Shown piece after piece: positions 1-64,000 of a stretch of 64,000 bases of DNA. Within the stretch, counting starts at the first letter, position 1. Every line of letters begins with the position of its first letter. A program made the position numbers and the translations under genes. A model generated the notes under the pieces. The model was not told the DNA's origin. It saw only the letters and a program-made list of their open reading frames with translations, and ran no database searches. The DNA comes from Flavobacterium sp. ASW18X (GTDB lineage: Bacteria > Bacteroidota > Bacteroidia > Flavobacteriales > Flavobacteriaceae). The stretch is taken from assembly GCF_005144745.1 (NCBI RefSeq), contig NZ_SWKK01000008.1:310001-374000 (forward strand). The letters are read 5' to 3'.

Positions 1-963
1 AGCCATAATTAAAATAGTAGATAGCGGAAAAGATAGTGCCAACATAGAAATAGCAAAGTTGCCATTAAAAGTTTTTTTCTGACTTTCCACATCATTTTCC
101 ATAGTTTCTATAGCGGCAATATGGGCGTAAGGCCAAAAACTACAGGCGCTTAAAGAGAATGCTAGGGCTAACAAAACAGTGTTGGTTTCCATAGGTATAA
201 ATACAGATAATAGGCCTATTATTAGGAAACTAGCGGCAGCTCTAAGGGTTAAAAGTGAAAAAAGCTGCGCAAATTGTTTTTTCTGAATATTTACAGCCAA
301 TCCAATAAAAAGTAAAACTAATGGAGTCATCAACAGGCTAATTCTAGATAAACTCTCAGCTATCGCATAAGGGAGGTTTTCCATGTGTAACCCTAATACC
401 ATTAAAATTAATGCAGCCGCAATAAAGAGGTTAACGGGTTCAAAAGCGAGTACTTTTAGCAAGTCTAAAAGTTTTGCTTTGTTAAACTTAGTGGCCTTAG
501 CATGTTTTTTGAGATACCATTGCATGGCAATTAAATAAAGAATAATTAATACGAAAATCTTATTACCCAAATCTGCCATTGCTGCCTGAGCAAGGAAAGA
601 ATCGCCTAAAAATTCGAGTACAAACGGAAAACAAGATAGCCCAGGAGCCAAGGAAGGGAAAAGCAGTCTTACGGTGTTATAGTTTGGACTGTTTTTTTCA
701 ATACCTATAGTAGGTAATACTAATGGCGCAGTAAAGTAAAGAATAAAATTAAGTGCTAATGCAAGCACGGGTAATAAGAGAAGCTCACCTTTTACATCTA
801 CACTTAACAGCGCTATAAAGATAGTGGCGGGTAGGGCTAGGTTAAGAATTACCTTCTTTAATCCGGTAATTTCTGATTTTGACTTAAACTTGGTCTTTAG
901 AACTAGACCGATACCTATAAAAATTAAGAATACTAGAATTTTTTGAAACCCCACCCCCAACAA
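1..963 (-). CDS. AEC-family membrane permease, C-terminus cut by window edge
   Basis: An open reading frame of 321 codons runs off the left edge without a stop. The translation is very hydrophobic, with about nine membrane segments and an early stretch reading LNLALPATIFIALLSV, which is typical of the first half of auxin-efflux-carrier (AEC) permeases. These are inner-membrane carriers for small organic anions; the substrate is not visible here. There is no ATG near the N-terminus. Possible starts are TTG at 963 or 960, or GTG at 954. The frame begins 8 bases after the stop of the upstream aminotransferase gene, so the two are probably co-transcribed and translationally coupled. The family call rests on the fold pattern only; another small permease family is possible. 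Confidence 0.6.
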   Translation of the reverse strand, partial: MLGVGFQKILVFLIFIGIGLVLKTKFKSKSEITGLKKVILNLALPATIFIALLSVDVKGELLLLPVLALALNFILYFTAPLVLPTIGIEKNSPNYNTVRLLFPSLAPGLSCFPFVLEFLGDSFLAQAAMADLGNKIFVLIILYLIAMQWYLKKHAKATKFNKAKLLDLLKVLAFEPVNLFIAAALILMVLGLHMENLPYAIAESLSRISLLMTPLVLLFIGLAVNIQKKQFAQLFSLLTLRAAASFLIIGLLSVFIPMETNTVLLALAFSLSACSFWPYAHIAAIETMENDVESQKKTFNGNFAISMLALSFPLSTILIMA

Positions 964-971
964 TTTTTTGA

Positions 972-2168
972 TTAAACAATTACTTTTTGCAATGCATCTA
1001 CAAAGAGTTGCATCTCTGGCATAGTACCCATACTAACTCTGCACCAATTTTTATCCATAAAGTTGAAGGCTCTAACCCCTACTTCTTGGGCAGCCATTTT
1101 ACTTAAAAACTCTTTACCATCTAAGGCAATAGGGAAGATGATGAATGAGGTGTAGGATGGCACATAGTCAATCCCCATACTTTTAAGGTTTGCATATACA
1201 AATTCTCTTGCTTCTGCATTATTTTCTCTAGAAGAGTTGATGAATTCCTCATCATCCATAGCAGCGATTGCTGCAAGTACAGAAGGGTAGCTTATACCCA
1301 TACCGCCTCTAGTAATATTCTGTATTTTATCTAAGGTTTTTTCTGGTGCAATTCCATAACCTACACGAATCCCAGCCATACCGTGTATTTTAGAAAAGGT
1401 ACGCGCAACAATAATGTCTTTACCTTCTGCTACTAGTTTAACCATACTATGCTTAGCACCATCATCTAGATACCATAAATAAGCTTCGTCTACAAATACG
1501 GTTACCTTTTCTGATACTCGTGAGCAAAAGTCTAGTAGTTTTTTACTTTCTGTAAGGGTACCTGTTGGATTGTTAGGATTACAGATGTAAACTAATTTGG
1601 TATCTGCGTCTATAGCTTTTTCCATAGCGTCTAAATCGTGAGACCAATCTTTCTTAAGCGGTACAGGTTTCCAAGTAGCTCCACATGCTTCTGCAACCTT
1701 AATCAAAGACATGTAGGCAGGGTCTGCAGATACTATATTACCGCCTTTTTGAAAATAGACCATTGCTGCTTTCTCCAACAAATCAGAAGAACCAGGACCC
1801 ATAATAACGTTTTTTGCGGTAACACCTTCAAACGTTGCAATTTTTTCCATAAGCTGAAATAGTTCTCTCCAAGCATACCTGTTAGCGCCACTAACAGCAT
1901 CAGTCATTGCCGTAACAGCTTTTGGCGATGGACCATAAGGATTTTCATTGGCATTTAACTTTGCCTTTAATGGTTTAAATTCCGTGTGCGTAGGAATAAG
2001 GTATTCTTTAAAAAATGGACTATAAAGTATATTCCCTTGTTGATCTAAAGTCACGGGAATATTGGTACTAGTTTTAGAAAAGCCCAAATACGGAGCAGCC
2101 ATTAATCCACCAGCAGTAATAGCCGATTTTTTAAGCCAATTGCGTCGATTTAAAATAGGAGTATCCAT
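972..2168 (-). CDS. Histidinol-phosphate aminotransferase-like PLP enzyme with Tat signal
   Basis: A 398-residue fold-type I aminotransferase resembling HisC. It shows NPNNPTGT at 197-204, Asp227 and Tyr230 in FVDEAYLWY, the PLP lysine Lys260 in TFSKIHGMAG, and Arg268 for the carboxylate. The N-terminus is unusual: Arg8-Arg9 followed by NWLKK and then a hydrophobic stretch (16-29) looks like a twin-arginine signal, so the folded PLP enzyme may be exported to the periplasm or anchored there. HisC itself is cytoplasmic and usually sits in a his operon, which is absent here, so this is probably not the histidine biosynthesis enzyme. It is followed 8 bases later by an AEC-type permease gene. The substrate is unknown. 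Confidence 0.85.
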   Translation of the reverse strand: MDTPILNRRNWLKKSAITAGGLMAAPYLGFSKTSTNIPVTLDQQGNILYSPFFKEYLIPTHTEFKPLKAKLNANENPYGPSPKAVTAMTDAVSGANRYAWRELFQLMEKIATFEGVTAKNVIMGPGSSDLLEKAAMVYFQKGGNIVSADPAYMSLIKVAEACGATWKPVPLKKDWSHDLDAMEKAIDADTKLVYICNPNNPTGTLTESKKLLDFCSRVSEKVTVFVDEAYLWYLDDGAKHSMVKLVAEGKDIIVARTFSKIHGMAGIRVGYGIAPEKTLDKIQNITRGGMGISYPSVLAAIAAMDDEEFINSSRENNAEAREFVYANLKSMGIDYVPSYTSFIIFPIALDGKEFLSKMAAQEVGVRAFNFMDKNWCRVSMGTMPEMQLFVDALQKVIV

Positions 2169-2199
2169 AAAGAAGTTATTTTTTTGATTGTCAGCATTT

Positions 2200-2230
2200 T
2201 AAAAGTACTGGGAATCCATTTTACTTCCAA
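2200..2230 (-). promoter_or_regulatory. Predicted promoter of the HisC-like gene
   Basis: On the minus strand TTG (2230-2228) is followed after 20 bases by TACTTTTA (2207-2200), a 7 of 8 match to the Bacteroidota -7 box TAnnTTTG. It lies about 30 bases upstream of the ATG at 2168. Confidence 0.45.
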
Positions 2231-2246
2231 TGGTAAACCGATAAAA

Positions 2247-2259
2247 ATGACTTAGTCAT
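2247..2259. promoter_or_regulatory. 13-bp palindrome upstream of the HisC-like promoter
   Basis: ATGACTTAGTCAT is a perfect 6-1-6 inverted repeat. With one bulge it extends outward into CGATAA/TTATCG. It lies about 17 bp upstream of the predicted -33 element of the downstream gene, a usual place for an activator. The protein that binds it cannot be named from sequence. Confidence 0.4.
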
Positions 2260-2396
2260 ATTATCGATATTACAGTTTTTGATAAGATATTTTATGAAAT
2301 GTATAACAAGATAATGCCAATTAACACTTTTCAATTGCGCTAATCCACAGTAAAACCTACAGATTGCCAGTTTTAGGGGTGTTTTTCATTCAAAAA

Positions 2397-2426
2397 CTGT
2401 TAAAATAGAATGAAGGCTGTTAAAAT
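2397..2426. repeat. Pair of 10-bp direct repeats, 20-bp pitch
   Basis: CTGTTAAAAT occurs at 2397-2406 and again at 2417-2426. A pitch of about two helical turns is characteristic of tandem binding sites on one DNA face. The pair lies between the 131-residue gene and the HisC-like gene, in a 284-base gap (2169-2453) that otherwise holds only the promoter and palindrome listed above. Confidence 0.4.
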
Positions 2427-2453
2427 TAAGGGGTGTTGTTCTTAAAAAATAAA

Positions 2454-2849
2454 CTACTCTGGCAATACCCCCTCTAAATTTAGGATAGGTATGGATTGTA
2501 AGTTAATTTCTTTTACGCTATGTTCTGGAAATACAAAACGTTTTTCAAAAAGCTTATCTTCCGCAAAAAAGGTAACGAAGAATTCGTTTTTCAATGCTAA
2601 TACATCTTCTTGTACTAACTCAATTTTAGCAAAAGACTTAGCTTCCATTACGCCGATTCCGTGGCGCATGGTAGATGTTTTTTTATCTCCTAAATATCCT
2701 TTAGAAACTACAAGCACCATTTCTATGGCATCTTTTCTATTATTGATGATGTAGGCATTCCAATCTTTAGCTAAAAACTCTTTATTCCATTCTTGTGCGA
2801 TAACAACATGGACATCTTTAGCAATGGGAATTTCTATGTCTTTTTTCAT
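2454..2849 (-). CDS. Conserved-looking hypothetical protein downstream of pheS
   Basis: A 131-residue soluble protein with no signal peptide, membrane segment or motif that I recognise. It has a balanced charged/hydrophobic composition and alternating beta-like segments (for example MVLVVSKGYL and FFVTFF), suggesting a small alpha/beta or beta-sandwich fold. The gene begins 6 bases after pheS and is almost certainly in the same transcript, which suggests a housekeeping or translation-linked role, but no function can be assigned. Codon use matches its neighbours. Confidence 0.7.
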   Translation of the reverse strand: MKKDIEIPIAKDVHVVIAQEWNKEFLAKDWNAYIINNRKDAIEMVLVVSKGYLGDKKTSTMRHGIGVMEAKSFAKIELVQEDVLALKNEFFVTFFAEDKLFEKRFVFPEHSVKEINLQSIPILNLEGVLPE

Positions 2850-2855
2850 GCTAAC

Positions 2856-3875
2856 TTAAAGGGCGCTCTTGAATTGTTTTAAGAAACGAATATCATTCTC
2901 ACTTAACAATCTAATATCCGTAATTTGATGCAATAGCATGGCAATACGGTCTATACCCATGCCAAAAGCAAAACCAGAATATTCTTCTGGGTCTATACCG
3001 CAATTTTTAAGTACATTGGGATCAACCATTCCACAGCCCATAATTTCTAACCAGCCCGTACCTTTGGTCATACGGTAATCTGCTTCGGTCTCTAAGCCCC
3101 AATACACATCTACTTCTGCACTAGGCTCCGTAAACGGAAAGTAAGAAGGGCGCAAACGAATTTTACTCTTACCAAACATCTCTGTGGTAAAATATTGTAA
3201 AGTCTGTTTTAAGTCGGCAAAAGAAACGTCTTTGTCCACATACAAACCTTCTACCTGATGAAAAAAGCAGTGAGAACGAGCAGATATTGCTTCATTTCTA
3301 TACACGCGTCCTGGAGAAATGGTTCTAATTGGCGGTTGATTGTTCTCCATATAACGTACTTGTACCGATGAGGTGTGCGTACGCAATAAAATATCTGGAT
3401 TGGTTTGTATAAAGAAAGTATCCTGCATATCTCTTGCAGGGTGGTATTCTGGTAAATTTAGAGCTGTAAAGTTGTGCCAGTCGTCCTCTACTTCTGGGCC
3501 TTCGGAAACATTAAACCCAATTCTAGAAAAAATATCTATAATTTGATTTTTAACAATAGAAATAGGATGTCTTGCACCTAGTTCCAAGGGTTGCCCCGGA
3601 CGTGTTAAATCGCCATAAATACCCGCTGTATCTTGCTGGTCTTCTAAGGCCTCTTTAAGTGCATTAACTTTTTCTGTAGCAGCTTGCTTTAATTGATTGA
3701 TAACCTGACCAAACTCTTTCTTTTGCTCGTTAGGAATGGTTTTAAAAGCGGCAAAAAACTCGTTCATCAACCCCTTTTTGCCAAGGTATTTAATCCTGAA
3801 GTTTTCTATTTCTTCCGGAGATTGTGAACTAAAGTTTTCTACGGCTACCAAATGTTCCTTAAGGGTATCTATCAT
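2856..3875 (-). CDS. pheS: Phenylalanine--tRNA ligase alpha subunit
   Basis: The catalytic alpha chain of the heterotetrameric PheRS, which charges tRNA-Phe in the cytoplasm. The 339 residues match the usual family length. An N-terminal coiled-coil tRNA-binding region (about 1-90) is followed by the class II core: GPEVEDDWHNFTALN near 127-140, motif 2 with PGRVYRNEA (188-196) and HCFFHQVEG (202-210), and motif 3 GFAFGMGIDRIAML at 301-314. The beta subunit gene pheT is not in the window, so alpha and beta are unlinked here, as is common in Bacteroidota. The ATG at 3875 sits 24 bases downstream of a good -7 box. Confidence 0.97.
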   Translation of the reverse strand: MIDTLKEHLVAVENFSSQSPEEIENFRIKYLGKKGLMNEFFAAFKTIPNEQKKEFGQVINQLKQAATEKVNALKEALEDQQDTAGIYGDLTRPGQPLELGARHPISIVKNQIIDIFSRIGFNVSEGPEVEDDWHNFTALNLPEYHPARDMQDTFFIQTNPDILLRTHTSSVQVRYMENNQPPIRTISPGRVYRNEAISARSHCFFHQVEGLYVDKDVSFADLKQTLQYFTTEMFGKSKIRLRPSYFPFTEPSAEVDVYWGLETEADYRMTKGTGWLEIMGCGMVDPNVLKNCGIDPEEYSGFAFGMGIDRIAMLLHQITDIRLLSENDIRFLKQFKSAL

Positions 3876-3898
3876 TGTTAGATGGCTTTTAGAGAGCG

Positions 3899-3941
3899 CA
3901 AATTTAGCAAATTGTCCTAGAATATCAGGGCAATTTGCTAA
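3899..3941 (-). promoter_or_regulatory. pheS promoter embedded in an 11-bp inverted repeat
   Basis: On the minus strand TAAATTTG (3906-3899) is an exact TAnnTTTG box. TTG (3933-3931) lies 24 bases upstream, one base beyond the usual maximum. The arms TTAGCAAATTG (3904-3914) and CAATTTGCTAA (3931-3941) are perfect complements with a 16-base spacer, and they overlap both promoter elements. This could be an operator or a structured spacer; there is no U-tract, so it is a poor terminator for the upstream gene. Confidence 0.5.
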
Positions 3942-3983
3942 TGAACCGTTGTTCTTAGTACACTATATAATACAGCTTTTTAC

Positions 3984-5828
3984 TTATAGTTCGGTTTTTA
4001 ACCAAGTTAAGCAAGTTTCAAAATTGGGAAAAACTTGTGCGTCTGGCACCAATTCTGGAAAAATATTAATTTTCTCCATCATCAGCTTAGGTTGTTCTCG
4101 TAGGCCAACTACGGCCAATTTTACCCCATTAGTAGTTAAATTGAGCATCACATCTTCTAACACATTTAATCCAGATTTATCCAAATAAGGCATCCGATCC
4201 ATTCTAAACACTACAATATTTGCGGTTTCTGGTATCTGCGCAGACAATTGTTGTATTTCATTGGTAGACCCAAAGAACAACGGACCGTTAATGTGTTTGA
4301 TGAAGATTTTCTGGTCAATTTCGGTAGGTATTTGCTGCTCGTCTTCCCATGCTTCTTCTAGTGGCAGTTGTTTAACTACAGAATTTTTAGCGGTAAGGTC
4401 GCCAATCTTCTTCATAAAAATTAAAGAGGCCATAACCAAACCAATACCCACTGCATAGACCAAATTCCAAACCGAAGAAAGCACCATGACTACAAGCATA
4501 ATTACCATTTCTGAGCTCAATCTTATAGGACCAAGTTTTATGTCTTTAGGCAAGTAGGGAATGGCTTTTAAACCTTTGTAATCAATAACTCCAATACCTA
4601 CAGTAACCAAAATACCAGCCAATACGGCTGCTGGGATTTTAGAGGCAACGGGCCCTAAGGCAAGCAGAATTATGAGTAATAAAATCCCAGCTATCATTCC
4701 GCTTAGTCGTGTTTTACCTCCAGATTTTATATTAATTACCGTTCTAATGGTTGCGCCAGCACCAGGAATGCCTCCAAAAAGAGCGCCGATGGTATTACCA
4801 ATGCCTTGCCCCATTAATTCCTTGTTAGGTTTGTGCTTGGTGTTTGTCATGTTATCCGCTACAACCGACGTTAACAAAGAATCTATTGCGCCCAGTAATG
4901 CCAGAGTGAGTGCCGTGAAGATATACGGGCTTATCGCACTAAAACTAAACTGAGAAAATATTTCAAAATGTGGGGTGGGTAGGCCAGCTGGTATTTCTTG
5001 GATTGGAATGTAGGGCAATCCAAAACCTACGGCAACACCAGAAACTACGATTAAGGCGACCAAGGTACTAGGTACAGCAGTGGTTATTTTTTTAAATCCG
5101 TATATAATAGCAATGGTCGCTAAAGCCAATCCAAACTCTAACCAATTAATATGTTGTAAGGCTCTAGGTAATATTTTTATAGTTCCAATTACACCAGATG
5201 CATTCTTACCCGCTAAATTTTGTGCTTCTTTAGCAATATCTGTAGGTGCAATGACTGCAGCTTCTTCTATAGTTTGTTTAAAATGATTTATAGTTAATAG
5301 ATTTTCACCTTGATTATCTTTTAGTGTTTTGGCTAATAATTCTGCTTCTGCTTTTTGAGTAAAGTCAGCTACATAGGCATTATCTTGTTTTGGGTAGTAG
5401 CCAATGGCAGGAAGTATCTGCGTAATTAATATAATTACACCAATAGCGGTCATAAACCCAGATACTACAGGGTAGGGTATGTATTTTATATAAACACCTA
5501 ATTTTAAAAAACCAAGAACTATTTGTAGCAAACCAGCCAATAGGAAAACCGCCAAAATAACGGGTAAGGCCTTATCTAAATTACCGTCATTTGTAGCCAT
5601 GATACCTGCAATTACCACCATACTTACTGCAGTCATGGGAGCTGTTGGGCCAGAAATTTGCGTATTGGTGCCCCCAAACAGAGCGGCAAAAAAGCTAATA
5701 AAAATTGCGCCATATAAACCGGCTGTAGGCCCTAGACCACTACTAACCCCAAATGCTAGTGCTAATGGTAAGGCCACAATACCTGCGGTAAGACCGCCAA
5801 AGAGGTCGCCTTTAAGATGTTTAAACAT
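3984..5828 (-). CDS. SulP-family anion transporter with STAS domain (614 aa)
   Basis: An inner-membrane SLC26/SulP transporter. The membrane core opens with GLTAGIVALPLALAFGVSSG (residues about 12-31), the family signature region, and contains about 12-14 hydrophobic segments up to about residue 470. A STAS domain fills about 500-614 (NIVVFRMDRMPYLDKSG). Residues about 150-215 form a hydrophilic, alanine-rich loop longer than in the other two SulP proteins of this window. The gene lies next to a beta-carbonic anhydrase and a second SulP, so sodium-bicarbonate uptake of the BicA kind is more likely than sulfate transport, but the ion is inferred from context only. A terminator separates it from the carbonic anhydrase, so it probably has its own promoter. 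Confidence 0.9.
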   Translation of the reverse strand: MFKHLKGDLFGGLTAGIVALPLALAFGVSSGLGPTAGLYGAIFISFFAALFGGTNTQISGPTAPMTAVSMVVIAGIMATNDGNLDKALPVILAVFLLAGLLQIVLGFLKLGVYIKYIPYPVVSGFMTAIGVIILITQILPAIGYYPKQDNAYVADFTQKAEAELLAKTLKDNQGENLLTINHFKQTIEEAAVIAPTDIAKEAQNLAGKNASGVIGTIKILPRALQHINWLEFGLALATIAIIYGFKKITTAVPSTLVALIVVSGVAVGFGLPYIPIQEIPAGLPTPHFEIFSQFSFSAISPYIFTALTLALLGAIDSLLTSVVADNMTNTKHKPNKELMGQGIGNTIGALFGGIPGAGATIRTVINIKSGGKTRLSGMIAGILLLIILLALGPVASKIPAAVLAGILVTVGIGVIDYKGLKAIPYLPKDIKLGPIRLSSEMVIMLVVMVLSSVWNLVYAVGIGLVMASLIFMKKIGDLTAKNSVVKQLPLEEAWEDEQQIPTEIDQKIFIKHINGPLFFGSTNEIQQLSAQIPETANIVVFRMDRMPYLDKSGLNVLEDVMLNLTTNGVKLAVVGLREQPKLMMEKINIFPELVPDAQVFPNFETCLTWLKTEL

Positions 5829-5872
5829 AATACGTTGGTTCTTTAAGTTGGAAGATAGCCATTATTTCACAT

Positions 5873-5900
5873 AAAAAAGGCCAACCTTTTAAGGTTGACC
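5873..5900 (-). terminator. Intrinsic terminator after the carbonic anhydrase gene
   Basis: On the minus strand GGTCAACCTT pairs with AAGGTTGGCC across a two-base loop (5879-5900, one mismatch), followed by TTTTTT (5878-5873). It sits 24 bases after the carbonic anhydrase stop codon. Confidence 0.75.
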
Positions 5901-5923
5901 TAATGTTTATTTTGGTAATGCGC

Positions 5924-6550
5924 TTAATAGAATTCTACTTCGCCACTGGCAATGTCATACATAGCGCCTACAATTTTAATTTCTCCCTTTTCTTCCATTT
6001 CCTTTAGAATAACACTTTGGCTACGAATATTTTCTAGCGTAAGCTCTACATTCTTTTTAGAAACGGCATCTACAAATTCTAGGTTTTTAGAATTACGTTT
6101 TTCTTCTTCCTTAGGCTCTTTAACGGCAAATACGGCCGGCTCTATTTTGTTGATTAATGCCGTTAAATTGCCCATTCTAGCATGGTCACACGCTCCTTTT
6201 ACAGCGCCGCAAGAGGTATGACCCAAAACTACAATAGCCTTAGTGCCCGCCAATTTACATGCAAACTCCATGCTTCCAAGAATATCTTGGTTTACAAAAT
6301 TACCTGCAATACGTACACTAAAAATATCACCAAGGCCTTGGTCAAAAACCAACTCGGCAGAGACTCTAGAGTCTATACAACTTAATATAGTAGCAAATGG
6401 GAATTGCCCGTCTTTAGTATCATTTACTTGTTCTAATAAATTTCTATTGGCTTTAAGGTTAGCTTGAAAACGCTGATTACCTTCTTTTAAAAACTCGATA
6501 GCCTTTTCAGGCGTCATTGTTGCCTGTGTTTCCGCGGTATGTGCTTTCAT
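5924..6550 (-). CDS. Beta-class carbonic anhydrase
   Basis: Zinc enzyme interconverting CO2 and bicarbonate. The 208-residue sequence has the beta-class ligands Cys58 in SCIDSR with the Asp60-Arg62 dyad, and His111 and Cys114 in GHTSCGAVKGAC. No signal peptide is visible, so it is cytoplasmic. The gene starts 2 bases after the stop of the 531-residue SulP gene and must be co-transcribed with it. Coupling a SulP permease to carbonic anhydrase is a recurring bacterial arrangement for bicarbonate supply or pH balance; the coupling here is inferred from the operon. Confidence 0.95.
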   Translation of the reverse strand: MKAHTAETQATMTPEKAIEFLKEGNQRFQANLKANRNLLEQVNDTKDGQFPFATILSCIDSRVSAELVFDQGLGDIFSVRIAGNFVNQDILGSMEFACKLAGTKAIVVLGHTSCGAVKGACDHARMGNLTALINKIEPAVFAVKEPKEEEKRNSKNLEFVDAVSKKNVELTLENIRSQSVILKEMEEKGEIKIVGAMYDIASGEVEFY

Positions 6551-6552
6551 AT

Positions 6553-8148
6553 CTATGCTGATTGTTTCTTTTTTAAATTGAAAAATTTGATATAACTAGG
6601 CGGATTTTCTACTACGCCACGTTCTGATATAATTTTAATATTGATATTTCTGTTCTTGGCTTTTTCTGAAAAATCTTCCAAAATTTCGATAATATCATTA
6701 TCTAGATACCTAGTTTTGGTAACATCTAGTTCTAGATAAGAGTTTTCTTCTAAGCTATCTAACTCTTTGAGGATGGCCCCTTTGTTAAAGAAGGTTACTT
6801 CTTCTGCCAACGTCATTTTAACCTTTTTATGGTTTTCGGATTCTTCAATATGCAAGAAATGCGAGTTTTGGTAACTTTTGATAAGAATAACTACTATACC
6901 CACGGCTAAACCTAGACCAATCCCCACCAATAAATCTGTAAAGATGATTCCTAATACGGTAACGATAAAGGGTATAAACTGTTTCCAGCCTAAATCATAC
7001 ATTTTTTTGAATAATGCTGGTTTTGCCAATTTGTAGCCAACAATAAATAAAACAGCTGCAAGAACAGAGAGTGGAATGTTATTCAACAAAGTAGGGATAA
7101 GAATTACGGAAATCAATAAAAAGAATCCGTGTACAATAGCAGAAAGTTTTGTTTTACCACCAGATTGTATGTTGGCAGAGCTACGAACAATAACCTGTGT
7201 TATAGGTAAACCACCAATCATCCCAGAAATGATATTACCCGTACCTTGAGCCATTAACTCCCTGTTGGTTGGGGTAACCCGCTTCATAGGGTCTATTTTA
7301 TCCGTGGCCTCTACACAAAGTAACGTTTCTAAACTTGCTACCAAGGCAATAGTAAAACCAGTAATCCAAATTTGTGGGTCACCAATGGCACCAAAATTAG
7401 GAAAGCTAAATTGCCCTAAAAAGGAATCGAAGGAATCCGGTACAGGCACACTAACTAAATGGTCTTTAGAGATTCCTAAAGTAGCATGGTCTTTTGTTAG
7501 CATGTAAAATATGATACCAAGCGCAACAGCCACCAATGGTCCTTGAATAAGTTGAAAAATCTTTCCTTTTTTACTTAGAACCTTGTCCCATAAAATAAGA
7601 ATAGCCAAACTAACAACTGCTATTAAAGTGGCACCCACGCTTAAATTCCCTGCTACTATACCGCTTATGGTATTAAATATTTCTGTAAAGGTGTTCTCGC
7701 CATCTATTTGAAAATAGGAGAAGTCGCCCTCTGGATCATTATCAAACCCAAAAAAGTGGGGTATTTGCTTTAATATGATAATAATTCCAATTCCGGTGAG
7801 CATACCTTTAATTACGGAAGACGGAAAATAATATCCAATTACTCCCGCTTTTAAAATACCAAATAAAATTTGGATAACACCTCCTATAACTACGGCAACC
7901 AAGAAGTTTTGGTATCCGCCTAAGGTGCTAATAGCTGCAAGAACAATAGCTGCTAAACCTGCAGCTGGGCCGCTAACGCCAATTTGCGATCCACTTAAAG
8001 AACCCACAACAATACCCCCTATGATACCCGCTATTAGGCCAGAAAATAATGGGGCGCCACTGGCAAGAGCAATACCTAAACATAAAGGTAAGGCTACAAA
8101 GAATACGACAATACTTGCCGGTAAATCGTTTTTAATATACTTAAACAT
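6553..8148 (-). CDS. SulP-family anion transporter (531 aa), probable bicarbonate carrier
   Basis: A SulP/SLC26 membrane transporter beginning with IKNDLPASIVVFFVALPLCL, with a conserved SGPAAGLAAIV segment near residues 59-69 and GLPITQVIVRSSANIQSGG near 305-323. The C-terminal part (about 440-531) is a short, divergent STAS domain. It is the first gene of a two-gene operon with the carbonic anhydrase, which begins 2 bases downstream. The family also carries sulfate and dicarboxylates; the pairing argues for bicarbonate. A hydrophilic loop around 130-150 and the weaker STAS domain distinguish it from the 614-residue paralogue next door. Confidence 0.9.
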   Translation of the reverse strand: MFKYIKNDLPASIVVFFVALPLCLGIALASGAPLFSGLIAGIIGGIVVGSLSGSQIGVSGPAAGLAAIVLAAISTLGGYQNFLVAVVIGGVIQILFGILKAGVIGYYFPSSVIKGMLTGIGIIIILKQIPHFFGFDNDPEGDFSYFQIDGENTFTEIFNTISGIVAGNLSVGATLIAVVSLAILILWDKVLSKKGKIFQLIQGPLVAVALGIIFYMLTKDHATLGISKDHLVSVPVPDSFDSFLGQFSFPNFGAIGDPQIWITGFTIALVASLETLLCVEATDKIDPMKRVTPTNRELMAQGTGNIISGMIGGLPITQVIVRSSANIQSGGKTKLSAIVHGFFLLISVILIPTLLNNIPLSVLAAVLFIVGYKLAKPALFKKMYDLGWKQFIPFIVTVLGIIFTDLLVGIGLGLAVGIVVILIKSYQNSHFLHIEESENHKKVKMTLAEEVTFFNKGAILKELDSLEENSYLELDVTKTRYLDNDIIEILEDFSEKAKNRNINIKIISERGVVENPPSYIKFFNLKKKQSA

Positions 8149-8228
8149 TGTATTAATTTTTAAAAATTGGTATTCGGCTGTATTATGCTAGTAGGTCAAC
8201 TTTTTGTGCCACAAGCATAAGTTTAAAA

Positions 8229-8516
8229 TTAAGACAATAGTTCTGGAGGAGGAGATAAAACTTCTATAGCTATATTTAATTTTGAAAAATTGTAGTGAGT
8301 TACATATTTCTTTGAATGCAATTTATTTTTATCCATAAGATTTACCGTGTATGTTTTTAAAACAAATGGTTTTAACGCATCTTCACAGGTAGATTCTTGG
8401 GATTCTTCTTCGGTTAAATTCTGCACAATACTATTATCAATACTTGTGCGTAGCACCGGTAAAAAGGTGGTGCTAAGTAGTATTACGCTTAAAAATAAGG
8501 CTAGCTTTATGCGCAT
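8229..8516 (-). CDS. Small secreted or membrane-anchored protein of unknown function
   Basis: A 95-residue protein with a basic N-terminus and hydrophobic stretch (about 5-22) that reads as a signal peptide or anchor, followed by a short acidic segment (TEEESQEST) with one Cys and a basic C-terminal half ending in PPPELLS. No family recognised. It lies 80 bases upstream of the SulP/carbonic-anhydrase operon on the same strand and after the Bat locus. Its composition and ATG start look like a real gene, but the evidence is limited to an intact frame and a plausible signal. Confidence 0.6.
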   Translation of the reverse strand: MRIKLALFLSVILLSTTFLPVLRTSIDNSIVQNLTEEESQESTCEDALKPFVLKTYTVNLMDKNKLHSKKYVTHYNFSKLNIAIEVLSPPPELLS

Positions 8517-8576
8517 ATTGTGTTAGGTGTGATGGCTAAAATATAGCCCTGAAATGGAAAGATAGTTAATTATAAA

Positions 8577-9341
8577 TTAAAAATCCTTCAATAATTTAAT
8601 GGTATTAGATTGTACCCAGCCTGTTTGGCCATCTGCAATCTTAATTTTAAACCAGCCATTTAATTTTTCTAGAATATTCACCTTAGTGCCCTCGTGTAAA
8701 CTAAAAACACGCTCACTTTGGGTGTTCGGTTCTGTGTTCACTACAATTTCTCGTTTTAAAACAATAGCCGGATTATCCTTCTTAAACGCATCATAAGAGA
8801 AATAGGCAAGAGTAACGGTAGCAACACTTAAGAATATGGCCACCATAGCTCCAATAAAAAAGATTCGTTTTTGCGTGGCGTATGTACTGCGATAGTATAA
8901 AATATAAAGGATAACAAAACTAATGGATAGTAACACGGCAAAGAGTGCCCAATTATCGTATGTGAATAAGGATAGAGTACTATCTCTAAAACGAGCCATA
9001 GCGGTTTTAGGCATGGCTTCTATAGCATCTAAACGCATGTTTTCTGCGTAGGCTAAATTATTTTGAATCTCTTGGTCTTTTGGATTTAAGAGTTTAGCCT
9101 TTTCATAATAATAAATGCTGAGTCCAATCTCGTCCAGTTTGTAATAGCAATTACCCATGTTAAAATAAAGTTCTGCAGAATGCTTGCCATTGTCCAAAAT
9201 GGTTTCATAGTGCTCCAAAGCCGTGCTATAATTTCCTTTATTATAGGCTTCTGTAGCCTTGTTAAAAAGGACTTCGTTTTGGGCAAATGCGCTTAACCCT
9301 ATAAAAAGAACAAACAATAAGCTGCTTACAATCTTTCTCAT
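8577..9341 (-). CDS. batE: BatE: TPR and SH3 protein of the Bat locus
   Basis: A 254-residue protein with a signal peptide (1-20), two to three TPR motifs (about 24-105, including AELYFNMGNCYYKLDE), two membrane segments (about 131-150 and 160-182) and a C-terminal bacterial SH3 domain (about 188-254, ending TGWVQSNTIKLL). This matches BatE of Bacteroidota aerotolerance loci. Its ATG overlaps the batD stop as ATGA, so translation is coupled. It is the last gene of the locus. The biochemical role is not established; TPR plus SH3 suggests a periplasm-facing scaffold that contacts peptidoglycan or partner Bat proteins. Confidence 0.9.
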   Translation of the reverse strand: MRKIVSSLLFVLFIGLSAFAQNEVLFNKATEAYNKGNYSTALEHYETILDNGKHSAELYFNMGNCYYKLDEIGLSIYYYEKAKLLNPKDQEIQNNLAYAENMRLDAIEAMPKTAMARFRDSTLSLFTYDNWALFAVLLSISFVILYILYYRSTYATQKRIFFIGAMVAIFLSVATVTLAYFSYDAFKKDNPAIVLKREIVVNTEPNTQSERVFSLHEGTKVNILEKLNGWFKIKIADGQTGWVQSNTIKLLKDF

Positions 9342-11131
9342 AGTTGCTTATCCATTTGTGATATTACCATACTTGCCTTTTCAAAATCTTCTTGCATTTG
9401 TACATTAGTTGCTGGGCTATACCTAGCAAGTTCACAACTTTTTAAAAGCGCAATAAACTTTTCTATTGTAGCATCATCAACTTTCTTTGCAGTAAGTAAT
9501 TCGGTTATTTTATCCTTGCTAAACTCAGAAGTTTCGATTTTTAATTTGGCTTTAAGATAGTTATGCAAAGCTTTTTCTAAAGCAACATAGAAACCATCTT
9601 TGTTGTTGAGTTCTTTTTTAGCAGTACCCAAATATTTTTTGGCTAATCTATTAGCATTACGCAATCTAGTACCTTCTACATCTTGCGCACGCGCATCTCG
9701 TTTTTTGGTCAATAGAATGAATAATGGAATTGCTGCTAAAGGCCCTAATAACAATATATAGAATAGTGTAGAACCAAAAAATGGGGCTTTAGTTATGCTG
9801 GTAAAATTGGGATTTACCTTTATAAAATGAAACTGGTTGCTTGCATTAATTGCAATTTTCTGAACGCTGTTGGTTTTAGCTGCACCAGCTATAGCATCAT
9901 TAGGAGTAGGCCCTTCTATTACATTCACCATTATTTCTTCTGAAGCTATGGTTTTGTATTGCTCTGCTTCTGGGTCAAAATAACTGAATTCAATACTTGG
10001 TATGGGATATTTGCCTTTATATGCAGGGACAATGGTGTAGTTGTTTTTTACGTTACCCTGCATACCGTTTGCATAGGTTTTTACACTTTCCTTATATTCT
10101 GGTTCGTATACCTCTAAAGCGCTTGGTAATTCGGGTTCTGGTAACTGAAAAAGTTTTAAGTTCCCTTTGCCCTCTACCGCAACAGTGGCTTGCAAGGATT
10201 CAGATGCATTTAGCTGTGTTTTATTGGTATTGACTGTAAAAGAAAAATTACCCACAGCACCTCCAAAATTAGCGGGCTTACCATTTTCTGGTAGTGGTTT
10301 AACATTTAAAGTACGTTTGCCAGCGGATACAGATTTACTAGCCTGAGCGTACATGCGTCCTCCAAAAAAATCACGTTTGCCAGTAGGCACTTCAACGAAA
10401 ACTTCTAAGGAAAGGGGTTCAATATCTAATTTACCAGCTTTTTGTGGGTACAGTACTACACGTTTTAAAACTACACTACGATAAGGCTTATTTTTATACG
10501 TAGTGTTGATGGTATTGTACTTAGTTACAGGAATATCTTGACTCCAAAAGTTGTTGTATTTAGGACTGTCTACGGGTCTAAAATTGGTAACCGAAATATT
10601 GGGGTCAATGTATAATTTGTAAATCACCGTAACAGCTTCGTTTAGATAAGGGCTTGTTTTAGAGACTTCTGCAACCAGATGCAGGCTTTCATCCGCAATA
10701 TCATCCGCAGTTTTAGGGGCATTTGGATTGTCTACAGCATCCGTGACTATAATTTGTTTTTGAAGCGTTTTATAGGTTTCACCATCTATTTGTATGGTGG
10801 CTTGCTCAATTGTAAAGCTTCCTTTTTCTGTAGGCTTTAAAATGTAGCTATACGATTTAGAAAAGCTTCTTTTACCGTTTATCCAAGAAGATTTAATAGA
10901 TTGAGAAGGACCCATTACCACTTGGAAGCCATTAAAATTTGGAGGTGTAAAATTATCGCCATCTTTGTTCATGATAAACTCCACCCGCAATCTTTCATTT
11001 ACACCTAGTTTTTCTTTACTCAATTTAACTTCAAAGCTAATGCCATTGTCTGTCTGAGCATAAGTAAGACTACCTACCATAAGCGCTAGGAAAACAAATA
11101 CGTACCGATAAATGCTAGAAATTAATTGCAT
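9338..11131 (-). CDS. batD: BatD: large membrane-anchored protein of the Bat locus
   Basis: A long envelope protein with an N-terminal signal peptide, tandem beta-rich extracytoplasmic domains (about 25-430), a single membrane helix near 455-475 (FYILLLGPLAAIPLFILL) and a cytoplasmic helical tail. This is the oxygen-tolerance/BatD architecture. The ATG at 11131 is preferred over a TTG two codons earlier because it overlaps the batC stop as TAATG. BatD is thought to act with the VWA proteins BatA and BatB; its partner and substrate are unknown. Confidence 0.92.
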   Translation of the reverse strand: MQLISSIYRYVFVFLALMVGSLTYAQTDNGISFEVKLSKEKLGVNERLRVEFIMNKDGDNFTPPNFNGFQVVMGPSQSIKSSWINGKRSFSKSYSYILKPTEKGSFTIEQATIQIDGETYKTLQKQIIVTDAVDNPNAPKTADDIADESLHLVAEVSKTSPYLNEAVTVIYKLYIDPNISVTNFRPVDSPKYNNFWSQDIPVTKYNTINTTYKNKPYRSVVLKRVVLYPQKAGKLDIEPLSLEVFVEVPTGKRDFFGGRMYAQASKSVSAGKRTLNVKPLPENGKPANFGGAVGNFSFTVNTNKTQLNASESLQATVAVEGKGNLKLFQLPEPELPSALEVYEPEYKESVKTYANGMQGNVKNNYTIVPAYKGKYPIPSIEFSYFDPEAEQYKTIASEEIMVNVIEGPTPNDAIAGAAKTNSVQKIAINASNQFHFIKVNPNFTSITKAPFFGSTLFYILLLGPLAAIPLFILLTKKRDARAQDVEGTRLRNANRLAKKYLGTAKKELNNKDGFYVALEKALHNYLKAKLKIETSEFSKDKITELLTAKKVDDATIEKFIALLKSCELARYSPATNVQMQEDFEKASMVISQMDKQL

Positions 11132-12021
11132 TACCAATCTTTTTCGTTTTTAATTTTTTGACCTTTGACTTTCTTGGCATCTATTTTTTCTTGAACCTTT
11201 TTCTCTTCGTTTTGCATGGCTTCTAGCAAATTTTGAATTTGCTGTTTAGATAATTGGTTGGGTCTAGGCCGTTCTTTGCGCTCAGGCTCTTCTCCTTGGT
11301 TAGGTTGCTTTTTTTGTTCTTCTTTTTTATCACCTTCTCCCTCCTTATTTTCTTCTGGCTTTTCTTGGCCTTTATCTCCTTGATCTCCCTGGTCTTTATT
11401 TTGGTCGTCTTTTTGCTCCCCTTCTTTATCCTTGTCTTGATCTCCGTTTTGGTTTTGGTCTTGATTTTGTTCTTGGTTGTCCTTGTTTTGGTCTTTATTT
11501 TGGTCTTGGTTCTGATCCTGATTTTGGTCGTTTTTATTTTGGTCTTGCTCATTTTTAAGCATTTCCTTGGCCAAGGCTAAATTATAGCGCGTTTCATCAT
11601 CCGTAGGGTTATTTCTTAGGGCTTGCTTGTATGCTTCTACAGCTTTTTGGTATTCTTTTTGTCGCATAAAAACATTCCCCATGTTGTGGTAAGATTTATG
11701 CTTGGTTTCCTTGGCTTCTGCTTTTTCTCCGGCTTCTTTAAAACGGGTAAAAGATTCTGCCATAGCATTACGATTGTAGTATGCTCTACCAAGGTTATAT
11801 GGAGCAGCGGCATTAGCTTCACTCTTAGAAATAGCTTTACGGTATTCTGCCTCGCTCGCAACAAAATTGTTTTGACTTAATGCCTTGTTGGCATCATACG
11901 TAATGTTCGTACTTTCTTTAAGTAGTTTTTTGTTTTCTCTTAAAGTTTGGGTGTCCTCCTGAGCATTTACTATGGTAGTCACTAGTCCCAAACCTATAAA
12001 AAGTACCTTAATCTTATTCAT
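11131..12021 (-). CDS. batC: BatC: TPR protein with a long N/Q/D/K-rich tail
   Basis: A secreted TPR protein: signal peptide ending in NAQ, TPR repeats over roughly residues 45-160, then about 100 residues of low-complexity Asp/Asn/Gln/Lys/Glu repeats (DQNQDQNQDQNKDQNKDN and variants), then a basic coiled-coil C-terminus. The ATG at 12021 gives a clean signal peptide and lies inside the end of batB as ATGAATAA; an in-frame ATG at 12033 would add MKMQ. The low-complexity block is encoded by imperfect 6- to 12-base repeats, so its length may vary between strains. TPR proteins of this locus probably assemble the VWA components. Confidence 0.9.
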   Translation of the reverse strand: MNKIKVLFIGLGLVTTIVNAQEDTQTLRENKKLLKESTNITYDANKALSQNNFVASEAEYRKAISKSEANAAAPYNLGRAYYNRNAMAESFTRFKEAGEKAEAKETKHKSYHNMGNVFMRQKEYQKAVEAYKQALRNNPTDDETRYNLALAKEMLKNEQDQNKNDQNQDQNQDQNKDQNKDNQEQNQDQNQNGDQDKDKEGEQKDDQNKDQGDQGDKGQEKPEENKEGEGDKKEEQKKQPNQGEEPERKERPRPNQLSKQQIQNLLEAMQNEEKKVQEKIDAKKVKGQKIKNEKDW

Positions 12022-13060
12022 TTGCATCTTCATTAAAAAGGTTCAACTTTTTTAACCACTGTGTTTTACGGTCTAATAGAAAGATGTCTAAAAATAAGAA
12101 GAAAAGTGCTAGGGCAACAAACCATTGAAATTGGTCTTTATACTCAGCAAATTGTTTGGCTTCAAATTCTTTCTTATCCATTTGGGCCAATTCTTCTTTA
12201 ATAAAATTTACGGCATCTTCTGTATTATCACCGTTAATATATACACCATTACCTTTCTGGGCAATCTCTGTAAGAACGGGTTCATTAAGGCGGGTAATAA
12301 CCACGTCTCCTTCATTATTTTTTTTAAGACGTTCTACAATGCCATTTCTTTTAATTGGTATTGGTGCTCCTTTACTTTTGCCAACGCCAATGGTGTATAC
12401 TTTTATACCTTGATTAATGGCGTTTTCTAATGCATCAATTGTATTGCCTTCAGAATGGTCCTCGCCGTCAGAGATGATAAATAGAACTCTATTGGTTTGT
12501 TCTGCATCATCAAAATAGGTACTTGCTAAATCTATGGCAGAGTTTATTGCGGTACCTTGACTAGAAAGCATATCGGTGTTCATACTTTGTAAAAACATTT
12601 TGGCTGCTCCGTAATCAGTGGTTATAGGTAGTTGTGGATAAGCTTGACCAGCATAGGCGATAATACCAATTCTGTCACTTGCTAATTGATTTATAATTTC
12701 TGAAACTAAACGTTTCCCTTTTTCTAAACGGTTGGGCGCAATATCTTCTGCTAACATACTTTTAGAGACATCTACGGCAAAAACGATATCTACACCTTCT
12801 CTTTTAACGGTCTCTAATTTGGTGCCTATTTTTGGGTTTGCTAGTGCGATAACCAAACATGTAATACCTAGCAACAGAAAAATAAGTTTTAAGGTAGATT
12901 TAAATAAAGAACGGTCTGGCGCCAAACGTTTAAGCATGGGGGCATTTGCAAAAGCTTTTTGCTTACTTTTTTTCCATATTTGAAGCATCAAAAATAACAG
13001 GACTATAACAGGTATAATCCCCAACAGATAGAAATATAAAGTTTCATCAAACTGCACCAT
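12014..13060 (-). CDS. batB: BatB: membrane-anchored VWA-domain protein
   Basis: A 348-residue protein with two N-terminal membrane helices (about 8-28 and 56-75), a von Willebrand factor A domain with a complete MIDAS start Asp97-Val-Ser99-Lys-Ser101 (FAVDVSKSM), and a C-terminal helix near 315-333. VWA domains bind partners through a metal ion held at the MIDAS. The ATG directly abuts the batA stop. Together with BatA it is expected to be worked on by the MoxR ATPase encoded at the head of the locus. Confidence 0.93.
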   Translation of the reverse strand: MVQFDETLYFYLLGIIPVIVLLFLMLQIWKKSKQKAFANAPMLKRLAPDRSLFKSTLKLIFLLLGITCLVIALANPKIGTKLETVKREGVDIVFAVDVSKSMLAEDIAPNRLEKGKRLVSEIINQLASDRIGIIAYAGQAYPQLPITTDYGAAKMFLQSMNTDMLSSQGTAINSAIDLASTYFDDAEQTNRVLFIISDGEDHSEGNTIDALENAINQGIKVYTIGVGKSKGAPIPIKRNGIVERLKKNNEGDVVITRLNEPVLTEIAQKGNGVYINGDNTEDAVNFIKEELAQMDKKEFEAKQFAEYKDQFQWFVALALFFLFLDIFLLDRKTQWLKKLNLFNEDANE

Positions 13061-14059
13061 CTAAATAAAACTTTTAAATATTGTTGAACGTAATATCCAC
13101 TCTATTAGTAACAAAGCGCCTGCCAAAAATAATAAGGGTCTAAATTTTTCTTCGTATTTGTAGTATTTAAACTCTTCTATCTCTGTTTTCTCTAGCTTAT
13201 TAATTTCGTTATAGATTTCTTCTAATTTTTCATTGTCTGTCGCCCTAAAATATTTTCCACCTGTAACTTCTGCAATATTCTTTAGTAGTTCTTCATCTAT
13301 CTCTACTTGTCTCATGCCATACTGAAAAGAGCCATCTCTTTTGTAGCCAGTAGGTGTAATCGCATTTCCGTTGGTACCTAAGCCAATGGTGTAGGTTTTA
13401 ATTTCATATTCTACCGCTAAATCGGCAGCAGTTTGGGGTTCAATAAACCCACTATTGTTTACGCCATCTGTTAGCAAAATAATCACTTTGCTTATTGCTT
13501 TACTCTCTTTTAATCTATTGACAGAGGTGGCTAAACCCATACCAATGGCTGTACCATCTTCTAACTGGCCATACCTAATTTCTTTTAAGGCGCCTAAAAC
13601 AATAGACTTATCACTAGTAATAGGTGTTTTAGTATAGCTTTCCCCGGCATATGCCACTAGGCCTATACGGTCATTGGGTCTTTTTTTGATAAAATCTGCA
13701 GCTACTTCTTTTAAGGCTGCCAAACGATTTGGCTTTAAATCACGTGCCAGCATACTAGAAGATACATCTATCGCCATTACTATGTCTATACCTTTTGTGG
13801 TTTTAGTACGGGTAGAGATATCTTCTGTCTGTGGTCTTGCCAGAGCGGTAATGATACTTGCTAAAGCCAAAAGGCGTAAAGCAAGTAAAACAGGTCTTAA
13901 CTTAGACCATATACTAGTGGTTTTAAATGCATTGGTACTAGATAGCTTTAAAGAAGCGGTCTGTTTTTTATGAGTAAATACATACCACACAACAGCTAGG
14001 GGTAATGCTAAAAGCAGCCAAAAGAACTCGGGATTTGCAAACTCTATACCTTTAAACAT
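13061..14059 (-). CDS. batA: BatA: membrane-anchored VWA-domain protein
   Basis: Paralogue of the next gene: two N-terminal membrane segments (about 11-28 and 57-74), a VWA domain whose MIDAS reads AIDVSSSM (Asp98, Ser100, Ser102 from the ATG), and a C-terminal membrane helix near 312-330. Length 332 is normal for BatA. The ATG at 14059 is chosen over a GTG one codon earlier because it overlaps the preceding stop as TGATG. The gene abuts batB with no spacing, so equal expression is likely. Confidence 0.93.
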   Translation of the reverse strand: MFKGIEFANPEFFWLLLALPLAVVWYVFTHKKQTASLKLSSTNAFKTTSIWSKLRPVLLALRLLALASIITALARPQTEDISTRTKTTKGIDIVMAIDVSSSMLARDLKPNRLAALKEVAADFIKKRPNDRIGLVAYAGESYTKTPITSDKSIVLGALKEIRYGQLEDGTAIGMGLATSVNRLKESKAISKVIILLTDGVNNSGFIEPQTAADLAVEYEIKTYTIGLGTNGNAITPTGYKRDGSFQYGMRQVEIDEELLKNIAEVTGGKYFRATDNEKLEEIYNEINKLEKTEIEEFKYYKYEEKFRPLLFLAGALLLIEWILRSTIFKSFI

Positions 14060-15699
14060 CACATCTCCGTTTTAACATCGACCGTAGCCAAAATCCGTTC
14101 TACAATTTGTTCTGCATAAGCATCGTCTTCTTCCCAAGTAATATATACCTGTTGAGTAAAACCTTTTCCGCCAAAAAGTAAGCCTGTAAATTTAAAACGC
14201 TTATTATTCATTGGTCCTTCTCCGGTATACTGACCAGTGCCGTAAATTTTAGCACCAGGTTTACCACTTTTTGTATAGAACTCATCTTCTTTAGGTAAAA
14301 TGTTTTTAATTCCATTCTTTTCTAGAGAGCCTAAGAAAGCGCCTACAGCAGCCTCCATATCTGGTTCTATTTGTTCTTTATAAAGGGTGCTGTTGACAGT
14401 GATGGAAAACAGGCTTAGGTAGTTACCGTAGGCAAAGGTTCCATTGGTTTGTATTACCTCTTTTGCATCTTCTGGAATGGCTATTTCTTTGCGGATTAAA
14501 ACCTCTGGAGTTTCTAATTCTATAGCAGGTACACCATAGTGGCTTTTTACCCATTCCTTTTCTAATAATTCTTTAGTGGGGTAGCCAAAAAGGGTGTCTT
14601 TTACGGTTTTAAACCCAAAGTATGCTACAGATATCCCGGTGCCTAATACCAATAAGCCTGCTAGAACGCCAATGCCTATATAAATGCGTTTCTTGCGTTT
14701 TTCTGCTGCGTAAGCTTCTAAGTATGCTTCATTTTCTAATAAATCGTCTTCTGTTGGTTCTGGCAGGGCTTCTTTGGTTTTGACAACAATTTTTTCAACA
14801 GCGCTTCGGTCAGATTCTGCAATGGATATATCTGGTTTAGACTTGGCAAATTTTACCAAATCTGCGGTCTGTAATACCTTTTTAAACTGGGTAATGGTAT
14901 CATCATCTAAGCTAAGCTCACCAGCGTCCTTTAATAACTCTAAGCGCTCAATAAGTTGGTCTGTGGTACTTTCCATGGCAGAAATATGCACATCTTCTTC
15001 TAAGTAGGCCCGTACAATATCTGTAAGTTCAGAGTAGTACTTTTTGTATTCATCTTGGATAAGATATCTTGAATTCTCTAACTCTTTCAGTTGTTTTAAG
15101 GCGCGGTCATATGGAGGTAGTAAAGCAATTTTTTCTTCTTCGGTAAGTGGTTTTTTGCGTAGAACAAACCAATAAAAAAGTGCTCCAAGAATAGCTAATG
15201 CAGCTAGTGCAAAAACTATATATTTTAGGATGTTAGTATAACTTTTTTCTACCTGTACCAAGGGCTTAATGTCGTACATTTTTTGTTTGGTAGTATCTAC
15301 GGCAACATCGGCAACTTTTATACGGAAAGAGTCTGTAAAAAAAGGTTTTTCGTCTATGGCAATACGTTGGGGTGGTATGGTGTAAGTGCCGCTATCAAAT
15401 TGCGTTAGTGCATAAATACGTTGTAGAGTAACCCTATCTTTCTTTTTAGTAGTGTCTATTTTTAAAGCCTCTACCATTTCTAACGGAGAAAATGTTTGAT
15501 CTTCTGGAAAACTGACCAAGTTTAAAGAGTCTGTTTCTACCGTGATGGTGTATTTAATTTGCTCCCCTATTTTAATGTGGGTAGAGTCTACAGCAGCAGA
15601 AACTGTGGAAGACTGTGCTTGTGCAAAGATAAAAGTGCATAAAAGAAAACTGCATGTAAGCAGGCTAGTCAATTTAATATGTGTCGTGGCTAACTTCAT
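14059..15699 (-). CDS. BatD-like envelope protein between DUF58 and batA genes
   Basis: A 546-residue protein with a signal peptide (about 1-29), a beta-rich extracytoplasmic domain, a membrane helix near 160-178, a long charged cytoplasmic helical region (about 185-330), a second helix near 342-362 and a C-terminal extracytoplasmic domain. The first half (signal, beta domain opening with a VSAAVDSTHIKIGEQIKYTI-type segment, helix) resembles a short BatD. In Bacteroidota this position in the Bat locus is usually held by an unnamed protein. It is tightly packed: 6 bases after the DUF58 gene and TGATG overlap into batA. Confidence 0.8.
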   Translation of the reverse strand: MKLATTHIKLTSLLTCSFLLCTFIFAQAQSSTVSAAVDSTHIKIGEQIKYTITVETDSLNLVSFPEDQTFSPLEMVEALKIDTTKKKDRVTLQRIYALTQFDSGTYTIPPQRIAIDEKPFFTDSFRIKVADVAVDTTKQKMYDIKPLVQVEKSYTNILKYIVFALAALAILGALFYWFVLRKKPLTEEEKIALLPPYDRALKQLKELENSRYLIQDEYKKYYSELTDIVRAYLEEDVHISAMESTTDQLIERLELLKDAGELSLDDDTITQFKKVLQTADLVKFAKSKPDISIAESDRSAVEKIVVKTKEALPEPTEDDLLENEAYLEAYAAEKRKKRIYIGIGVLAGLLVLGTGISVAYFGFKTVKDTLFGYPTKELLEKEWVKSHYGVPAIELETPEVLIRKEIAIPEDAKEVIQTNGTFAYGNYLSLFSITVNSTLYKEQIEPDMEAAVGAFLGSLEKNGIKNILPKEDEFYTKSGKPGAKIYGTGQYTGEGPMNNKRFKFTGLLFGGKGFTQQVYITWEEDDAYAEQIVERILATVDVKTEM

Positions 15700-15705
15700 G
15701 TCTTT

Positions 15706-16572
15706 CTACCCCCTGTTCTTAAAATAGCCCAATAATTTTTTTACATAGCTCTCGTCTACTCGGCAACTGATGGTGCCACTGCCAGATTTGGTGAATGCGC
15801 TTTTAAAATAATCTGAGCGCTCTACATGGTACTTGCCATACTCATTTCTAATCTGTTTAGAACTAGTATTTATCAACTTAGTAGCTCCAGTTTCTGCGTC
15901 CTTTACTTGTATCATTCCCAAGTTAGGGATATACTCTTCCTTTTCGTCATAAACACGGATGCCTGTAACATCATGCTTATTCCCAGCAATTTTAAGAGTA
16001 TCTGCATAGTCTTCAGCAATAAAATCTGATAGCACAAAAACAATTGCCTTTTTTTTCATGACGTTACTCAAGAACTTTAAAGCTTCTGCAATATTGGTTT
16101 TATTACTTTTAGGCTCAAACTCTAATAACTCCCTTATAATTCTTAGAATATGACTTCTGCCTTTTTTGGGTGGAATAAAAAGTTCAACCTCATCAGAAAA
16201 AAGAATAAGACCTACTTTGTCATTATTCTGCAAAGCAGAAAACGCTAAGGTTGCAGAAATCTCTACTAAGATTTCTTTTTTAAATTGATTAGCAGTACCA
16301 AACAATTCTGAGCCACTCACATCTACCATGAGCATCATGGTTAATTCTCGCTCTTCCTCAAAAACCTTTACAAATGGCTCGTTGTATCTAGCTGTAACAT
16401 TCCAGTCAATGGAACGTACATCATCTCCAAATTGGTATTGGCGAACCTCACTAAACGTCATACCCCTTCCTTTAAAGGTAGAATGGTATTCTCCACCAAA
16501 CACGTGGTCTGATAAGCGACGTGTTTTGATTTCAATTTTTCGTACCTTTTTTAGAAGTTCTTTTGTATCCAT
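15706..16572 (-). CDS. DUF58 protein (VWA-like), MoxR partner
   Basis: A 288-residue soluble DUF58 protein. It has the family hallmark GRGMTFSEVRQYQFGDD (35-51) with RSIDWNVTAR (53-62), then a VWA-like core whose MIDAS-type motif is DVSGSE (Asp84, Ser86, Ser88). DUF58 genes almost always follow a moxR gene, as here. In such systems the DUF58 protein is thought to bring substrates or cofactors to the ATPase. It sits 72 bases after moxR and 6 bases before the BatD-like gene. Confidence 0.93.
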   Translation of the reverse strand: MDTKELLKKVRKIEIKTRRLSDHVFGGEYHSTFKGRGMTFSEVRQYQFGDDVRSIDWNVTARYNEPFVKVFEEERELTMMLMVDVSGSELFGTANQFKKEILVEISATLAFSALQNNDKVGLILFSDEVELFIPPKKGRSHILRIIRELLEFEPKSNKTNIAEALKFLSNVMKKKAIVFVLSDFIAEDYADTLKIAGNKHDVTGIRVYDEKEEYIPNLGMIQVKDAETGATKLINTSSKQIRNEYGKYHVERSDYFKSAFTKSGSGTISCRVDESYVKKLLGYFKNRG

Positions 16573-16644
16573 AGAGCGTAAACTGTGTTGGTAAATAGAT
16601 TAACATAAAACACGAATCCAATAGCCGTGTCAGCTTTTAAACTA

Positions 16645-17646
16645 TTAAGGTACCTCTACTTGGTTTACTATTTTATTGATGATTTCTTCTGAAGTAATGT
16701 TTTCTGCTTCAGCTTCATAAGTGATGCCTATTCTGTGACGCAAAATATCGTGCACTACAGCCCTAACATCTTCTGGCACTACATAACCACGTTGCTTAAT
16801 AAATGCGTAACATTTAGATGCTGTAGCTAGGTTAATACTACCTCTAGGGGAAGCGCCAAAGCTAATAAGTGGTTTTAGCTGTTCTAAATTATATTTCTCT
16901 GGATATCGCGTAGCAAAAATCAAATCAAGAATATACTTTTCTATTTTTTCATCCATGTAAACCTCTTTCACAGCTTTTTGAGCACTTAAAATTTGGTCTA
17001 CAGTAACCACGGGGTTAACGACAGTTTTAGTACCGCTTAGATTTTGTCTAATGATTAACTGTTCTTCTGTAAGTTTAGGGTAGTCTATAACAGTTTTAAG
17101 CATAAAACGGTCTACCTGTGCTTCTGGCAAAGGATATGTGCCTTCTTGTTCTACAGGGTTTTGTGTGGCCATAACTAAGAACGGTGCCTCTAATTTAAAG
17201 GTCTCATCCCCAATAGTTACCTGCTTTTCTTGCATAGCTTCTAATAGTGCAGACTGTACTTTAGCAGGAGCACGGTTTATCTCATCTGCTAATACAAAGT
17301 TGGCAAATATGGGGCCTTTTTTAATAGAGAAATCGTTCTCCTTCATATTGTAAATAAGCGTACCTACAACATCTGCAGGCAGCAAATCTGGTGTAAATTG
17401 TATTCTACTAAAGCTACCTTTAACCGCTTTAGATAAAGTGTTAATTGCCAGTGTTTTTGCAAGTCCAGGAACACCTTCTAGCAAAATATGACCTTGACCT
17501 AAAAGCCCAATAAGTAGGCGCTCTACCATATGTTTTTGGCCTACGATGACTTTGTTCATCTCTTGCTTAAGCAAGTCTATAAACGCACTCTCCCGAGCTA
17601 TTTTCTCATTTACGGCAGCAATATCTATCGTAGTATTTTCTTCCAT
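16645..17646 (-). CDS. MoxR-family AAA+ ATPase
   Basis: Head gene of the Bat locus. The AAA+ core has Walker A GVPGLAKT (about 58-65), Walker B FVLADEINRA (about 117-126), an AAA lid, and the MoxR-typical ATQNPVEQEGTYPLPEAQVD segment. MoxR proteins are chaperone-like ATPases that act on VWA-containing partners. The ATG at 17646 is preferred to a TTG two codons upstream. The cytoplasmic ATPase plus the membrane VWA proteins BatA and BatB make a complete-looking system. Confidence 0.95.
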   Translation of the reverse strand: MEENTTIDIAAVNEKIARESAFIDLLKQEMNKVIVGQKHMVERLLIGLLGQGHILLEGVPGLAKTLAINTLSKAVKGSFSRIQFTPDLLPADVVGTLIYNMKENDFSIKKGPIFANFVLADEINRAPAKVQSALLEAMQEKQVTIGDETFKLEAPFLVMATQNPVEQEGTYPLPEAQVDRFMLKTVIDYPKLTEEQLIIRQNLSGTKTVVNPVVTVDQILSAQKAVKEVYMDEKIEKYILDLIFATRYPEKYNLEQLKPLISFGASPRGSINLATASKCYAFIKQRGYVVPEDVRAVVHDILRHRIGITYEAEAENITSEEIINKIVNQVEVP

Positions 17647-17730
17647 ATGCAACTGTTGATTAACGTTAATCTATCCAGAAATTTAACATTCCGCAAAATG
17701 AAAATTAATTTAAAATCGCTCTGTTAATAA

Positions 17731-17763
17731 TTGGTTAAAATAAGTTCTAAAGCCTTAGTTTTG
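17731..17763 (+). promoter_or_regulatory. Strong predicted promoter for the AKR-SDR-AlbA_2 operon
   Basis: TTG (17731-17733), a 22-base spacer, then TAGTTTTG (17756-17763), an exact match to the flavobacterial TTG-N17-23-TAnnTTTG promoter. It lies 40 bases ahead of the ATG at 17803. The 156-base gap to moxR also carries the divergent moxR start region. Confidence 0.65.
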
Positions 17764-17802
17764 GCAAGGATTTAAGGTAATAATCACTAATTTTCTAAAC
17801 CT

Positions 17803-18675
17803 ATGCCAATGAATGTTAAATACTCTAAAATATTTGCTGGTACCATGACGTGGGGTAGTTGGGGCAAACAATTGACCAACACCCAAATGGTAGATTTAAT
17901 ACAGCATTGTTATACCAACAACATTACTACTTTTGATCATGCCGATATTTATGGGGACTATGGAAACGAACAGCTTTTTGGTTCTGCTTTTAAGGAAGCC
18001 GGTATAGCGAGAGAGAATATACAATTGGTATCTAAGTGCGGTATACAAATGACTAGCGGTCGAACCAATAAGGTAAAACATTACCAGTATGATGCTGCTT
18101 ATATTATTTCTTCCGCAGAACGCAGTTTAGCACAATTACAAACCGATTATTTGGATTTGTTTTTATTACATAGACCAAGTCCTTTATTACACCCAGAAGA
18201 GGTATCTAAAGCAATTAATATGCTTAAAGAACAAGGGAAAATAAAACAGTTTGGGGTGTCTAATTTTAATCCTGCACAGATAGCTGTAATAGAAAAAGAG
18301 GTTAAGGTAGAGGCAAATCAGGTAGAATTTTCTCTAACACATTTAGACCCTATTTATAACGGCACTTTTGATGATTGCTTGGCAAATAATAGAATGGCCA
18401 TGGCATGGAGTCCATTAGGTAGCTATTTTAGAGAAGATACTGCGCAAAACAATAGGATTAAACAAGTGCTTGCTAGTCTAGCAGAAAAGTACAATGTAGA
18501 TGAAAGTATGTTGCTTTTGGCTTTTTTAATAAAACACCCAGCGGGTGTATTTCCCGTAGTAGGGACTGCGAATAAAGAACGGCTAGTAAATTCTTTAAAC
18601 GCAGCAGCAATAGATTTAGAATTACAAGATTGGTTTTTACTTTTAGAAGCATCTCAAGGAAACGAAGTACCATAA
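17803..18675 (+). CDS. Aldo/keto reductase family oxidoreductase
   Basis: An NADPH-dependent (beta/alpha)8-barrel oxidoreductase of 290 residues. The catalytic tetrad is intact: Asp45 in TFDHADIYG, Tyr50, Lys78 in LVSKCG and His123 in FLLHRPSP. The NADP-binding end VFPVVGTANKERLVNS is near 255-270. It resembles the YdhF subgroup. The substrate is unknown. Two ATGs are possible, at 17803 and 17809. The stop codon abuts the next ATG, so it is coupled to the SDR gene. First gene of a three-gene operon. Confidence 0.92.
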   Translation: MPMNVKYSKIFAGTMTWGSWGKQLTNTQMVDLIQHCYTNNITTFDHADIYGDYGNEQLFGSAFKEAGIARENIQLVSKCGIQMTSGRTNKVKHYQYDAAYIISSAERSLAQLQTDYLDLFLLHRPSPLLHPEEVSKAINMLKEQGKIKQFGVSNFNPAQIAVIEKEVKVEANQVEFSLTHLDPIYNGTFDDCLANNRMAMAWSPLGSYFREDTAQNNRIKQVLASLAEKYNVDESMLLLAFLIKHPAGVFPVVGTANKERLVNSLNAAAIDLELQDWFLLLEASQGNEVP

Positions 18676-19434
18676 ATGGAAAAAACTGTATTAATAACTG
18701 GTGCTACCAGTGGTATAGGGAAAGAAACTGCTAAGTACTTTGCGCATAAAGGCAATTTTAAGTTGATTCTTTGTGGTAGAAGAACGGAAAGGCTAGAAAG
18801 CTTAATGCAAGAACTTAGTCCTAAAACTGCGGTTACTACTTTATCTTTTGACGTTAGAGACAAGCATGCTGTGTTCCATGCAATTGAAAATCTGCCAGAT
18901 GCATTTTCTGAAATAGATATACTTATAAACAATGCTGGCAATGCCCATGGATTAGACCCTATACAAAGGGGTAATATAGATGATTGGGATGCTATGTTAG
19001 ATATTAATGTTAAGGGCTTATTGTATGTAAGTAAGGCCGTTATGCCACAAATGGTTGCCCGTAGGGCAGGTCATATAATTCATATTGGTTCTACGGCAGG
19101 TAAAGAGGTATACCCAAACGGTAATGTGTACTGCGCAAGTAAACACGCAGTAGATGCTATTAACAAAGGGATGCGTTTAGATTTAAACCAATATGGTATA
19201 CGTGTGGGTGCTATTAACCCAGGTTTGGTAGCAACAGAGTTTAGTGAAGTAAGGTTTAAGGGCGATGAAGAACGTGCATCTAAAGTGTATCAAGGTTACC
19301 AGCCCTTAAAACCAGAAGACATAGCAGACATTATCCATTTTGTGGTGACCAGGCCCTACCACGTAAATATTGCAGATTTAGTAGTGATGCCCACCGCCCA
19401 AGCTAGTTCTACCGTGATAAATAAAAATGCATGA
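18676..19434 (+). CDS. Short-chain dehydrogenase/reductase (YdfG-like)
   Basis: A 252-residue classical SDR. The cofactor loop is TGATSGIG (8-15), followed by CGRRTERL, whose arginines favour NADPH. NNAG is at 85-88, the active-site Asn is 111, and the catalytic triad is Ser139, Tyr152 and Lys156 (YCASK). The sequence around GMRLDLNQYGIRVGAINPG resembles 3-hydroxy acid dehydrogenase YdfG. It starts right after the AKR stop and ends in an ATGA overlap with the AlbA_2 gene. Substrate not determined. Confidence 0.92.
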   Translation: MEKTVLITGATSGIGKETAKYFAHKGNFKLILCGRRTERLESLMQELSPKTAVTTLSFDVRDKHAVFHAIENLPDAFSEIDILINNAGNAHGLDPIQRGNIDDWDAMLDINVKGLLYVSKAVMPQMVARRAGHIIHIGSTAGKEVYPNGNVYCASKHAVDAINKGMRLDLNQYGIRVGAINPGLVATEFSEVRFKGDEERASKVYQGYQPLKPEDIADIIHFVVTRPYHVNIADLVVMPTAQASSTVINKNA

Positions 19435-20567
19435 TTAACAAACGTCTCCTCATTAAAAACCTATTGGCGCATAATGATGAGAATAGTTTCTATGATAAAA
19501 AACGTTTTATATCTATTGGAGAAAAAGAAGGTAAGGCTAAGTTTCTAAAACACGTCTGTGCACTTGCTAATAGTAACCCTAAAAATAACTCCTACATTGT
19601 TATTGGTGTGGAAGATGCAGATAATACTATTGTTGGTGTAGATTTCTTTGATGATAGTAAAATACAAAACCTAGTTAACGCCTATTTAGACAATCCGCCA
19701 TTAATAGCCTATGAAAATATACCCTTTCCACATTTGCCAGAAGGCAAGGTGGTGGGTCTTGTAACCATTACTAGTAACGGTAGGGTTTGTTCGCTAAGAA
19801 AAAATATTTGGAAGTATTACGGAGGTTCTGTGTTTTTTAGAGAAGGTAGTATAAGCTTGCCTAAAGTTTTTGATATTGAGTTAAAAGATATTAATTCAGA
19901 CAAGGTGGCCACACTAGAACAACATGCGCGTAACAATATAGAACTAACCTTAGATGGAGTCATAGATTTTATCAACCATAAACATCCAGATTTAACCAGC
20001 AATTACAAAGTGTTTAAAGAACAATTTGTGGTCTGTTGGGCAGGGAATACTAAAAAAGTAAAAGACCAAACCTATTATTCTAGGGTAGATATAGAACTGA
20101 TAAATGAGCAGGTAAAACTATTTTATTCAGCCTTAGATGAGGTTTCTATTCATTATAACGATGATACGTTTAATATACTAGAGTACGTACAATTAGGTTT
20201 AGGAAAAAATCAAAAATATTACCAACTAGAGGAAGTGACTATAAGGTTTTTTGAAAATGGAAAGTATAAAATAACAAGCAATCTTTTATTTGAGCCACCA
20301 CAGTACGATAGAAAATCACTCTATCACCTATACAATAGCACCAATGCCTTACTTCAAAAATTATCAAATAAAATCACCTTAAACAGTTCAGAAAAAAAGG
20401 ATTTAGAGCACCTACCAGATACTTTGTTAATCTGTTATTTAAATGGTTTTGAAGAGGCTAAAGACCAAATGGAAAAGGCTAGACCAGTGCTTAAAGCCTA
20501 CGATAAAAACATTTATCTGGAGCTAAAAGAAGCCTTACGAATTATTAGAAAAGTAAAATACAACTAA
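19431..20567 (+). CDS. AlbA_2-domain putative DNA-binding protein
   Basis: A 378-residue protein whose N-terminal half (about 10-165) carries the AlbA_2 (formerly divergent AAA-4) domain: KRFISIGEKEGKAKFLKHV, then ANSNPKNNSYIVIGVED, and a later GGSVFFREGS. AlbA_2 proteins are often transcription regulators. The C-terminal half (about 190-378) is of no family I recognise and is helical toward the end. The gene overlaps the SDR stop by ATGA, so it belongs to the AKR-SDR operon, and it ends in a 4-base convergent overlap with the PfkB gene. Confidence 0.8.
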   Translation: MINKRLLIKNLLAHNDENSFYDKKRFISIGEKEGKAKFLKHVCALANSNPKNNSYIVIGVEDADNTIVGVDFFDDSKIQNLVNAYLDNPPLIAYENIPFPHLPEGKVVGLVTITSNGRVCSLRKNIWKYYGGSVFFREGSISLPKVFDIELKDINSDKVATLEQHARNNIELTLDGVIDFINHKHPDLTSNYKVFKEQFVVCWAGNTKKVKDQTYYSRVDIELINEQVKLFYSALDEVSIHYNDDTFNILEYVQLGLGKNQKYYQLEEVTIRFFENGKYKITSNLLFEPPQYDRKSLYHLYNSTNALLQKLSNKITLNSSEKKDLEHLPDTLLICYLNGFEEAKDQMEKARPVLKAYDKNIYLELKEALRIIRKVKYN

Positions 20568-21508
20568 ACTGCCAAATCTTCTAAAGTGGGTAGCGCAGCG
20601 ATTGCGCCAAACTGCGTTGTAGTAATAGCACCCGCCTTGTTAGCCGTTTCTACCATAGCTGTGAGGGCATCAAAATCTTCTAAGATTGCTTTTGGGTTAG
20701 GCAATTTTGCTATTTGGTACAAAAGACAGCCTATAAAAGCATCTCCAGCCCCTGTAGTATCTATAGGATTCACTTTAATACTAGGTATCGTAGTTTGCCT
20801 TTCTGCCATACTTACATAAGTACCTTCTTTGCCTAGCGTTACCGTAATAATTCTTGCGCCAGCCTCATGCAGATAGCTACATGCATCTGCTACTGTTGCT
20901 TTACCAGAAAGTAAAAGTGCTTCTTCTTTACTGAATTTACATAGGTGAGATTTTTCTATAAAACCTTTGCATTTGGTAATGAATTTTTCTTCTTTCTCTT
21001 GCCACAAATCACTTCTATAATTTGGGTCAAAACTAATGAAGCAATCTTTAGTAATCCCATCAAAAAGATAGTGGGTGTAGGCTTCCTCCAAATTTCCGCC
21101 CAGTAGCGCCGTTGCCGCTCCAAAGTGTAGCATGTGCCCTTGAAATTTAGTTCTAAGGCTAGAATCGTACTTTAATTCTTTATCAGCGCCTCTAGAAAAA
21201 ACAAAATCACGTTCCCCATCTTCAGCAATAGAAACAAAGGCCATGGTGGTAAATTTTTTAGTGCGCTGAGCGTTACTAATATCCACGTGTTCATTGGCCA
21301 AGACATCTAATAAAAATGTACCAAAAGGGTCTTTACCAACCGCACCAACAAAACTACTTTTGCCTCCTAATTTTGCTATGGCGCAAGCAACGTTGGCTGG
21401 GGCACCACCTGCTTTTTTTGTAAATTCATTGGCCTTACTCAAATCACTTCCTTGGTGTTCCGCTACAAAATCAATTAGCAATTCGCCTACACAAAAAATC
21501 TTTGTCAT
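20564..21508 (-). CDS. PfkB-family carbohydrate kinase (fructokinase-like)
   Basis: A ribokinase-fold sugar kinase. It shows the N-terminal signature GGAPANVACAIAKLGG (35-50) and the C-terminal signature DTTGAGDAFIGCLL (from 251), with catalytic Asp257. The overall pattern (RTKKFTTMAFVSI, FDPNYRSDLW) is closest to fructokinases. The ATG at 21508 follows a GTG that could add one residue. No sugar transporter or glycosidase is adjacent, so the sugar is not certain. It reads toward the AlbA_2 gene and overlaps it by 4 bases. Confidence 0.9.
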   Translation of the reverse strand: MTKIFCVGELLIDFVAEHQGSDLSKANEFTKKAGGAPANVACAIAKLGGKSSFVGAVGKDPFGTFLLDVLANEHVDISNAQRTKKFTTMAFVSIAEDGERDFVFSRGADKELKYDSSLRTKFQGHMLHFGAATALLGGNLEEAYTHYLFDGITKDCFISFDPNYRSDLWQEKEEKFITKCKGFIEKSHLCKFSKEEALLLSGKATVADACSYLHEAGARIITVTLGKEGTYVSMAERQTTIPSIKVNPIDTTGAGDAFIGCLLYQIAKLPNPKAILEDFDALTAMVETANKAGAITTTQFGAIAALPTLEDLAV

Positions 21509-21631
21509 CACCTTTGGTATTAGGCTTGCAAGTTACATAGAAAATTAATCCAAGGGTATTCTGTGAAACTTTACCTTAATTTTTCTTAGTTGACCGGTAT
21601 TGTTTCTAATATTGTTACAAAGATTAGAGTA

Positions 21632-22360
21632 ATGAGAACATTAGTTATAGGCGATGTACATTCTGGTTTGCGTGCGGTAGAGCAGGTTTTAGACCGTGCC
21701 GCAGTAACCGCAGATGACCATATAGTATTTTTAGGGGATTACGTAGATTCTTGGAGTGATGCTTTTGAAACCATAGCCTATCTAATACAATTAAATACTA
21801 CGCATAATTGCACTTTTATCCGTGGTAATCATGACGAATTATGTTTAGATTGGTTAGTTGAGGGCAAAGATAACCCTACTTGGTTATTGCATGGTGGGGC
21901 AGCCACTAAAGCATCTTACGAGAAAAGAGAAAGAGCAGCGTGGGAGTCGCATATTCATTTTCTACAGGAAGAACTGGTAAATAATTGGGTAGATAACAAT
22001 AACAACCTTTATTTACATGCAGGGTTCACCAACTTAAAAGGAATTGAGCACGAATATTTTGAGAAAACATTTTATTGGGATAGAACCTTATGGGAGCTTG
22101 CACAAGCATTGAATCCAGAATTATCTGTAGAAGACGCCCGTTTTCCTAAGAGACTAACCCATTATAACGAAATATTTATAGGGCATACCCCTATTTCTAA
22201 AACGGGTTTAGCAGTACCTAAAAATGGTGCCAATGTTTGGAATGTAGATACTGGGGCGGCTTTTATGGGCGCTTTAACAATCATGGATGTTGCAACAAAG
22301 GAATATTGGCAAAGTGACCCTGTACACACGCTTTATCCTAGCGAAAAGGGAAGAAATTAA
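21632..22360 (+). CDS. Calcineurin-like metallophosphoesterase
   Basis: A cytoplasmic phosphoesterase with the two-metal site: GDVHSG (from residue 6), FLGDYVDSW, RGNHDE and IGHTPIS. The sequence is close to diadenosine tetraphosphatase or serine/threonine phosphatase relatives. The ATG at 21632 is preferred over an upstream TTG at 21590 because MRTLVIGDVHSG is the normal N-terminus of the family. It is a stand-alone gene 59 bases ahead of the desaturase gene. Confidence 0.88.
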   Translation: MRTLVIGDVHSGLRAVEQVLDRAAVTADDHIVFLGDYVDSWSDAFETIAYLIQLNTTHNCTFIRGNHDELCLDWLVEGKDNPTWLLHGGAATKASYEKRERAAWESHIHFLQEELVNNWVDNNNNLYLHAGFTNLKGIEHEYFEKTFYWDRTLWELAQALNPELSVEDARFPKRLTHYNEIFIGHTPISKTGLAVPKNGANVWNVDTGAAFMGALTIMDVATKEYWQSDPVHTLYPSEKGRN

Positions 22361-22419
22361 GCCCAAATATAGCTGTAATTACATATTTTATTGGGAACTT
22401 TACCAAAACAGAACTAGTT

Positions 22420-23421
22420 ATGTCTTTGAAAAATATACGATTGGAAGTGATGCAGGCCATAGAACCTAAGGTTGCAGGTTTTATGGATAAGTATCTTATG
22501 CCGATTGAAAAAATATGGCAACCGACAGATTTTTTACCAGATTCGCAAAGTGATACTTTCTTTGATGAAGTAGAGCAAATTAGAGAAGAAGCTAAGGAAT
22601 TAGGATACGATTTTTGGGTTACTCTTGTAGCGGATACTATTACAGAAGAAGCTTTACCTACCTATGAATCTTGGTTAATGGATGTAGAAGGTGTGGATCA
22701 GCATAGCGAAATGGGTAAAGAGAACGGGTGGTCTAAATGGGTACGTGCTTGGACAGCGGAAGAAAATCGTCATGGAGATGTGCTTAATAAATATTTGTAT
22801 TTATCTGGAAGGGTAAATATGAGAGAAATAGAAATTACTACCCAGCATTTAATTGCAGATGGTTTTGATATAGGAACAGATAGAGATCCCTACAAAAACT
22901 TTGTCTACACTACGTTTCAAGAACTAGCTACAAACATTTCTCATAAACGTGTAGGTAAACTGGCGAAGCAAAAGGGGAATGCCTTATTGGCAAAAATGTG
23001 TAACATCATTGCTGGGGACGAAATGCGTCACCATTTTGCATATCAAGAGTTTGTGAAAACTATTATGGACCATGACCCTAGTGGTATGGTGTTGGCTTTT
23101 GCAGATATGATGAAGAAAAAAATTGTGATGCCTGCGCATTTTTTAAGAGAGTCTGGCGGTAGTATAGGAGAAGCTTTTGAGCAGTTTTCTAACTGTGCTC
23201 AAAGGTTGGGAGTGTATACGGCACAAGATTATATAGATATCCTTAAAAAACTAAATAGTGCATGGGAAATAGAGAATTTAAGAGAATTGTCTGATCAGGC
23301 AGAACGCGCTAGAGACTATTTGGTTAAGTTACCCGACCGTTTACAACGTATCTCTGACCGGATGAAGGTTTCTATGGATCCCTATCATTTTAAATGGGTG
23401 GAAGCCAACGGAATGTTATAA
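22420..23421 (+). CDS. Acyl-[acyl-carrier-protein] desaturase
   Basis: A soluble di-iron desaturase of 333 residues that introduces a cis double bond into acyl-ACP. The carboxylate/histidine iron ligands are visible in EENRHG (114-119) and DEMRHH (199-204). Further family marks are KWVRAWTAEE and VGKLAKQKGNALLAKMC. Such enzymes allow aerobic unsaturated fatty-acid synthesis and membrane fluidity adjustment. A very strong terminator follows directly. Confidence 0.95.
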   Translation: MSLKNIRLEVMQAIEPKVAGFMDKYLMPIEKIWQPTDFLPDSQSDTFFDEVEQIREEAKELGYDFWVTLVADTITEEALPTYESWLMDVEGVDQHSEMGKENGWSKWVRAWTAEENRHGDVLNKYLYLSGRVNMREIEITTQHLIADGFDIGTDRDPYKNFVYTTFQELATNISHKRVGKLAKQKGNALLAKMCNIIAGDEMRHHFAYQEFVKTIMDHDPSGMVLAFADMMKKKIVMPAHFLRESGGSIGEAFEQFSNCAQRLGVYTAQDYIDILKKLNSAWEIENLRELSDQAERARDYLVKLPDRLQRISDRMKVSMDPYHFKWVEANGML

Positions 23422-23422
23422 T

Positions 23423-23453
23423 AAAAAGCCGGGTCTAAAAGACCCGGCTTTTT
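23423..23453. terminator. Bidirectional intrinsic terminator
   Basis: AAAAAGCCGGGTC, loop TAAAA, GACCCGGCTTTTT: a 13-bp perfect stem flanked by A- and T-runs. It lies between the convergent desaturase and coiled-coil protein genes and can stop transcripts from both sides. Confidence 0.95.
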
Positions 23454-23457
23454 GTTT

Positions 23458-24114
23458 TTAAAGTTTGCCACCTATATGCTCATCTTGCCATTTAACCAAT
23501 TCTATCCATTTACCTTCATAAGCCATCTTTGCTTGTAGAGGCCAAGAACCGGGATTGTGTATGCGGTAGCGTTCCCCACCAGAGTTTAATACTTCTTGAC
23601 ATTTTTCTACCGTCGTCTCTGACAATTCTTTCCAAGTCTTAATACCGAAATTGTGGAATAAACCTTCAATTTTAGGTCCTATACCTTCTACTATTTTTAA
23701 ATCGTCTTGCTTAATTTTTTTACCGTATGCAGCCTTTGCATCGGCTGCATTAAAGACTAAACCAGTTACTGCACCAGCAGCTAATGAGCTTACTACATTT
23801 GTAGAAGCAGCAGATTTTAATTTGCCTTGGCAAAGGTCTAAGTCGGTTTTTAATTTGGCGTTTTCTGTTTCTAATGCCTTTAGGGTTGCACTGTGGTCTA
23901 CTACCGGCGTATTAGCAGTTGCATTCAGTTTTGCATTAGCCGCATCTAAATCTGCCTGTAATTTGCCGTTTTTAGATTTCCAGCTATTTAGTTCTTCAGT
24001 GTTATCTATAACTTCAGTCTTGCTGTTCCCTTTACCTAATAAATAGCCAAGAAGGGCACAAATGGCACCTACTAAAAGAGGAATTATCCAGCACCAGATA
24101 TTATCTAAATTCAT
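23458..24114 (-). CDS. Membrane-anchored coiled-coil protein with helix-hairpin-helix-like end
   Basis: A 218-residue protein. An N-terminal membrane helix (about 7-27, IIPLLVGAICALLGYLLGKG) is followed by a coiled coil (about 38-108) and a C-terminal domain that opens with DDLKIVEGIGPKIEGLFHNF, a helix-hairpin-helix-like sequence also found fused to ribosomal L21-type or DNA-binding proteins. The last residues (from about 175) carry the aromatic WPLQAKMAYEGKW. The function is not established; DNA or nucleoprotein tethering at the membrane is one possibility. It lies downstream of the OmpA gene on the same strand, 22 bases away. Confidence 0.75.
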   Translation of the reverse strand: MNLDNIWCWIIPLLVGAICALLGYLLGKGNSKTEVIDNTEELNSWKSKNGKLQADLDAANAKLNATANTPVVDHSATLKALETENAKLKTDLDLCQGKLKSAASTNVVSSLAAGAVTGLVFNAADAKAAYGKKIKQDDLKIVEGIGPKIEGLFHNFGIKTWKELSETTVEKCQEVLNSGGERYRIHNPGSWPLQAKMAYEGKWIELVKWQDEHIGGKL

Positions 24115-24136
24115 TTTTTAAAGTTTAAGGTTTGTA

Positions 24137-25057
24137 TTATTTAAGTGTGATAACGGTTCTTCTATTTTTGGAGCGGCCTTCTTCCGTAGCATTATCCGCA
24201 ATAGGCTCATCCGGTCCTTTAGATTCAGAAATAATCTTATTTGCAGGGATACCATTACGTACTAAATAAGATTTGGCAAAATCTGCTCTTTCTTGTCCTA
24301 AGGTTATATTGTTGATACGGTTACCAGTATTATCTGTATGGCCAACAACATCGCACATTGCACTGGGTACCTTATCTAAATACGTACCTATATCAGCAAT
24401 TTTTTGCCGTTGAGTAGCGGTTAAATTAATTGTAGCTTCACCAGTATTAAAATATAATACAAGCGGATTGTCAACAATCTTATCGTGTAATGTTTTTAAA
24501 TCTTCTGCACTCGTTTCTTTTTTTGCAGAAATAGTATAGGATAATGGGCCGTAATAAATGTTATCTTCAGAAGGTATCATTTCTTCCTTCAAAGTCCCTG
24601 CTATTGTAGTTTGAGAAGATGGAACGCCAAGGTTTACCATGTAATTTTTTACCGTATTAGCTCTTGCCAGTCCTAAGTTTGGCCATGCAGAAGTATTGGT
24701 TTCACTGTCTTTGTAAAAGCCAGTGATGGTTATGGCCTTTTCTGGATGCTCAGTTAGGTAGGATTTTAGAGAACTGCTTGCTTCTGTTAAGGATGGAGCT
24801 AAAGGCTCTAAATAATTGGCAGAAGAAGCGCTAAAATTAAAGTTCTCTTCTTCGTTTAATTTCCAATCCCCATCGGTTAAAGCAAAAGGGTACTTTGTGG
24901 CTTCGGGGGTTTTGGGCGTTGTTATTTCTTCTACCTTATCTGTGGTTGCATTATTTTGGTCAGAAGCCATGCAACAGCTGCAAAAGTTAAAGTAGAGAAA
25001 AATACCCAGAATAATAGTGATTAGAATCCCTATTATGTAGGTTAGATTTCTAGACAT
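24137..25057 (-). CDS. OmpA-family protein with N-terminal membrane anchor
   Basis: An envelope protein with one N-terminal hydrophobic segment followed by Cys-rich FNFCSCCMA, so it may be a lipoprotein or an anchored protein. Two OmpA-like repeats follow: a divergent one (about 80-165, ITGFYKDSETNTSAWPNLGL) and a canonical peptidoglycan-binding OmpA C-terminal domain at the end (VVGHTDNTGNRINNITLGQE, then SKNRRTVITLK). It would link the envelope to peptidoglycan. The ATG at 25057 is preferred to an in-frame TTG at 25087. It probably shares a transcript with the coiled-coil gene that follows. Confidence 0.88.
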   Translation of the reverse strand: MSRNLTYIIGILITIILGIFLYFNFCSCCMASDQNNATTDKVEEITTPKTPEATKYPFALTDGDWKLNEEENFNFSASSANYLEPLAPSLTEASSSLKSYLTEHPEKAITITGFYKDSETNTSAWPNLGLARANTVKNYMVNLGVPSSQTTIAGTLKEEMIPSEDNIYYGPLSYTISAKKETSAEDLKTLHDKIVDNPLVLYFNTGEATINLTATQRQKIADIGTYLDKVPSAMCDVVGHTDNTGNRINNITLGQERADFAKSYLVRNGIPANKIISESKGPDEPIADNATEEGRSKNRRTVITLK

Positions 25058-25234
25058 GTGTATAATAATTAGTGTTCTATTTGGCAAATTATAAAAAAAC
25101 CAAATAAAAAGTTAAAAACCTGAACAGAAATTATTAAATAACAGGAAGTTAATGTAAAATTCACATAGAAAAACTGCCAAATATTCGTGTATTGTTGAGA
25201 ATTTAACCATTTACACAAATTCTTATACCAACTA

Positions 25235-25242
25235 TAGCTTTG
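25235..25242 (+). promoter_or_regulatory. Exact -7 box (TAGCTTTG) ahead of a candidate small RNA
   Basis: TAGCTTTG matches TAnnTTTG at all fixed positions. No TTG lies at the standard distance; the nearest one, at 25195-25197, is too far. A transcript from here would start near 25249 and run into the terminator at 25374-25402. Confidence 0.4.
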
Positions 25243-25248
25243 TGCTTT

Positions 25249-25402
25249 AGAATCAAGGAATTATAGAGGAAATTTGAAATAGTAAAATAAAACCCTATTT
25301 CTCCCGACGAGGTTCCGGCATTGAAATAGGGTTACTACGATTAAGTTTGAGTTAGTTAAGTTGGTAAAATCGCTGTACGCTAGTATGGCGATTTTTTTTT
25401 TT
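25249..25402 (+). ncRNA. Candidate small RNA in the ompA-aldehyde dehydrogenase gap
   Basis: The 343-base gap between two minus-strand genes contains no ORF but two strong plus-strand structures. A perfect 11-bp stem AACCCTATTTC (25291-25301) / GAAATAGGGTT (25323-25333) encloses a 21-base GC-rich loop. Then AAAATCGC...GCGATTTT closes a terminator hairpin followed by eleven T residues (25392-25402). A U-tract this long makes sense only for plus-strand transcription, yet no plus-strand gene lies upstream for over 1.8 kb. Predicted length about 150 nt. I cannot tell whether it belongs to a known Rfam family such as 6S-Flavo or Flavo-1. The 11-bp stem could alternatively terminate the minus-strand dehydrogenase transcript. 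Confidence 0.5.
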
Positions 25403-26954
25403 ACAAATCGAATTTAATTCCTTGTGCCAACGGTAACTCGGTAGTATAATTTATAGTATTTGTTTGTCTGCGCATATACACTTTCCAAGCGTCAGAACCA
25501 CTTTCACGTCCACCACCAGTTTCTTTTTCTCCACCGAAAGCGCCACCAATTTCTGCACCCGATGTGCCAATGTTAACATTGGCAATACCACAATCACTAC
25601 CAGAGGCAGCTAAAAAGCGTTCTGCTTCCCTTAGGTTATTGGTCATAATGGCAGAAGATAATCCTTGTGCTACATCGTTTTGTATCGCGATAGCTTCTGT
25701 TACATCTCCACTGTATTTTAATACGTATAAAATAGGAGCAAAGGTTTCTTCTTGTACAATTTCAAAATCGTTTTTAGCTTCTACAATAGCCGGCTGTACA
25801 TAACAGCCACTTTCAAAGCCAGTTCCAGAAAGCACTCCCCCTTCAACCAAAACAGTACCGCCTTCGCTCACTGCTTTTTCTAAAGCCTTTTGGTACATGT
25901 CTACGGCAGTAGTATCTATTAGTGGACCTACATGGTTATTTTCGTCTAAAGGATTGCCAATACGCAATTGCTGGTATGCTGCAACAATAGCCTCTTTTAC
26001 TTTATCATAAATAGCTTCATGAATAATAAGTCTTCTGGTAGATGTACAACGTTGCCCAGCAGTACCTACGGCACCAAAAACGGCACCTATAACGGTCATT
26101 TTAATATCTGCATCTGGCGTTACAATTATGGCATTGTTACCACCAAGTTCTAATAAAGATTTACCCAACCTAGCGGCTACTTTTTGCGCTACAATTTTTC
26201 CCATCCTTGTAGAGCCAGTTGCGGAAACTAAAGGTACGCGTTTGTCTGTAGAAAGATATTCGCCTACGGTGTAATCTCCATTAACCAAACAGCTAATACC
26301 TTCTGGTAAATTGTTTTCTTGGATTACAGCTGCCATAATGTTTTGACAAGCAACACCACATAATGGTGTTTTCTCAGAGGGTTTCCAAACACATACGTCA
26401 CCACAAATCCAAGCCAAGGCCGTATTCCATGCCCATACCGCAACAGGAAAGTTAAATGCAGAAATAATTCCTACAATTCCTAAGGGATGATATTGTTCAT
26501 ACATACGGTGTCCAGGACGTTCAGAATGCATGGTTAAACCATGTAATTGTCTAGAAAGACCAACGGCAAAATCGCAAATGTCAATCATTTCTTGTACTTC
26601 TCCCAAACCTTCTTGGTAAGACTTACCCATCTCAAAAGAAACTAATTTACCCAAAGGTTCTTTTAGTTCTCTAAGTTTATCACCAAACTGTCTTACAACT
26701 TCTCCGCGTTGTGGTGCGGGTACAGTTCTCCAATGTTTAAAAGCATTTTGAGCCTTTTCCATCACTTTTTCGTAACCCTCTTTGGTAGTGGTGGTCACCT
26801 TGGCAATTAAACTGTCATCTACAGGTGAGTAAGAAGCTATTTCTGGCCCGTTACCAAAAGAAGAAGTGCCGGTAGAGGTTCCCTGATTTATATCTGAGAT
26901 ACCTAATTGTTTTAAAGCTTGATCTATACCAAAAGCAGTTGCAATTTCTGACAT
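25401..26954 (-). CDS. Aldehyde dehydrogenase, ALDH7 (antiquitin)-like
   Basis: A 517-residue NAD-dependent aldehyde dehydrogenase. Catalytic residues: Asn168 in AFNFP, Lys191, Glu269 in LLELGGNN and nucleophile Cys303 in GTAGQRCTSTRR. The wording around the active site (GQRCTSTRRLIIHE) and the length match ALDH7, whose members oxidise alpha-aminoadipic semialdehyde and related aldehydes. It follows the 3-hydroxyanthranilate dioxygenase and DUF1304 genes on the same strand, so oxidation of a semialdehyde in tryptophan breakdown is also conceivable; that is an inference from order only. Its stop codon overlaps the U-tract of the opposing plus-strand terminator. Confidence 0.93.
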   Translation of the reverse strand: MSEIATAFGIDQALKQLGISDINQGTSTGTSSFGNGPEIASYSPVDDSLIAKVTTTTKEGYEKVMEKAQNAFKHWRTVPAPQRGEVVRQFGDKLRELKEPLGKLVSFEMGKSYQEGLGEVQEMIDICDFAVGLSRQLHGLTMHSERPGHRMYEQYHPLGIVGIISAFNFPVAVWAWNTALAWICGDVCVWKPSEKTPLCGVACQNIMAAVIQENNLPEGISCLVNGDYTVGEYLSTDKRVPLVSATGSTRMGKIVAQKVAARLGKSLLELGGNNAIIVTPDADIKMTVIGAVFGAVGTAGQRCTSTRRLIIHEAIYDKVKEAIVAAYQQLRIGNPLDENNHVGPLIDTTAVDMYQKALEKAVSEGGTVLVEGGVLSGTGFESGCYVQPAIVEAKNDFEIVQEETFAPILYVLKYSGDVTEAIAIQNDVAQGLSSAIMTNNLREAERFLAASGSDCGIANVNIGTSGAEIGGAFGGEKETGGGRESGSDAWKVYMRRQTNTINYTTELPLAQGIKFDL

Positions 26955-27009
26955 TTATAACTTTTTTAGAGTGAATTGTTACAAAAATACAAAGTTTACC
27001 TAGATGAAG

Positions 27010-27381
27010 TTAGTAGAACATCTCAAAAAGATAAAACAAGATGCCTAATAGTGCGGGTAAACCTTGTACTTTAAATATCTTTATAGAAACAGTGAATGCG
27101 CCATATATACCAGCGATAACTACACAACTAAGAAAAAACAAGGCTATGTTTACTGCCCAAAAAGGGTCTGTTACAAGTAAAGACCAAAGCAAGCCTGCGG
27201 CTAAAAAGCCATTATATAAACCTTGGTTGGCCGCCATGGATTTTGTTGGTTCAAACAAGTGGTCTGGAAAATTTTTGAACACTCTTTTAGCCTGGGTGGT
27301 CCAGACAAACATTTCTAGCCAAAGAAAATAGAGGTGTAGCAAAGCCACCAATAGAGTTAGTATTTTGGCTGTTATAAGCAT
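27010..27381 (-). CDS. DUF1304 family membrane protein
   Basis: A 123-residue protein with four membrane helices (about 4-22, 52-70, 76-96, 103-122) and the DUF1304 N-terminal pattern LHLYFLWLEMFVWTT. The family's function is unknown. It lies 3 bases after the 3-hydroxyanthranilate dioxygenase gene and 55 bases before the aldehyde dehydrogenase gene, so it probably belongs to that operon. Confidence 0.88.
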   Translation of the reverse strand: MLITAKILTLLVALLHLYFLWLEMFVWTTQAKRVFKNFPDHLFEPTKSMAANQGLYNGFLAAGLLWSLLVTDPFWAVNIALFFLSCVVIAGIYGAFTVSIKIFKVQGLPALLGILFYLFEMFY

Positions 27382-27384
27382 AGT

Positions 27385-27924
27385 CTATTCTTCAGCAACA
27401 AATCTTGAGTCAACAGGCATTACCGTTCCGCAATTGTTGCAGGTACGTAAACTTTCGCTCCCATAAAAATGCTTAAAATGTTTTAAAAAATCTTTTTCAA
27501 TATCATTGAGGGTAAAATAGGCTTCGTACAATTTGTTATTGCAATTATCGCAAAACCATAAAAGCCCATCTTTGCCCTCTAGATGGTTACGCTTTCTTTC
27601 TATAACCAGGCCTATAGAATTTTCATGACGGACCGGAGAGTGTGGTACTTTTGCAGGGTGCAGGTACATGTCTCCTGGGCCAAGTTCCATGGTTCTTTTT
27701 TTACCATCTTCTTGTATATGTACCTCAATATTACCTTCTAATTGGTAAAATAATTCTTCGGTTTCATTGTAATGGTAATCTTTACGAGCGTTTGGGCCTG
27801 CAACAATCATTACAATATAATCCCCAGCATCTTTATATAAATTTTTATTTCCTACGGGGGGCTTAAGCAGTTCTCTATTTTCTTCTACCCACTTAGTAAG
27901 GTTAAAAGGAGCTTTAATGGCCAT
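27385..27924 (-). CDS. nbaC: 3-hydroxyanthranilate 3,4-dioxygenase
   Basis: Cupin-fold Fe(II) enzyme that opens the ring of 3-hydroxyanthranilate in the kynurenine route, leading to quinolinate or to further breakdown. The iron triad is His51, Glu57 and His95, with Arg47 and Arg99 for substrate binding. The bacterial form also has a rubredoxin-like Cys4 site, here Cys125, Cys128, Cys162 and Cys165, all present. Length 179 is normal. It heads an operon with a DUF1304 gene and an ALDH gene. The first enzyme of the same route, tryptophan 2,3-dioxygenase, is encoded at 47576-48544; kynureninase and kynurenine monooxygenase are not in the window. Confidence 0.95.
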   Translation of the reverse strand: MAIKAPFNLTKWVEENRELLKPPVGNKNLYKDAGDYIVMIVAGPNARKDYHYNETEELFYQLEGNIEVHIQEDGKKRTMELGPGDMYLHPAKVPHSPVRHENSIGLVIERKRNHLEGKDGLLWFCDNCNNKLYEAYFTLNDIEKDFLKHFKHFYGSESLRTCNNCGTVMPVDSRFVAEE

Positions 27925-27967
27925 ACTTTTTTTAGGAAAGGTACAAAACGTTTAGCAAGAGCCACAC

Positions 27968-27997
27968 AAAAAAAGAGAGGTCTACACCAGACCTCTC
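27968..27997 (-). terminator. Terminator of the CAP-domain lipoprotein gene
   Basis: GAGAGGTCT (27975-27983), five-base loop, AGACCTCTC (27989-27997): 9-bp perfect stem. On the minus strand it is followed by seven T residues (27974-27968). It lies 54 bases after the stop codon at 28051. Confidence 0.9.
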
Positions 27998-28050
27998 CAC
28001 TACACTTAACTTAAAAACACTTGATATAATCTAAAACAACATATCCAAAA

Positions 28051-28554
28051 TTATAATTTGTAAAAGATTTGGGTAAAGTATAATTCACCACCCGCATCTT
28101 GTACAATACTCAACGTAGCATGGGTAAAATCTCCTTCTATAGTATTCTTATGAGAAGGACTAGCCAACCATCCCTCTAAACAATCAGAAAGCATATTGTA
28201 TTTTCTGGCAACGTTTTCACTAACAGAAGTTGCCTTGGTTAATTTGGCAACTTCATTTGCTCTCAATTCAAAATTTGTATGACTTAAAGCATCTTCTTTA
28301 ATCATAAATTCATTGTGAGACTTAGCTAAATTGTAAATAGCTTTATTTAATTCTAACTCAGGAAGTCCAACAGAAACTCTATGGTTGTTAACCATGGCAA
28401 AAAGTGCCTCTTCATTATCAGATAACATTAAGTTTACGGATTTACCTACGGTTTCTTCTGTGTATAATGCTTCCTCTTCTTCTACGGAAATAGGCGCACT
28501 GCAAGAGGCAAAAAATACTATGCAAAGAATCAATAAGGGGGTAAACTTTTTCAT
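28051..28554 (-). CDS. CAP (SCP/YkwD-like) domain lipoprotein
   Basis: A 167-residue lipoprotein: signal peptide with lipobox FFASC (Cys near 18), then a CAP domain (about 50-165) with VNNHRVSVGLPELELN, AKSHNEFMIKEDALSHTNF and ASPSHKNTIEGDFTHA, the usual CAP signature order. Bacterial CAP proteins of this type are envelope-associated and their activities vary; no specific role can be given. A strong terminator follows the gene. Confidence 0.9.
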   Translation of the reverse strand: MKKFTPLLILCIVFFASCSAPISVEEEEALYTEETVGKSVNLMLSDNEEALFAMVNNHRVSVGLPELELNKAIYNLAKSHNEFMIKEDALSHTNFELRANEVAKLTKATSVSENVARKYNMLSDCLEGWLASPSHKNTIEGDFTHATLSIVQDAGGELYFTQIFYKL

Positions 28555-28671
28555 TTTTCTTGTGTTTCGTTTTCGTTGGCACGAATGTATTGCCTAATGT
28601 TTCCGAATCATGAAATAATCCTTAACCACCCGTTTTTTTCGATAAGGTGTAAGTTGAAGAACAATAAGGGC

Positions 28672-28705
28672 TCATCGACAAACGGCATAGGCTTTTAATC
28701 GATGA
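28672..28705. promoter_or_regulatory. Inverted TCATCGA / TCGATGA motif upstream of the CAP gene
   Basis: TCATCGA (28672-28678) and TCGATGA (28699-28705) form a 7-bp inverted repeat in the 244-base gap 28555-28798. Read on the minus strand, ATTTCATCGA (28708-28699) is identical to ten bases of the direct-repeat element at 53889-53898, which suggests one regulator acting at both places. No gene is seen in this gap. Confidence 0.35.
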
Positions 28706-28798
28706 AATGCGAATTTTGTAGGAAAGCCCCTGTTATATATGCGTTTTCGGAAGTAATTGAGAATAGGAACGTTATAAAAAAGGATGCTAATTATATAC

Positions 28799-29329
28799 TT
28801 AAAAGGATAATTCCTCGTTGTTGGGTTCTTTTTCTGGAGTTTCTTCAGGTTCCTTAAATACCTTGCTAAAGACTAAAGCTCCAATATCTTTTACCGGTCC
28901 ATACAATATGGAATCTGTTTTGGTTTCTTTATTAATAAAGTTAAAAGAAGATGTGGCTCGCTCAAAAAACACCAGTACAGCTCCTATGATTACGGCTACT
29001 TTTAAAGCACCGAAGATACCGCCAGCAATTTTATTTAAGATACCCAACATAGCAAAATCTGCTACTTTGGTTAATAATTTACCTGCAAAATGTACCAGTA
29101 AAACAATTATGATAAAGGTGATTATGAAAGAAGCAGTTTTAATGTATTTGGTGTCCCACTCCATGTTCTGATGCATATAGTCTGCAGCTATGTAACTAAA
29201 ATGGATAGCCCCATAAATACCAGCAATTAGAGCTACTAAAGAAGCTAACTCTATAAAAAGTCCATTTTTAAGACCTTTATATAAACCCCAGATTAATAGC
29301 AGGCCTAATACAATATCTAAAAAACTCAT
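28799..29329 (-). CDS. CvpA family membrane protein
   Basis: A 176-residue protein with four membrane helices (about 3-20, 25-45, 65-90, 100-125) and the CvpA-type opening SFLDIVLGLLLIWGLYKGLK. The C-terminal 40 residues are charged and acidic (EEPEETPEKEPNNEE). CvpA proteins affect colicin V production in E. coli and envelope stress tolerance elsewhere; the molecular role is unclear. The gene is divergent from the next one, with 56 bases between the two ATGs. Confidence 0.9.
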   Translation of the reverse strand: MSFLDIVLGLLLIWGLYKGLKNGLFIELASLVALIAGIYGAIHFSYIAADYMHQNMEWDTKYIKTASFIITFIIIVLLVHFAGKLLTKVADFAMLGILNKIAGGIFGALKVAVIIGAVLVFFERATSSFNFINKETKTDSILYGPVKDIGALVFSKVFKEPEETPEKEPNNEELSF

Positions 29330-29364
29330 GGTTTGTGTTTGAGCAAATATACTATTTTGGTTCT

Positions 29365-29372
29365 TACCTTTG
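29365..29372 (+). promoter_or_regulatory. -7 box with near-leaderless spacing
   Basis: TACCTTTG is an exact TAnnTTTG. A TTG 23 bases upstream completes the flavobacterial consensus. The predicted start of transcription is about 7 bases before the ATG at 29386, leaving almost no leader and excluding the upstream GTG at 29335. Confidence 0.55.
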
Positions 29373-29385
29373 TCTTTTTGTTAGT

Positions 29386-29742
29386 ATGGGTAGAAATGAG
29401 GTTTTAAAAGAAAGATGGGAGCTGTTGGTACAACGTTTGTCTGCAAAGTTTGCAGACGGGGACGTACTAGATTTAGATGGTATCATCTATTTGGTAGGTG
29501 TACAAGAATTAGGGCAACTGGGACGTAGATTTAAAAAAGATGAAAAATTAAATCTAATGCATATTGCTATTTGTAGGCTTTTGGAACCCTATGGTTATTA
29601 CGAGTTTGACTTTTTTGATGCAGACGGTTGGCCACATTATAAAATTAAAGAAGAACTCCCCAACCTAAAGGCAGGTGAGCAATCTGTTTTAATGAAAGAA
29701 GCTTTAGTAAACTATTTCTTAGAAAAAGAATTCATAGACTAA
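29386..29742 (+). CDS. Small soluble protein of unknown function
   Basis: A 118-residue cytoplasmic protein beginning MGRNEVLKERWELL. The middle, LDLDGIIYLVGVQELGQL then FKKDEKLNLMHIAICRLLEPYG, looks like helical hairpins; it is acidic overall with no known motif. The ATG at 29386 is preferred over a GTG at 29335, because the promoter box lies between them. It ends in a 4-base convergent overlap with gpsA. No function can be assigned. Confidence 0.75.
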   Translation: MGRNEVLKERWELLVQRLSAKFADGDVLDLDGIIYLVGVQELGQLGRRFKKDEKLNLMHIAICRLLEPYGYYEFDFFDADGWPHYKIKEELPNLKAGEQSVLMKEALVNYFLEKEFID

Positions 29743-30737
29743 TCTAACTTGTCCGTAAGCTTTTTAAACGTTTTTTTGGCATCTTTTTGCTCATATAGAA
29801 TACCGTAAACCGCATTGATAATAGGAGTTTTTGACTTTTTTTCTATTTTACTCATAAGTAAGTGAGCACTTTTGGTAGCGTAGTACCCTTCTGCAACCAT
29901 GTTCATTTCCATCATAGCGCTTTTAACAGTATAGCCTTTACCAATCATATTACCAAACATGCGGTTTCTGCTAAACACAGAATACCCCGTTACTAGTAAA
30001 TCACCTAAATAAGCACTATCATTAATGTTACGCTTCATCTTGTGGACTTTACCAATAAAACGTTTCATCTCCCTTATAGCGTTACTCATTAGCACACTTT
30101 GAAAGTTATCTCCGTAGCCCAGGCCATGCGCAATCCCAGCAGCTATGGCATAAATATTCTTAAGCATAGCAGCGTACTCGGTGCCAATGATGTCATCAGA
30201 AATTTTAGTTTTTATATAATCACTGCTCAAATCTTGTGCTATATCCGCAGCTTTTTGCTCATCCGAACACGCAATGGTAAGGTAAGATAGCCGTTCCAAA
30301 GCAACTTCTTCTGCGTGGCAAGGACCAGTAATTACGCCTATTTGTTCATAGGGAATAGCATAGGTATAATGAAAATGTTCCCCTACAATGTAGCCGGTCT
30401 CAGGCACAATACCTTTGATGGCAGAAAAAATAATCTTATCGTTTAAAGGAAGGGTGAGTTTCTTTAATTCTGATGCTAAAAATGCAGAAGGGATAGCAAA
30501 AATGAGTATTTCCGCATCTTTGACCGCTTCATTAATATCATTAGTGAGTTGTAGTTGTTCCGTATGGAACTCTACAGAACTAAGGTAATTGGGATTGTGC
30601 TTTTCTTTTTTAATATGTTCAGAAGCGTAAACACTGCGCATATACCAAACAAATTGTTCTTGGGTTTCTGACAACATTTTGGCAATAGCTGTAGCCCAGC
30701 TACCACCACCTATTACTGCATATTTTGTGCTACTCAT
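29739..30737 (-). CDS. gpsA: Glycerol-3-phosphate dehydrogenase [NAD(P)+]
   Basis: Makes sn-glycerol 3-phosphate from dihydroxyacetone phosphate for phospholipid synthesis. The Rossmann start YAVIGGGSWATAIAKML follows directly on the N-terminal MSSTK, then AIPSAFLASELKKL and the catalytic-domain motif LKNIYAIAAGIAHGLGYGDN with the conserved Lys-Asn. The ATG at 30737 is preferred to a TTG at 30767, because an exact -7 box (TACCTTTG, 30762-30755) lies inside the longer frame. Length 332 is normal. Confidence 0.96.
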   Translation of the reverse strand: MSSTKYAVIGGGSWATAIAKMLSETQEQFVWYMRSVYASEHIKKEKHNPNYLSSVEFHTEQLQLTNDINEAVKDAEILIFAIPSAFLASELKKLTLPLNDKIIFSAIKGIVPETGYIVGEHFHYTYAIPYEQIGVITGPCHAEEVALERLSYLTIACSDEQKAADIAQDLSSDYIKTKISDDIIGTEYAAMLKNIYAIAAGIAHGLGYGDNFQSVLMSNAIREMKRFIGKVHKMKRNINDSAYLGDLLVTGYSVFSRNRMFGNMIGKGYTVKSAMMEMNMVAEGYYATKSAHLLMSKIEKKSKTPIINAVYGILYEQKDAKKTFKKLTDKLD

Positions 30738-30754
30738 AGTACTATTTCGTATTT

Positions 30755-30797
30755 CAAAGGTAATCAACCAAACATCAATTGTGTTATTGGTTGATTA
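30755..30797. promoter_or_regulatory. gpsA -7 box and 11-bp inverted repeat in a divergent promoter region
   Basis: On the minus strand TACCTTTG (30762-30755) is an exact -7 box for gpsA. Next to it TAATCAACCAA (30761-30771) and TTGGTTGATTA (30787-30797) form a perfect 11-bp inverted repeat with a 15-base spacer. On the plus strand a TTG within the right arm is followed after 19 bases by TACATTTT, a 7 of 8 promoter match for the lipoprotein at 30862. One operator could control both genes. Confidence 0.5.
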
Positions 30798-30861
30798 TGT
30801 TACTGTTATACATTTTGGCATAGTCCTTGGTTTTACAAAGTAAATCAATAAACGAAAACAC

Positions 30862-31776
30862 ATGGGAACAAAGAAATTACTTTTAGGATTATTAGGACTC
30901 GTATTCCTTTCGTCTTGTTATACAGAAGTTATTTTAGATGAGGACTATATTGTAGAATCTCCATTTAACACAGATGCAGCTCTGCAAGATTTTGACTTGT
31001 GGTATGTAGATATCAATGCTACAAGCGGAAATGGAGAAGTACCATTTTTACAAAACGCATTTACCCTTACGTTTAGGAACGGTGTTGTTTATGCTAATAA
31101 TAACATAGTAGGTCTGGGAAAAACAGGGAATGGATTGGGCGTAGATGTTGGTAGTTACGCTACAGGCAGCGGGCAAGTTGAGGTGAACCATGACATCTAT
31201 GGCACTTATTATTTAGACATTTATGTTGTTGGCGATAACCGTATGGAATTGTACAGCCCAAGTACTAGAACTAGCTATTTTGTAGATGGTTACCAAAGAA
31301 ATAGATTTGATTACGACCGTTTGTTTTATGAAAATCTAGATTATTTTTTACAAGAGTACGAAGCTTGGGAGAAAACTTCTACAAGTGAGGCAGGAGCGCT
31401 AAATGAGTTTGACGAAGAATCTTACTTAAGGTTCTTTGGGGGTGATGTTCTAGATTTTCAGTCGTCTAAAGATGCTCCAGGGACACACCCAGATAATCTA
31501 TATTGGGATTACGAAGGAGACTACCGTGTGTACAACACTAATGATATCGATTTAAAAACTTTAACACTCGATTATGACTATCTGGGCAATGAATACTTTG
31601 AGTTGTACGTTATTGATGATAGTACGATAGAGTTGTACCATGTAGATAGCCAAACGGTGTACGAATTTAGTGGAAGAGGCTATATACAATTTTTAAAATC
31701 TGATGATAAAACGGGTAAAAAACGCAGTAAATCTAATTACGGAAAAATGAGCGTGACCCGTCAAAGAAGTCTGTAA
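30862..31776 (+). CDS. Lipoprotein of unknown function
   Basis: A 304-residue lipoprotein: signal peptide with FLSSC (Cys19). The mature part has two similar beta-rich segments, one around 45-130 and a second around 215-290, both with TYYLDIYVVGDNRMELYSPS-type strands (second: EYFELYVIDDSTIELYHVDS). This suggests an internal duplication. An acidic helical linker (about 150-205) separates them. The C-terminus is very basic (GKKRSKSNYGKMSVTRQRSL). No function is known; it is divergent from gpsA and ends at a terminator with a conserved 17-base motif. Confidence 0.75.
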   Translation: MGTKKLLLGLLGLVFLSSCYTEVILDEDYIVESPFNTDAALQDFDLWYVDINATSGNGEVPFLQNAFTLTFRNGVVYANNNIVGLGKTGNGLGVDVGSYATGSGQVEVNHDIYGTYYLDIYVVGDNRMELYSPSTRTSYFVDGYQRNRFDYDRLFYENLDYFLQEYEAWEKTSTSEAGALNEFDEESYLRFFGGDVLDFQSSKDAPGTHPDNLYWDYEGDYRVYNTNDIDLKTLTLDYDYLGNEYFELYVIDDSTIELYHVDSQTVYEFSGRGYIQFLKSDDKTGKKRSKSNYGKMSVTRQRSL

Positions 31777-31810
31777 GGAGCTAATATCCTTGCCGACTAT
31801 ATAAACGTTT

Positions 31811-31878
31811 TTTGGTTGGTTATTTAGTTAGAAATCGCCTCGATGCAGCTATAAGTTTGCACGGGGCGGTTTTTTTTA
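31811..31878 (+). terminator. Terminator preceded by a 17-base shared motif
   Basis: TTTGGTTGGTTATTTAG (31811-31827) is followed after five bases by AATCGCCTCG (31833-31842), which pairs with CGGGGCGGTT (31862-31871, two G-U pairs); an inner TGCA/TGCA pair lies in the loop. T residues follow to 31878. The same 17-mer abuts the terminator at 49431-49464 on the other strand. Just upstream AAGGA/TCCTT (31775-31791) forms a small hairpin at the stop codon. Confidence 0.7.
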
Positions 31879-32005
31879 GGAGTTTTTTTAGTTGCTTTCT
31901 GATTTATCTTTATGCTAAATGTGTTGTAAATGTCTAATTATGATGTTCTTAGATTATCAAATTCTTAAAAATGAACCCATTTCTGGCTAAACCGCCATTT
32001 AGTAG

Positions 32006-32013
32006 TAATTTTG
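32006..32013 (+). promoter_or_regulatory. -7 box of the third SulP gene
   Basis: TAATTTTG is an exact TAnnTTTG, ending 18 bases before the ATG at 32032. No clear TTG sits at the normal distance; the gap between this and the preceding terminator (31879-32005) shows no other feature. Confidence 0.5.
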
Positions 32014-32031
32014 CCGGCTTAATTAGGAAAC

Positions 32032-33609
32032 ATGAAAAAGTACCTAAACCTTTTCGATTTTAGTCAGAAAGTAGATTATAAAACAGAAATACTATCAGGA
32101 TTAACGGTGGCATTAGCGTTGGTTCCAGAAGCAATAGCTTTTGCATTAATTCCGGGTTTTTCACCATTAACAGGATTATACGCCGCTTTTGTAATGGCTT
32201 TGGTGACTTCTATTTTAGGGGGTAGACCAGGAATGATTTCTGGTGCTACCGGCGCTGTTGCTGTAATTTTTGTCGGTTTAATTTTAGAATTAAAGAATAC
32301 CTTTCCGGGCATTGAGCCCATAACCATTTTAAATTACACCTTTGCCACGGTAATTCTTGCAGGGACCTTGCAAATTTTAGCCGGGGTGCTACGCTTGGGT
32401 AAATTTATCCGTTTGGTACCGCAACCGGTAATGTTTGGTTTTGTAAATGGTTTGGCAATTATCATTTTCATGGCTCAGTTTCCTAATTTTTATAATAAAG
32501 AAACAGGCGAATTAATGACGGGTAGCCCCATGTTTATAATGTTAGGTTTAACATTGCTAACCATGTTGATTATCTGGGGACTGCCAAAATTAACCAAGGT
32601 TGTACCCTCGTCTTTGGTAGCGATACTAGTAGTTTCTGCCATTGTGCTTGGCTTTGGAGTGAATACCTTAACGGTCGCTGATATTATGAGAGAAGGGGAA
32701 ACCATTAAAGGTGGATTTCCGCCCTTGTCTATTCCGCAGATACCCCTTACCTGGGCTACATTTAAAATAATTATTCCATATGCTGCAATTGTTGCAGGCG
32801 TTGGACTTATAGAAAGTTTGCTAACGCTAAATATTGTTGATGAGATTACCCAAACTAGAGGTAGGGGTAATAAAGAATGTGTAGCACAAGGTATTGGTAA
32901 TATCTTTTCTGGATTTTTATCTGGAATGGGTGGTTGTGCTATGATTGGCCAGAGTTTAATTAATACATCATCTGGTGCTAGAGCAAGACTTTCTGGTATT
33001 ACAGCAGCGGTGATGCTATTGGTATTTATCATGTTTGGCAGTAGCCTTATTGAACGTTTGCCAATGGCAGCGCTTGTAGGTTTAATGTTTATGGTAGCTA
33101 TTGGCACATTTGAGTGGGCCAGCTTTAAAACTTTTGGTAAAATGCCAACCTCTGATGTTATTGTAATGGTTTTAGTGACCTTAATTACGGCTATTACACA
33201 CAACTTAGCAGTTGCTGTGTTATTAGGAGTAATTATTTCTGCGCTTGCTTATTCTTGGGAGAATGCAAAGCGTATCCGTGCGCGCAAGTATGTAGATGAG
33301 AATGGGGTGAAGCATTATGAAATCTACGGACCACTTTTCTTTGGTTCAACAACTTTATTTGCAGAGAAATTTGATGTGCAGAACGACCCACAAGAGGTGA
33401 TTATTGATTTTAAAGAGAGTAGAGTAGCAGACATGTCTGGGATAGAGGCATTGCATAAAATTACCGAGCGTTACGCTAAGGCTGGTAAAAAAGTACACTT
33501 AAAGCATCTTAGTAAGGATTGTAGAAGGTTATTGCAGAACGCTGATAGTATTATAGAAGTAAACGTTTTAGAAGACCCAACATACAAAGTAGTTTCTGAT
33601 ACTTTTTAA
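32032..33609 (+). CDS. SulP-family anion transporter with STAS domain (525 aa)
   Basis: An SLC26/SulP inner-membrane transporter. The signature region ILSGLTVALALVPEAIAFAL (about 20-39) is followed by PLTGLYAAFVMALVTS and GATGAVAVIFV, with about 10-12 membrane segments to about residue 410. A short STAS domain occupies about 425-525 (PQEVIIDFKESRVADMSGIE). It is the only SulP here with no carbonic anhydrase beside it, and it is more divergent than the pair at 3984-8148, so its substrate (sulfate, bicarbonate or a carboxylate) is open. It stands alone in its transcript. Confidence 0.92.
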   Translation: MKKYLNLFDFSQKVDYKTEILSGLTVALALVPEAIAFALIPGFSPLTGLYAAFVMALVTSILGGRPGMISGATGAVAVIFVGLILELKNTFPGIEPITILNYTFATVILAGTLQILAGVLRLGKFIRLVPQPVMFGFVNGLAIIIFMAQFPNFYNKETGELMTGSPMFIMLGLTLLTMLIIWGLPKLTKVVPSSLVAILVVSAIVLGFGVNTLTVADIMREGETIKGGFPPLSIPQIPLTWATFKIIIPYAAIVAGVGLIESLLTLNIVDEITQTRGRGNKECVAQGIGNIFSGFLSGMGGCAMIGQSLINTSSGARARLSGITAAVMLLVFIMFGSSLIERLPMAALVGLMFMVAIGTFEWASFKTFGKMPTSDVIVMVLVTLITAITHNLAVAVLLGVIISALAYSWENAKRIRARKYVDENGVKHYEIYGPLFFGSTTLFAEKFDVQNDPQEVIIDFKESRVADMSGIEALHKITERYAKAGKKVHLKHLSKDCRRLLQNADSIIEVNVLEDPTYKVVSDTF

Positions 33610-33612
33610 ACG

Positions 33613-34212
33613 TTACTCATTTAGTTTTCCCAGAAAAACATTGACTTTTGGGTTTATGGGATTGCCTGCAATTCTCCGTAACAAAACAATTTGTCCGTTG
33701 TGGTAAATAGCATCGGACAGTTGCCCGTTTACTAAATTCCAAAACGGAAAGGGAATAGTCTTTTCACCTCTTTTAAAAACAACATCAAAATTATTAAATG
33801 CTTTGTCACTTGCATTCTTATAAGCTTGGCTTGCTATTTTTAAATTGGTTAGGGTTTCTATTCTCAGTTGTTCCAGCGTGTAGTTAGCAGAAACTTGCGG
33901 CCGTACATTAGGCCGCTGTTCTACAGCATTACGGACGGCCTTAGACAGTTCTAAAATATGCTCAAGTGTTTGTAGGATATTGCGGGTATCATCTGCTGCA
34001 GAAAATACTAAGTCTTGTTGGGTTAAACCTTCTGTGGCCCAATAATATCTAAATCCTAATCCGTCTATAGTCCTAGAGACTATGGCTCCAGCGCTATAGT
34101 TTTCTTCTGCTTCTGGTACGGAAGCGTAGGGTAGTGGTTCTTGCGCCATAGTGGTGAATAATAGTAGCATAAATTTGGTAGTAAACAGAAGTTTTTTAAC
34201 ACGGTATCGCAT
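33613..34212 (-). CDS. Secreted DinB-like four-helix protein
   Basis: A 199-residue protein with a signal peptide (about 1-24), then a helical region that resembles the DinB/YfiT-like fold: TRNILQTLEHILELSK, FPFWNLVNGQLSDAIYHNGQI with a His in the last helix, and a gap of about 100 residues between. DinB-like proteins often bind metal through three His; only some are clear here, so metal binding is uncertain. Its ATG overlaps the preceding stop as TGATG, so it is translated with the NTF2-like and S8 protease genes. Function unknown. Confidence 0.7.
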   Translation of the reverse strand: MRYRVKKLLFTTKFMLLLFTTMAQEPLPYASVPEAEENYSAGAIVSRTIDGLGFRYYWATEGLTQQDLVFSAADDTRNILQTLEHILELSKAVRNAVEQRPNVRPQVSANYTLEQLRIETLTNLKIASQAYKNASDKAFNNFDVVFKRGEKTIPFPFWNLVNGQLSDAIYHNGQIVLLRRIAGNPINPKVNVFLGKLNE

Positions 34213-34589
34213 CAGTACATGGTGTTAGGGTTGGCAGAAGTTTTAGGTATTTGTTGTATGGCATCCCAATGCTCAACAATTTTACCATCATCATCAAACC
34301 TAAAAAAATCCATAGTAACATATTGGTCGTTACCAGGCCATTCTTGGTGCGTATGTAGAGCTACCAAATCGCCCTCCGCAATACACCTTACAAATTCAAT
34401 GGATTTATTAGGATATTCTTGTTGCATTCTTTCAAAATAGGCTATAAATCCTGCTTTACCGTCTTCAACATCAGGGTTGTGTTGTATATAGGTTTTTCCA
34501 ACATACAAATTAACGGCCTCTTTAGGATTGCCCATGTATGCCGTTCTGTAAAAAGCAATAGCGTTGGCTTTGTTGTTTTCTAGATTCAT
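34212..34589 (-). CDS. NTF2-like (SnoaL-type) protein
   Basis: A 125-residue cone-shaped NTF2/SnoaL-fold protein. The pattern AFYRTAYMGNPKEAVNLYVG, then YIQHNPDVEDGKAGFIAYF and the last strand DDDGKIVEHWDAIQQIP, matches SnoaL-like polyketide-cyclase relatives, including the buried His-Asp pair in IVEHWD. No signal peptide. Many members have unknown substrates. The ATG overlaps the protease stop as ATGA and its stop overlaps the next ATG, so all three genes are translationally coupled. Confidence 0.88.
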   Translation of the reverse strand: MNLENNKANAIAFYRTAYMGNPKEAVNLYVGKTYIQHNPDVEDGKAGFIAYFERMQQEYPNKSIEFVRCIAEGDLVALHTHQEWPGNDQYVTMDFFRFDDDGKIVEHWDAIQQIPKTSANPNTMY

Positions 34590-36220
34590 AAGCTAGATTT
34601 ATATAATTCTTCTGCCATCTTATAGGCGCTATAAGCATTGAGTACTTTTCCTGATTTTGTAATCTTGGAAAATGGAATACTATCTTTTGCATAGGTATTG
34701 ACCACCATATCATAAGATGTCCCACTTTCCATAAGGATACGTTTTAAATCCTTTGCGGATAATTTTGGAAAATGCGATTTTAGCATGGCTGCAACTCCAG
34801 ATGTTATGGCTGCAGAAACAGATGTCCCACCATTCCCTGGAAAGTATTTGGCCTCTCTCTTTGTGGTAGTAGTAATGTTTTCACCAGGTGCCAATAAATC
34901 CACGCTTTCAGCACCTATATTGGCCCATTCGGCGAATACTTGTTTTGGGTTTTCATTTGAAGCAGAAACGTGTAATACATTGTTTAAAGTTTTCCCTTTA
35001 TCATTGTAATCTATGGGGTAATATTTTAATATGGTTTTTGAATCAACATCGTCACCACTGTTCCCGGAGGCTATTACTACTAATACATCGTGTTGTTCGG
35101 CATATTCAAGAGCTTTATAGAAATATTCTGGGTGTACTGGTGTTCTAATTCCACTACTATAATTAATGATATTGGCCCCATTGTCTACAGCGTATTTAAC
35201 GGCAGCATAAAAATCTTTTTCGGTTTCGGCGCCTTCTTCTGCCCAGATAGCCAAGGGCATGATTTTTATTTTATTTGATATACCTCTTATACCTAGACCA
35301 TTGCCACGTTCAGCGGCAATAACACCCGCTATTTGGGTGGCATGGTCTTCCTCATTGTTTGAATGAACCAAATTGCTTCCATAGTTTAAATCACTAAGGT
35401 CATTTGCCTTTTCCTTAAGTTTTAACCGGTCGTTATAACCTATGGTATTGATTGTGGATTTCTTAATCCAATATAATCTTTCTTCCCGTTGTAGCTCTTT
35501 GTAGGATACTCCATTCTGTAAAAACATCTTTAGATTAAGGAGAACCACTTCTTCTTCGCGATTATTGAAGGTTACGGTGTCTAGTTCTTCTTTGGTATAT
35601 CCATCGATTAATGGGATTCTATCGGATAAGAGTGCTAATTGGTTTCTGTATATTTGATAAAAGTCGTCTTTCCGAGCGATGTTTATTTCTTCTTGTTCTT
35701 TTCTATTCTCGTGCTGTTCGACAGCAAATTGATACATCCGATAAAGTTCTTTGTCCTCAGGTTGTATTTGAGTTGAATCTATGCCATTAAAACGGCTCTG
35801 ATAAGCATTTATAAATCTAGTGTCCGAATAGTTGGTGTATTTAATGGAGTTGTACCTATCAATTCCTAAGAAATTCCACCCATTAATGTCGTCTATATAG
35901 CCATTACCATCATCGTCCATACCGTTGTTTGGTATTTCATCCGAATTAATATGGATTTGGTTTTTGATATCCTCATGGAATAGGTCGATTTGACTATCTA
36001 TTAGAGCTACCACAACCTCTTGTCCCTTATCCTCTAAGTCATATTCACTATAAAGTCGCTCCAAAGAAATGCCCGGAACAGAATCGTTTTCTAAATCCTT
36101 AAGGTGCCAAGATATATCTTCTTCAATTCGTGCATTTACGTATTGCTTACTCTTTTCTTGTTTACAAGAGAATATAAAGAAGCTTAAAATTACTATAAAG
36201 GAAGATTGGTGTAGTTTCAT
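34586..36220 (-). CDS. S8 (subtilisin-type) serine peptidase, lipoprotein
   Basis: A 544-residue extracytoplasmic protease with lipobox IFSC (Cys19). The catalytic triad is Asp75 (VALIDSQID), His293 (EDHATQIAG) and Ser467 (GGTSVSAA), with oxyanion Asn387 (ASGNSGD). NGMDDDGNGYIDDINGW at 99-115 is the calcium-binding-like segment common in Bacteroidota S8 proteins. The distance from Asp75 to His293 is about 218 residues, against about 30-40 in a plain subtilisin, because of a charged helical insertion (about 120-285). It heads the operon with the NTF2-like and DinB-like genes. Confidence 0.94.
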   Translation of the reverse strand: MKLHQSSFIVILSFFIFSCKQEKSKQYVNARIEEDISWHLKDLENDSVPGISLERLYSEYDLEDKGQEVVVALIDSQIDLFHEDIKNQIHINSDEIPNNGMDDDGNGYIDDINGWNFLGIDRYNSIKYTNYSDTRFINAYQSRFNGIDSTQIQPEDKELYRMYQFAVEQHENRKEQEEINIARKDDFYQIYRNQLALLSDRIPLIDGYTKEELDTVTFNNREEEVVLLNLKMFLQNGVSYKELQREERLYWIKKSTINTIGYNDRLKLKEKANDLSDLNYGSNLVHSNNEEDHATQIAGVIAAERGNGLGIRGISNKIKIMPLAIWAEEGAETEKDFYAAVKYAVDNGANIINYSSGIRTPVHPEYFYKALEYAEQHDVLVVIASGNSGDDVDSKTILKYYPIDYNDKGKTLNNVLHVSASNENPKQVFAEWANIGAESVDLLAPGENITTTTKREAKYFPGNGGTSVSAAITSGVAAMLKSHFPKLSAKDLKRILMESGTSYDMVVNTYAKDSIPFSKITKSGKVLNAYSAYKMAEELYKSSL

Positions 36221-36235
36221 AGAATATAAAAATAA

Positions 36236-36279
36236 AAAAGCTGTTACCTAATCCAATTTATAGATTGATAACAGCTTTT
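36236..36279 (-). terminator. Terminator of the cytochrome c gene
   Basis: On the minus strand AAAAGCTGTTA pairs with TAACAGCTTTT (arms at 36269-36279 and 36236-36246) and runs into a T-rich tail. It lies 25 bases after the cytochrome stop codon at 36304. Confidence 0.75.
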
Positions 36280-36303
36280 CAAAGAATTGGTTATTAGTAT
36301 TCT

Positions 36304-36783
36304 TTATAAGGTTCTTAGATACTCCGCTATGTCTCTAGCTTCATCTTGAGATAGATTTTGATTTAGCATAATTGCATTATTGTATTCTTTTAGCAATGCT
36401 TTTGCAATTGGATCTTCTTTTAGCATACCATCAGGATTTAATATCATATTCATAACCCATTCTGGACTTCTACGCTCATAAACACCTTTCATGGCAGGGC
36501 CAATCATGCGTTTGTCTACCATATGGCAAGCAACACACACAGAACTAAATGTTTGTTCGCCACGAGCAGCCATTTCTTGATTTATTTCATCAGCGAAGTC
36601 TACATTTTTGATAGGACCAACACCTTTGTTGTCTAAATCTACAGGCACACCACCAGCAGCTTCTTCTTTTTTGGTTTCGGTTTGAGCTCTAGTGACCTCA
36701 AAGCCATCTTCTTTTTTCTCTTTCTTGTCGCCACAGCTAGCTAAAAATGCACCCAAGGCCAAAAAAAGCATTAATTTTTTCAT
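36304..36783 (-). CDS. Membrane-anchored c-type cytochrome (lipoprotein)
   Basis: A 159-residue lipoprotein: Cys17 in FLASC, a Lys/Glu-rich linker (18-45), then a class I cytochrome c domain with haem motif CVACH at 83-87 and MIGPAMKGVYERRSPEWV after it. The distal Met ligand is probably in NPDGM or IML (120-140). It would shuttle electrons in the periplasm, for example to a terminal oxidase or a dehydrogenase; the partner is not in the window. It lies upstream of the S8 operon, with a terminator between. Confidence 0.92.
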   Translation of the reverse strand: MKKLMLFLALGAFLASCGDKKEKKEDGFEVTRAQTETKKEEAAGGVPVDLDNKGVGPIKNVDFADEINQEMAARGEQTFSSVCVACHMVDKRMIGPAMKGVYERRSPEWVMNMILNPDGMLKEDPIAKALLKEYNNAIMLNQNLSQDEARDIAEYLRTL

Positions 36784-36844
36784 CGGTATTTATGTTTGTT
36801 TTTAGAAGCCTTAAATATAATTAAAAAATGATACTAGGCAGCAA

Positions 36845-39586
36845 TTAATAGCTGAACGACAGATTAAGAAAATATGTGCGTCCAAATCCTTGCCAATATT
36901 TAGGAGCAAAAGAAGGATTGTCTCTTAAATTATCTTCTTGCAATTGCCTAAAATTTCCGTTTCTACTTTGTTCGTAGCCACCAGTACTATAAGCAACATC
37001 AAATACATTATTGATACTTACAAATGCACTAATATACCAGTCTTTTATTAGCCAAGATTTACCCCCAATCAGGTTTAAGAGGTAAAATGAAGGTAAAGGT
37101 TGTTGTTTTAGTAAGGTTTCGACTTTTTCTGGTGTAGCATCTGCAAAGGGAAGATTAGTATCTGGATTTAACAAAAAGCTCCGTGTTCTTAGTATGGTAC
37201 TGGGCTGTATGTAGTTTTCACTTAGATAATTGGCAGAGGCACCAATCCACCAATATTTTGGGTCTCTATAATCTAAGCCAATAGATAGGGCTGTTTGTGG
37301 ACCTTGTGCTAATCGTAACCCTTGCAATTGAGCTTTTCCTAAATCTAAATTACCTTCTAAATTAATGAGTTCTTCTTCTGCCCCAGCGGTATCAAAGTTT
37401 ATGGTTACATTGGGGTTATTGGCAAAAGTGTAGTTGCCAAAGTTGGCGGCTGTTGTAAGTTTTACTTGTGGTGATAGTGTAAAGGTAAAACCTAGTTCTA
37501 TCCCCTTGTGTAGTCTATCTAATTGGGTTATTGTTTCCTGTACAAAGTCGGACCCCACACCTGCATCCACGTAAAAATAATTTATATCTGTACCATTTTG
37601 AAATCGGGTATAATAGGTAGATAAGCGTCCCGTAACGTCGGGCAAACGTAGCTGATAATTTAGGTTGATGCTAGTAATTTTTTCACTAGTAATGTTGGGT
37701 ACTATTAAGTGGTTTTCTCTGGGGTTGATATAGGTGTTTTGTAAGGTTGGGGCTTTGGTTGACAACAATCCTTGTGCTTCTAGAAGATGTCTACCGTTAA
37801 TTTGATATGCCAATCCGCCTTTAAGACCATAAGTAGTAAAATTTACCTTTTTTCCATCGCCTTGAGAGTTGTTTAGATACCTTTCGTTTTTAAAAAAACC
37901 TGTCCGTTGGTAGGTCTTTTGCTCTAGCTTTCCAGATACAAAAGCCGACCATTTAGAAAAGGAATAAGATAGTTGCATAAAACCAGATAAGTTGTTTACC
38001 CTAGTTTTATAATGGTATCCAAAAACGGCATTTTCTTTTACTTCAGGTGTGCTTAGTGTGTTATTTGAAGTATTAGAAAAAGGGTCTATATCTAAATGAT
38101 AATCAGCACCAAGTAAATCTTTTAGCTGAGCATAGTTTTGAAGTGAATGTTGAAAGAAATTGGCGCCAAAGTCCAATTTTAGTTGTGGAGCTAAAGTGAT
38201 ATTAGCGGTTGTGCTTATCCCAAGAATATTTTCGTCCTGTACATCATTCAAAAGTACGTATGCTGCCTTACCATTTTGAGTACTGCTTTTATTTGCTAAA
38301 TAAATCTGATTCCAGTTAAGTTGTGGCTGTGCTAAAAAACCACTTCTAGCTAAATCGGCATTACTAAAATCTGCACCAATACGGTTATTGATGTAAAAAC
38401 TTGGTAAATAGCGGTAGTAGGTAGGGTCAGGATTTGGAGCATTAAAATAAGCCAATCTACTGCGCTTGTGGTATCCATTTTGGTAAAAAAAACCACTGGT
38501 AAGGGATACTTTCTTGCCAGAGTAAAAATGGTTAAGTTGTATAAAAGGTTCAAAAATATCTCGTTCTCTAGAGTTTCTTATTTTACCGTTCTGCAATCCC
38601 CAATAAGGATTATATGTTCTAGAGGTTAAGTTGTTTACCTCTGGGGTTAGTGCTGCACTTCTACCTCTTTTGTTTTTTGCTGCAATAAAAGTTGCTAAAT
38701 AGCTATGCTCAATATTTGGCTTGTATTCTAATGCTCCAAAAAATGAATATGCGTTGTACAAGGTGCCGTCTAGATAGCCTTCTTTAGCCCATCTTCCAGA
38801 ACCCGAAAGTCCAAAAGAAAACTTATCATCAGAAAAACTACCTACATGGGTTGCCATTAATCTGCTACTGTAAGTACGATTAGAAAAAGAAGTGGTAACT
38901 CTAGAGCCTTGTCTTAACGCAGAAGGTCTCGTGTTAATAGAGGTTGTCCCTAAGGGTCCCCCAAAAGTTAGATTATTTTGCGCAAGATTATTGGTATAGC
39001 TTTGATTTCTGGTAGCATCATTTAAGCCTCCCCAAGTATTCCATTGGGGCCTACCGTCAAAAGCACGGTTCATGGGCATACCGTTAAACAGTACTATACT
39101 TTGGTTGCTATCATATCCTTTTACTCTAAAAAAAGCTTGGCCAAAATCGAATGCAGCGCGTCTTAAGAAAATATCCTTAGTGGCTTGGAGTAAACCTTGA
39201 TTCGAATCTATTTGTTCCTCGCCATTTTCTAGTTCACTATCGGTTAGGGATATTAAATTGGTTGTAATTTCTTCTTGTACATCTTTAAGAAGAAACAATG
39301 TTCCTAAATCTAATGGTTTTGTGCCAACGGTAAAAGGTAAGCGTAATGGCTCATAACCATTTTTGCTTATACTTATGATGTAGTTTTCCATAGGAGGTAT
39401 GGCCAAAGAGAATGTGCCATTGACATCAGAATTAGTGCTCAACTCAGTGTTCTCAATACGTATTGACGCATTTGCAATGGGTAAGCTCTGCTGAGGAGTT
39501 ACTATTTTCCCATAGATTTTTTGTTCTTGGGTGTGGCCAAAATAACAACAAAACAAAAGAGCTAAAAGTACTCGTTGAACAGGCAT
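36845..39586 (-). CDS. TonB-dependent receptor with carboxypeptidase-like domain (913 aa)
   Basis: An outer-membrane active transporter. Signal peptide (1-20), a carboxypeptidase D regulatory-like domain (about 22-105, ANASIRIENTELSTNSDVNG), a plug (about 150-240, FFRVKGYDSNQSIVLFNGMP) and a long beta-barrel ending in an aromatic residue (YFLNLSFSY). The N-terminal domain is typical of Bacteroidota receptors. No SusD partner is next to it. It is divergent from a secreted EEP-family protein gene, so the two may act together on a phospho- or nucleic-acid substrate; that is inference. Confidence 0.93.
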   Translation of the reverse strand: MPVQRVLLALLFCCYFGHTQEQKIYGKIVTPQQSLPIANASIRIENTELSTNSDVNGTFSLAIPPMENYIISISKNGYEPLRLPFTVGTKPLDLGTLFLLKDVQEEITTNLISLTDSELENGEEQIDSNQGLLQATKDIFLRRAAFDFGQAFFRVKGYDSNQSIVLFNGMPMNRAFDGRPQWNTWGGLNDATRNQSYTNNLAQNNLTFGGPLGTTSINTRPSALRQGSRVTTSFSNRTYSSRLMATHVGSFSDDKFSFGLSGSGRWAKEGYLDGTLYNAYSFFGALEYKPNIEHSYLATFIAAKNKRGRSAALTPEVNNLTSRTYNPYWGLQNGKIRNSRERDIFEPFIQLNHFYSGKKVSLTSGFFYQNGYHKRSRLAYFNAPNPDPTYYRYLPSFYINNRIGADFSNADLARSGFLAQPQLNWNQIYLANKSSTQNGKAAYVLLNDVQDENILGISTTANITLAPQLKLDFGANFFQHSLQNYAQLKDLLGADYHLDIDPFSNTSNNTLSTPEVKENAVFGYHYKTRVNNLSGFMQLSYSFSKWSAFVSGKLEQKTYQRTGFFKNERYLNNSQGDGKKVNFTTYGLKGGLAYQINGRHLLEAQGLLSTKAPTLQNTYINPRENHLIVPNITSEKITSINLNYQLRLPDVTGRLSTYYTRFQNGTDINYFYVDAGVGSDFVQETITQLDRLHKGIELGFTFTLSPQVKLTTAANFGNYTFANNPNVTINFDTAGAEEELINLEGNLDLGKAQLQGLRLAQGPQTALSIGLDYRDPKYWWIGASANYLSENYIQPSTILRTRSFLLNPDTNLPFADATPEKVETLLKQQPLPSFYLLNLIGGKSWLIKDWYISAFVSINNVFDVAYSTGGYEQSRNGNFRQLQEDNLRDNPSFAPKYWQGFGRTYFLNLSFSY

Positions 39587-39669
39587 GTATGGTTAGTGTA
39601 AAGAATAATGATACAAAATATTTTTAAATTATGATATTGATAATGCGACATTTAATGTAATTTGTGCAT

Positions 39670-40707
39670 ATGAGAATACTTTTTGTTTTTCTTTTTTTGG
39701 GATGGTATACAGGCATAGGTCAGCAAAAAAAGAATTATAGAATACGTACGGTGGCATTTTATAACCTTGAGAATTTATTCGATGTTAAGAATGATAGTTT
39801 GGTGTATGATGATGATAGAACTCCGGAGGGTAAATACCAATGGACAGAAGAGCGTTATCAAAGAAAATTAGAGAATATAGCTCAGGTAATTTCAGAAATT
39901 GGTAAAGACGTTTCTGGGAACTCACCAGATATCTTAGGTGTTTGCGAAGTTGAAACAAAACAAGTATTACAAGATTTACTGACTACACCATTATTACAGA
40001 GCAAAAACTATAAAGTAGTACATTTTGATTCTCCTGATGAGCGTGGTATTGATGTAGGCTTGCTGTACAAAGACTCATCCTTTTTACCAACAAGTTTTAA
40101 AAGCCATAGATTACTTTTGTTTAGTGCAGATGGCTATCGGGATTATACCAGAGACCAGTTAGTAGTAGGAGGACTTTTAGATGGGGAACAATTTTATTTT
40201 TTGGTAAATCATTGGCCGTCTAGGAGTGGTGGGGAGACTAGAAGTAGACCAAACCGAATAAAAGCTGCAGAACTCACTAAAAGGATAAAAGATAGTATTT
40301 GTCGTTTTGACGTTAATGCAAGAATTATAGTGATGGGCGATTTTAATGATGATCCAAGAGATGATAGTATCAAAAAAGTGCTTAGGTCCAAAGGTAAAGT
40401 CTCACAGTTAGATAGTCTTTCTATGTTTAATCCTATGGAGAGAATGTACAAAAGAGGCTTAGGAACCTTAGCCTATAGAGACCGCTGGAATCTTTTTGAC
40501 CAGATATTACTAACTCCTAGTTTGGTGACAAAGAATACTAAATCTTACACTTTTTGGAAAGCAGGTATATTCTCCCCGAGCTACTTACAAACAAGCAAAG
40601 GAAATTACAAAGGATATCCGTTTAGGACTTACGTGGGTACCACCTATTACGGAGGTTTTGCAGACCACTTTCCAGTCTATGCGTTTTTACTAAAAGAGGA
40701 AGAGTAA
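39670..40707 (+). CDS. Secreted endonuclease/exonuclease/phosphatase-family protein
   Basis: A 345-residue EEP-fold protein with a signal peptide (about 1-19). It shows AFYNLENLFDV (metal-binding Asn-Glu), CEVETKQV, NHWPSRSGG, GDFNDDP (catalytic Asp-Asn) and the terminal DHFPV, the complete phosphodiesterase set. It is predicted to be an extracytoplasmic nuclease or phosphatase. The ATG at 39670 is preferred to a GTG at 39664. It is divergent from the TonB receptor gene. Confidence 0.92.
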   Translation: MRILFVFLFLGWYTGIGQQKKNYRIRTVAFYNLENLFDVKNDSLVYDDDRTPEGKYQWTEERYQRKLENIAQVISEIGKDVSGNSPDILGVCEVETKQVLQDLLTTPLLQSKNYKVVHFDSPDERGIDVGLLYKDSSFLPTSFKSHRLLLFSADGYRDYTRDQLVVGGLLDGEQFYFLVNHWPSRSGGETRSRPNRIKAAELTKRIKDSICRFDVNARIIVMGDFNDDPRDDSIKKVLRSKGKVSQLDSLSMFNPMERMYKRGLGTLAYRDRWNLFDQILLTPSLVTKNTKSYTFWKAGIFSPSYLQTSKGNYKGYPFRTYVGTTYYGGFADHFPVYAFLLKEEE

Positions 40708-40725
40708 ACGGACTAATCTTCTATT

Positions 40726-41160
40726 TTAAAACCACTGTCCCCAAGGAATTCTACTAAGTATAGCAAGTAGTCCTAAACCGTAAAAAATAGCTATACGCTT
40801 AAATTTTGCAGTAGAATCATCTGTCTTTTTGTGTTTAGACCAGCCTATAGTGATAAGAACAATGGCAATTATATTAATGAAGGGATGTTCAACTGCAAGT
40901 AATCTTGCAGCAGAATTTAAACCACCCATGCCTAGGGTTTGTACGGCCTTAAAACCATTAGTAGAAACAAAGTATAGGATTAGGCCAATCAACAACTGAA
41001 TATGAGACATGATTAGTGCAAATAGACTAATGCGAAGGTCTTTCTCAAAACGGAATTCTTTTTTACTAAACCAACCTATAAGAGCGTTAGCGACAGCTAA
41101 AATAAGAATGATTAATACTACGTAAGCTAAATAAGAATGAAGGTTCTTTACGATTTCCAT
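40726..41160 (-). CDS. Four-helix integral membrane protein
   Basis: A 144-residue protein with four membrane helices (about 8-28, 48-66, 95-112, 125-140), opening MEIVKNLHSYLAYVVL. The spaced His residues (His8, His51 and His91 in NLHSY, MSHIQL and VEHPF) could be haem ligands in a cytochrome b-like bundle, but that is weak evidence. The ATG at 41160 is preferred to a TTG at 41190. The gene has no visible partner; it ends 18 bases from the EEP gene, convergent to it. Confidence 0.75.
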   Translation of the reverse strand: MEIVKNLHSYLAYVVLIILILAVANALIGWFSKKEFRFEKDLRISLFALIMSHIQLLIGLILYFVSTNGFKAVQTLGMGGLNSAARLLAVEHPFINIIAIVLITIGWSKHKKTDDSTAKFKRIAIFYGLGLLAILSRIPWGQWF

Positions 41161-41202
41161 GTTGTTAGTTTGTGGTGTAAAAGTAAACAATTTATGTCAT
41201 AA

Positions 41203-41232
41203 AAAAACCCCTTGCGGCAGCAAGGGGTTTTT
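41203..41232. terminator. Terminator of the Oar-like receptor gene
   Basis: CCCCTTGC, tetraloop GGCA, GCAAGGGG with A-runs on the left and T-runs on the right: effective in both directions. It lies 20 bases past the stop codon of the receptor at 41253. Confidence 0.92.
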
Positions 41233-41252
41233 AAAATTATATGTGTTTAGGA

Positions 41253-44200
41253 TTAGTTGAAAAGGTAACGAATACCAACTTGTAATCTCCAAGTATCTGA
41301 TAAACTACTAGAAGGTCTATATGTTTCTGTAGGCAAATCAGAAGTTCCACTAACTGTATTTAATCTATAAACAGGTTCGTTATTTTCATTTCTACCTCTG
41401 TAGTTTAACAAATTATTCTGGAAAGTAAATTGAGGAACACCCCAATCAGAATTGAACATGTTACCTACATTTAAGAAGTCCATTGAAAGTTGAATCTTGT
41501 TCTTAGCATTTTCTGTTATATGAATGTCTTGTGTAATTCTCAAATCATAACGATTTATCCATGGTAATTTTGCCCCGTTTCTTTCTGCGACTTGACCTTT
41601 ATTTTCACTTAGGTATTCATCTTGTGCTATATAGTTGTTTAAAGCATTTATTTGAGCTTGTTCAGTAATAAGATTACCTCCAGCAGTATATTCTTCAAAA
41701 TTTAGTTCTGATGCTTCATTCGGAATATACATTAAGCGGTTAGAATTATCTCCAAAGTTGCCAGAGTACGTATAACTAAAACGGCCATTTTCACCCCCTT
41801 GCCAGAATAAAGCAATAGTAGTTTTATCTGTTTGATAATTTAAATTTGCTACGAATCTGTTAGGTTGATCAAAGGAAGCAAATCCTAAATCTGGATTATT
41901 TCTATCTTCTTTTACTGTGGCTGTCCACAGGGAACCTGCTTGAGACCCTCCAGATGCATCTAAATCTCTTGCTCTTGATGCAGTATACGCTATCATGGCG
42001 TAGAAACCGTTATCAAACTGTTTTTGCAATTGAGCTGTAAAAGAGTAGTAATCTGCTTTCTTCTCAGCATTAGTTAAGTAAAAAACATTTCTAAAATCTT
42101 CATCACTAGAATAACCACCATCCCAATATGGTCTCTGGTCCGGGCCAGATAAATTACCGTCCGCCTCTCTCAAAACTGGATTATAAACTATAGGTGTAGA
42201 GATATCTTTGGAATAGATAAAATCTAGAGTTCCTGTAATTCCCCAAGGTAGTTTGTGGTCAACTCCTATGTTAGTTCTCCAGACTTGTGGTAATTTAAAT
42301 TCTCTATCAGTCAAATTTAGTTCATTAGAAAGAGTTTGACTAGGATTGGTAGGATTACCGAATGTTACGTCTGGGTTAAAAACATAATCTGGACCTAAAA
42401 ATTCTTCAACTTCCTCACCTTCAAATCCTAGTCCGCCACGTACTACACCTGATCCATTAACTTGATTACTTAACCACACAAATGGGATACGTCCTGAGAA
42501 GATACCAGTACCTCCACGTAATTGGGTATTTCCATCACCGTTAACATCCCAATTAAATCCAACTCTTGGAGACCAAAGTGGACGAACTTTAGGAAATTGA
42601 CTTACGTCAGGTGTAAACGTATTGCCTTCCCGATCGGTAAAAGTTTTGTTTAAATCATCCAATAACTCGTTTCTTGGAATATCTGTGGAATAAAATGGAA
42701 AGTCGATTCTTAAACCACCTGTTACCTTAAAATTGTCGTTTACCTGAAATTCATCTTGGAAATATACGCCAAATTGCCCAAAATTGGTTTCATCAACTGG
42801 TGGTGTCGTAGAGCCATCTAAAGCGAAACTTTTAGCGAATGCATCAGGATAAGCTCCTGGAGTTTGGTTAATTACAGTTTCTACAAAACTATCATAACTG
42901 GTAAATCTATAAAAGCCGTTAAAAACAGGATTAAATGCATTTTTAAAAGACATTAATTCCAAGTTAGCACCTATAGTATAGGTGTGTTTACCCTTATAGA
43001 TTGAAAAATTATCAGTTATGTTGAAAACATTGTTTTCTAATAAATTACCTACTGTAAAAAGTTCATTTCCTAATGCAGTATAATATAGTAAATTTCCAGA
43101 TGCATCGGGTTCTAATACTTCAATAAATGGAAAAGCTTGACCACCGGGTATTCCTCTCTTTGGATCGGTAATGGAGGTGTAACCAATGTTTAGTTGGTTA
43201 GACATGTTATCTGATACTTTTGCGTTCCACTCACCAACTAATGATTCAACTAGACGGTCATTGGTGTAATTAGCATTCGCAAAAGTCATTGCCTCAATGT
43301 TAGATCGTCTGGTATTTCTGTAGCGAGTTGGTAAAAAACGGTTGGAATTACCATTGATACTAACATCAGAAGATGAATCGTATCTATTGTATCTCAACGA
43401 GAATTTATTATTCTGATTCATGTTAAAGTCTAGACGAGCATTAAATCTAGTCTGTTCAGAAGAGAAAGGGTAGTTTTCGTAAGGCCCAGTAGCGTAACCA
43501 TATAAATTGAATAAACTTTCACTTACAAAATCTAATTCAGACGCAGGAACTCTCGATATAGTAAGTCCATCGGGACTTAATCCCGGTCTAGATGCTTGTC
43601 TGGTAAATCCTGGAACGGCTTCCGATTCCTCTTCATAGCTTACAAAGAAGAATAATTTATCTTTAAGTATCGGACCACCTAGGGACATACCTTTTATATC
43701 ATTTTGGGCATCACCACGATTTAGTTCAATATTTCTTAACTTGTTTCCTTGCATTTGGTCATTTCTCAGAAAATAATACACGGAACCTTTAAATTGGTTA
43801 GTACCGGACTTAGTAACGGCATTAACGGATGCACCAGTAAAACCTGCTAATCTAACATCGTAGGGCGCTAAATTAACCTGAACTTCTTCGATAGCATCTA
43901 ATGAAATTGGATTTGATCCTGCAAATTGACCAGATCCTAGCCCAAAATTATTATTGTATATATTTCCATCAATTGTGTAATTATTAAAACGACTAGAGGT
44001 GCCTGCAAATGATGTTCCATTAGATTGAGGAGTTAACCTTGTAAAATCATTGATACTTCTGCTTATTGTCGGAAGAGCATCAATTTTTTCCCTTGAAAGG
44101 TTTACGGAAGGTCCAGTTCTATCTGGGTCAATAATTTCACCTTGTTGAGAAGTAATTACAACTTCTTCTAATTCTAAACCTTCTGATAAAGTTATTTTCA

Positions 44201-44507
44201 AATTAAAACTTTGGCCTAATCCTAAATTGATACCTTCGTATGAGCGTTCTTGAAAGCCTACATAAGAAGCTGTTACCTTATAAGGGCCTCCAACTCTAAG
44301 ATTAGGAAGATAAAACCTACCTTCCTCATTAGTAATAGCCCCATAGACTGTGCCAGATGGTGTATGTGTAGCTACAATGTTAGCTCCAAAAAGGATTTCT
44401 CCAGATTGATCTGTAACTACTCCTTGCATGCTTGAGGTTGTCACCCCTTGCGCAAATGCAATAGTGGTCATAAAAATTGCCACTAATGCTAAGTAAATTC
44501 TTTTCAT
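41253..44507 (-). CDS. Oar-like TonB-dependent outer-membrane receptor (1084 aa)
   Basis: A very large receptor: signal peptide (1-19), a carboxypeptidase regulatory-like domain (about 24-105, GVVTDQSGEILFGANIVATH), a plug (about 120-235, with VSLSREKIDALPTISRS and YTIDGNIYNNNFGLGSGQ), then a long barrel ending in LQVGIRYLFN. The length and the plug wording fit the Oar subgroup of receptors, first described in Myxococcus and frequent in Flavobacteria. The ligand is unknown; some Oar proteins act in adhesion or export of large proteins. No SusD gene is adjacent. Confidence 0.93.
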   Translation of the reverse strand: MKRIYLALVAIFMTTIAFAQGVTTSSMQGVVTDQSGEILFGANIVATHTPSGTVYGAITNEEGRFYLPNLRVGGPYKVTASYVGFQERSYEGINLGLGQSFNLKITLSEGLELEEVVITSQQGEIIDPDRTGPSVNLSREKIDALPTISRSINDFTRLTPQSNGTSFAGTSSRFNNYTIDGNIYNNNFGLGSGQFAGSNPISLDAIEEVQVNLAPYDVRLAGFTGASVNAVTKSGTNQFKGSVYYFLRNDQMQGNKLRNIELNRGDAQNDIKGMSLGGPILKDKLFFFVSYEEESEAVPGFTRQASRPGLSPDGLTISRVPASELDFVSESLFNLYGYATGPYENYPFSSEQTRFNARLDFNMNQNNKFSLRYNRYDSSSDVSINGNSNRFLPTRYRNTRRSNIEAMTFANANYTNDRLVESLVGEWNAKVSDNMSNQLNIGYTSITDPKRGIPGGQAFPFIEVLEPDASGNLLYYTALGNELFTVGNLLENNVFNITDNFSIYKGKHTYTIGANLELMSFKNAFNPVFNGFYRFTSYDSFVETVINQTPGAYPDAFAKSFALDGSTTPPVDETNFGQFGVYFQDEFQVNDNFKVTGGLRIDFPFYSTDIPRNELLDDLNKTFTDREGNTFTPDVSQFPKVRPLWSPRVGFNWDVNGDGNTQLRGGTGIFSGRIPFVWLSNQVNGSGVVRGGLGFEGEEVEEFLGPDYVFNPDVTFGNPTNPSQTLSNELNLTDREFKLPQVWRTNIGVDHKLPWGITGTLDFIYSKDISTPIVYNPVLREADGNLSGPDQRPYWDGGYSSDEDFRNVFYLTNAEKKADYYSFTAQLQKQFDNGFYAMIAYTASRARDLDASGGSQAGSLWTATVKEDRNNPDLGFASFDQPNRFVANLNYQTDKTTIALFWQGGENGRFSYTYSGNFGDNSNRLMYIPNEASELNFEEYTAGGNLITEQAQINALNNYIAQDEYLSENKGQVAERNGAKLPWINRYDLRITQDIHITENAKNKIQLSMDFLNVGNMFNSDWGVPQFTFQNNLLNYRGRNENNEPVYRLNTVSGTSDLPTETYRPSSSLSDTWRLQVGIRYLFN

Positions 44508-44607
44508 TTTACTGTGTTTAATTGTTCAATTAGCGTTGCAAAAGTCTGTTATTATGCTAAGACCAATGTTAAGGAATTATTAAGTTACATAGGTGGTAAA
44601 AACAGCA

Positions 44608-44629
44608 AGCCCCCTGAAATAGGGGGTTT
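44608..44629 (-). terminator. Hairpin after the pgi gene
   Basis: CCCCCT (44610-44615), loop GAAAT, AGGGGG (44621-44626). On the minus strand it is followed by a T-rich tail about ten bases on. It lies about 32 bases downstream of the pgi stop. Confidence 0.65.
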
Positions 44630-44660
44630 AAGCTCATTTTTTAATGTTATGGTAAGCTAA

Positions 44661-46298
44661 CTAATCCTTAAATTTTTGTAAAAGTGATAAAGTTGAGCTA
44701 TCGTGGTTAGCAATATGTGGATTTTCTATGTCCTTTAATATGGTTTTAGCAAGTTGCTTGCCTAATTCTACTCCCCATTGATCATAACTGAAAATGTTCC
44801 AAACAACACCTTGCACAAAGATTCTATGCTCGTAAAGGGCTATCAATGCACCCAAACTTTTGGGTGTTAGTTGGTCAATTAATAGGGTGGTCGTAGGTTT
44901 ATTACCATCAAATACCTTAAACTGCGCCAATTTATCTAAGTCTTTTTGCTGTAGCCCTTGGCTTTGCAATTCGGCAGTGACTTCTTCTAAGGTTTTACCA
45001 TTCATTAAAGCTTCCGTCTGGGCAAAGAAGTTTGCCATTAACTTATTATGATGGTCTGTATTTCCATACAAAGATTTTTTATAGCCAATAAAGTCTGCGG
45101 GAATCAACTTGGTTCCTTGGTGTATTAATTGAAAGAAAGCATGCTGAGAATTGGTGCCTGGCTCACCCCAAACAATATTTCCGGTTTGGTAGGGTATAAG
45201 TTCTCCATTACGGGCTACACTTTTACCATTACTCTCCATTATTCCTTGTTGTAAATAGGCCGGGAAGCGATGCAAATACTGTGTATATGGAATTACTGCC
45301 TCTGTATCTGCTCCAAAGAAATTATTGTACCATACGGTAAGTAAACCTAAAATTGTGGGTAGGTTTTCGTCTAACGGGGCTTCTTTAAAATGGCTGTCCA
45401 TTTCTTGAGCACCATCTAATAGTGCTTCAAAATGCTCATAACCTAATGCTAGTGCAATAGACAAACCTACGGCACTCCACAAGGAAAAACGACCGCCTAC
45501 CCAATCCCACATCGGAAACACATTTTCATCTGCTATACCAAAAGCATCAATCATTTTGGTATTGGTAGAAACAGCAGCAAAATGTAACGCTACATCTGTC
45601 TGTGTTCCGTGCTTTAAAAACCATGCTTTGATGGTTTCTGCATTGCTTAGCGTTTCTTGGGTTGTAAAAGATTTAGACACTATGATAAACAAGGTAGTTT
45701 CTGGGTCTATTTCTTTCAACACTTCATTTACATGGTCACCGTCTACATTACTAACAAAATAAGTTTTTAGGTGGTTTTTATAAAATTTTAATGCTTCTGT
45801 AACCATAACCGGTCCTAAATCGGAACCACCAATACCAATGTTAACAACGGTATTAAACGTTTTACCCGTATACCCTTTTTTCTCCCCAGAAATAACTGCT
45901 TCTGAAAAAGCTTTAATTTGCTCTTTTACTTGGTAAACTTCTGGAATTACATTTTCGCCATCTACCTTGGCTACAACATCTTTTTTGGCCCTAAGTGCAG
46001 TGTGCAATACGGCCCTACCCTCGGTTTCATTTATAATTTCACCACCAAAATAAGCGTCTATAGCCGCTTTAAGCTCTACTTCTTTTGCGAGCTGTAATAA
46101 AAGTTCTTTGGTTTTTGGTGTAATTCGGTTTTTAGAGTAGTCCACATAAAAATCTTGCCATTGCAAGGAAAGCTTGGTAGCCCTATCTGCATCTTCTGCA
46201 AACAAACTTTTTAAATGGATGTCTTTAATTTGGTGGTAATGTTCCCCTAACGCTTGCCATGCTTTTGTTTGCGTTGGGTCAATTTTGGGTAGTGCCAT
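44661..46298 (-). CDS. pgi: Glucose-6-phosphate isomerase
   Basis: A 545-residue phosphoglucose isomerase that interconverts glucose 6-phosphate and fructose 6-phosphate in glycolysis. The signatures are [11 protein letters not shown] near 155-165, [16 protein letters not shown] near 270-285 and [18 protein letters not shown] near 495-512, all complete. The start overlaps the end of the M23 peptidase gene by 20 bases, so translation is probably coupled. It ends the DUF3108/kynA/M23/pgi run. Confidence 0.97.
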
Positions 46299-47574
46299 TA
46301 GTATCGTTAAAGGTTATTAATTCTTCTTGCTCCCCAGGACCAGCTTCTAAACTGTCTAATTGTGCGCGTAGGGGTTTTATGTAATTAAAGTATTCTGTTT
46401 TTAAGGAATCTTTTAAGGCCTCTGCTGTAGGTAATTTTTCTCTAAGAGGATCTACTTGCTTTCCATTTTTCCAAAAACGGTAACATACGTGCGGGCCACC
46501 TGTATTTCCTGTCATACCAACCCACCCAATAACATCGCCTTGTCTTACAAACTCGCCAGCTTTTACCTTTTGCGCTTTCATATGCAAATATTGCGTGCTA
46601 TAAGTGCCATTGTGTTTTATCTTAACGTATTTTCCGTTGCCACCTCTTCTTCTAGATTCGGTAACCGTCCCGTCTGCGGTTGCAATAATTGGCGTGCCTA
46701 TAGGAGCTGCATAATCCGTTCCTTTGTGTGGGCGAACTTTATAACCGTAATACGCAATTCTTCGTTTTAAATTGTATCTAGAAGATATACGATACCCAAA
46801 TTTAATAGGTGCTTTTAAAAATGTGCTTCTTAGGTTGTTAGCATCTTGATCATAATAGTCTTCTATTTGCTTTAAGGAATCTGACACAAAAGGGAAGGCA
46901 TAGATTGGACGACCTTTGTGTTCAAAATAAGCAGCTTTAATAGGTCCACTACCGGCGTAGATTGTGTCGTTTATATAGCGCTCATCATAAATTAATTTAA
47001 ACTTATCACCTTCATTAAGTCTAAAAAAGTCTATGGTCCATGCATACACTTCGGATAACTTAATAGTCATTACATAATCTACCCCCAGGCTATCCAAAGT
47101 CTGACTAAGACTACTTTTAATAGTGCCTGCAACTTGTTTTTCTATAAAACGGACCGGTTTTTTATCACGATAAGCAACTACAGAATCCCGCATATCTACT
47201 ACGGTGTAATTTATTTTATCGTTTTGGTAAATAAAAATTTGTGCTTTAGCTACACTATCTTTAGATTTAAGAATTACGTAAGGTTTACCCACTTTAATTT
47301 TTCTGACATCAAAGGTGTCTCTAAATTTTTCAGAGATTGTAACAATTTTAGGATAGTCTACATGGTTTTTTAGCATTAGTTCGCCAAAGCTATCTCCGCT
47401 ACGTACTGTATCATGCACTACTTCATAGGCATCAAAGTCAAAACCGTATTGGGTATTAACAGGTTCTTCAATAGTCATTTCTGTAAGGTTTTCTGGTAGT
47501 TCTTCCTTTTTATCGTCCTTACAAGATGCCATCACAACCAGTGCGGCGAATAGTGTTCCCCAATATTTATACAT
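46279..47574 (-). CDS. M23-family peptidase lipoprotein
   Basis: A 431-residue lipoprotein (Cys18 in VMASC) with a C-terminal LytM/M23 domain. Zinc ligands are in [11 protein letters not shown] and in GPHVCYRFW (HxC variant of the usual HxH), with a further His in QYLHMK. The middle (about 90-270) is a beta-rich peptidoglycan-binding-like region. It would cleave peptide cross-links in peptidoglycan. HVC in place of HxH is notable but seen in some M23 proteins. It lies 1 base after kynA. Confidence 0.9.
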
Positions 47575-47575
47575 A

Positions 47576-48544
47576 CTATACCTCTGAATTTTGTGGGTTA
47601 AATTGGTGTTCTACCCACTCTTTGCCCCAGTTTTCCAATTCTTGACTGGAATACAAAGTTGGGAAAAATATTATTTTTTGAAAACTAGGGGGTAAAAACT
47701 CCTTCCAGTTAGTACCGCCAGTAGCATCTATGGTAGCCTTGTCTTTAGCTAAATAACGGTATGCAGAACCCATATGCATTAAAGGCCAATTTACATTGGC
47801 ATTGACGTCTAATTTTTTTAATTCTGCAATTAAGGTTTTGTTTTCTTTAGCAGCTTTAGAAAGGTTAAGATACTTATGGTAAATGGTACGGTCTTGTACT
47901 TGTTTGGCTATGCGTACAAGTCTTGGAGTGTAACGATATTCAAATTGCTTTAATGTCAGCGTTTTATCGCCTGTCTGTTTATCCGTGGCTCCTTTTTTCC
48001 AATAAATATGTTCAAATAATTTTTCTATATCTGTCTCTTGTGTAAAGTTGTTGCGTTCTGTTTGATGCACCAATAGATTCAACGATGTAGCATAAATTTC
48101 TATCATTCTATATTGCGCAGACTGAAATCCACTAGCGGGTAGCAATGCCATTCTGTAACGTAAAAATTGCTCTCTTTGCATGCCATTAATCATGATGCTA
48201 AAAGAAGATATCAGAGCTTTATAGTAATTGTTTATGCGCTGCGTACGTTCTATAAAAAAAGCAATTTGATTAGAACGGTCATCAACCAATTGCTTTTGCT
48301 CGTGTAATATTAATTTAAAATATAACTCGGTAATCTGGTGGTACATGATAAAAATTTCCTCATCAGGAAAATGAGTTCTAGGTACCTGCAGACTTAATAA
48401 GGTGTCTAAATGTATGTAGTCCCAGTAAGTAAGGTAACGCTGGTATAAGAGACCATCTAAATAGGAGCTAAGGTCTTGGCCAGAATCTTTAAATTTTTCT
48501 TCTAGTTTGTTTATTTGCGAAGCGATTTTTTCTTCGTTGTTCAT
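47576..48544 (-). CDS. kynA: Tryptophan 2,3-dioxygenase
   Basis: Haem dioxygenase that opens the tryptophan indole ring to N-formylkynurenine, first step of the kynurenine route. The substrate-binding region YHQITELYFKLI at 68-79 is intact, and LRYRMALLPASGFQS at 128-142 is the family's carboxylate-binding element. The haem-binding His is probably in LMHMGSAYRY (around 255-264). The substrate-loop TGGTNWKEFLPP matches the family GTGGS region. Length 322 is normal for the longer flavobacterial type. It lies 14 bases after the DUF3108 gene and 1 base before the M23 gene. Confidence 0.93.
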   Translation of the reverse strand: MNNEEKIASQINKLEEKFKDSGQDLSSYLDGLLYQRYLTYWDYIHLDTLLSLQVPRTHFPDEEIFIMYHQITELYFKLILHEQKQLVDDRSNQIAFFIERTQRINNYYKALISSFSIMINGMQREQFLRYRMALLPASGFQSAQYRMIEIYATSLNLLVHQTERNNFTQETDIEKLFEHIYWKKGATDKQTGDKTLTLKQFEYRYTPRLVRIAKQVQDRTIYHKYLNLSKAAKENKTLIAELKKLDVNANVNWPLMHMGSAYRYLAKDKATIDATGGTNWKEFLPPSFQKIIFFPTLYSSQELENWGKEWVEHQFNPQNSEV

Positions 48545-48558
48545 TGGCTATTATACAA

Positions 48559-49335
48559 TCAATCCATAATAATCTTGAACTGATTTCTTAAGCCATTGTA
48601 TGCGTCTAAATCTGCTTTGAGGGAACCAACGGCCAAATCAGCTTTGATACGGACCGGAATCTTGTTTAGGTCATTGGTTACCCAAAGGGTAAGACTTTCT
48701 TGTTCCTTAAAAACACGACCGGACTGTACATAAGGTCTAAATTTAAGACATTCTACTTTTCCGAACTTGGTTTTTAAGATTTCCTTACCTAAATATTTTA
48801 ATTTAAACTGAAAAACACCATCATCATCAAACAACATGTCCATATTTAACGTTTGTCCATCATCAAAGTGGTCAAAGTTGTATTTACTTCTTAGATAATA
48901 AGCAGCAGATAATAAATCCTGAATATTATTATGGATAGGTATATCTAGTTCTTTTTTGTTTTTGTGGTCTGTTAATATGGCATTTTTGGTACTATAATCA
49001 AAGGCTATTTCTATATCCTTAGTGTAGCCCCCCTCATCTATCTTTCTTATGAATTTGTAGGGTTTGCTATCTGTTTTGCCAAAGTAACTTTCATAGGTGT
49101 CATCAACTTTAAAAAAGATGCTGGCAAAACCAGTTGTTTTTCCTTTCCCAACTACGTGGTATACAGGTTTACCATTTAACTCGTCAGATTTTAAATGCAG
49201 CGTAGCATAACTGGCATTTAGAAACCCATAATGTATCCGGAATTTTAACCATTCCCCAGTTTTAAAAGCAGGTGTTTGTTGTGCGTAGCTTAAGCTTACG
49301 GTACAAAGCAAAAGGTATAGGAGAATCTTTTTCAT
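48559..49335 (-). CDS. DUF3108 domain periplasmic protein
   Basis: A 258-residue protein with a signal peptide (about 1-18) and a single beta-rich DUF3108 domain. Family hallmarks are GEWLKFRIHYGFLNASYATL near 27-46 and KFGKVECLKFRPYVQSGRVF near 195-214. The function is unknown; the fold resembles lipid- or lipoprotein-binding barrels. It heads the run DUF3108-kynA-M23-pgi, with gaps of 14 and 1 bases and an overlap, so all four are probably one transcript. The candidate small RNA at 49431-49536 ends about 95 bases upstream of its start. Confidence 0.9.
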   Translation of the reverse strand: MKKILLYLLLCTVSLSYAQQTPAFKTGEWLKFRIHYGFLNASYATLHLKSDELNGKPVYHVVGKGKTTGFASIFFKVDDTYESYFGKTDSKPYKFIRKIDEGGYTKDIEIAFDYSTKNAILTDHKNKKELDIPIHNNIQDLLSAAYYLRSKYNFDHFDDGQTLNMDMLFDDDGVFQFKLKYLGKEILKTKFGKVECLKFRPYVQSGRVFKEQESLTLWVTNDLNKIPVRIKADLAVGSLKADLDAYNGLRNQFKIIMD

Positions 49336-49430
49336 TATTGGAGCAGTTTGTATATTAAAATTATAAAAATCAGGGCTATCAATAACCGGTTTACAATTAA
49401 TTAAACAAAACTTATACCAAACTATTGCAT

Positions 49431-49536
49431 AAAAAAAGCCCTAGTGTGTTCACTAGAGCTTTTTCTAAATAACCAACCAAACTTTAAATTATGAAAAACC
49501 AATACTTAAAGTTATAAGGGAACCACCCCTTATGCC
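49431..49536 (-). ncRNA. Candidate structured small RNA with its own promoter and terminator
   Basis: In the 316-base gap 49336-49651 an exact -7 box TATCTTTG (49546-49539) is followed by three stacked elements on the minus strand. Hairpin 1 is ATAAGGG/CCCTTAT (49533-49514, six-base loop). Hairpin 2, starting at the very next base, is AACTTTAA/TTAAAGTT (49513-49480, 18-base loop). Then comes the 17-base stretch TTTGGTTGGTTATTTAG (49481-49465) and an intrinsic terminator (49464-49433, one C-A mismatch), ending in seven T. The predicted transcript starts at the first base of hairpin 1 and is about 103 nt. No TTG lies at normal distance. It could instead be the 3' end of the patatin-gene transcript. 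Confidence 0.6.
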
Positions 49537-49651
49537 AACAAAGATACGGCAGGTATTAGATTGCTTTTTAGCTTTTAACCAACTTTAACCAAAAGATTGA
49601 GAATTTTAGAAAGCTTTAGTGTTTTTTGTAAAAAGGTTGCTAAAAAATAGC

Positions 49652-51907
49652 CTAAAACCAATAGCCTATACTAAAAAATAGGGTGCCGTCATTCTGCTGT
49701 GGTGTCCATGAATAGAGTATTTGTGCTGGGCCTAAAAAGGATTCTAGACCATAACCAATACCAAAACCAGAATAGTCTGGTGCTGTAAACCAATCTCCAG
49801 TACGGTATAAATCGTCTGCTACGTTAGCAAAATTGGTCATAAATAGCAGGTGATTTTTTGGACTGAACTCATAATCTAAGCGAGCGCCTGCTTTTATAAA
49901 ACTATTACCAATTAAACTCACATAATCATACCCTACAAAGGGAATTATATTATTAATGGGCTGGTTGCCATAGCCGCCCAAAATAAAATCAAAAGAAGAT
50001 ACGCCTGCCGTTCCTAGTTTAAAGCCAGCTTCGGATTCTAGTGTTAGCGATAGTTTAGGAAATAAGGGGAGTGCCATACCTAGCTTACCTTTAGTAACAG
50101 AAAAGTCTTTAAAATTATTATTAAAATCACTAGAGTATATATAGTAGTGAAAGTCACCATCTAGGAATAAACCTCTCGTGGGAAAATATTTATCGTCATA
50201 GGTGTCAAAACGAAGCCTACCATAGGTGCTTATATAGTCACTCTTCTCAAAAAACACACGGTCTTGCATGGCGTTCTCTTCTACTTGATTGTTTGTAGGG
50301 GGCAGGTTGTTTAAAGTGGTGGTACTAAATTTTAAATGTTTATGTTCTAGACCCATCCTAAAAGCAAATTCTTCTCTGATGACGGTTTGCACATAGACTT
50401 GATTGGTTAAATCTGAAAAATCTAAACGTATTTCACTTAAATTTTGATTAGCTCCAAAGTCAAAATTTCTACGTATAATATCATAATTTACCTCTTCATC
50501 AAAACTGGCGAAATTAGAGTTAATCCCAAAACTCCAATAAAATCCTTTGTCTAAATAATATTGAAAATTATAGCGTATGTGGTCTCCAACGATTAGGTCA
50601 AATGAAGCGACGTCATCCTTTAGAAATAGTTTTTTACGTGTTAGGTTAATAAGCGCAGCACTTTTAAACAAATCATCATAATGCGCTCCCATTTTAATGT
50701 ACATTCTTGTGGGGTCTTCTTTTAAAAAGAGTGTTAAGTCCGTCCCTAATCCGTTAGAAGTAAGTTTGTATCGTATAGCTTTAAAGTTATTAGTAGCAGC
50801 TAAATTTCCTATTCCTTGTTGTAGCTTGTCAAAGGTTATTTGATTACCTAAAGTAAATCTTAATTTTCCTTTGATGTAGCCTCTGGTATAAGCTTCATTA
50901 CCTTTGATTATTAATCTGTTAATGGTAAGACTATCTTTTACGCTTTTGCTAACCTTGGTTTTAGTTGCTGTATTTTGTTGTTCAGCAATGGCTTTTAATT
51001 GATTTAATTGTGCTTTAGCGGCCACTTCTCCACGTTCAATAATTTTACCAGTTTTTTCAAAATCAATAACAGAAAATTCTTTGATGTTTGGTTTTAAGTA
51101 TATGTCTGTTTTCTCTTTCTTTTTAATCATATCGTTTGCTGTACGATAGTTGTTGATTTGCATTAAGATGTCTGTTGCAGAAGAAAGAGATTCTCTCACG
51201 GCCAAATCATCCTGTACATCTATGCCAATAATAATATCGGCTCCTTTGGCTCTAATTTCATCAATAGGATAATTATTAACAACCCCACCATCTATTAGAA
51301 TCTGATTATCAATTTCTGAAGGTTCAAAGAGAGATGGTAGTGTGCCACTGGCCATCATAGCTTCTGGCAAATAACCGCGGTCCATAAGTACAGCTTTCCC
51401 TGTTTCTATATTGGTAGCTATGCATAAAAAGGGAGTTGGTAGCTCATTAAAATTGTCAACATCTTTAACATGGTAGAGAAGTTTGACAAACTCGTTATAA
51501 ATGTTTTGTCCGCCAGAAATACCTTCCGGAAAGCTTACTTTAAAATTATCAAAAGGAAGGGTTAAGGTGTAGCGTTCGGCATCGTCCTTTTCATAAAAGG
51601 TTTTAGCGTTTCTTGGTAACTTGTCTTGGATAAGGAGTGATAAGTTGGTGCTTTTAAAAATAGAGTCCAGTTCATAAGCGGTATAGCCAGCAGCATAAAG
51701 ACCACCTATGATTGCTCCCATACTAGTGCCCCCAATATAATCTATTTCTATACCGGCATCTTCTATTACTTTTAAGGCACCAATGTGTGCCATGCCTTTA
51801 GCTCCACCACCACTTAAGACTAGACCTACTTTCGGTCTTTTTTTATCTTGGGCATGTGTTAAAAAAAGGCTACAAAAAACGATAAGTATTACAATATGCT
51901 TTTTCAT
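49652..51907 (-). CDS. Patatin-like phospholipase with POTRA and outer-membrane barrel (PlpD-type)
   Basis: A 751-residue envelope protein: signal peptide (1-19), a patatin domain (about 24-300) with oxyanion loop GGGAKG (33-38), nucleophile Ser62 in GTSMG and catalytic Asp206 in DGG, then a POTRA-like segment (about 320-400, INRLIIKGNEAYTRGYIKGK) and a BamA/surface-antigen-type barrel to the C-terminus, ending in FFSIGYWF. This is the architecture of PlpD type Vd autotransporters. The substrate would be a phospholipid. It is 8 bases after uvrC. Confidence 0.93.
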   Translation of the reverse strand: MKKHIVILIVFCSLFLTHAQDKKRPKVGLVLSGGGAKGMAHIGALKVIEDAGIEIDYIGGTSMGAIIGGLYAAGYTAYELDSIFKSTNLSLLIQDKLPRNAKTFYEKDDAERYTLTLPFDNFKVSFPEGISGGQNIYNEFVKLLYHVKDVDNFNELPTPFLCIATNIETGKAVLMDRGYLPEAMMASGTLPSLFEPSEIDNQILIDGGVVNNYPIDEIRAKGADIIIGIDVQDDLAVRESLSSATDILMQINNYRTANDMIKKKEKTDIYLKPNIKEFSVIDFEKTGKIIERGEVAAKAQLNQLKAIAEQQNTATKTKVSKSVKDSLTINRLIIKGNEAYTRGYIKGKLRFTLGNQITFDKLQQGIGNLAATNNFKAIRYKLTSNGLGTDLTLFLKEDPTRMYIKMGAHYDDLFKSAALINLTRKKLFLKDDVASFDLIVGDHIRYNFQYYLDKGFYWSFGINSNFASFDEEVNYDIIRRNFDFGANQNLSEIRLDFSDLTNQVYVQTVIREEFAFRMGLEHKHLKFSTTTLNNLPPTNNQVEENAMQDRVFFEKSDYISTYGRLRFDTYDDKYFPTRGLFLDGDFHYYIYSSDFNNNFKDFSVTKGKLGMALPLFPKLSLTLESEAGFKLGTAGVSSFDFILGGYGNQPINNIIPFVGYDYVSLIGNSFIKAGARLDYEFSPKNHLLFMTNFANVADDLYRTGDWFTAPDYSGFGIGYGLESFLGPAQILYSWTPQQNDGTLFFSIGYWF

Positions 51908-51915
51908 GAATTTGT

Positions 51916-53703
51916 CTAATGAAAATTCTCAAATACTTTTTTTGCTTTTGCCATTCCAATAGTGGCTGCTAAACTGTCTATACTTGCTTCTTTAATTCGT
52001 TTTACCGACTTAAACTTTTTCAGCAACTGTTCTGCCGTTTTGCCGCCGATACCATCAATGCCCTCTAGTTCTGAGTTTATGGCTGCATTACTTCGTTTTT
52101 GGCGGTGAAAAGTAATGCCAAAACGGTGGGCTTCATTACGTAGTTGCTGTATAATCTTAAGGCTTTCAGATTTTTTATCTAAATACAATGGTATAGGGTC
52201 TTCTGGAAAATAGATTTCTTCTAGTCGCTTTGCGATACCAATAATGGCAATAGTGCCACGTAGACCCAAAATATCCAAGCTTTTTAATGCTGATGAAAGT
52301 TGGCCTTTACCGCCATCTATGACTATAAGTTGCGGCAGGGGTTCGTCTTCATTTAACAGACGTTTATACCTACGGAACACCACCTCTTCCATAGAAGCAA
52401 AATCGTCTGGACCTTCTACTGTTTTAATATTATAATGACGATACTCTTTTTTAGAGGGCTTACCGTCTTTAAAAACTACACAGGCCGCAACAGGATTAGT
52501 TCCTTGTATGTTAGAATTGTCAAAACACTCTATATGTCTGGGTTCTTCTGAAAGGCGTAAATCTGCTTTCATCTGTGCCATTAAGCGTTTGGTGTGTCTA
52601 TCGGGGTCTACAATTTTCATCTGTTTAAACTGTTCTTGTCTAAACGATTTTGCATTGTGTAGCGATAAGTCTAACAGTCTTTTTTTATCGCCTAATTTGG
52701 GTACTGTTATTTTAGCGTATAATTCTAAATCTAAAGGAAACGGAAGATAAATTTGTGAAGAGGTAGAATTAAAGCGTTGCCTAATTTCTGTTATGGCCAA
52801 TACCAACAACTCTTCGTCCGTTTCATCTAACTTCTTTTTAATCTCCATGGTATGGCTACGGGTTATGGAGCCATTGGTTATTTGTAAGTAATTAACGTAG
52901 CCATGAGTTTCATCAGAAAAAATAGTAAATACATCTACATTGCTTATTCTAGGATTTACAATAGTGCTTTTAGCTTGGTAATTTTCTAAAACATCTATCT
53001 TTTCTTTTATCTGCTGGGCTTTTTCAAACTCCATTTCCGCAGCATAGGTTTTCATTTGTTGTTTAAAATAAGCCAGACTACTTTTAAAATTCCCTTTAAT
53101 AATCTGTCTAATATCATTTATTTGGCGGTCGTACTCGGCAAAGCTCTGTAAATCCTCGCAAGGGGCTTTACAGTTGCCAAGATGAAATTCTAAACACTTT
53201 TTATACTTACCACTTTCTATTTTGTCTTTAGATAAATCGTAATTACAAGTACGTAAGGGGTAAACACTTTTTATGAGTTCTAAAAGTGTTCTGACCGTTT
53301 TCATACTGGTGTAGGGGCCGTAGTATTCAGAACCATCTTTAATTAACCGTCTTGTGGGGAAGATTCTAGGGAAACGTTCGTTTTTAATGCAAATCCAAGG
53401 GTAAGTTTTATCATCCCTTAAGAGTACATTGTAGCGAGGTCTATTTTTTTTTATTAAACTATTCTCTAGTAGTAGAGCATCGTTCTCGGTAGCCACTACA
53501 ATGTGTTTAATAGTGACAATTTTTTTAACTAGTACTCTGGTTTTTCCGGAGTCGTGGGTTTTAGTAAAATAGGAGCTGACTCTTTTTTTTAAATTTTTGG
53601 CTTTACCAACGTATAATATTTTATCGTCTTTATCATAAAATTGATAGACGCCAGGGCTATTGGGTAAGGTACTTAGTTGTATGTCTATAGAAAGGGGCTG
53701 CAT
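51916..53703 (-). CDS. uvrC: UvrABC system protein C
   Basis: The endonuclease subunit of nucleotide excision repair, making the 3' and 5' incisions around a lesion. It has the GIY-YIG domain (about 12-90, PGVYQFYDKDDKILYVGKAK), a cysteine-containing zinc-like region (LEFHLGNCKAPC), the UVR UvrB-contact motif (about 205-240), an RNase H-like UvrC domain with HIECFDNSNIQGTNPVAACV, and a C-terminal helix-hairpin-helix (LEGIDGIGGKTAEQLLKKF). Length 595 is normal. The patatin gene follows 8 bases after. Confidence 0.97.
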   Translation of the reverse strand: MQPLSIDIQLSTLPNSPGVYQFYDKDDKILYVGKAKNLKKRVSSYFTKTHDSGKTRVLVKKIVTIKHIVVATENDALLLENSLIKKNRPRYNVLLRDDKTYPWICIKNERFPRIFPTRRLIKDGSEYYGPYTSMKTVRTLLELIKSVYPLRTCNYDLSKDKIESGKYKKCLEFHLGNCKAPCEDLQSFAEYDRQINDIRQIIKGNFKSSLAYFKQQMKTYAAEMEFEKAQQIKEKIDVLENYQAKSTIVNPRISNVDVFTIFSDETHGYVNYLQITNGSITRSHTMEIKKKLDETDEELLVLAITEIRQRFNSTSSQIYLPFPLDLELYAKITVPKLGDKKRLLDLSLHNAKSFRQEQFKQMKIVDPDRHTKRLMAQMKADLRLSEEPRHIECFDNSNIQGTNPVAACVVFKDGKPSKKEYRHYNIKTVEGPDDFASMEEVVFRRYKRLLNEDEPLPQLIVIDGGKGQLSSALKSLDILGLRGTIAIIGIAKRLEEIYFPEDPIPLYLDKKSESLKIIQQLRNEAHRFGITFHRQKRSNAAINSELEGIDGIGGKTAEQLLKKFKSVKRIKEASIDSLAATIGMAKAKKVFENFH

Positions 53704-53884
53704 TCAGCTTGCTAAATTAGCTTTACCAAGGTATAATTTACGCCCTTTTTAGTAAAGGTTAACAGAAAATACATAATAGTTCTTTTCTACGATTTTTTAT
53801 GGACTCTATTGAGTAAATCATTGATTATAAAGCTTTAAAAAATCTTAAAACACCACTTTTCATGTTAAAAATTCTGTAAAAACA

Positions 53885-53947
53885 GTGTATTTCATCGAGA
53901 AAATAGTGCAGTTCATAGGATTTTATATAAGAATTGTGTTATATTTA
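53885..53947 (+). promoter_or_regulatory. Direct repeats and -7-like box ahead of the 28-aa peptide gene
   Basis: GTGTATTTCAT (53885-53895) and GTGCAGTTCAT (53906-53916) are direct repeats with 9 of 11 identities and a pitch of exactly 21 bp. Tandem sites at two helical turns are the hallmark of LytTR-type response regulators. They end about 23 bp before TATATTTA (53940-53947), a 7 of 8 -7 box. There is no TTG at -33, as expected for an activator-dependent promoter. Predicted start of transcription is near 53954, with a leader of about 14 bases. Otherwise the gap 53704-53884 shows no feature. Confidence 0.5.
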
Positions 53948-53967
53948 GGGAAACAAAAGTTTAATAC

Positions 53968-54054
53968 ATGGAAAATTATTTAATCGTTTTGGGCATGTAT
54001 TTGATTTTGATGTTGTTTTTTAAGATTTATTTCGCAGTTGCGTCTAGAGAATAG
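53968..54054 (+). CDS. Unannotated 28-residue single-pass membrane peptide
   Basis: A short ORF of 28 codons beginning MENYLIVLGMYLILMLFF and ending AVASRE. Nearly all of residues 4-25 are hydrophobic, with a small charged tail, so it is predicted to be a one-helix membrane peptide. It has an ATG, a stop, a -7-like box about 20 bases upstream and a tandem regulatory repeat. It is too short for routine gene calling. It is followed after 57 bases by the 5-formyltetrahydrofolate cyclo-ligase gene on the same strand. Function unknown; small single-helix peptides often tune a larger membrane protein. Confidence 0.5.
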   Translation: MENYLIVLGMYLILMLFFKIYFAVASRE

Positions 54055-54111
54055 GTTTTAAAAATCCCCCAGAATCAATCAACCCCCAATTGTTATTCTA
54101 TAAAATTATAG

Positions 54112-54672
54112 ATGACTAAAAAAGAACTAAGAGTAGATTATAAGCAGAAGAGGAACCTACTTACCGCTGATATAATCGAAGAAAAAAGTATTAAAATTGC
54201 CAATAGGATTCACAAACTGCCTATTTGGCAATTTTCTTTTTACCACCTTTTCCTTTCTATTGTTAAAAATAAAGAAGTAGATACAGAGCCCTTGTTAACC
54301 TTGCTACAAGGCATGGATAAGCAAATTGTAGTATCTAAAACCGAGAAGAATAGAAGCTTAAAAAACTATTTGCTGCTAGATACTACTCCAATCCGCATTA
54401 GTAATTTAGGTATACCAGAACCTGTAGATGGTATAGAAGTACCCGAGGAAAAAATAGATGTTGTTTTTATACCGCTTTTAGCTTTTGATAGCAACGGAAA
54501 TAGAGTGGGCTATGGAGGTGGGTATTATGATGTTTTTTTACAAAAGTGCCGAAAAGATGTATTAAAAGTTGGCATTTCCTTGTTTGAAGCATGCCCCACA
54601 ATTACAGATGTAGCAACTACAGATGTACCTTTAGATTATTGTGTTACTCCTTCCCAAGTATACCAATTCTAA
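54112..54672 (+). CDS. 5-formyltetrahydrofolate cyclo-ligase
   Basis: A 186-residue ATP-dependent enzyme that turns 5-formyl-THF into 5,10-methenyl-THF, returning folate to the one-carbon pool. The family core VFIPLLAFDSNGNRVGYGGG and GYYDVFL (about 123-145) is complete; the N-terminal KKELRVDYKQKRN is the usual start. It ends in a 4-base convergent overlap with lspA. Confidence 0.95.
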   Translation: MTKKELRVDYKQKRNLLTADIIEEKSIKIANRIHKLPIWQFSFYHLFLSIVKNKEVDTEPLLTLLQGMDKQIVVSKTEKNRSLKNYLLLDTTPIRISNLGIPEPVDGIEVPEEKIDVVFIPLLAFDSNGNRVGYGGGYYDVFLQKCRKDVLKVGISLFEACPTITDVATTDVPLDYCVTPSQVYQF

Positions 54673-55313
54673 TTAGTTTCCTCTTTTTCCTCCTCTTTTG
54701 GGTTGGTAGCAAATGCCTTTTTATTAAAAAGTATTAGAATAGCTACGCCTATACTAATTGCGGTATCTGCGATGTTGAATATGGGTTCAAAAAAACGGAA
54801 ACTTTTACCTCCTTTTCCGGGTACCCATTCTGGCCAAGTAGTATCTATCATAGGGAAGTATAGCATATCTACTACCTTTCCGTAAAACAATTTTCCATAA
54901 GGTTCTTCTGCAAATAGGGTAGCCACTTGGTGGTTGCTGTGGTCAAAAAGTAACCCGTAAAAAACAGAGTCTAAAATATTACCAAGAGCACCAGCAAAGA
55001 TTAAAGAAACTGCAAGAATTAATACTTTGGGAGAATTTTTTTTAATAATATCAAAAAGCCAATACCCTATGCCTACTATTGCAAATAATCTAAAAACGGT
55101 CAGGAATAATTTTCCAGAAGCATCAGAGACTGGTAAAATATCACTTAGTTTGGTACCCCAAGCGGCACCTTCGTTTTCTATAAATAAAATTTTGAACCAA
55201 TTAAAGACTTCCACAGACTCTCCAAGTACAAAATTGGTTTTTATGTAGATTTTACTGATTTGGTCTATCAGTAAAACAATAATGATAAGGATTATAGATT
55301 TCTTTAAACTCAT
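54669..55313 (-). CDS. lspA: Lipoprotein signal peptidase (signal peptidase II)
   Basis: Inner-membrane aspartyl protease that cleaves prolipoprotein signal peptides before the lipidated Cys; it is needed for the many lipoproteins in this window. The catalytic aspartates are in GNILDSVFYG and FNIADTAISIG. Four membrane helices are visible (about 6-24, 68-86, 97-115, 177-195). It is longer than the E. coli protein (214 against about 164 residues), with an extended loop and C-terminal tail, as in other Bacteroidota. It lies upstream of the next minus-strand gene's end by 33 bases. Confidence 0.96.
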   Translation of the reverse strand: MSLKKSIILIIIVLLIDQISKIYIKTNFVLGESVEVFNWFKILFIENEGAAWGTKLSDILPVSDASGKLFLTVFRLFAIVGIGYWLFDIIKKNSPKVLILAVSLIFAGALGNILDSVFYGLLFDHSNHQVATLFAEEPYGKLFYGKVVDMLYFPMIDTTWPEWVPGKGGKSFRFFEPIFNIADTAISIGVAILILFNKKAFATNPKEEEKEETN

Positions 55314-55346
55314 TTCTCAAAAGAATCAGCCGCAAAAATAGCCATA

Positions 55347-55967
55347 TTAATTGGTTCTATTCACCCAAATGTCACCTTCTACACTACTAAGCTCAAAAGT
55401 ATGTTCGCCATCTGGTACTTTGTTGTGTGTTACGTGCCCATAATTACTTTTAGTGGTGACTATGCCATGAGCATTAGAAAGGAAAATATCACCTTTTTGG
55501 CTTTTAACTTTTACATCTTCCTCTACGTTGTTTAAATAGGTGTCGCCATCGTTCAGGGTAATCTGTAATTGTCTGTATTTACCCGCCGCATGTACGTTGG
55601 TATAAGAACCATCTAAGCGTACCCAGCTGTATTCTGGCACTTCTATTTTTAGGGCGATGGAAATTACCTTATGGGCGCTAAGTTTATCGTTTGGGTTCAC
55701 AAAATTGGGTAGAAAGTCTGCGCTAATAAGCAGATTTTGACCATTTTCTTCTAGTTTAATAACTAAGTCTTGCGCATATTCCCCTTCCATGGCACCAGAA
55801 ACTTTTAGCGTATTGCTCGTACTAGTAAACAGGTCTATAGCAAAACAATTACTAGCATCTATGGTGATGTGTTTTTGTTCTGTTGATGCAAAGGTTTTTT
55901 GTACCACCTTTTGGGCATTACTCCAAAAGAAAGCAATAAATAAGAATAAAAGAATACGGTATTTCAT
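55347..55967 (-). CDS. Secreted beta-helix (DUF4097-like) protein
   Basis: A 206-residue protein with a signal peptide (about 1-18). The mature part is made of short beta-strand repeats with no catalytic residues in sight, of the kind seen in DUF4097/auto-adhesin-like proteins (for example ITLNDGDTYLNNVEEDVKVK, then GDIFLSNAHGIVTT). The ATG at 55967 is preferred to a TTG at 55973. Its role is unknown. It lies between the DksA-like gene, which has its own terminator, and lspA 33 bases downstream. Confidence 0.75.
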   Translation of the reverse strand: MKYRILLFLFIAFFWSNAQKVVQKTFASTEQKHITIDASNCFAIDLFTSTSNTLKVSGAMEGEYAQDLVIKLEENGQNLLISADFLPNFVNPNDKLSAHKVISIALKIEVPEYSWVRLDGSYTNVHAAGKYRQLQITLNDGDTYLNNVEEDVKVKSQKGDIFLSNAHGIVTTKSNYGHVTHNKVPDGEHTFELSSVEGDIWVNRTN

Positions 55968-55973
55968 AATCAA

Positions 55974-55995
55974 AAAAACGCCCTAGGGCGTTTTT
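55974..55995. terminator. Palindromic terminator after the DksA-like gene
   Basis: AAAAACGCCCTAGGGCGTTTTT is a perfect palindrome starting one base beyond the stop of the gene at 55997. It can act in either direction and lies just 6 bases before the ATG of the next gene on the same strand. Confidence 0.85.
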
Positions 55996-55996
55996 C

Positions 55997-56380
55997 TTAT
56001 TTCTGCATGTTTTTGGCCTCTATACTCAAGGTAGCATGCGGCACCAATTTAAGACGCTCTTTATTAATAAGCTTACCCGTAACACGGCAAATTCCATACG
56101 TTTTATTTTCTATCCGTAGGATAGCGTTTTTTAAGTCGCGTATAAATTTTTCTTGTCTGATTGCCAGCTGTGTATTTGCCTCTTTGCTCATGGTTTCTGA
56201 ACCCTCTTCAAATGCTTTAAAGGTAGGGGAGGTATCATCTGTACCGTTATTACCATCGTTCATGTAAGAGCTTTTCAACAAATCTAGGTGTTGCTTAGCT
56301 TTTTCTATTTTGGCTTCAATAATTTCTTTGAATTCGGCCAAATCTTTATCTGAGTATCTAACTTTTAAATCTTCTGCCAT
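55997..56380 (-). CDS. TraR/DksA-family protein without an intact zinc finger
   Basis: A 127-residue coiled-coil protein with DksA-like ends: an N-terminal helical pair (about 10-35 and 65-92) and the C-terminal globule YGICRVTGKLINKERLKLVPHATLSIEAK. DksA binds the RNA polymerase secondary channel and changes promoter response to ppGpp. Canonical DksA has a CxxC-X17-CxxC zinc site; here only Cys98 remains. Zinc-free relatives are known in other phyla. It starts only 4 bases after ileS and is probably co-transcribed with it. Confidence 0.88.
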   Translation of the reverse strand: MAEDLKVRYSDKDLAEFKEIIEAKIEKAKQHLDLLKSSYMNDGNNGTDDTSPTFKAFEEGSETMSKEANTQLAIRQEKFIRDLKNAILRIENKTYGICRVTGKLINKERLKLVPHATLSIEAKNMQK

Positions 56381-56384
56381 TTTT

Positions 56385-59300
56385 TTAATGTTTTTTGATA
56401 AACAATTTTGTTTTTACCTCATCAAAGGCAATTTCCGTGCCCTCTTCCAAATTATCCTCTAATACTAGATTTTCTGTTAAGGTCTCACTTTTAAGGTAAT
56501 CTGCATTATTTGCTATTGCCTTTTCTACAAGACCATCTTTTAAAATCTTTAAATCAATTTTGTCGGTAACCTCAAAACCGGAATCTTTTCTTAGATTCTG
56601 AATTCTGTTTACTAATTCTCTTGCAATCCCTTCTTCCTTTAAAGCATCGTTAATAGTAACATCTAAAGCCACCGTAATTGGACCAGAACTTGCTACTAAC
56701 CACCCTTCTATGTCTTGGGATGTAATCTCAACGTCAGAGAGCTGTAATTTAATATTTTTATTTGCTAAAGAAAGTGATATTTCGCCATCCTGCTCAATTT
56801 TTTGGATATTTTTTTGATCCATTTGCGCAACAGCCTGCGCTATATCCTTCATTTCTTTGCCATACTTTGGACCTAAAACCTTAAAGTTTGGTTTTATTTG
56901 TTTTACTAAAATGGCAGAAGCATCGTCCATTAAATCAATCTCTTTGACATTTACCTCAGATTTTACCAAATCTGCAACGGCTTCTATCTCTGCTTTTTGT
57001 GTTTGATTAAGGATAGGAATCATTACTTTTTGCAATGGCTGTCTTACCTTAATTTTTTCTTTTTGTCTTATAGAAAGCACTAAGGAAGATATCTTTTGCG
57101 CTGTATGCATTTTACTTTCCAAACTCTGATTTACCAATTCGGCATCAAACTCTGGAAAATCTGCTAAGTGTACGCTTTCAAAATTTTCTTTACCAGTAGC
57201 TGCATTTAAATCTTTGTAAAGATTATCCATAAAGAATGGCGCAATGGGTGCACCCAACTTAGCAACCGTTACTAAACACGTATATAGCGTTTGGTAAGCT
57301 GCAATTTTATCTTTTTGGTAATCCCCTTTCCAGAACCTTCTTCTCCCTAAACGTACATACCAATTACTTAGATTTTCTTGTACAAAATCAGAAATAGCTC
57401 TTGCGGCTTTTGTAGGTTCGTAAGCGGCGTATGCTTCGTCTACCTTTTGGATAACGGTATTAAGTTCTGAAAGTATCCACTGGTCTAATTCGGGTCTTTC
57501 ATTTAGGGGAATTTCTGCTTCTTGATAGGTAAAACCATCAATATTAGCGTATAGCGAAAAGAACGAATACGTGTTGTACAGCGTGCCAAAAAATTTACGC
57601 TTTACCTCGGTAACTCCGTCAATATCAAACTTAAGATTATCCCACGGATTTGCATTGGCAATCATGTACCAACGGGTGGTATCTGCACCATGTTCTGGCA
57701 AGGCCTTAAATGGGTCTACCGCATTGCCCAAGCGTTTAGACATTTTCTTGCCCTCTTTGTCTAAAACCAGTCCGTTAGAGACTACATTTTTATAGGCTAC
57801 GGAATCAAAAACCATAGTGGCTATGGCGTGCAAGGTATAGAACCATCCTCTGGTTTGGTCTACCCCTTCTGCAATAAAATCTGCTGGGTAGCTAACACCA
57901 TTATCTACTAGTTCTTTGTTCTCGAACGGGTAGTGCCATTGGGCGTAGGGCATAGAACCACTATCAAACCAAACATCAATTAAATCGCTCTCTCTACGCA
58001 TAGGTTTGCCGCTTGGCGACACCAAAGTAATTTGGTCTACGACGCTTTTGTGTAAGTCTATTTTTTCATAGTTGGTGTCAGACATATCGCCAACCACAAA
58101 ATCTTTAAATACGTCTTCTGCCAGCACACCGGCAGTTACCGCTTTTGCCATTTCTTCTTTTAGCTCTGCAACCGAACCAATTATTATTTCTTCTTGGCCG
58201 TCTTCTGTTCTCCAGATAGGCAAAGGAATACCCCAATATCTAGACCTAGACAAGTTCCAATCATTAGCATTAGCAAGCCAGTTGCCAAACCTACCTTCTC
58301 CTGTAGCTTTTGGTTTCCAATTAATGGTTTGGTTTAGCGCAAACATGCGGTCTTTTACATCCGTAACTTTTATAAACCAAGAATCTAGTGGGTAATATAA
58401 AATAGGCTTATCCGTACGCCAGCAGTTAGGGTAACTGTGAACATACTTTTCTACCTTAAAGGCTTTGTTTTCGGTCTTTAGTTTTATGGCGATTTCTACA
58501 TCTATAGATTTATCTGGTGCCTCGCCATCCGCATAGTATTCGTTTTTAACATACTTGCCGCCAAACTCTTTAAGCTCTGGTCTAAATTTACCTTGCAGGT
58601 CTACCAACGGAACAGGATTGTTGTTCTCATCTAATACCAACATGGGTGGTATAGGCGGATTGGCTTGTTTGGCCACAAAGGCATCGTCCGCACCAAAAGT
58701 AGGCGCAGTATGTACAATACCCGTACCATCTTCCGTAGTTACAAAATCGCCCCCAATAACCCTAAAAGCATTTTCTGCATTCTCGTACGGTAGTACGTAA
58801 TCTATCAGTTGCTCGTATTTAGATTCGATTAAATCGGCTCCTTTTACTTCTGCCAATACCTGATAAGGAATTTTTTTGTCTTCTGGTTTAAAGTTGGCAA
58901 AATCCTCACTGGATTCTGCTGCAAAGAATTTGCCAGAAAACTGCTTGTTTACTAGGGCTTTGGCTAATACTACCTGTATAGGCTCAAAAGTATATAGATT
59001 AAAAGTCTTAACTAATACGTACTCTATTTTTGGTCCTACAGTTAATGCTGTGTTAGAAGGTAGTGTCCAAGGAGTAGTGGTCCAAGCAAGAAAATGTATA
59101 TCTCCGTCAAAAGCTTGCAAGGCCTGCGGCAAACTTCCTTTTAGCGCTTTAAACTGAGCTGTTACCGTAGTATCCGTTACATCTTGGTAGGTTCCTGGTT
59201 GGTTTAGCTCATGAGAACTAAGACCGGTACCTGCCTTTGGTGAGTACGGTTGTATGGTATACCCTTTATAGATTAAGCCTTTATCATAAATCTGTTTTAG

Positions 59301-59792
59301 CAACCACCAAACAGATTCCATGTATTTAGATTTGTAGGTAATGTATGGGTCGTCCATATCTACCCAATACCCTACCATTTCTGTCATTTCGTTCCAGACA
59401 TCTGTATAACGCATTACCGCTTTTTTACAAGCTTCGTTATATTCTTCTATGGTAATTTTTTTGCCAATATCTTCTTTGGTGATGCCCAGCTCTTTTTCTA
59501 CTCCAAGTTCTACCGGTAGGCCGTGGGTATCCCATCCTGCCTTACGTTTAACCTGAAAGCCCTTCATGGTTTTATAACGCGGAAAAATATCTTTAATGGT
59601 TCTGGCCATTACGTGGTGAATCCCCGGCATACCGTTGGCAGATGGCGGTCCTTCAAAAAACACGTAACTCTCTTTTCCTTCTCTGGAAGTTATACTCTTT
59701 TCAAAGATTTTCTCGTCCTTCCAAAACTTTAAAACTTCTGTTGCCGTCTTTGGTAGGTCTAAACCTTTATATTCTCTAAACTTCTTCTCCAT
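56385..59792 (-). CDS. ileS: Isoleucine--tRNA ligase, eukaryote-like long type
   Basis: A 1135-residue class I aminoacyl-tRNA synthetase. The HIGH region is PPSANGMPGIHH (49-60), then WDTHGLPVE; KMSKR is at 683-687. An editing domain lies between (about 200-390). The length, the GIHH variant of HIGH and the lack of the C-terminal zinc-binding Cys pair fit the long IleRS2 type found in many Bacteroidota, a type often naturally resistant to mupirocin. The C-terminal anticodon-binding region (about 720-900) and an extra domain at the end are present. Confidence 0.97.
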   Translation of the reverse strand: MEKKFREYKGLDLPKTATEVLKFWKDEKIFEKSITSREGKESYVFFEGPPSANGMPGIHHVMARTIKDIFPRYKTMKGFQVKRKAGWDTHGLPVELGVEKELGITKEDIGKKITIEEYNEACKKAVMRYTDVWNEMTEMVGYWVDMDDPYITYKSKYMESVWWLLKQIYDKGLIYKGYTIQPYSPKAGTGLSSHELNQPGTYQDVTDTTVTAQFKALKGSLPQALQAFDGDIHFLAWTTTPWTLPSNTALTVGPKIEYVLVKTFNLYTFEPIQVVLAKALVNKQFSGKFFAAESSEDFANFKPEDKKIPYQVLAEVKGADLIESKYEQLIDYVLPYENAENAFRVIGGDFVTTEDGTGIVHTAPTFGADDAFVAKQANPPIPPMLVLDENNNPVPLVDLQGKFRPELKEFGGKYVKNEYYADGEAPDKSIDVEIAIKLKTENKAFKVEKYVHSYPNCWRTDKPILYYPLDSWFIKVTDVKDRMFALNQTINWKPKATGEGRFGNWLANANDWNLSRSRYWGIPLPIWRTEDGQEEIIIGSVAELKEEMAKAVTAGVLAEDVFKDFVVGDMSDTNYEKIDLHKSVVDQITLVSPSGKPMRRESDLIDVWFDSGSMPYAQWHYPFENKELVDNGVSYPADFIAEGVDQTRGWFYTLHAIATMVFDSVAYKNVVSNGLVLDKEGKKMSKRLGNAVDPFKALPEHGADTTRWYMIANANPWDNLKFDIDGVTEVKRKFFGTLYNTYSFFSLYANIDGFTYQEAEIPLNERPELDQWILSELNTVIQKVDEAYAAYEPTKAARAISDFVQENLSNWYVRLGRRRFWKGDYQKDKIAAYQTLYTCLVTVAKLGAPIAPFFMDNLYKDLNAATGKENFESVHLADFPEFDAELVNQSLESKMHTAQKISSLVLSIRQKEKIKVRQPLQKVMIPILNQTQKAEIEAVADLVKSEVNVKEIDLMDDASAILVKQIKPNFKVLGPKYGKEMKDIAQAVAQMDQKNIQKIEQDGEISLSLANKNIKLQLSDVEITSQDIEGWLVASSGPITVALDVTINDALKEEGIARELVNRIQNLRKDSGFEVTDKIDLKILKDGLVEKAIANNADYLKSETLTENLVLEDNLEEGTEIAFDEVKTKLFIKKH

Positions 59793-59857
59793 GGGCCTAA
59801 TAAAATAAGTCTGCGAAATTAAGAATTTTAAAGTATTTACAGGTTTGTAAAAAGATA

Positions 59858-59883
59858 AAAAGCCCCTACTACTAGGGGCTTTT
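59858..59883 (-). terminator. Terminator of the DUF4382 gene
   Basis: AAAAGCCCCTA, loop CTAC, TAGGGGCTTTT: an 11-bp stem with A/T runs, active in both directions, 24 bases after the stop codon at 59908. Confidence 0.85.
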
Positions 59884-59907
59884 ATTCAGATTTTTAGTAA
59901 GATAAGA

Positions 59908-60858
59908 TTATTTGCTGCCGGTAATGGTAACATTAACGTTAAGTTGCAAAGCAGACGTTAAGGATAAGGCCCCCAAATTTAGTCCGGTAGAAGACTCAGC
60001 CTCTAGTATGGCAGCAAGCTCTACATTGCCATTGTTTTGGTTTTCATTGTAACCTACAAAAACCAATTCGTACTCGCCTTCTTCTACAAAATTTAAACTA
60101 TAGGCATTGGTAAGCCCACTAACCTCTGCACTGGTAACGGCATTGGCAAAGGTTACATTGCTAGTACCAGAACCTTGTGTTTCGGTTTCTGCATTAAAGG
60201 TTCCTTTTTTGTAAGCGTAAACTATAATTTTATCAGAATTGTCTTGGCCTTTGTCTACAGATCCTTTTATAGTGCCCGTAGCTTCCTCGTTAACGGTTCT
60301 AATAGCGTTGCCTAGTTCTGCTGCTGTAGCAAAAGTAAGTTGGCCAGCGGTGCTAGCTTCACTTTCTACCACAGATTTTCTAAGATCAAAGTCTATGATA
60401 ATAGTGTTGGCCGTTGCCGCCACAACTTCAAAACTATCATTGATTTTAATGCTATTTGCACTACTTTCTAATTTCTGTTTTTCTCCATTGGCCATTTCTA
60501 CATAGCAACCAGGGGAATTACCTTGTACATCTTTCTCATAATCCAATACCAATTCTAAGCTAGAGTAGGTTTTGGAGGTTAGGTCTAGGTTACCCAAGGT
60601 TTGTGTTTTGCCATTTACCAATGCGGAAAGTTCTATAGTAGTAGTGGTAAATCCTTCTAAAGACTTACCATCTAATTTTACATCTGTTACGGTAACAAAT
60701 ACTGCAGATACGTTGGCATTGTCTATTGGAGCATCTGTAATTTTAAAAGTGGTGTTGTAGGTTTCTGAATTAGAATTCTCCCCGTCATCCTCACTACAAG
60801 AAATAGCAAATACCAAACTCAATACCATCATTCCTGTAAGTTTCAAAACATTTTTCAT
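59908..60858 (-). CDS. DUF4382 domain lipoprotein
   Basis: A 316-residue lipoprotein with lipobox FAISC (Cys21). A DUF4382 domain (about 35-165) shows ITDAPIDNANVSAVFVTVTD at its start and LRKSVV near 165. The C-terminal half (about 190-316) is a further beta domain. DUF4382 proteins are surface or periplasmic and have no known biochemistry; they occur widely in Bacteroidota. A 221-base gap (60859-61079) separates it from the divergent LEA-like gene; it holds only a -7-like TATGTTTC at 61050-61057. Confidence 0.88.
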   Translation of the reverse strand: MKNVLKLTGMMVLSLVFAISCSEDDGENSNSETYNTTFKITDAPIDNANVSAVFVTVTDVKLDGKSLEGFTTTTIELSALVNGKTQTLGNLDLTSKTYSSLELVLDYEKDVQGNSPGCYVEMANGEKQKLESSANSIKINDSFEVVAATANTIIIDFDLRKSVVESEASTAGQLTFATAAELGNAIRTVNEEATGTIKGSVDKGQDNSDKIIVYAYKKGTFNAETETQGSGTSNVTFANAVTSAEVSGLTNAYSLNFVEEGEYELVFVGYNENQNNGNVELAAILEAESSTGLNLGALSLTSALQLNVNVTITGSK

Positions 60859-61079
60859 AAGGTTAAAATTTTGTCTGTTTTAGATTTAGGCCTTTAAAAC
60901 AGCCTAAAAGGTAAAAACCCTAAACTGTAAAATGTTAAAATTTGTTAACATAGTTCTAGGAGACAGGAGTTCAGTGGCTTACGTTTTTTATAAAACTTTA
61001 CTTTAAGTTTAAATGGAAATGTTAATTTACGGGTGACTTTTTAAAAATTTATGTTTCTAAACACTAAAACAATTTAAAA

Positions 61080-61499
61080 ATGAAAAAATTAGTACTTGCC
61101 GCATTGGCACTAACCCTAACTACTGGAACACTTGTATCTTGTAAAGATGCTGCAAACAAAGCAGAAGAAGCTAAAGAGGCTGCTGCAGGAGCATTGGAAG
61201 ATGCCGGTGAAGGTTTAAACGAAGCTGGCAAAGATTTGAAAGAAGCTGGTGAAAATGCCATGAACGAGGCTAAAGAAGCTGGTGAAGGCATGGTAAAAGA
61301 AGGCGAAAAAGCTATGGATAGTATTAAAGCTGCTGGTGAAAAAGCTATGGATAGTGCAAAAGAAATGGGTACAGATGCCATGGATAAAGCTAAGGCTGCG
61401 GGTGAAGATTTAAAAGATGCAGCTAATAAAACTGCAACTGATGTTAAGAATGCTGCAGACAAAACAGTTAAAGATGTAAAAGACGCAGTTAAAAACTAA
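61080..61499 (+). CDS. LEA-like amphipathic repeat lipoprotein
   Basis: A 139-residue lipoprotein: signal peptide with LVSC (Cys21), then almost entirely Ala/Glu/Lys/Asp repeats with an 11-residue-like period (DLKEAGENAMNEAKEAG, KAMDSIKAAGEKAMDSAK), ending KDVKDAVKN. Such 11-mer amphipathic helices are typical of LEA and apolipoprotein-like proteins that coat membranes or protect proteins during drying, salt or freezing. No catalytic residues. The gene is short, and a perfect 30-base palindromic terminator follows. Confidence 0.8.
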   Translation: MKKLVLAALALTLTTGTLVSCKDAANKAEEAKEAAAGALEDAGEGLNEAGKDLKEAGENAMNEAKEAGEGMVKEGEKAMDSIKAAGEKAMDSAKEMGTDAMDKAKAAGEDLKDAANKTATDVKNAADKTVKDVKDAVKN

Positions 61500-61525
61500 G
61501 TCTCCATTACAGTTAACTTAAAAAC

Positions 61526-61555
61526 AAAAACCCTTGGCAATTGCCAAGGGTTTTT
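61526..61555. terminator. Perfect palindromic terminator between convergent genes
   Basis: AAAAACCCTTGGCAATTGCCAAGGGTTTTT is self-complementary over all 30 bases (61526-61555), with T-runs on both sides. It stops the LEA-like gene and the TonB receptor transcript. Confidence 0.95.
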
Positions 61556-61557
61556 GT

Positions 61558-63972
61558 TTAAAAGGTATAGGATAATCCAAGGATTAAATTCCTACCGGGT
61601 GCGACAATCCCAGAAGAATAAGGTCTATACCTTTGGTCTGTAATGTTTTCTAGCGCTACATTTCCCTTTAAGGCAGCGGTAAAACTATAATTACCTCTAA
61701 AGTTTACGGTATACCATGAGGGAGAAAAAGGATTACCATTGGCATCGCTAGCATAAATGTAGGCCTTACTTTGTTCCGATAGCGCTAAATCATCATTAGC
61801 TAATTCACCATTATAGTTTAGGAAAAAATCGGCTTTAAACCTTTCTTTTTTGTATACCAAATGGGCATCTGCAAAGGTTGGAGCAACGTGGCGTGCGGCA
61901 CTATCCGTACCATCATCATCTTCTTCTATGCCTTCTGTAAGCGTTAGATTACCCAAGACACTTAGGTTTTGAGATAAAAAGGCTTCTAAGCCAAATTCAA
62001 ATCCATACACATATGCTTTGGCAGCATTTTGTATGGCTTGTACATTGCTCATTTCTCCATTATAAAGCAATTGTGTTTCTCCGTTAAAGGTGTAATCTCT
62101 ACGTACTAAGGCATCTACCAAATAGGTATAATAGGTAGCGGCCTTTAGCATTAATTTGTCATTAATGTTCTGTTGTACGCCAAAATCAATATTGTAAGCA
62201 TATTCTGGTTCCAAATCTGGGTTAGGCACTACTACAGCACCGGGTTCTGAGTCAAAAATTTTGCCAGTATCGTCTATGTTAGGAGCTCTAAATCCGGTAG
62301 AGCCGTTTAAGGTGAATTGTAGATTAGCCGTAGGGAACCAGCTCATTCCCAAACTTCCGGTAAGAGCGCCAGTAATCAAGTCGGCTTCCTCAAAAGGGAA
62401 ATCATAAAAAGTATCATCAAAAGCAGCATCTACCCAAACTTGACTATACCGTAAGCCTGCCAATAGTGCTAGGTTAGGTTTCAATTTGTATTCTCCATTT
62501 ACATACCCCGCAAAAGTTTGCCACGTAGCACCATCTGGGTAACGTGATGCTGCAGGGGTGGTAGCGTTAGATAAAACATCCATTTCCATGCCTTTGGAGT
62601 TGATTTTATTAAACACATAACTCAAGCCATAGTAAAGGCGTAGGTCGCCAATTTTTTTGTTCTCTAAATCTAGGTTAACGGATAACGCATCTAACTTTTC
62701 CTTTGCATGGTATAAGGTGTTGTCTTGAAAACCACGGTCGTTTCTACTTTCTTCAAAAAATTGATAAGCTGTGGTGAGCTTAATACCATCATAAAATTTA
62801 TTTTTTCCCTTATGAGTAATTTGTGTGTTCGCCATGAACCATTTTTGAGGACCATAATACCATTCTGCAGAACGGAGTCCATCGCCTTCTTGGTTTGGTC
62901 TTATCAATCTATCATACCTAGAATAGTCGGAAGTTTCTGAGTAATACAAGCCCAAATCATAATGCCAACGTGCATTTGGTTTGTAACGCAGCTTTTGCAA
63001 AACATTAATTTGGTCGTAACCGGTTGGGTATTGTTTTTCTGGATTGGAATTGTTCACTAATCGGTCTTCGCCGTTTTGGGTTACTACGTATTGATTACGC
63101 AAATAACTATCGGGTCCATGGCTCCCCATAGTTAGATCACCAAAATTGGTATAGCTCATACTGGTCAATGATGCCCAATTTTTATGGCCAATATTCACTT
63201 CTGCATGACCTGTATTTTCTGTGTTTGCGGTGGAAAATCGATATTGTGCATTACCCGAAACTCTTAGGCTGTCGGTAAACGAAAAGTGAGGTTTTTTGGT
63301 GTAAAAATTCATAACCCCACCTATGGCATCGCTCCCGTAAATAACAGAACCAGGGCCAAAAATCACCTCGGTATTTTTAATGGTAAAAGGGTCTATAGAA
63401 ATTACATTTTGCACGTTGCCACCCCGGAATATGGCATTATTCATCCTAACCCCATCTACAGAAATTAGTACACGATTGGTAGCAAAACCACGAATCATAG
63501 GGCTGCCACCGCCTAATTGACTTTTTTGTACAAATACTTTACCACTTTGTTGTAGCAAGTCTGCGGCGGTCTGTGGATTGTTAAAAGCAATGGTCTGCTC
63601 ATCTATGGTGGCAATTTTCTGTGGTATGTCTTTTTTCTGCTGTTCCCATTTAGAAACTGATAGTACAACCTCTTCTAGCTGCTCCGCATTGGGAATTAAA
63701 AAAACACGATGTCCTTGCTTTACCATTTTATTTTTAGTGGTAGTTAGCAGCTCATAAGACAAGTGTTTAATGGTCAGCTTTTCATTAGGGGCAAATACGC
63801 TTAAATCTACTTTACCCGTAATATTAGAAATGGTGGTTTTAGATTGGTCTTGGTTAAAAATGGCGGCATTAAGCACGGGTTGCCCAGTGTCTGCATCTAG
63901 TAAGGCAACCTGTTGTGCACTACCTGAATACATGCAGAAAAGAAAGATAAAAAGGAAATAGACCTTTTGCAT
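61558..63972 (-). CDS. TonB-dependent receptor (804 aa), haem/siderophore-like
   Basis: An outer-membrane receptor: signal peptide (1-19), a carboxypeptidase regulatory-like domain (about 22-95), a plug (about 120-235) and a barrel ending in LILGLSYTF. The plug is well conserved: GGSPMIRGFATNRVLISVDG and GPGSVIYGSDAIGGVMNFYT. This wording resembles haem/haemoglobin and siderophore receptors, but the ligand is not certain. No TonB-linked partner gene is in the window. It ends next to the LEA-like gene's terminator. Confidence 0.92.
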   Translation of the reverse strand: MQKVYFLFIFLFCMYSGSAQQVALLDADTGQPVLNAAIFNQDQSKTTISNITGKVDLSVFAPNEKLTIKHLSYELLTTTKNKMVKQGHRVFLIPNAEQLEEVVLSVSKWEQQKKDIPQKIATIDEQTIAFNNPQTAADLLQQSGKVFVQKSQLGGGSPMIRGFATNRVLISVDGVRMNNAIFRGGNVQNVISIDPFTIKNTEVIFGPGSVIYGSDAIGGVMNFYTKKPHFSFTDSLRVSGNAQYRFSTANTENTGHAEVNIGHKNWASLTSMSYTNFGDLTMGSHGPDSYLRNQYVVTQNGEDRLVNNSNPEKQYPTGYDQINVLQKLRYKPNARWHYDLGLYYSETSDYSRYDRLIRPNQEGDGLRSAEWYYGPQKWFMANTQITHKGKNKFYDGIKLTTAYQFFEESRNDRGFQDNTLYHAKEKLDALSVNLDLENKKIGDLRLYYGLSYVFNKINSKGMEMDVLSNATTPAASRYPDGATWQTFAGYVNGEYKLKPNLALLAGLRYSQVWVDAAFDDTFYDFPFEEADLITGALTGSLGMSWFPTANLQFTLNGSTGFRAPNIDDTGKIFDSEPGAVVVPNPDLEPEYAYNIDFGVQQNINDKLMLKAATYYTYLVDALVRRDYTFNGETQLLYNGEMSNVQAIQNAAKAYVYGFEFGLEAFLSQNLSVLGNLTLTEGIEEDDDGTDSAARHVAPTFADAHLVYKKERFKADFFLNYNGELANDDLALSEQSKAYIYASDANGNPFSPSWYTVNFRGNYSFTAALKGNVALENITDQRYRPYSSGIVAPGRNLILGLSYTF

Positions 63973-64000
63973 ATTAATTAAAAACAGCGTTTAAAACGGC

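What the first reader, a model, noticed from the sequence alone, without database searches (positions are those of the whole stretch)
49431..49546. Compact candidate small RNA with promoter, two adjoining hairpins and a terminator
On the minus strand an exact TAnnTTTG box is followed within 6 bases by a perfect 7-bp hairpin, directly by a perfect 8-bp hairpin, then a 17-base single-stranded stretch, then an intrinsic terminator. Every part is in the order and spacing expected for an independent small RNA of about 103 nt. No protein ORF fits. The unpaired UUUGGUUGGUUAUUUAG could be the base-pairing seed.
Basis: partly seen in the sequence, partly recalled or inferred. Interest (0 to 1): 0.6.

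Follow-up and report, generated by a model that had tools for sequence, protein, structure and literature searches.

The report
Conserved small RNA of Flavobacteriaceae
A stretch of about 103 bases between two genes encodes a small regulatory RNA, absent from the RNA catalogue searched, that is kept almost letter for letter in many relatives within one bacterial family and probably regulates other genes by pairing with their start sites.

Summary
On the minus strand lie a TAnnTTTG box, two hairpins, a linker and a terminator (z -5.7). The RNA is found in 11 of 11 genus genomes (BLAST) and, by model, in 199 of 199 Flavobacterium genomes and 113 of 299 family genomes; the class search gave 8 of 396, all in this family. 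A 28-nt block, UUUUCAUAAUUUAAAGUUUGGUUGGUUA, is nearly invariant. Hairpin 1 covaries (22 double-changed cells against 5.2 in shuffles). The -7 box keeps its place in 201 of 210 instances. No Rfam family matches the RNA at threshold.

After its terminator comes a sigma54-like element for the next gene (174 of 210), and some copies are tandem or lie away from that gene. So it is an independent gene rather than a leader or the tail of the patatin mRNA.

Most likely it acts in trans by pairing with mRNA start regions; direct target evidence is weak and partly negative. The same module recurs in hsp20 3'UTRs. It may be Rfp18 or another published Rfp RNA of F. psychrophilum; I could not test that. 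A new member of a known kind, unusually well conserved.

The parts
49431..49533 (-). the small RNA, about 103 nt (5' end inferred from the -7 box; 3' end from the T run)
   Evidence: sequence; fold z -5.67; models R1 and R2 hit 49431-49538
49539..49546 (-). -7 promoter box TATCTTTG (TAnnTTTG, sigmaA)
   Evidence: about the same place in 201 of 210 held instances (about 10 in composition shuffles of 212); consensus from PMC9723704 section 15
49574..49589 (-). upstream element GTTAAAGTTGGTTAAA: two GTTAAA repeats 10 bp apart, possible activator site (function inferred)
   Evidence: GTTAA upstream in 207 of 210 instances, about 37 in shuffles of 212
49514..49533 (-). hairpin 1, stem ATAAGGG/CCCTTAT, loop GTGGTT
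   Evidence: 98.3% of cells paired, 4 of 7 pairs with changes on both sides; 109 distinct best-stem forms in 212 instances
49480..49513 (-). hairpin 2; its loop and 3' arm belong to the near-invariant block
   Evidence: in Flavobacterium both arms differ and still pair (TATAAAT/ATTTATA)
49470..49497 (-). near-invariant 28-nt block TTTTCATAATTTAAAGTTTGGTTGGTTA, probable seed region
   Evidence: 50-sequence alignment, 27 of its 28 positions invariant apart from inserted T
49465..49479 (-). single-stranded linker TGGTTGGTTATTTAG
49431..49464 (-). intrinsic terminator hairpin and T run
   Evidence: stem sequence differs between relatives with pairing kept
49405..49421 (-). sigma54-like -24/-12 element TTTGGTATAAGTTTTGT, probable promoter of the downstream DUF3108 gene (motif recalled)
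   Evidence: TTTGGnAY-N4-7-TTGY in 174 of 210 loci, most often 80-82 nt after TTTCAT; composition shuffles 0.2
48559..49335 (-). downstream gene, DUF3108 protein (neighbour, not part of the RNA)
   Evidence: Pfam PF11306 E 9.9e-59; downstream on the same strand in 180 of 190 testable instances

Best explanation
An independent, trans-acting small RNA gene conserved in the family Flavobacteriaceae. Shown by comparison: a sigmaA-type -7 box, an RNA of about 103 nt with a covarying 5' hairpin, a second hairpin and an intrinsic terminator, kept in one piece over a large part of the family. Inferred: the near-invariant stretch UUUUCAU...GGUUGGUUA is a pairing region that binds mRNAs around the start codon (complement 5'-UAACCAACC...AUGAAAA-3'), where these bacteria use no Shine-Dalgarno sequence, and so blocks or alters translation, with envelope protein mRNAs as the likeliest targets. 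Hairpin 1 would protect the 5' end; the 5' arm of hairpin 2 would mask part of the seed; the upstream GTTAA element would bind the activator that sets when it is made. Certainty by step: independent sRNA gene about 0.95; acts in trans about 0.75; acts through this seed at start regions about 0.45.
For: Hairpin 1: 22 double-changed cells against 5.2 sd 1.9 in shuffles, 0 of 500 (39 sequences chosen to align without gaps). -7 box in 201 of 210 instances. Terminator followed by a sigma54-like element (174 of 210). Tandem copies (G188, G234, G945, G291) and three copies in G033; 8 instances of this RNA without a DUF3108 hit downstream. The same module in the 3'UTR of hsp20 in genomes that also hold this RNA (G000; G265; G106). 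Pairing: the seed binds 272 sampled start regions of the own genome better than 60 dinucleotide-shuffled seeds (mean -12.23 against -11.05 sd 0.44 kcal/mol; 69 at or below -14 against 41.6 sd 10.4); the linker heptamer GGTTGGT has 4 complements in 262 start regions against 0.6 in shuffles; TonB-receptor genes (Pfam Plug and CarbopepD_reg_2) among the Flavobacterium start-region hits (L209, L212, L217, L223).
Against: No expression data. Target evidence is weak and partly negative: the own genome has no site but the RNA itself with TAACCAACCAAA within 30 nt before ATGA; at up to 3 mismatches in 26 nt only one non-self site in 11 genomes; AACCAACC-N0-28-ATGAA gives 196 hits against 173 for the reversed control in 11 genus genomes, and the 196 include the RNAs themselves; TTAACCAACC-N2-24-ATGAA in 61 Flavobacterium genomes gives 93 hits, 30 of them the RNA's own antisense, 63 others against 40. 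In G733 the stretch TTGGTTAGTTAATAGCATAAA shows no excess (33 against 34.3), only TTTTGGT (8 against 2.7) and TATAGTT (7 against 3.4) do; many heptamers were tested. More than 60 nearly unchanged nt is more than pairing with a few targets usually needs and could point to protein binding. Hairpin 2 is untested by covariation within the window's group; the number of pair types did not exceed shuffles (148 of 500). In one of 10 diverged sequences folded (L199) the best fold lacks hairpin 1.
Confidence: 0.6

Rival explanations
1. The RNA works mainly by binding a protein (a sponge or scaffold), through repeated UGGU elements: loop GUGGUU of hairpin 1, UUGGUU in hairpin 2, UUUGGUUGGUU before the terminator.
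For: Near-invariance of more than 60 nt in the window's group; weak target evidence; in most hairpin-1 forms printed the stem changes but a UGGU or UAGU loop stays.
Against: Some Flavobacterium forms lose that loop (AATAAGG-CTTCTATAA-CCTTATT) while UUUCAU...GGUUGGUUA stays; no partner protein was sought or found here.
Confidence: 0.2
2. A cis-acting 5' leader or attenuator of the DUF3108 gene.
For: DUF3108 lies downstream on the same strand in 180 of 190 testable instances; the terminator ends about 95 nt before the gene.
Against: A sigma54-like element lies between terminator and gene in 174 of 210 loci; tandem and dispersed copies, and 8 instances of the RNA without a DUF3108 hit; the module also occurs in hsp20 3'UTRs. 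The best folds of 10 diverged sequences all keep the terminator, but alternative folds were not searched for.
Confidence: 0.08
3. The processed 3' end of the patatin-gene mRNA.
For: It follows the patatin gene by about 119 nt on the same strand in the window, and follows patatin in the genus.
Against: TAnnTTTG box at a fixed place; a patatin hit in only 2 of 30 Flavobacterium loci with the RNA.
Confidence: 0.03
4. Chance hairpins in AT-rich intergenic DNA.
For: The simple promoter scan finds no excess in the region (7 found, 7.6 expected).
Against: Conservation, covariation and spread.
Confidence: 0.005

Closest known systems
Rfp18 sRNA of Flavobacterium psychrophilum (PMC9723704; abstract, passages and part 1 of section 15 seen)
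   Same: Independent sRNA, strongly folded, described as widely conserved in the genus, homolog expressed in F. columnare. An RNA found in 199 of 199 Flavobacterium genomes should be among the conserved Rfp RNAs.
   Different: Its sequence and place are in supplementary files that I could not open. Its predicted pairing region is the third stem-loop, whereas here the most conserved stretch is hairpin 2 and the linker. Rfp13 and Rfp15 are equally possible; Rfp11 is listed with an SM6 promoter, unlike this RNA's TAnnTTTG box.
FopS paralogous sRNAs / GibS of Bacteroides thetaiotaomicron (PMC11697453; abstract and passages seen)
   Same: Bacteroidota sRNAs that share a seed, end in a terminator and bind near the start codon of SusC-like mRNAs.
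   Different: FopS has a single-stranded 5' stretch and one terminator hairpin, is described in Bacteroidaceae and said to be deposited in Rfam; this RNA has two further hairpins and no Rfam hit at threshold.
BatR sRNA of B. thetaiotaomicron (PMC10861873; passages seen)
   Same: -7 box, central hairpin, terminator; binding sites overlap translation start regions of cell-surface mRNAs.
   Different: 154 nt, processed to a 95-nt form, shown conserved in Bacteroides species; no sequence comparison was made here.
Flavo-1 RNA (Rfam RF01705)
   Same: RNA motif widespread in Flavobacteriaceae (PMC9723704 passage).
   Different: A different element: of six loci scanned it was found in one, about 1.3 kb from this RNA (L133 2957-3037).

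Membership tests
independent intergenic sRNA gene | own promoter element at a fixed distance from the RNA | tested here: met
   TAnnTTTG in 201 of 210 instances
independent intergenic sRNA gene | conserved secondary structure with compensatory change | tested here: met
   hairpin 1; hairpin 2 only between groups, by reading
independent intergenic sRNA gene | own terminator | tested here: met
   the instances were selected to have a T run, so that set is no test
independent intergenic sRNA gene | detected transcript | not testable with these tools
   no expression data for this organism
Rfp18 | same sequence and locus as Rfp18 | not testable with these tools
Rfp18 | conserved across Flavobacterium | tested here: met
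   199 of 199 genomes
Rfp18 | changes metalloprotease mRNA levels when deleted | not testable with these tools
   bench result in PMC9723704 only
FopS/GibS | match to the family's covariance model or sequence | tested here: inconclusive
   no Rfam family reached threshold on the RNA; I did not check whether FopS is among the 4227 models
Flavo-1 (RF01705) | match at gathering score | tested here: not met
   no hit on the RNA
PyrR binding site (RF00515) | match at gathering score 54 | tested here: not met
   25.1 bits, E 0.18
start-site pairing sRNAs (works like) | complementarity to start regions of target mRNAs | tested here: inconclusive
   modest excess, little or none in pattern counts

The most novel reading that the evidence does not exclude
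This RNA is the best-conserved member of a set of sibling sRNAs in Flavobacteriaceae that share one module, UUUUCAU...GGUUGGUUA followed by a terminator: A (this stand-alone gene), B (the 3'UTR of hsp20, tying the same seed to heat shock) and C (a third intergenic RNA). The module is an antisense copy of a start region, so these RNAs recognise mRNA starts that lack a Shine-Dalgarno sequence by their AUG context and 5'UTR, a family-wide way to control envelope protein synthesis.
Probability: 0.35. Interest if true: 0.75.

Novelty: new member of a known kind. Interest (0 to 1): 0.55.

Why it matters
Post-transcriptional control is little studied in Flavobacteriaceae, common degraders of polysaccharides in water and soil. 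A single RNA gene found in every Flavobacterium genome searched (199 of 199), with a fixed promoter box and a near-invariant block, is a ready handle: its deletion and its targets can be tested in a laboratory strain. If its siblings share targets, they would show how sRNAs find mRNAs in bacteria that start translation without Shine-Dalgarno pairing.

Tried and rejected
Rfam at gathering score and with E up to 5 on the locus: only chance-level matches, best PyrR E 0.18. Long seed complements before ATG: none in the own genome beyond the RNA itself, one site in 11 genomes at 3 mismatches. Pattern counts of shorter seeds hardly exceed controls. Heptamer scan: local excess at the linker in G000, only TTTTGGT and TATAGTT in G733; many heptamers were tested, so this is weak. 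At least seven of the partial BLAST hits are not this RNA but antisense of gene starts or hsp20 3'UTR elements, so I use the model counts. R1 missed Flavobacterium genomes that R2 found (e.g. G500), so the class count is a lower bound. R2 kept only 7 base pairs because hairpin 2 was misaligned between groups; one of its hits (L205) did not carry the motif and reads like coding sequence. Two of the 212 instances (L071, L072) are not this RNA; one search gives counts without them. The instances are not independent: 91 of 210 come from a scan whose pattern fixed part of linker and terminator. Shuffles keep composition only. An attempt to place the RNA on the F. psychrophilum map by neighbours in G733 gave only a pyrE-like motif among the markers listed in the paper, and no position followed from it. 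A search for papers on a patatin-linked small RNA returned none.

Full report
OBSERVATION. On the minus strand the sequence reads TATCTTTG (49546-49539), a 7-bp hairpin (49533-49514), an 8-bp hairpin that the folding program extends to ten pairs (49513-49480), a linker, and a terminator ending in seven T (49431). The fold is much more stable than shuffles (z -5.67).

SETTING. The RNA lies between a patatin/Omp85 gene (49652-51907) and a DUF3108 gene (48559-49335), all on the minus strand, with uvrC upstream and a tryptophan-dioxygenase-like and an M23 peptidase gene downstream. In the genus patatin, RNA, DUF3108 and the dioxygenase-like gene keep this order; in three genomes the two sides lie on separate contigs that end in or beside the RNA. 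No Rfam family matches at threshold in the window.

CONSERVATION. All 11 genus genomes hold it. In an alignment of 14 intergenic pieces (8 whole, 6 halves at contig ends) the core of about 67 nt is almost unchanged while the flanks drift; the -7 box, an upstream GTTAAA repeat and an element after the terminator also stand out. Two models were built: R1 from 50 sequences, R2 from 32 including Flavobacterium. R2 finds it in 113 of 299 family genomes at least 90% complete, 78 of 203 genera; 12 of the 113 rest on E between 1e-4 and 1e-3 and were not inspected. It finds it in 199 of 199 genomes of one large genus. That genus is Flavobacterium: contig lengths equal those of titled records, e.g. F. 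granuli 480719, F. frigoris PS1 373503, F. degerlachei 505842. The class search with R1 gave 8 of 396, all in this family; R1 misses diverged forms, so absence elsewhere is likely but not proved.

STRUCTURE. In 39 sequences of the window's group chosen to align without gaps (33 distinct), hairpin 1 pairs in 98.3% of cells and 4 of its 7 pairs show changes on both sides; 22 double-changed cells against 5.2 (sd 1.9) in shuffles, none of 500 as high; slid controls pair 37-60% of cells against 98%; the number of pair types does not exceed shuffles (148 of 500). Over 212 distinct instances the best hairpin-1 stems take 109 different forms, for example GGAAGG/CCTTCC, ATAAGG/CCTTAT, GCAATGAG/CTCATTGT; mean score 8.3 against 5.8 shuffled. 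Hairpin 2 hardly varies inside the group, so it is untested there; in Flavobacterium both arms differ and still pair. Ten diverged sequences were folded; the terminator is in each, hairpin 1 is missing from the best fold of one, L199. The block TTTTCATAATTTAAAGTTTGGTTGGTTA is nearly invariant in 50 sequences; common Flavobacterium forms have TTTCATAATTTATAGTTTTTTGGTTRGTTAATAGC.

PROMOTER AND NEIGHBOUR. TAnnTTTG, the sigmaA -7 consensus in F. psychrophilum (PMC9723704 section 15), sits at about the same distance in 144 of 144 Flavobacterium and 57 of 68 other instances (composition shuffles 7.3 and 3.1); without the two instances that are not this RNA, 201 of 210, and GTTAA upstream in 207 of 210. 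After the terminator an element TTTGGnAY-N4-7-TTGY, sigma54-like by recall, occurs in 174 of 210 loci (shuffles 0.2), so the next gene probably has its own promoter. DUF3108 follows in 180 of 190 instances with enough sequence; 22 could not be judged, and two of the ten without it are not this RNA. G033 has three copies; G188, G234, G945 and G291 have tandem copies. These features favour a gene acting in trans.

SIBLINGS. R1 finds a second site in the own genome, G000:C72:7256-7359 (E 4.4e-5), the 3'UTR of an Hsp20 gene (Pfam HSP20 E 1.9e-25) facing a gene that reads like uvrB. Hsp20 matches were fetched at 21 places in 17 genomes. By eye, TTTCAT...GGTTGGTT...GTTGGTT plus a terminator follows the best match in each of the 11 genus genomes, in two of them with an insertion; G011 has a variant; the other nine places lack it. 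In G106 and G265 an HSP20 gene (E 1.5e-25, 1.4e-24) is followed by forms still closer to this RNA, TTTTCATAATTTGAAGTTTGGTTAGTTA and TTTTTCATAATGTTAAGTTTGGTTAGTTA (G265 also by model). A third element, TTCATGTRTTTAGGTTGGTT with an invariant terminator, was seen in the 8 genus genomes fetched, between a HAD-like and a pyridoxamine-oxidase-like gene in G000; the other three genus genomes were not examined for it.

MECHANISM. The invariant block is the antisense of a start region: UAACCAACC...AUGAAAA. F. psychrophilum mRNAs are said to lack Shine-Dalgarno sequences (PMC9723704). FopS and BatR of Bacteroides bind near start codons of SusC-like and cell-surface mRNAs (PMC11697453; PMC10861873). By analogy I infer the same here. 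The tests give modest support: better pairing with 272 start regions, called from 464 kb of the own genome, than shuffled seeds; a local excess of linker complements in G000, of little else in G733; four TonB receptors (Pfam Plug; STN above its cut-off in two of the four) among the Flavobacterium hits. Pattern counts hardly exceed controls (63 non-self against 40 in 61 genomes; 196 against 173 in 11 genomes), and long complements are absent from the own genome. Targets are therefore not established, and a protein-binding role stays open.

KNOWN OR NEW. A transcriptome study of F. psychrophilum lists conserved, folded sRNAs (among them Rfp11, 13, 15, 18); Rfp18 is conserved in the genus and its deletion lowers two metalloprotease mRNAs (PMC9723704). 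Since this RNA is in each of the 199 Flavobacterium genomes searched, it probably is one of the listed RNAs, but the sequences are in files I could not open. Paper searches listed no paper whose listing names this RNA. I file it as a new member of a known kind: a conserved, probably trans-acting sRNA, without a match at threshold in the Rfam copy searched.

Noticed in passing
L137 1501-1604 (G000:C72:7256-7359, minus): 3'UTR of an hsp20 gene carries the same UUUCAU...GGUUGGUU module and a terminator; seen after the best Hsp20 match in 11 of 11 genus genomes; a possible 3'UTR-derived sibling sRNA.
   Followed up: partly
L447 about 1475-1575 (G000:C69 near 24774): Third conserved intergenic RNA-like element, TTCATGTGTTTAGGTTGGTTTTGATTTTA with an invariant terminator whose loop is AGTGGTT, between a HAD-like and a pyridoxamine-oxidase-like gene; seen in the 8 genus genomes fetched.
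   Followed up: partly
window 49405-49421: Sigma54-like element before the DUF3108 gene, present in 174 of 210 loci.
   Followed up: partly
window 49574-49589: GTTAAA direct repeats 10 bp apart upstream of the -7 box, in some relatives a third GTTAA; possible activator site (LytTR-like from memory only).
   Followed up: no
L007/L014, L010/L013, L009/L015; G802:C273 and C343: Draft assemblies of several genomes break inside or beside the RNA with overlapping ends, as a tandem duplication could cause; some relatives do show tandem copies.
   Followed up: no
L133 2957-3037: Flavo-1 RNA (RF01705, 60.4 bits) about 1.3 kb from the sRNA in a Flavobacterium genome.
   Followed up: no
L209, L212, L217, L223: TTAACCAACC...ATGAA just before TonB-dependent receptor genes of Flavobacterium.
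   Followed up: partly
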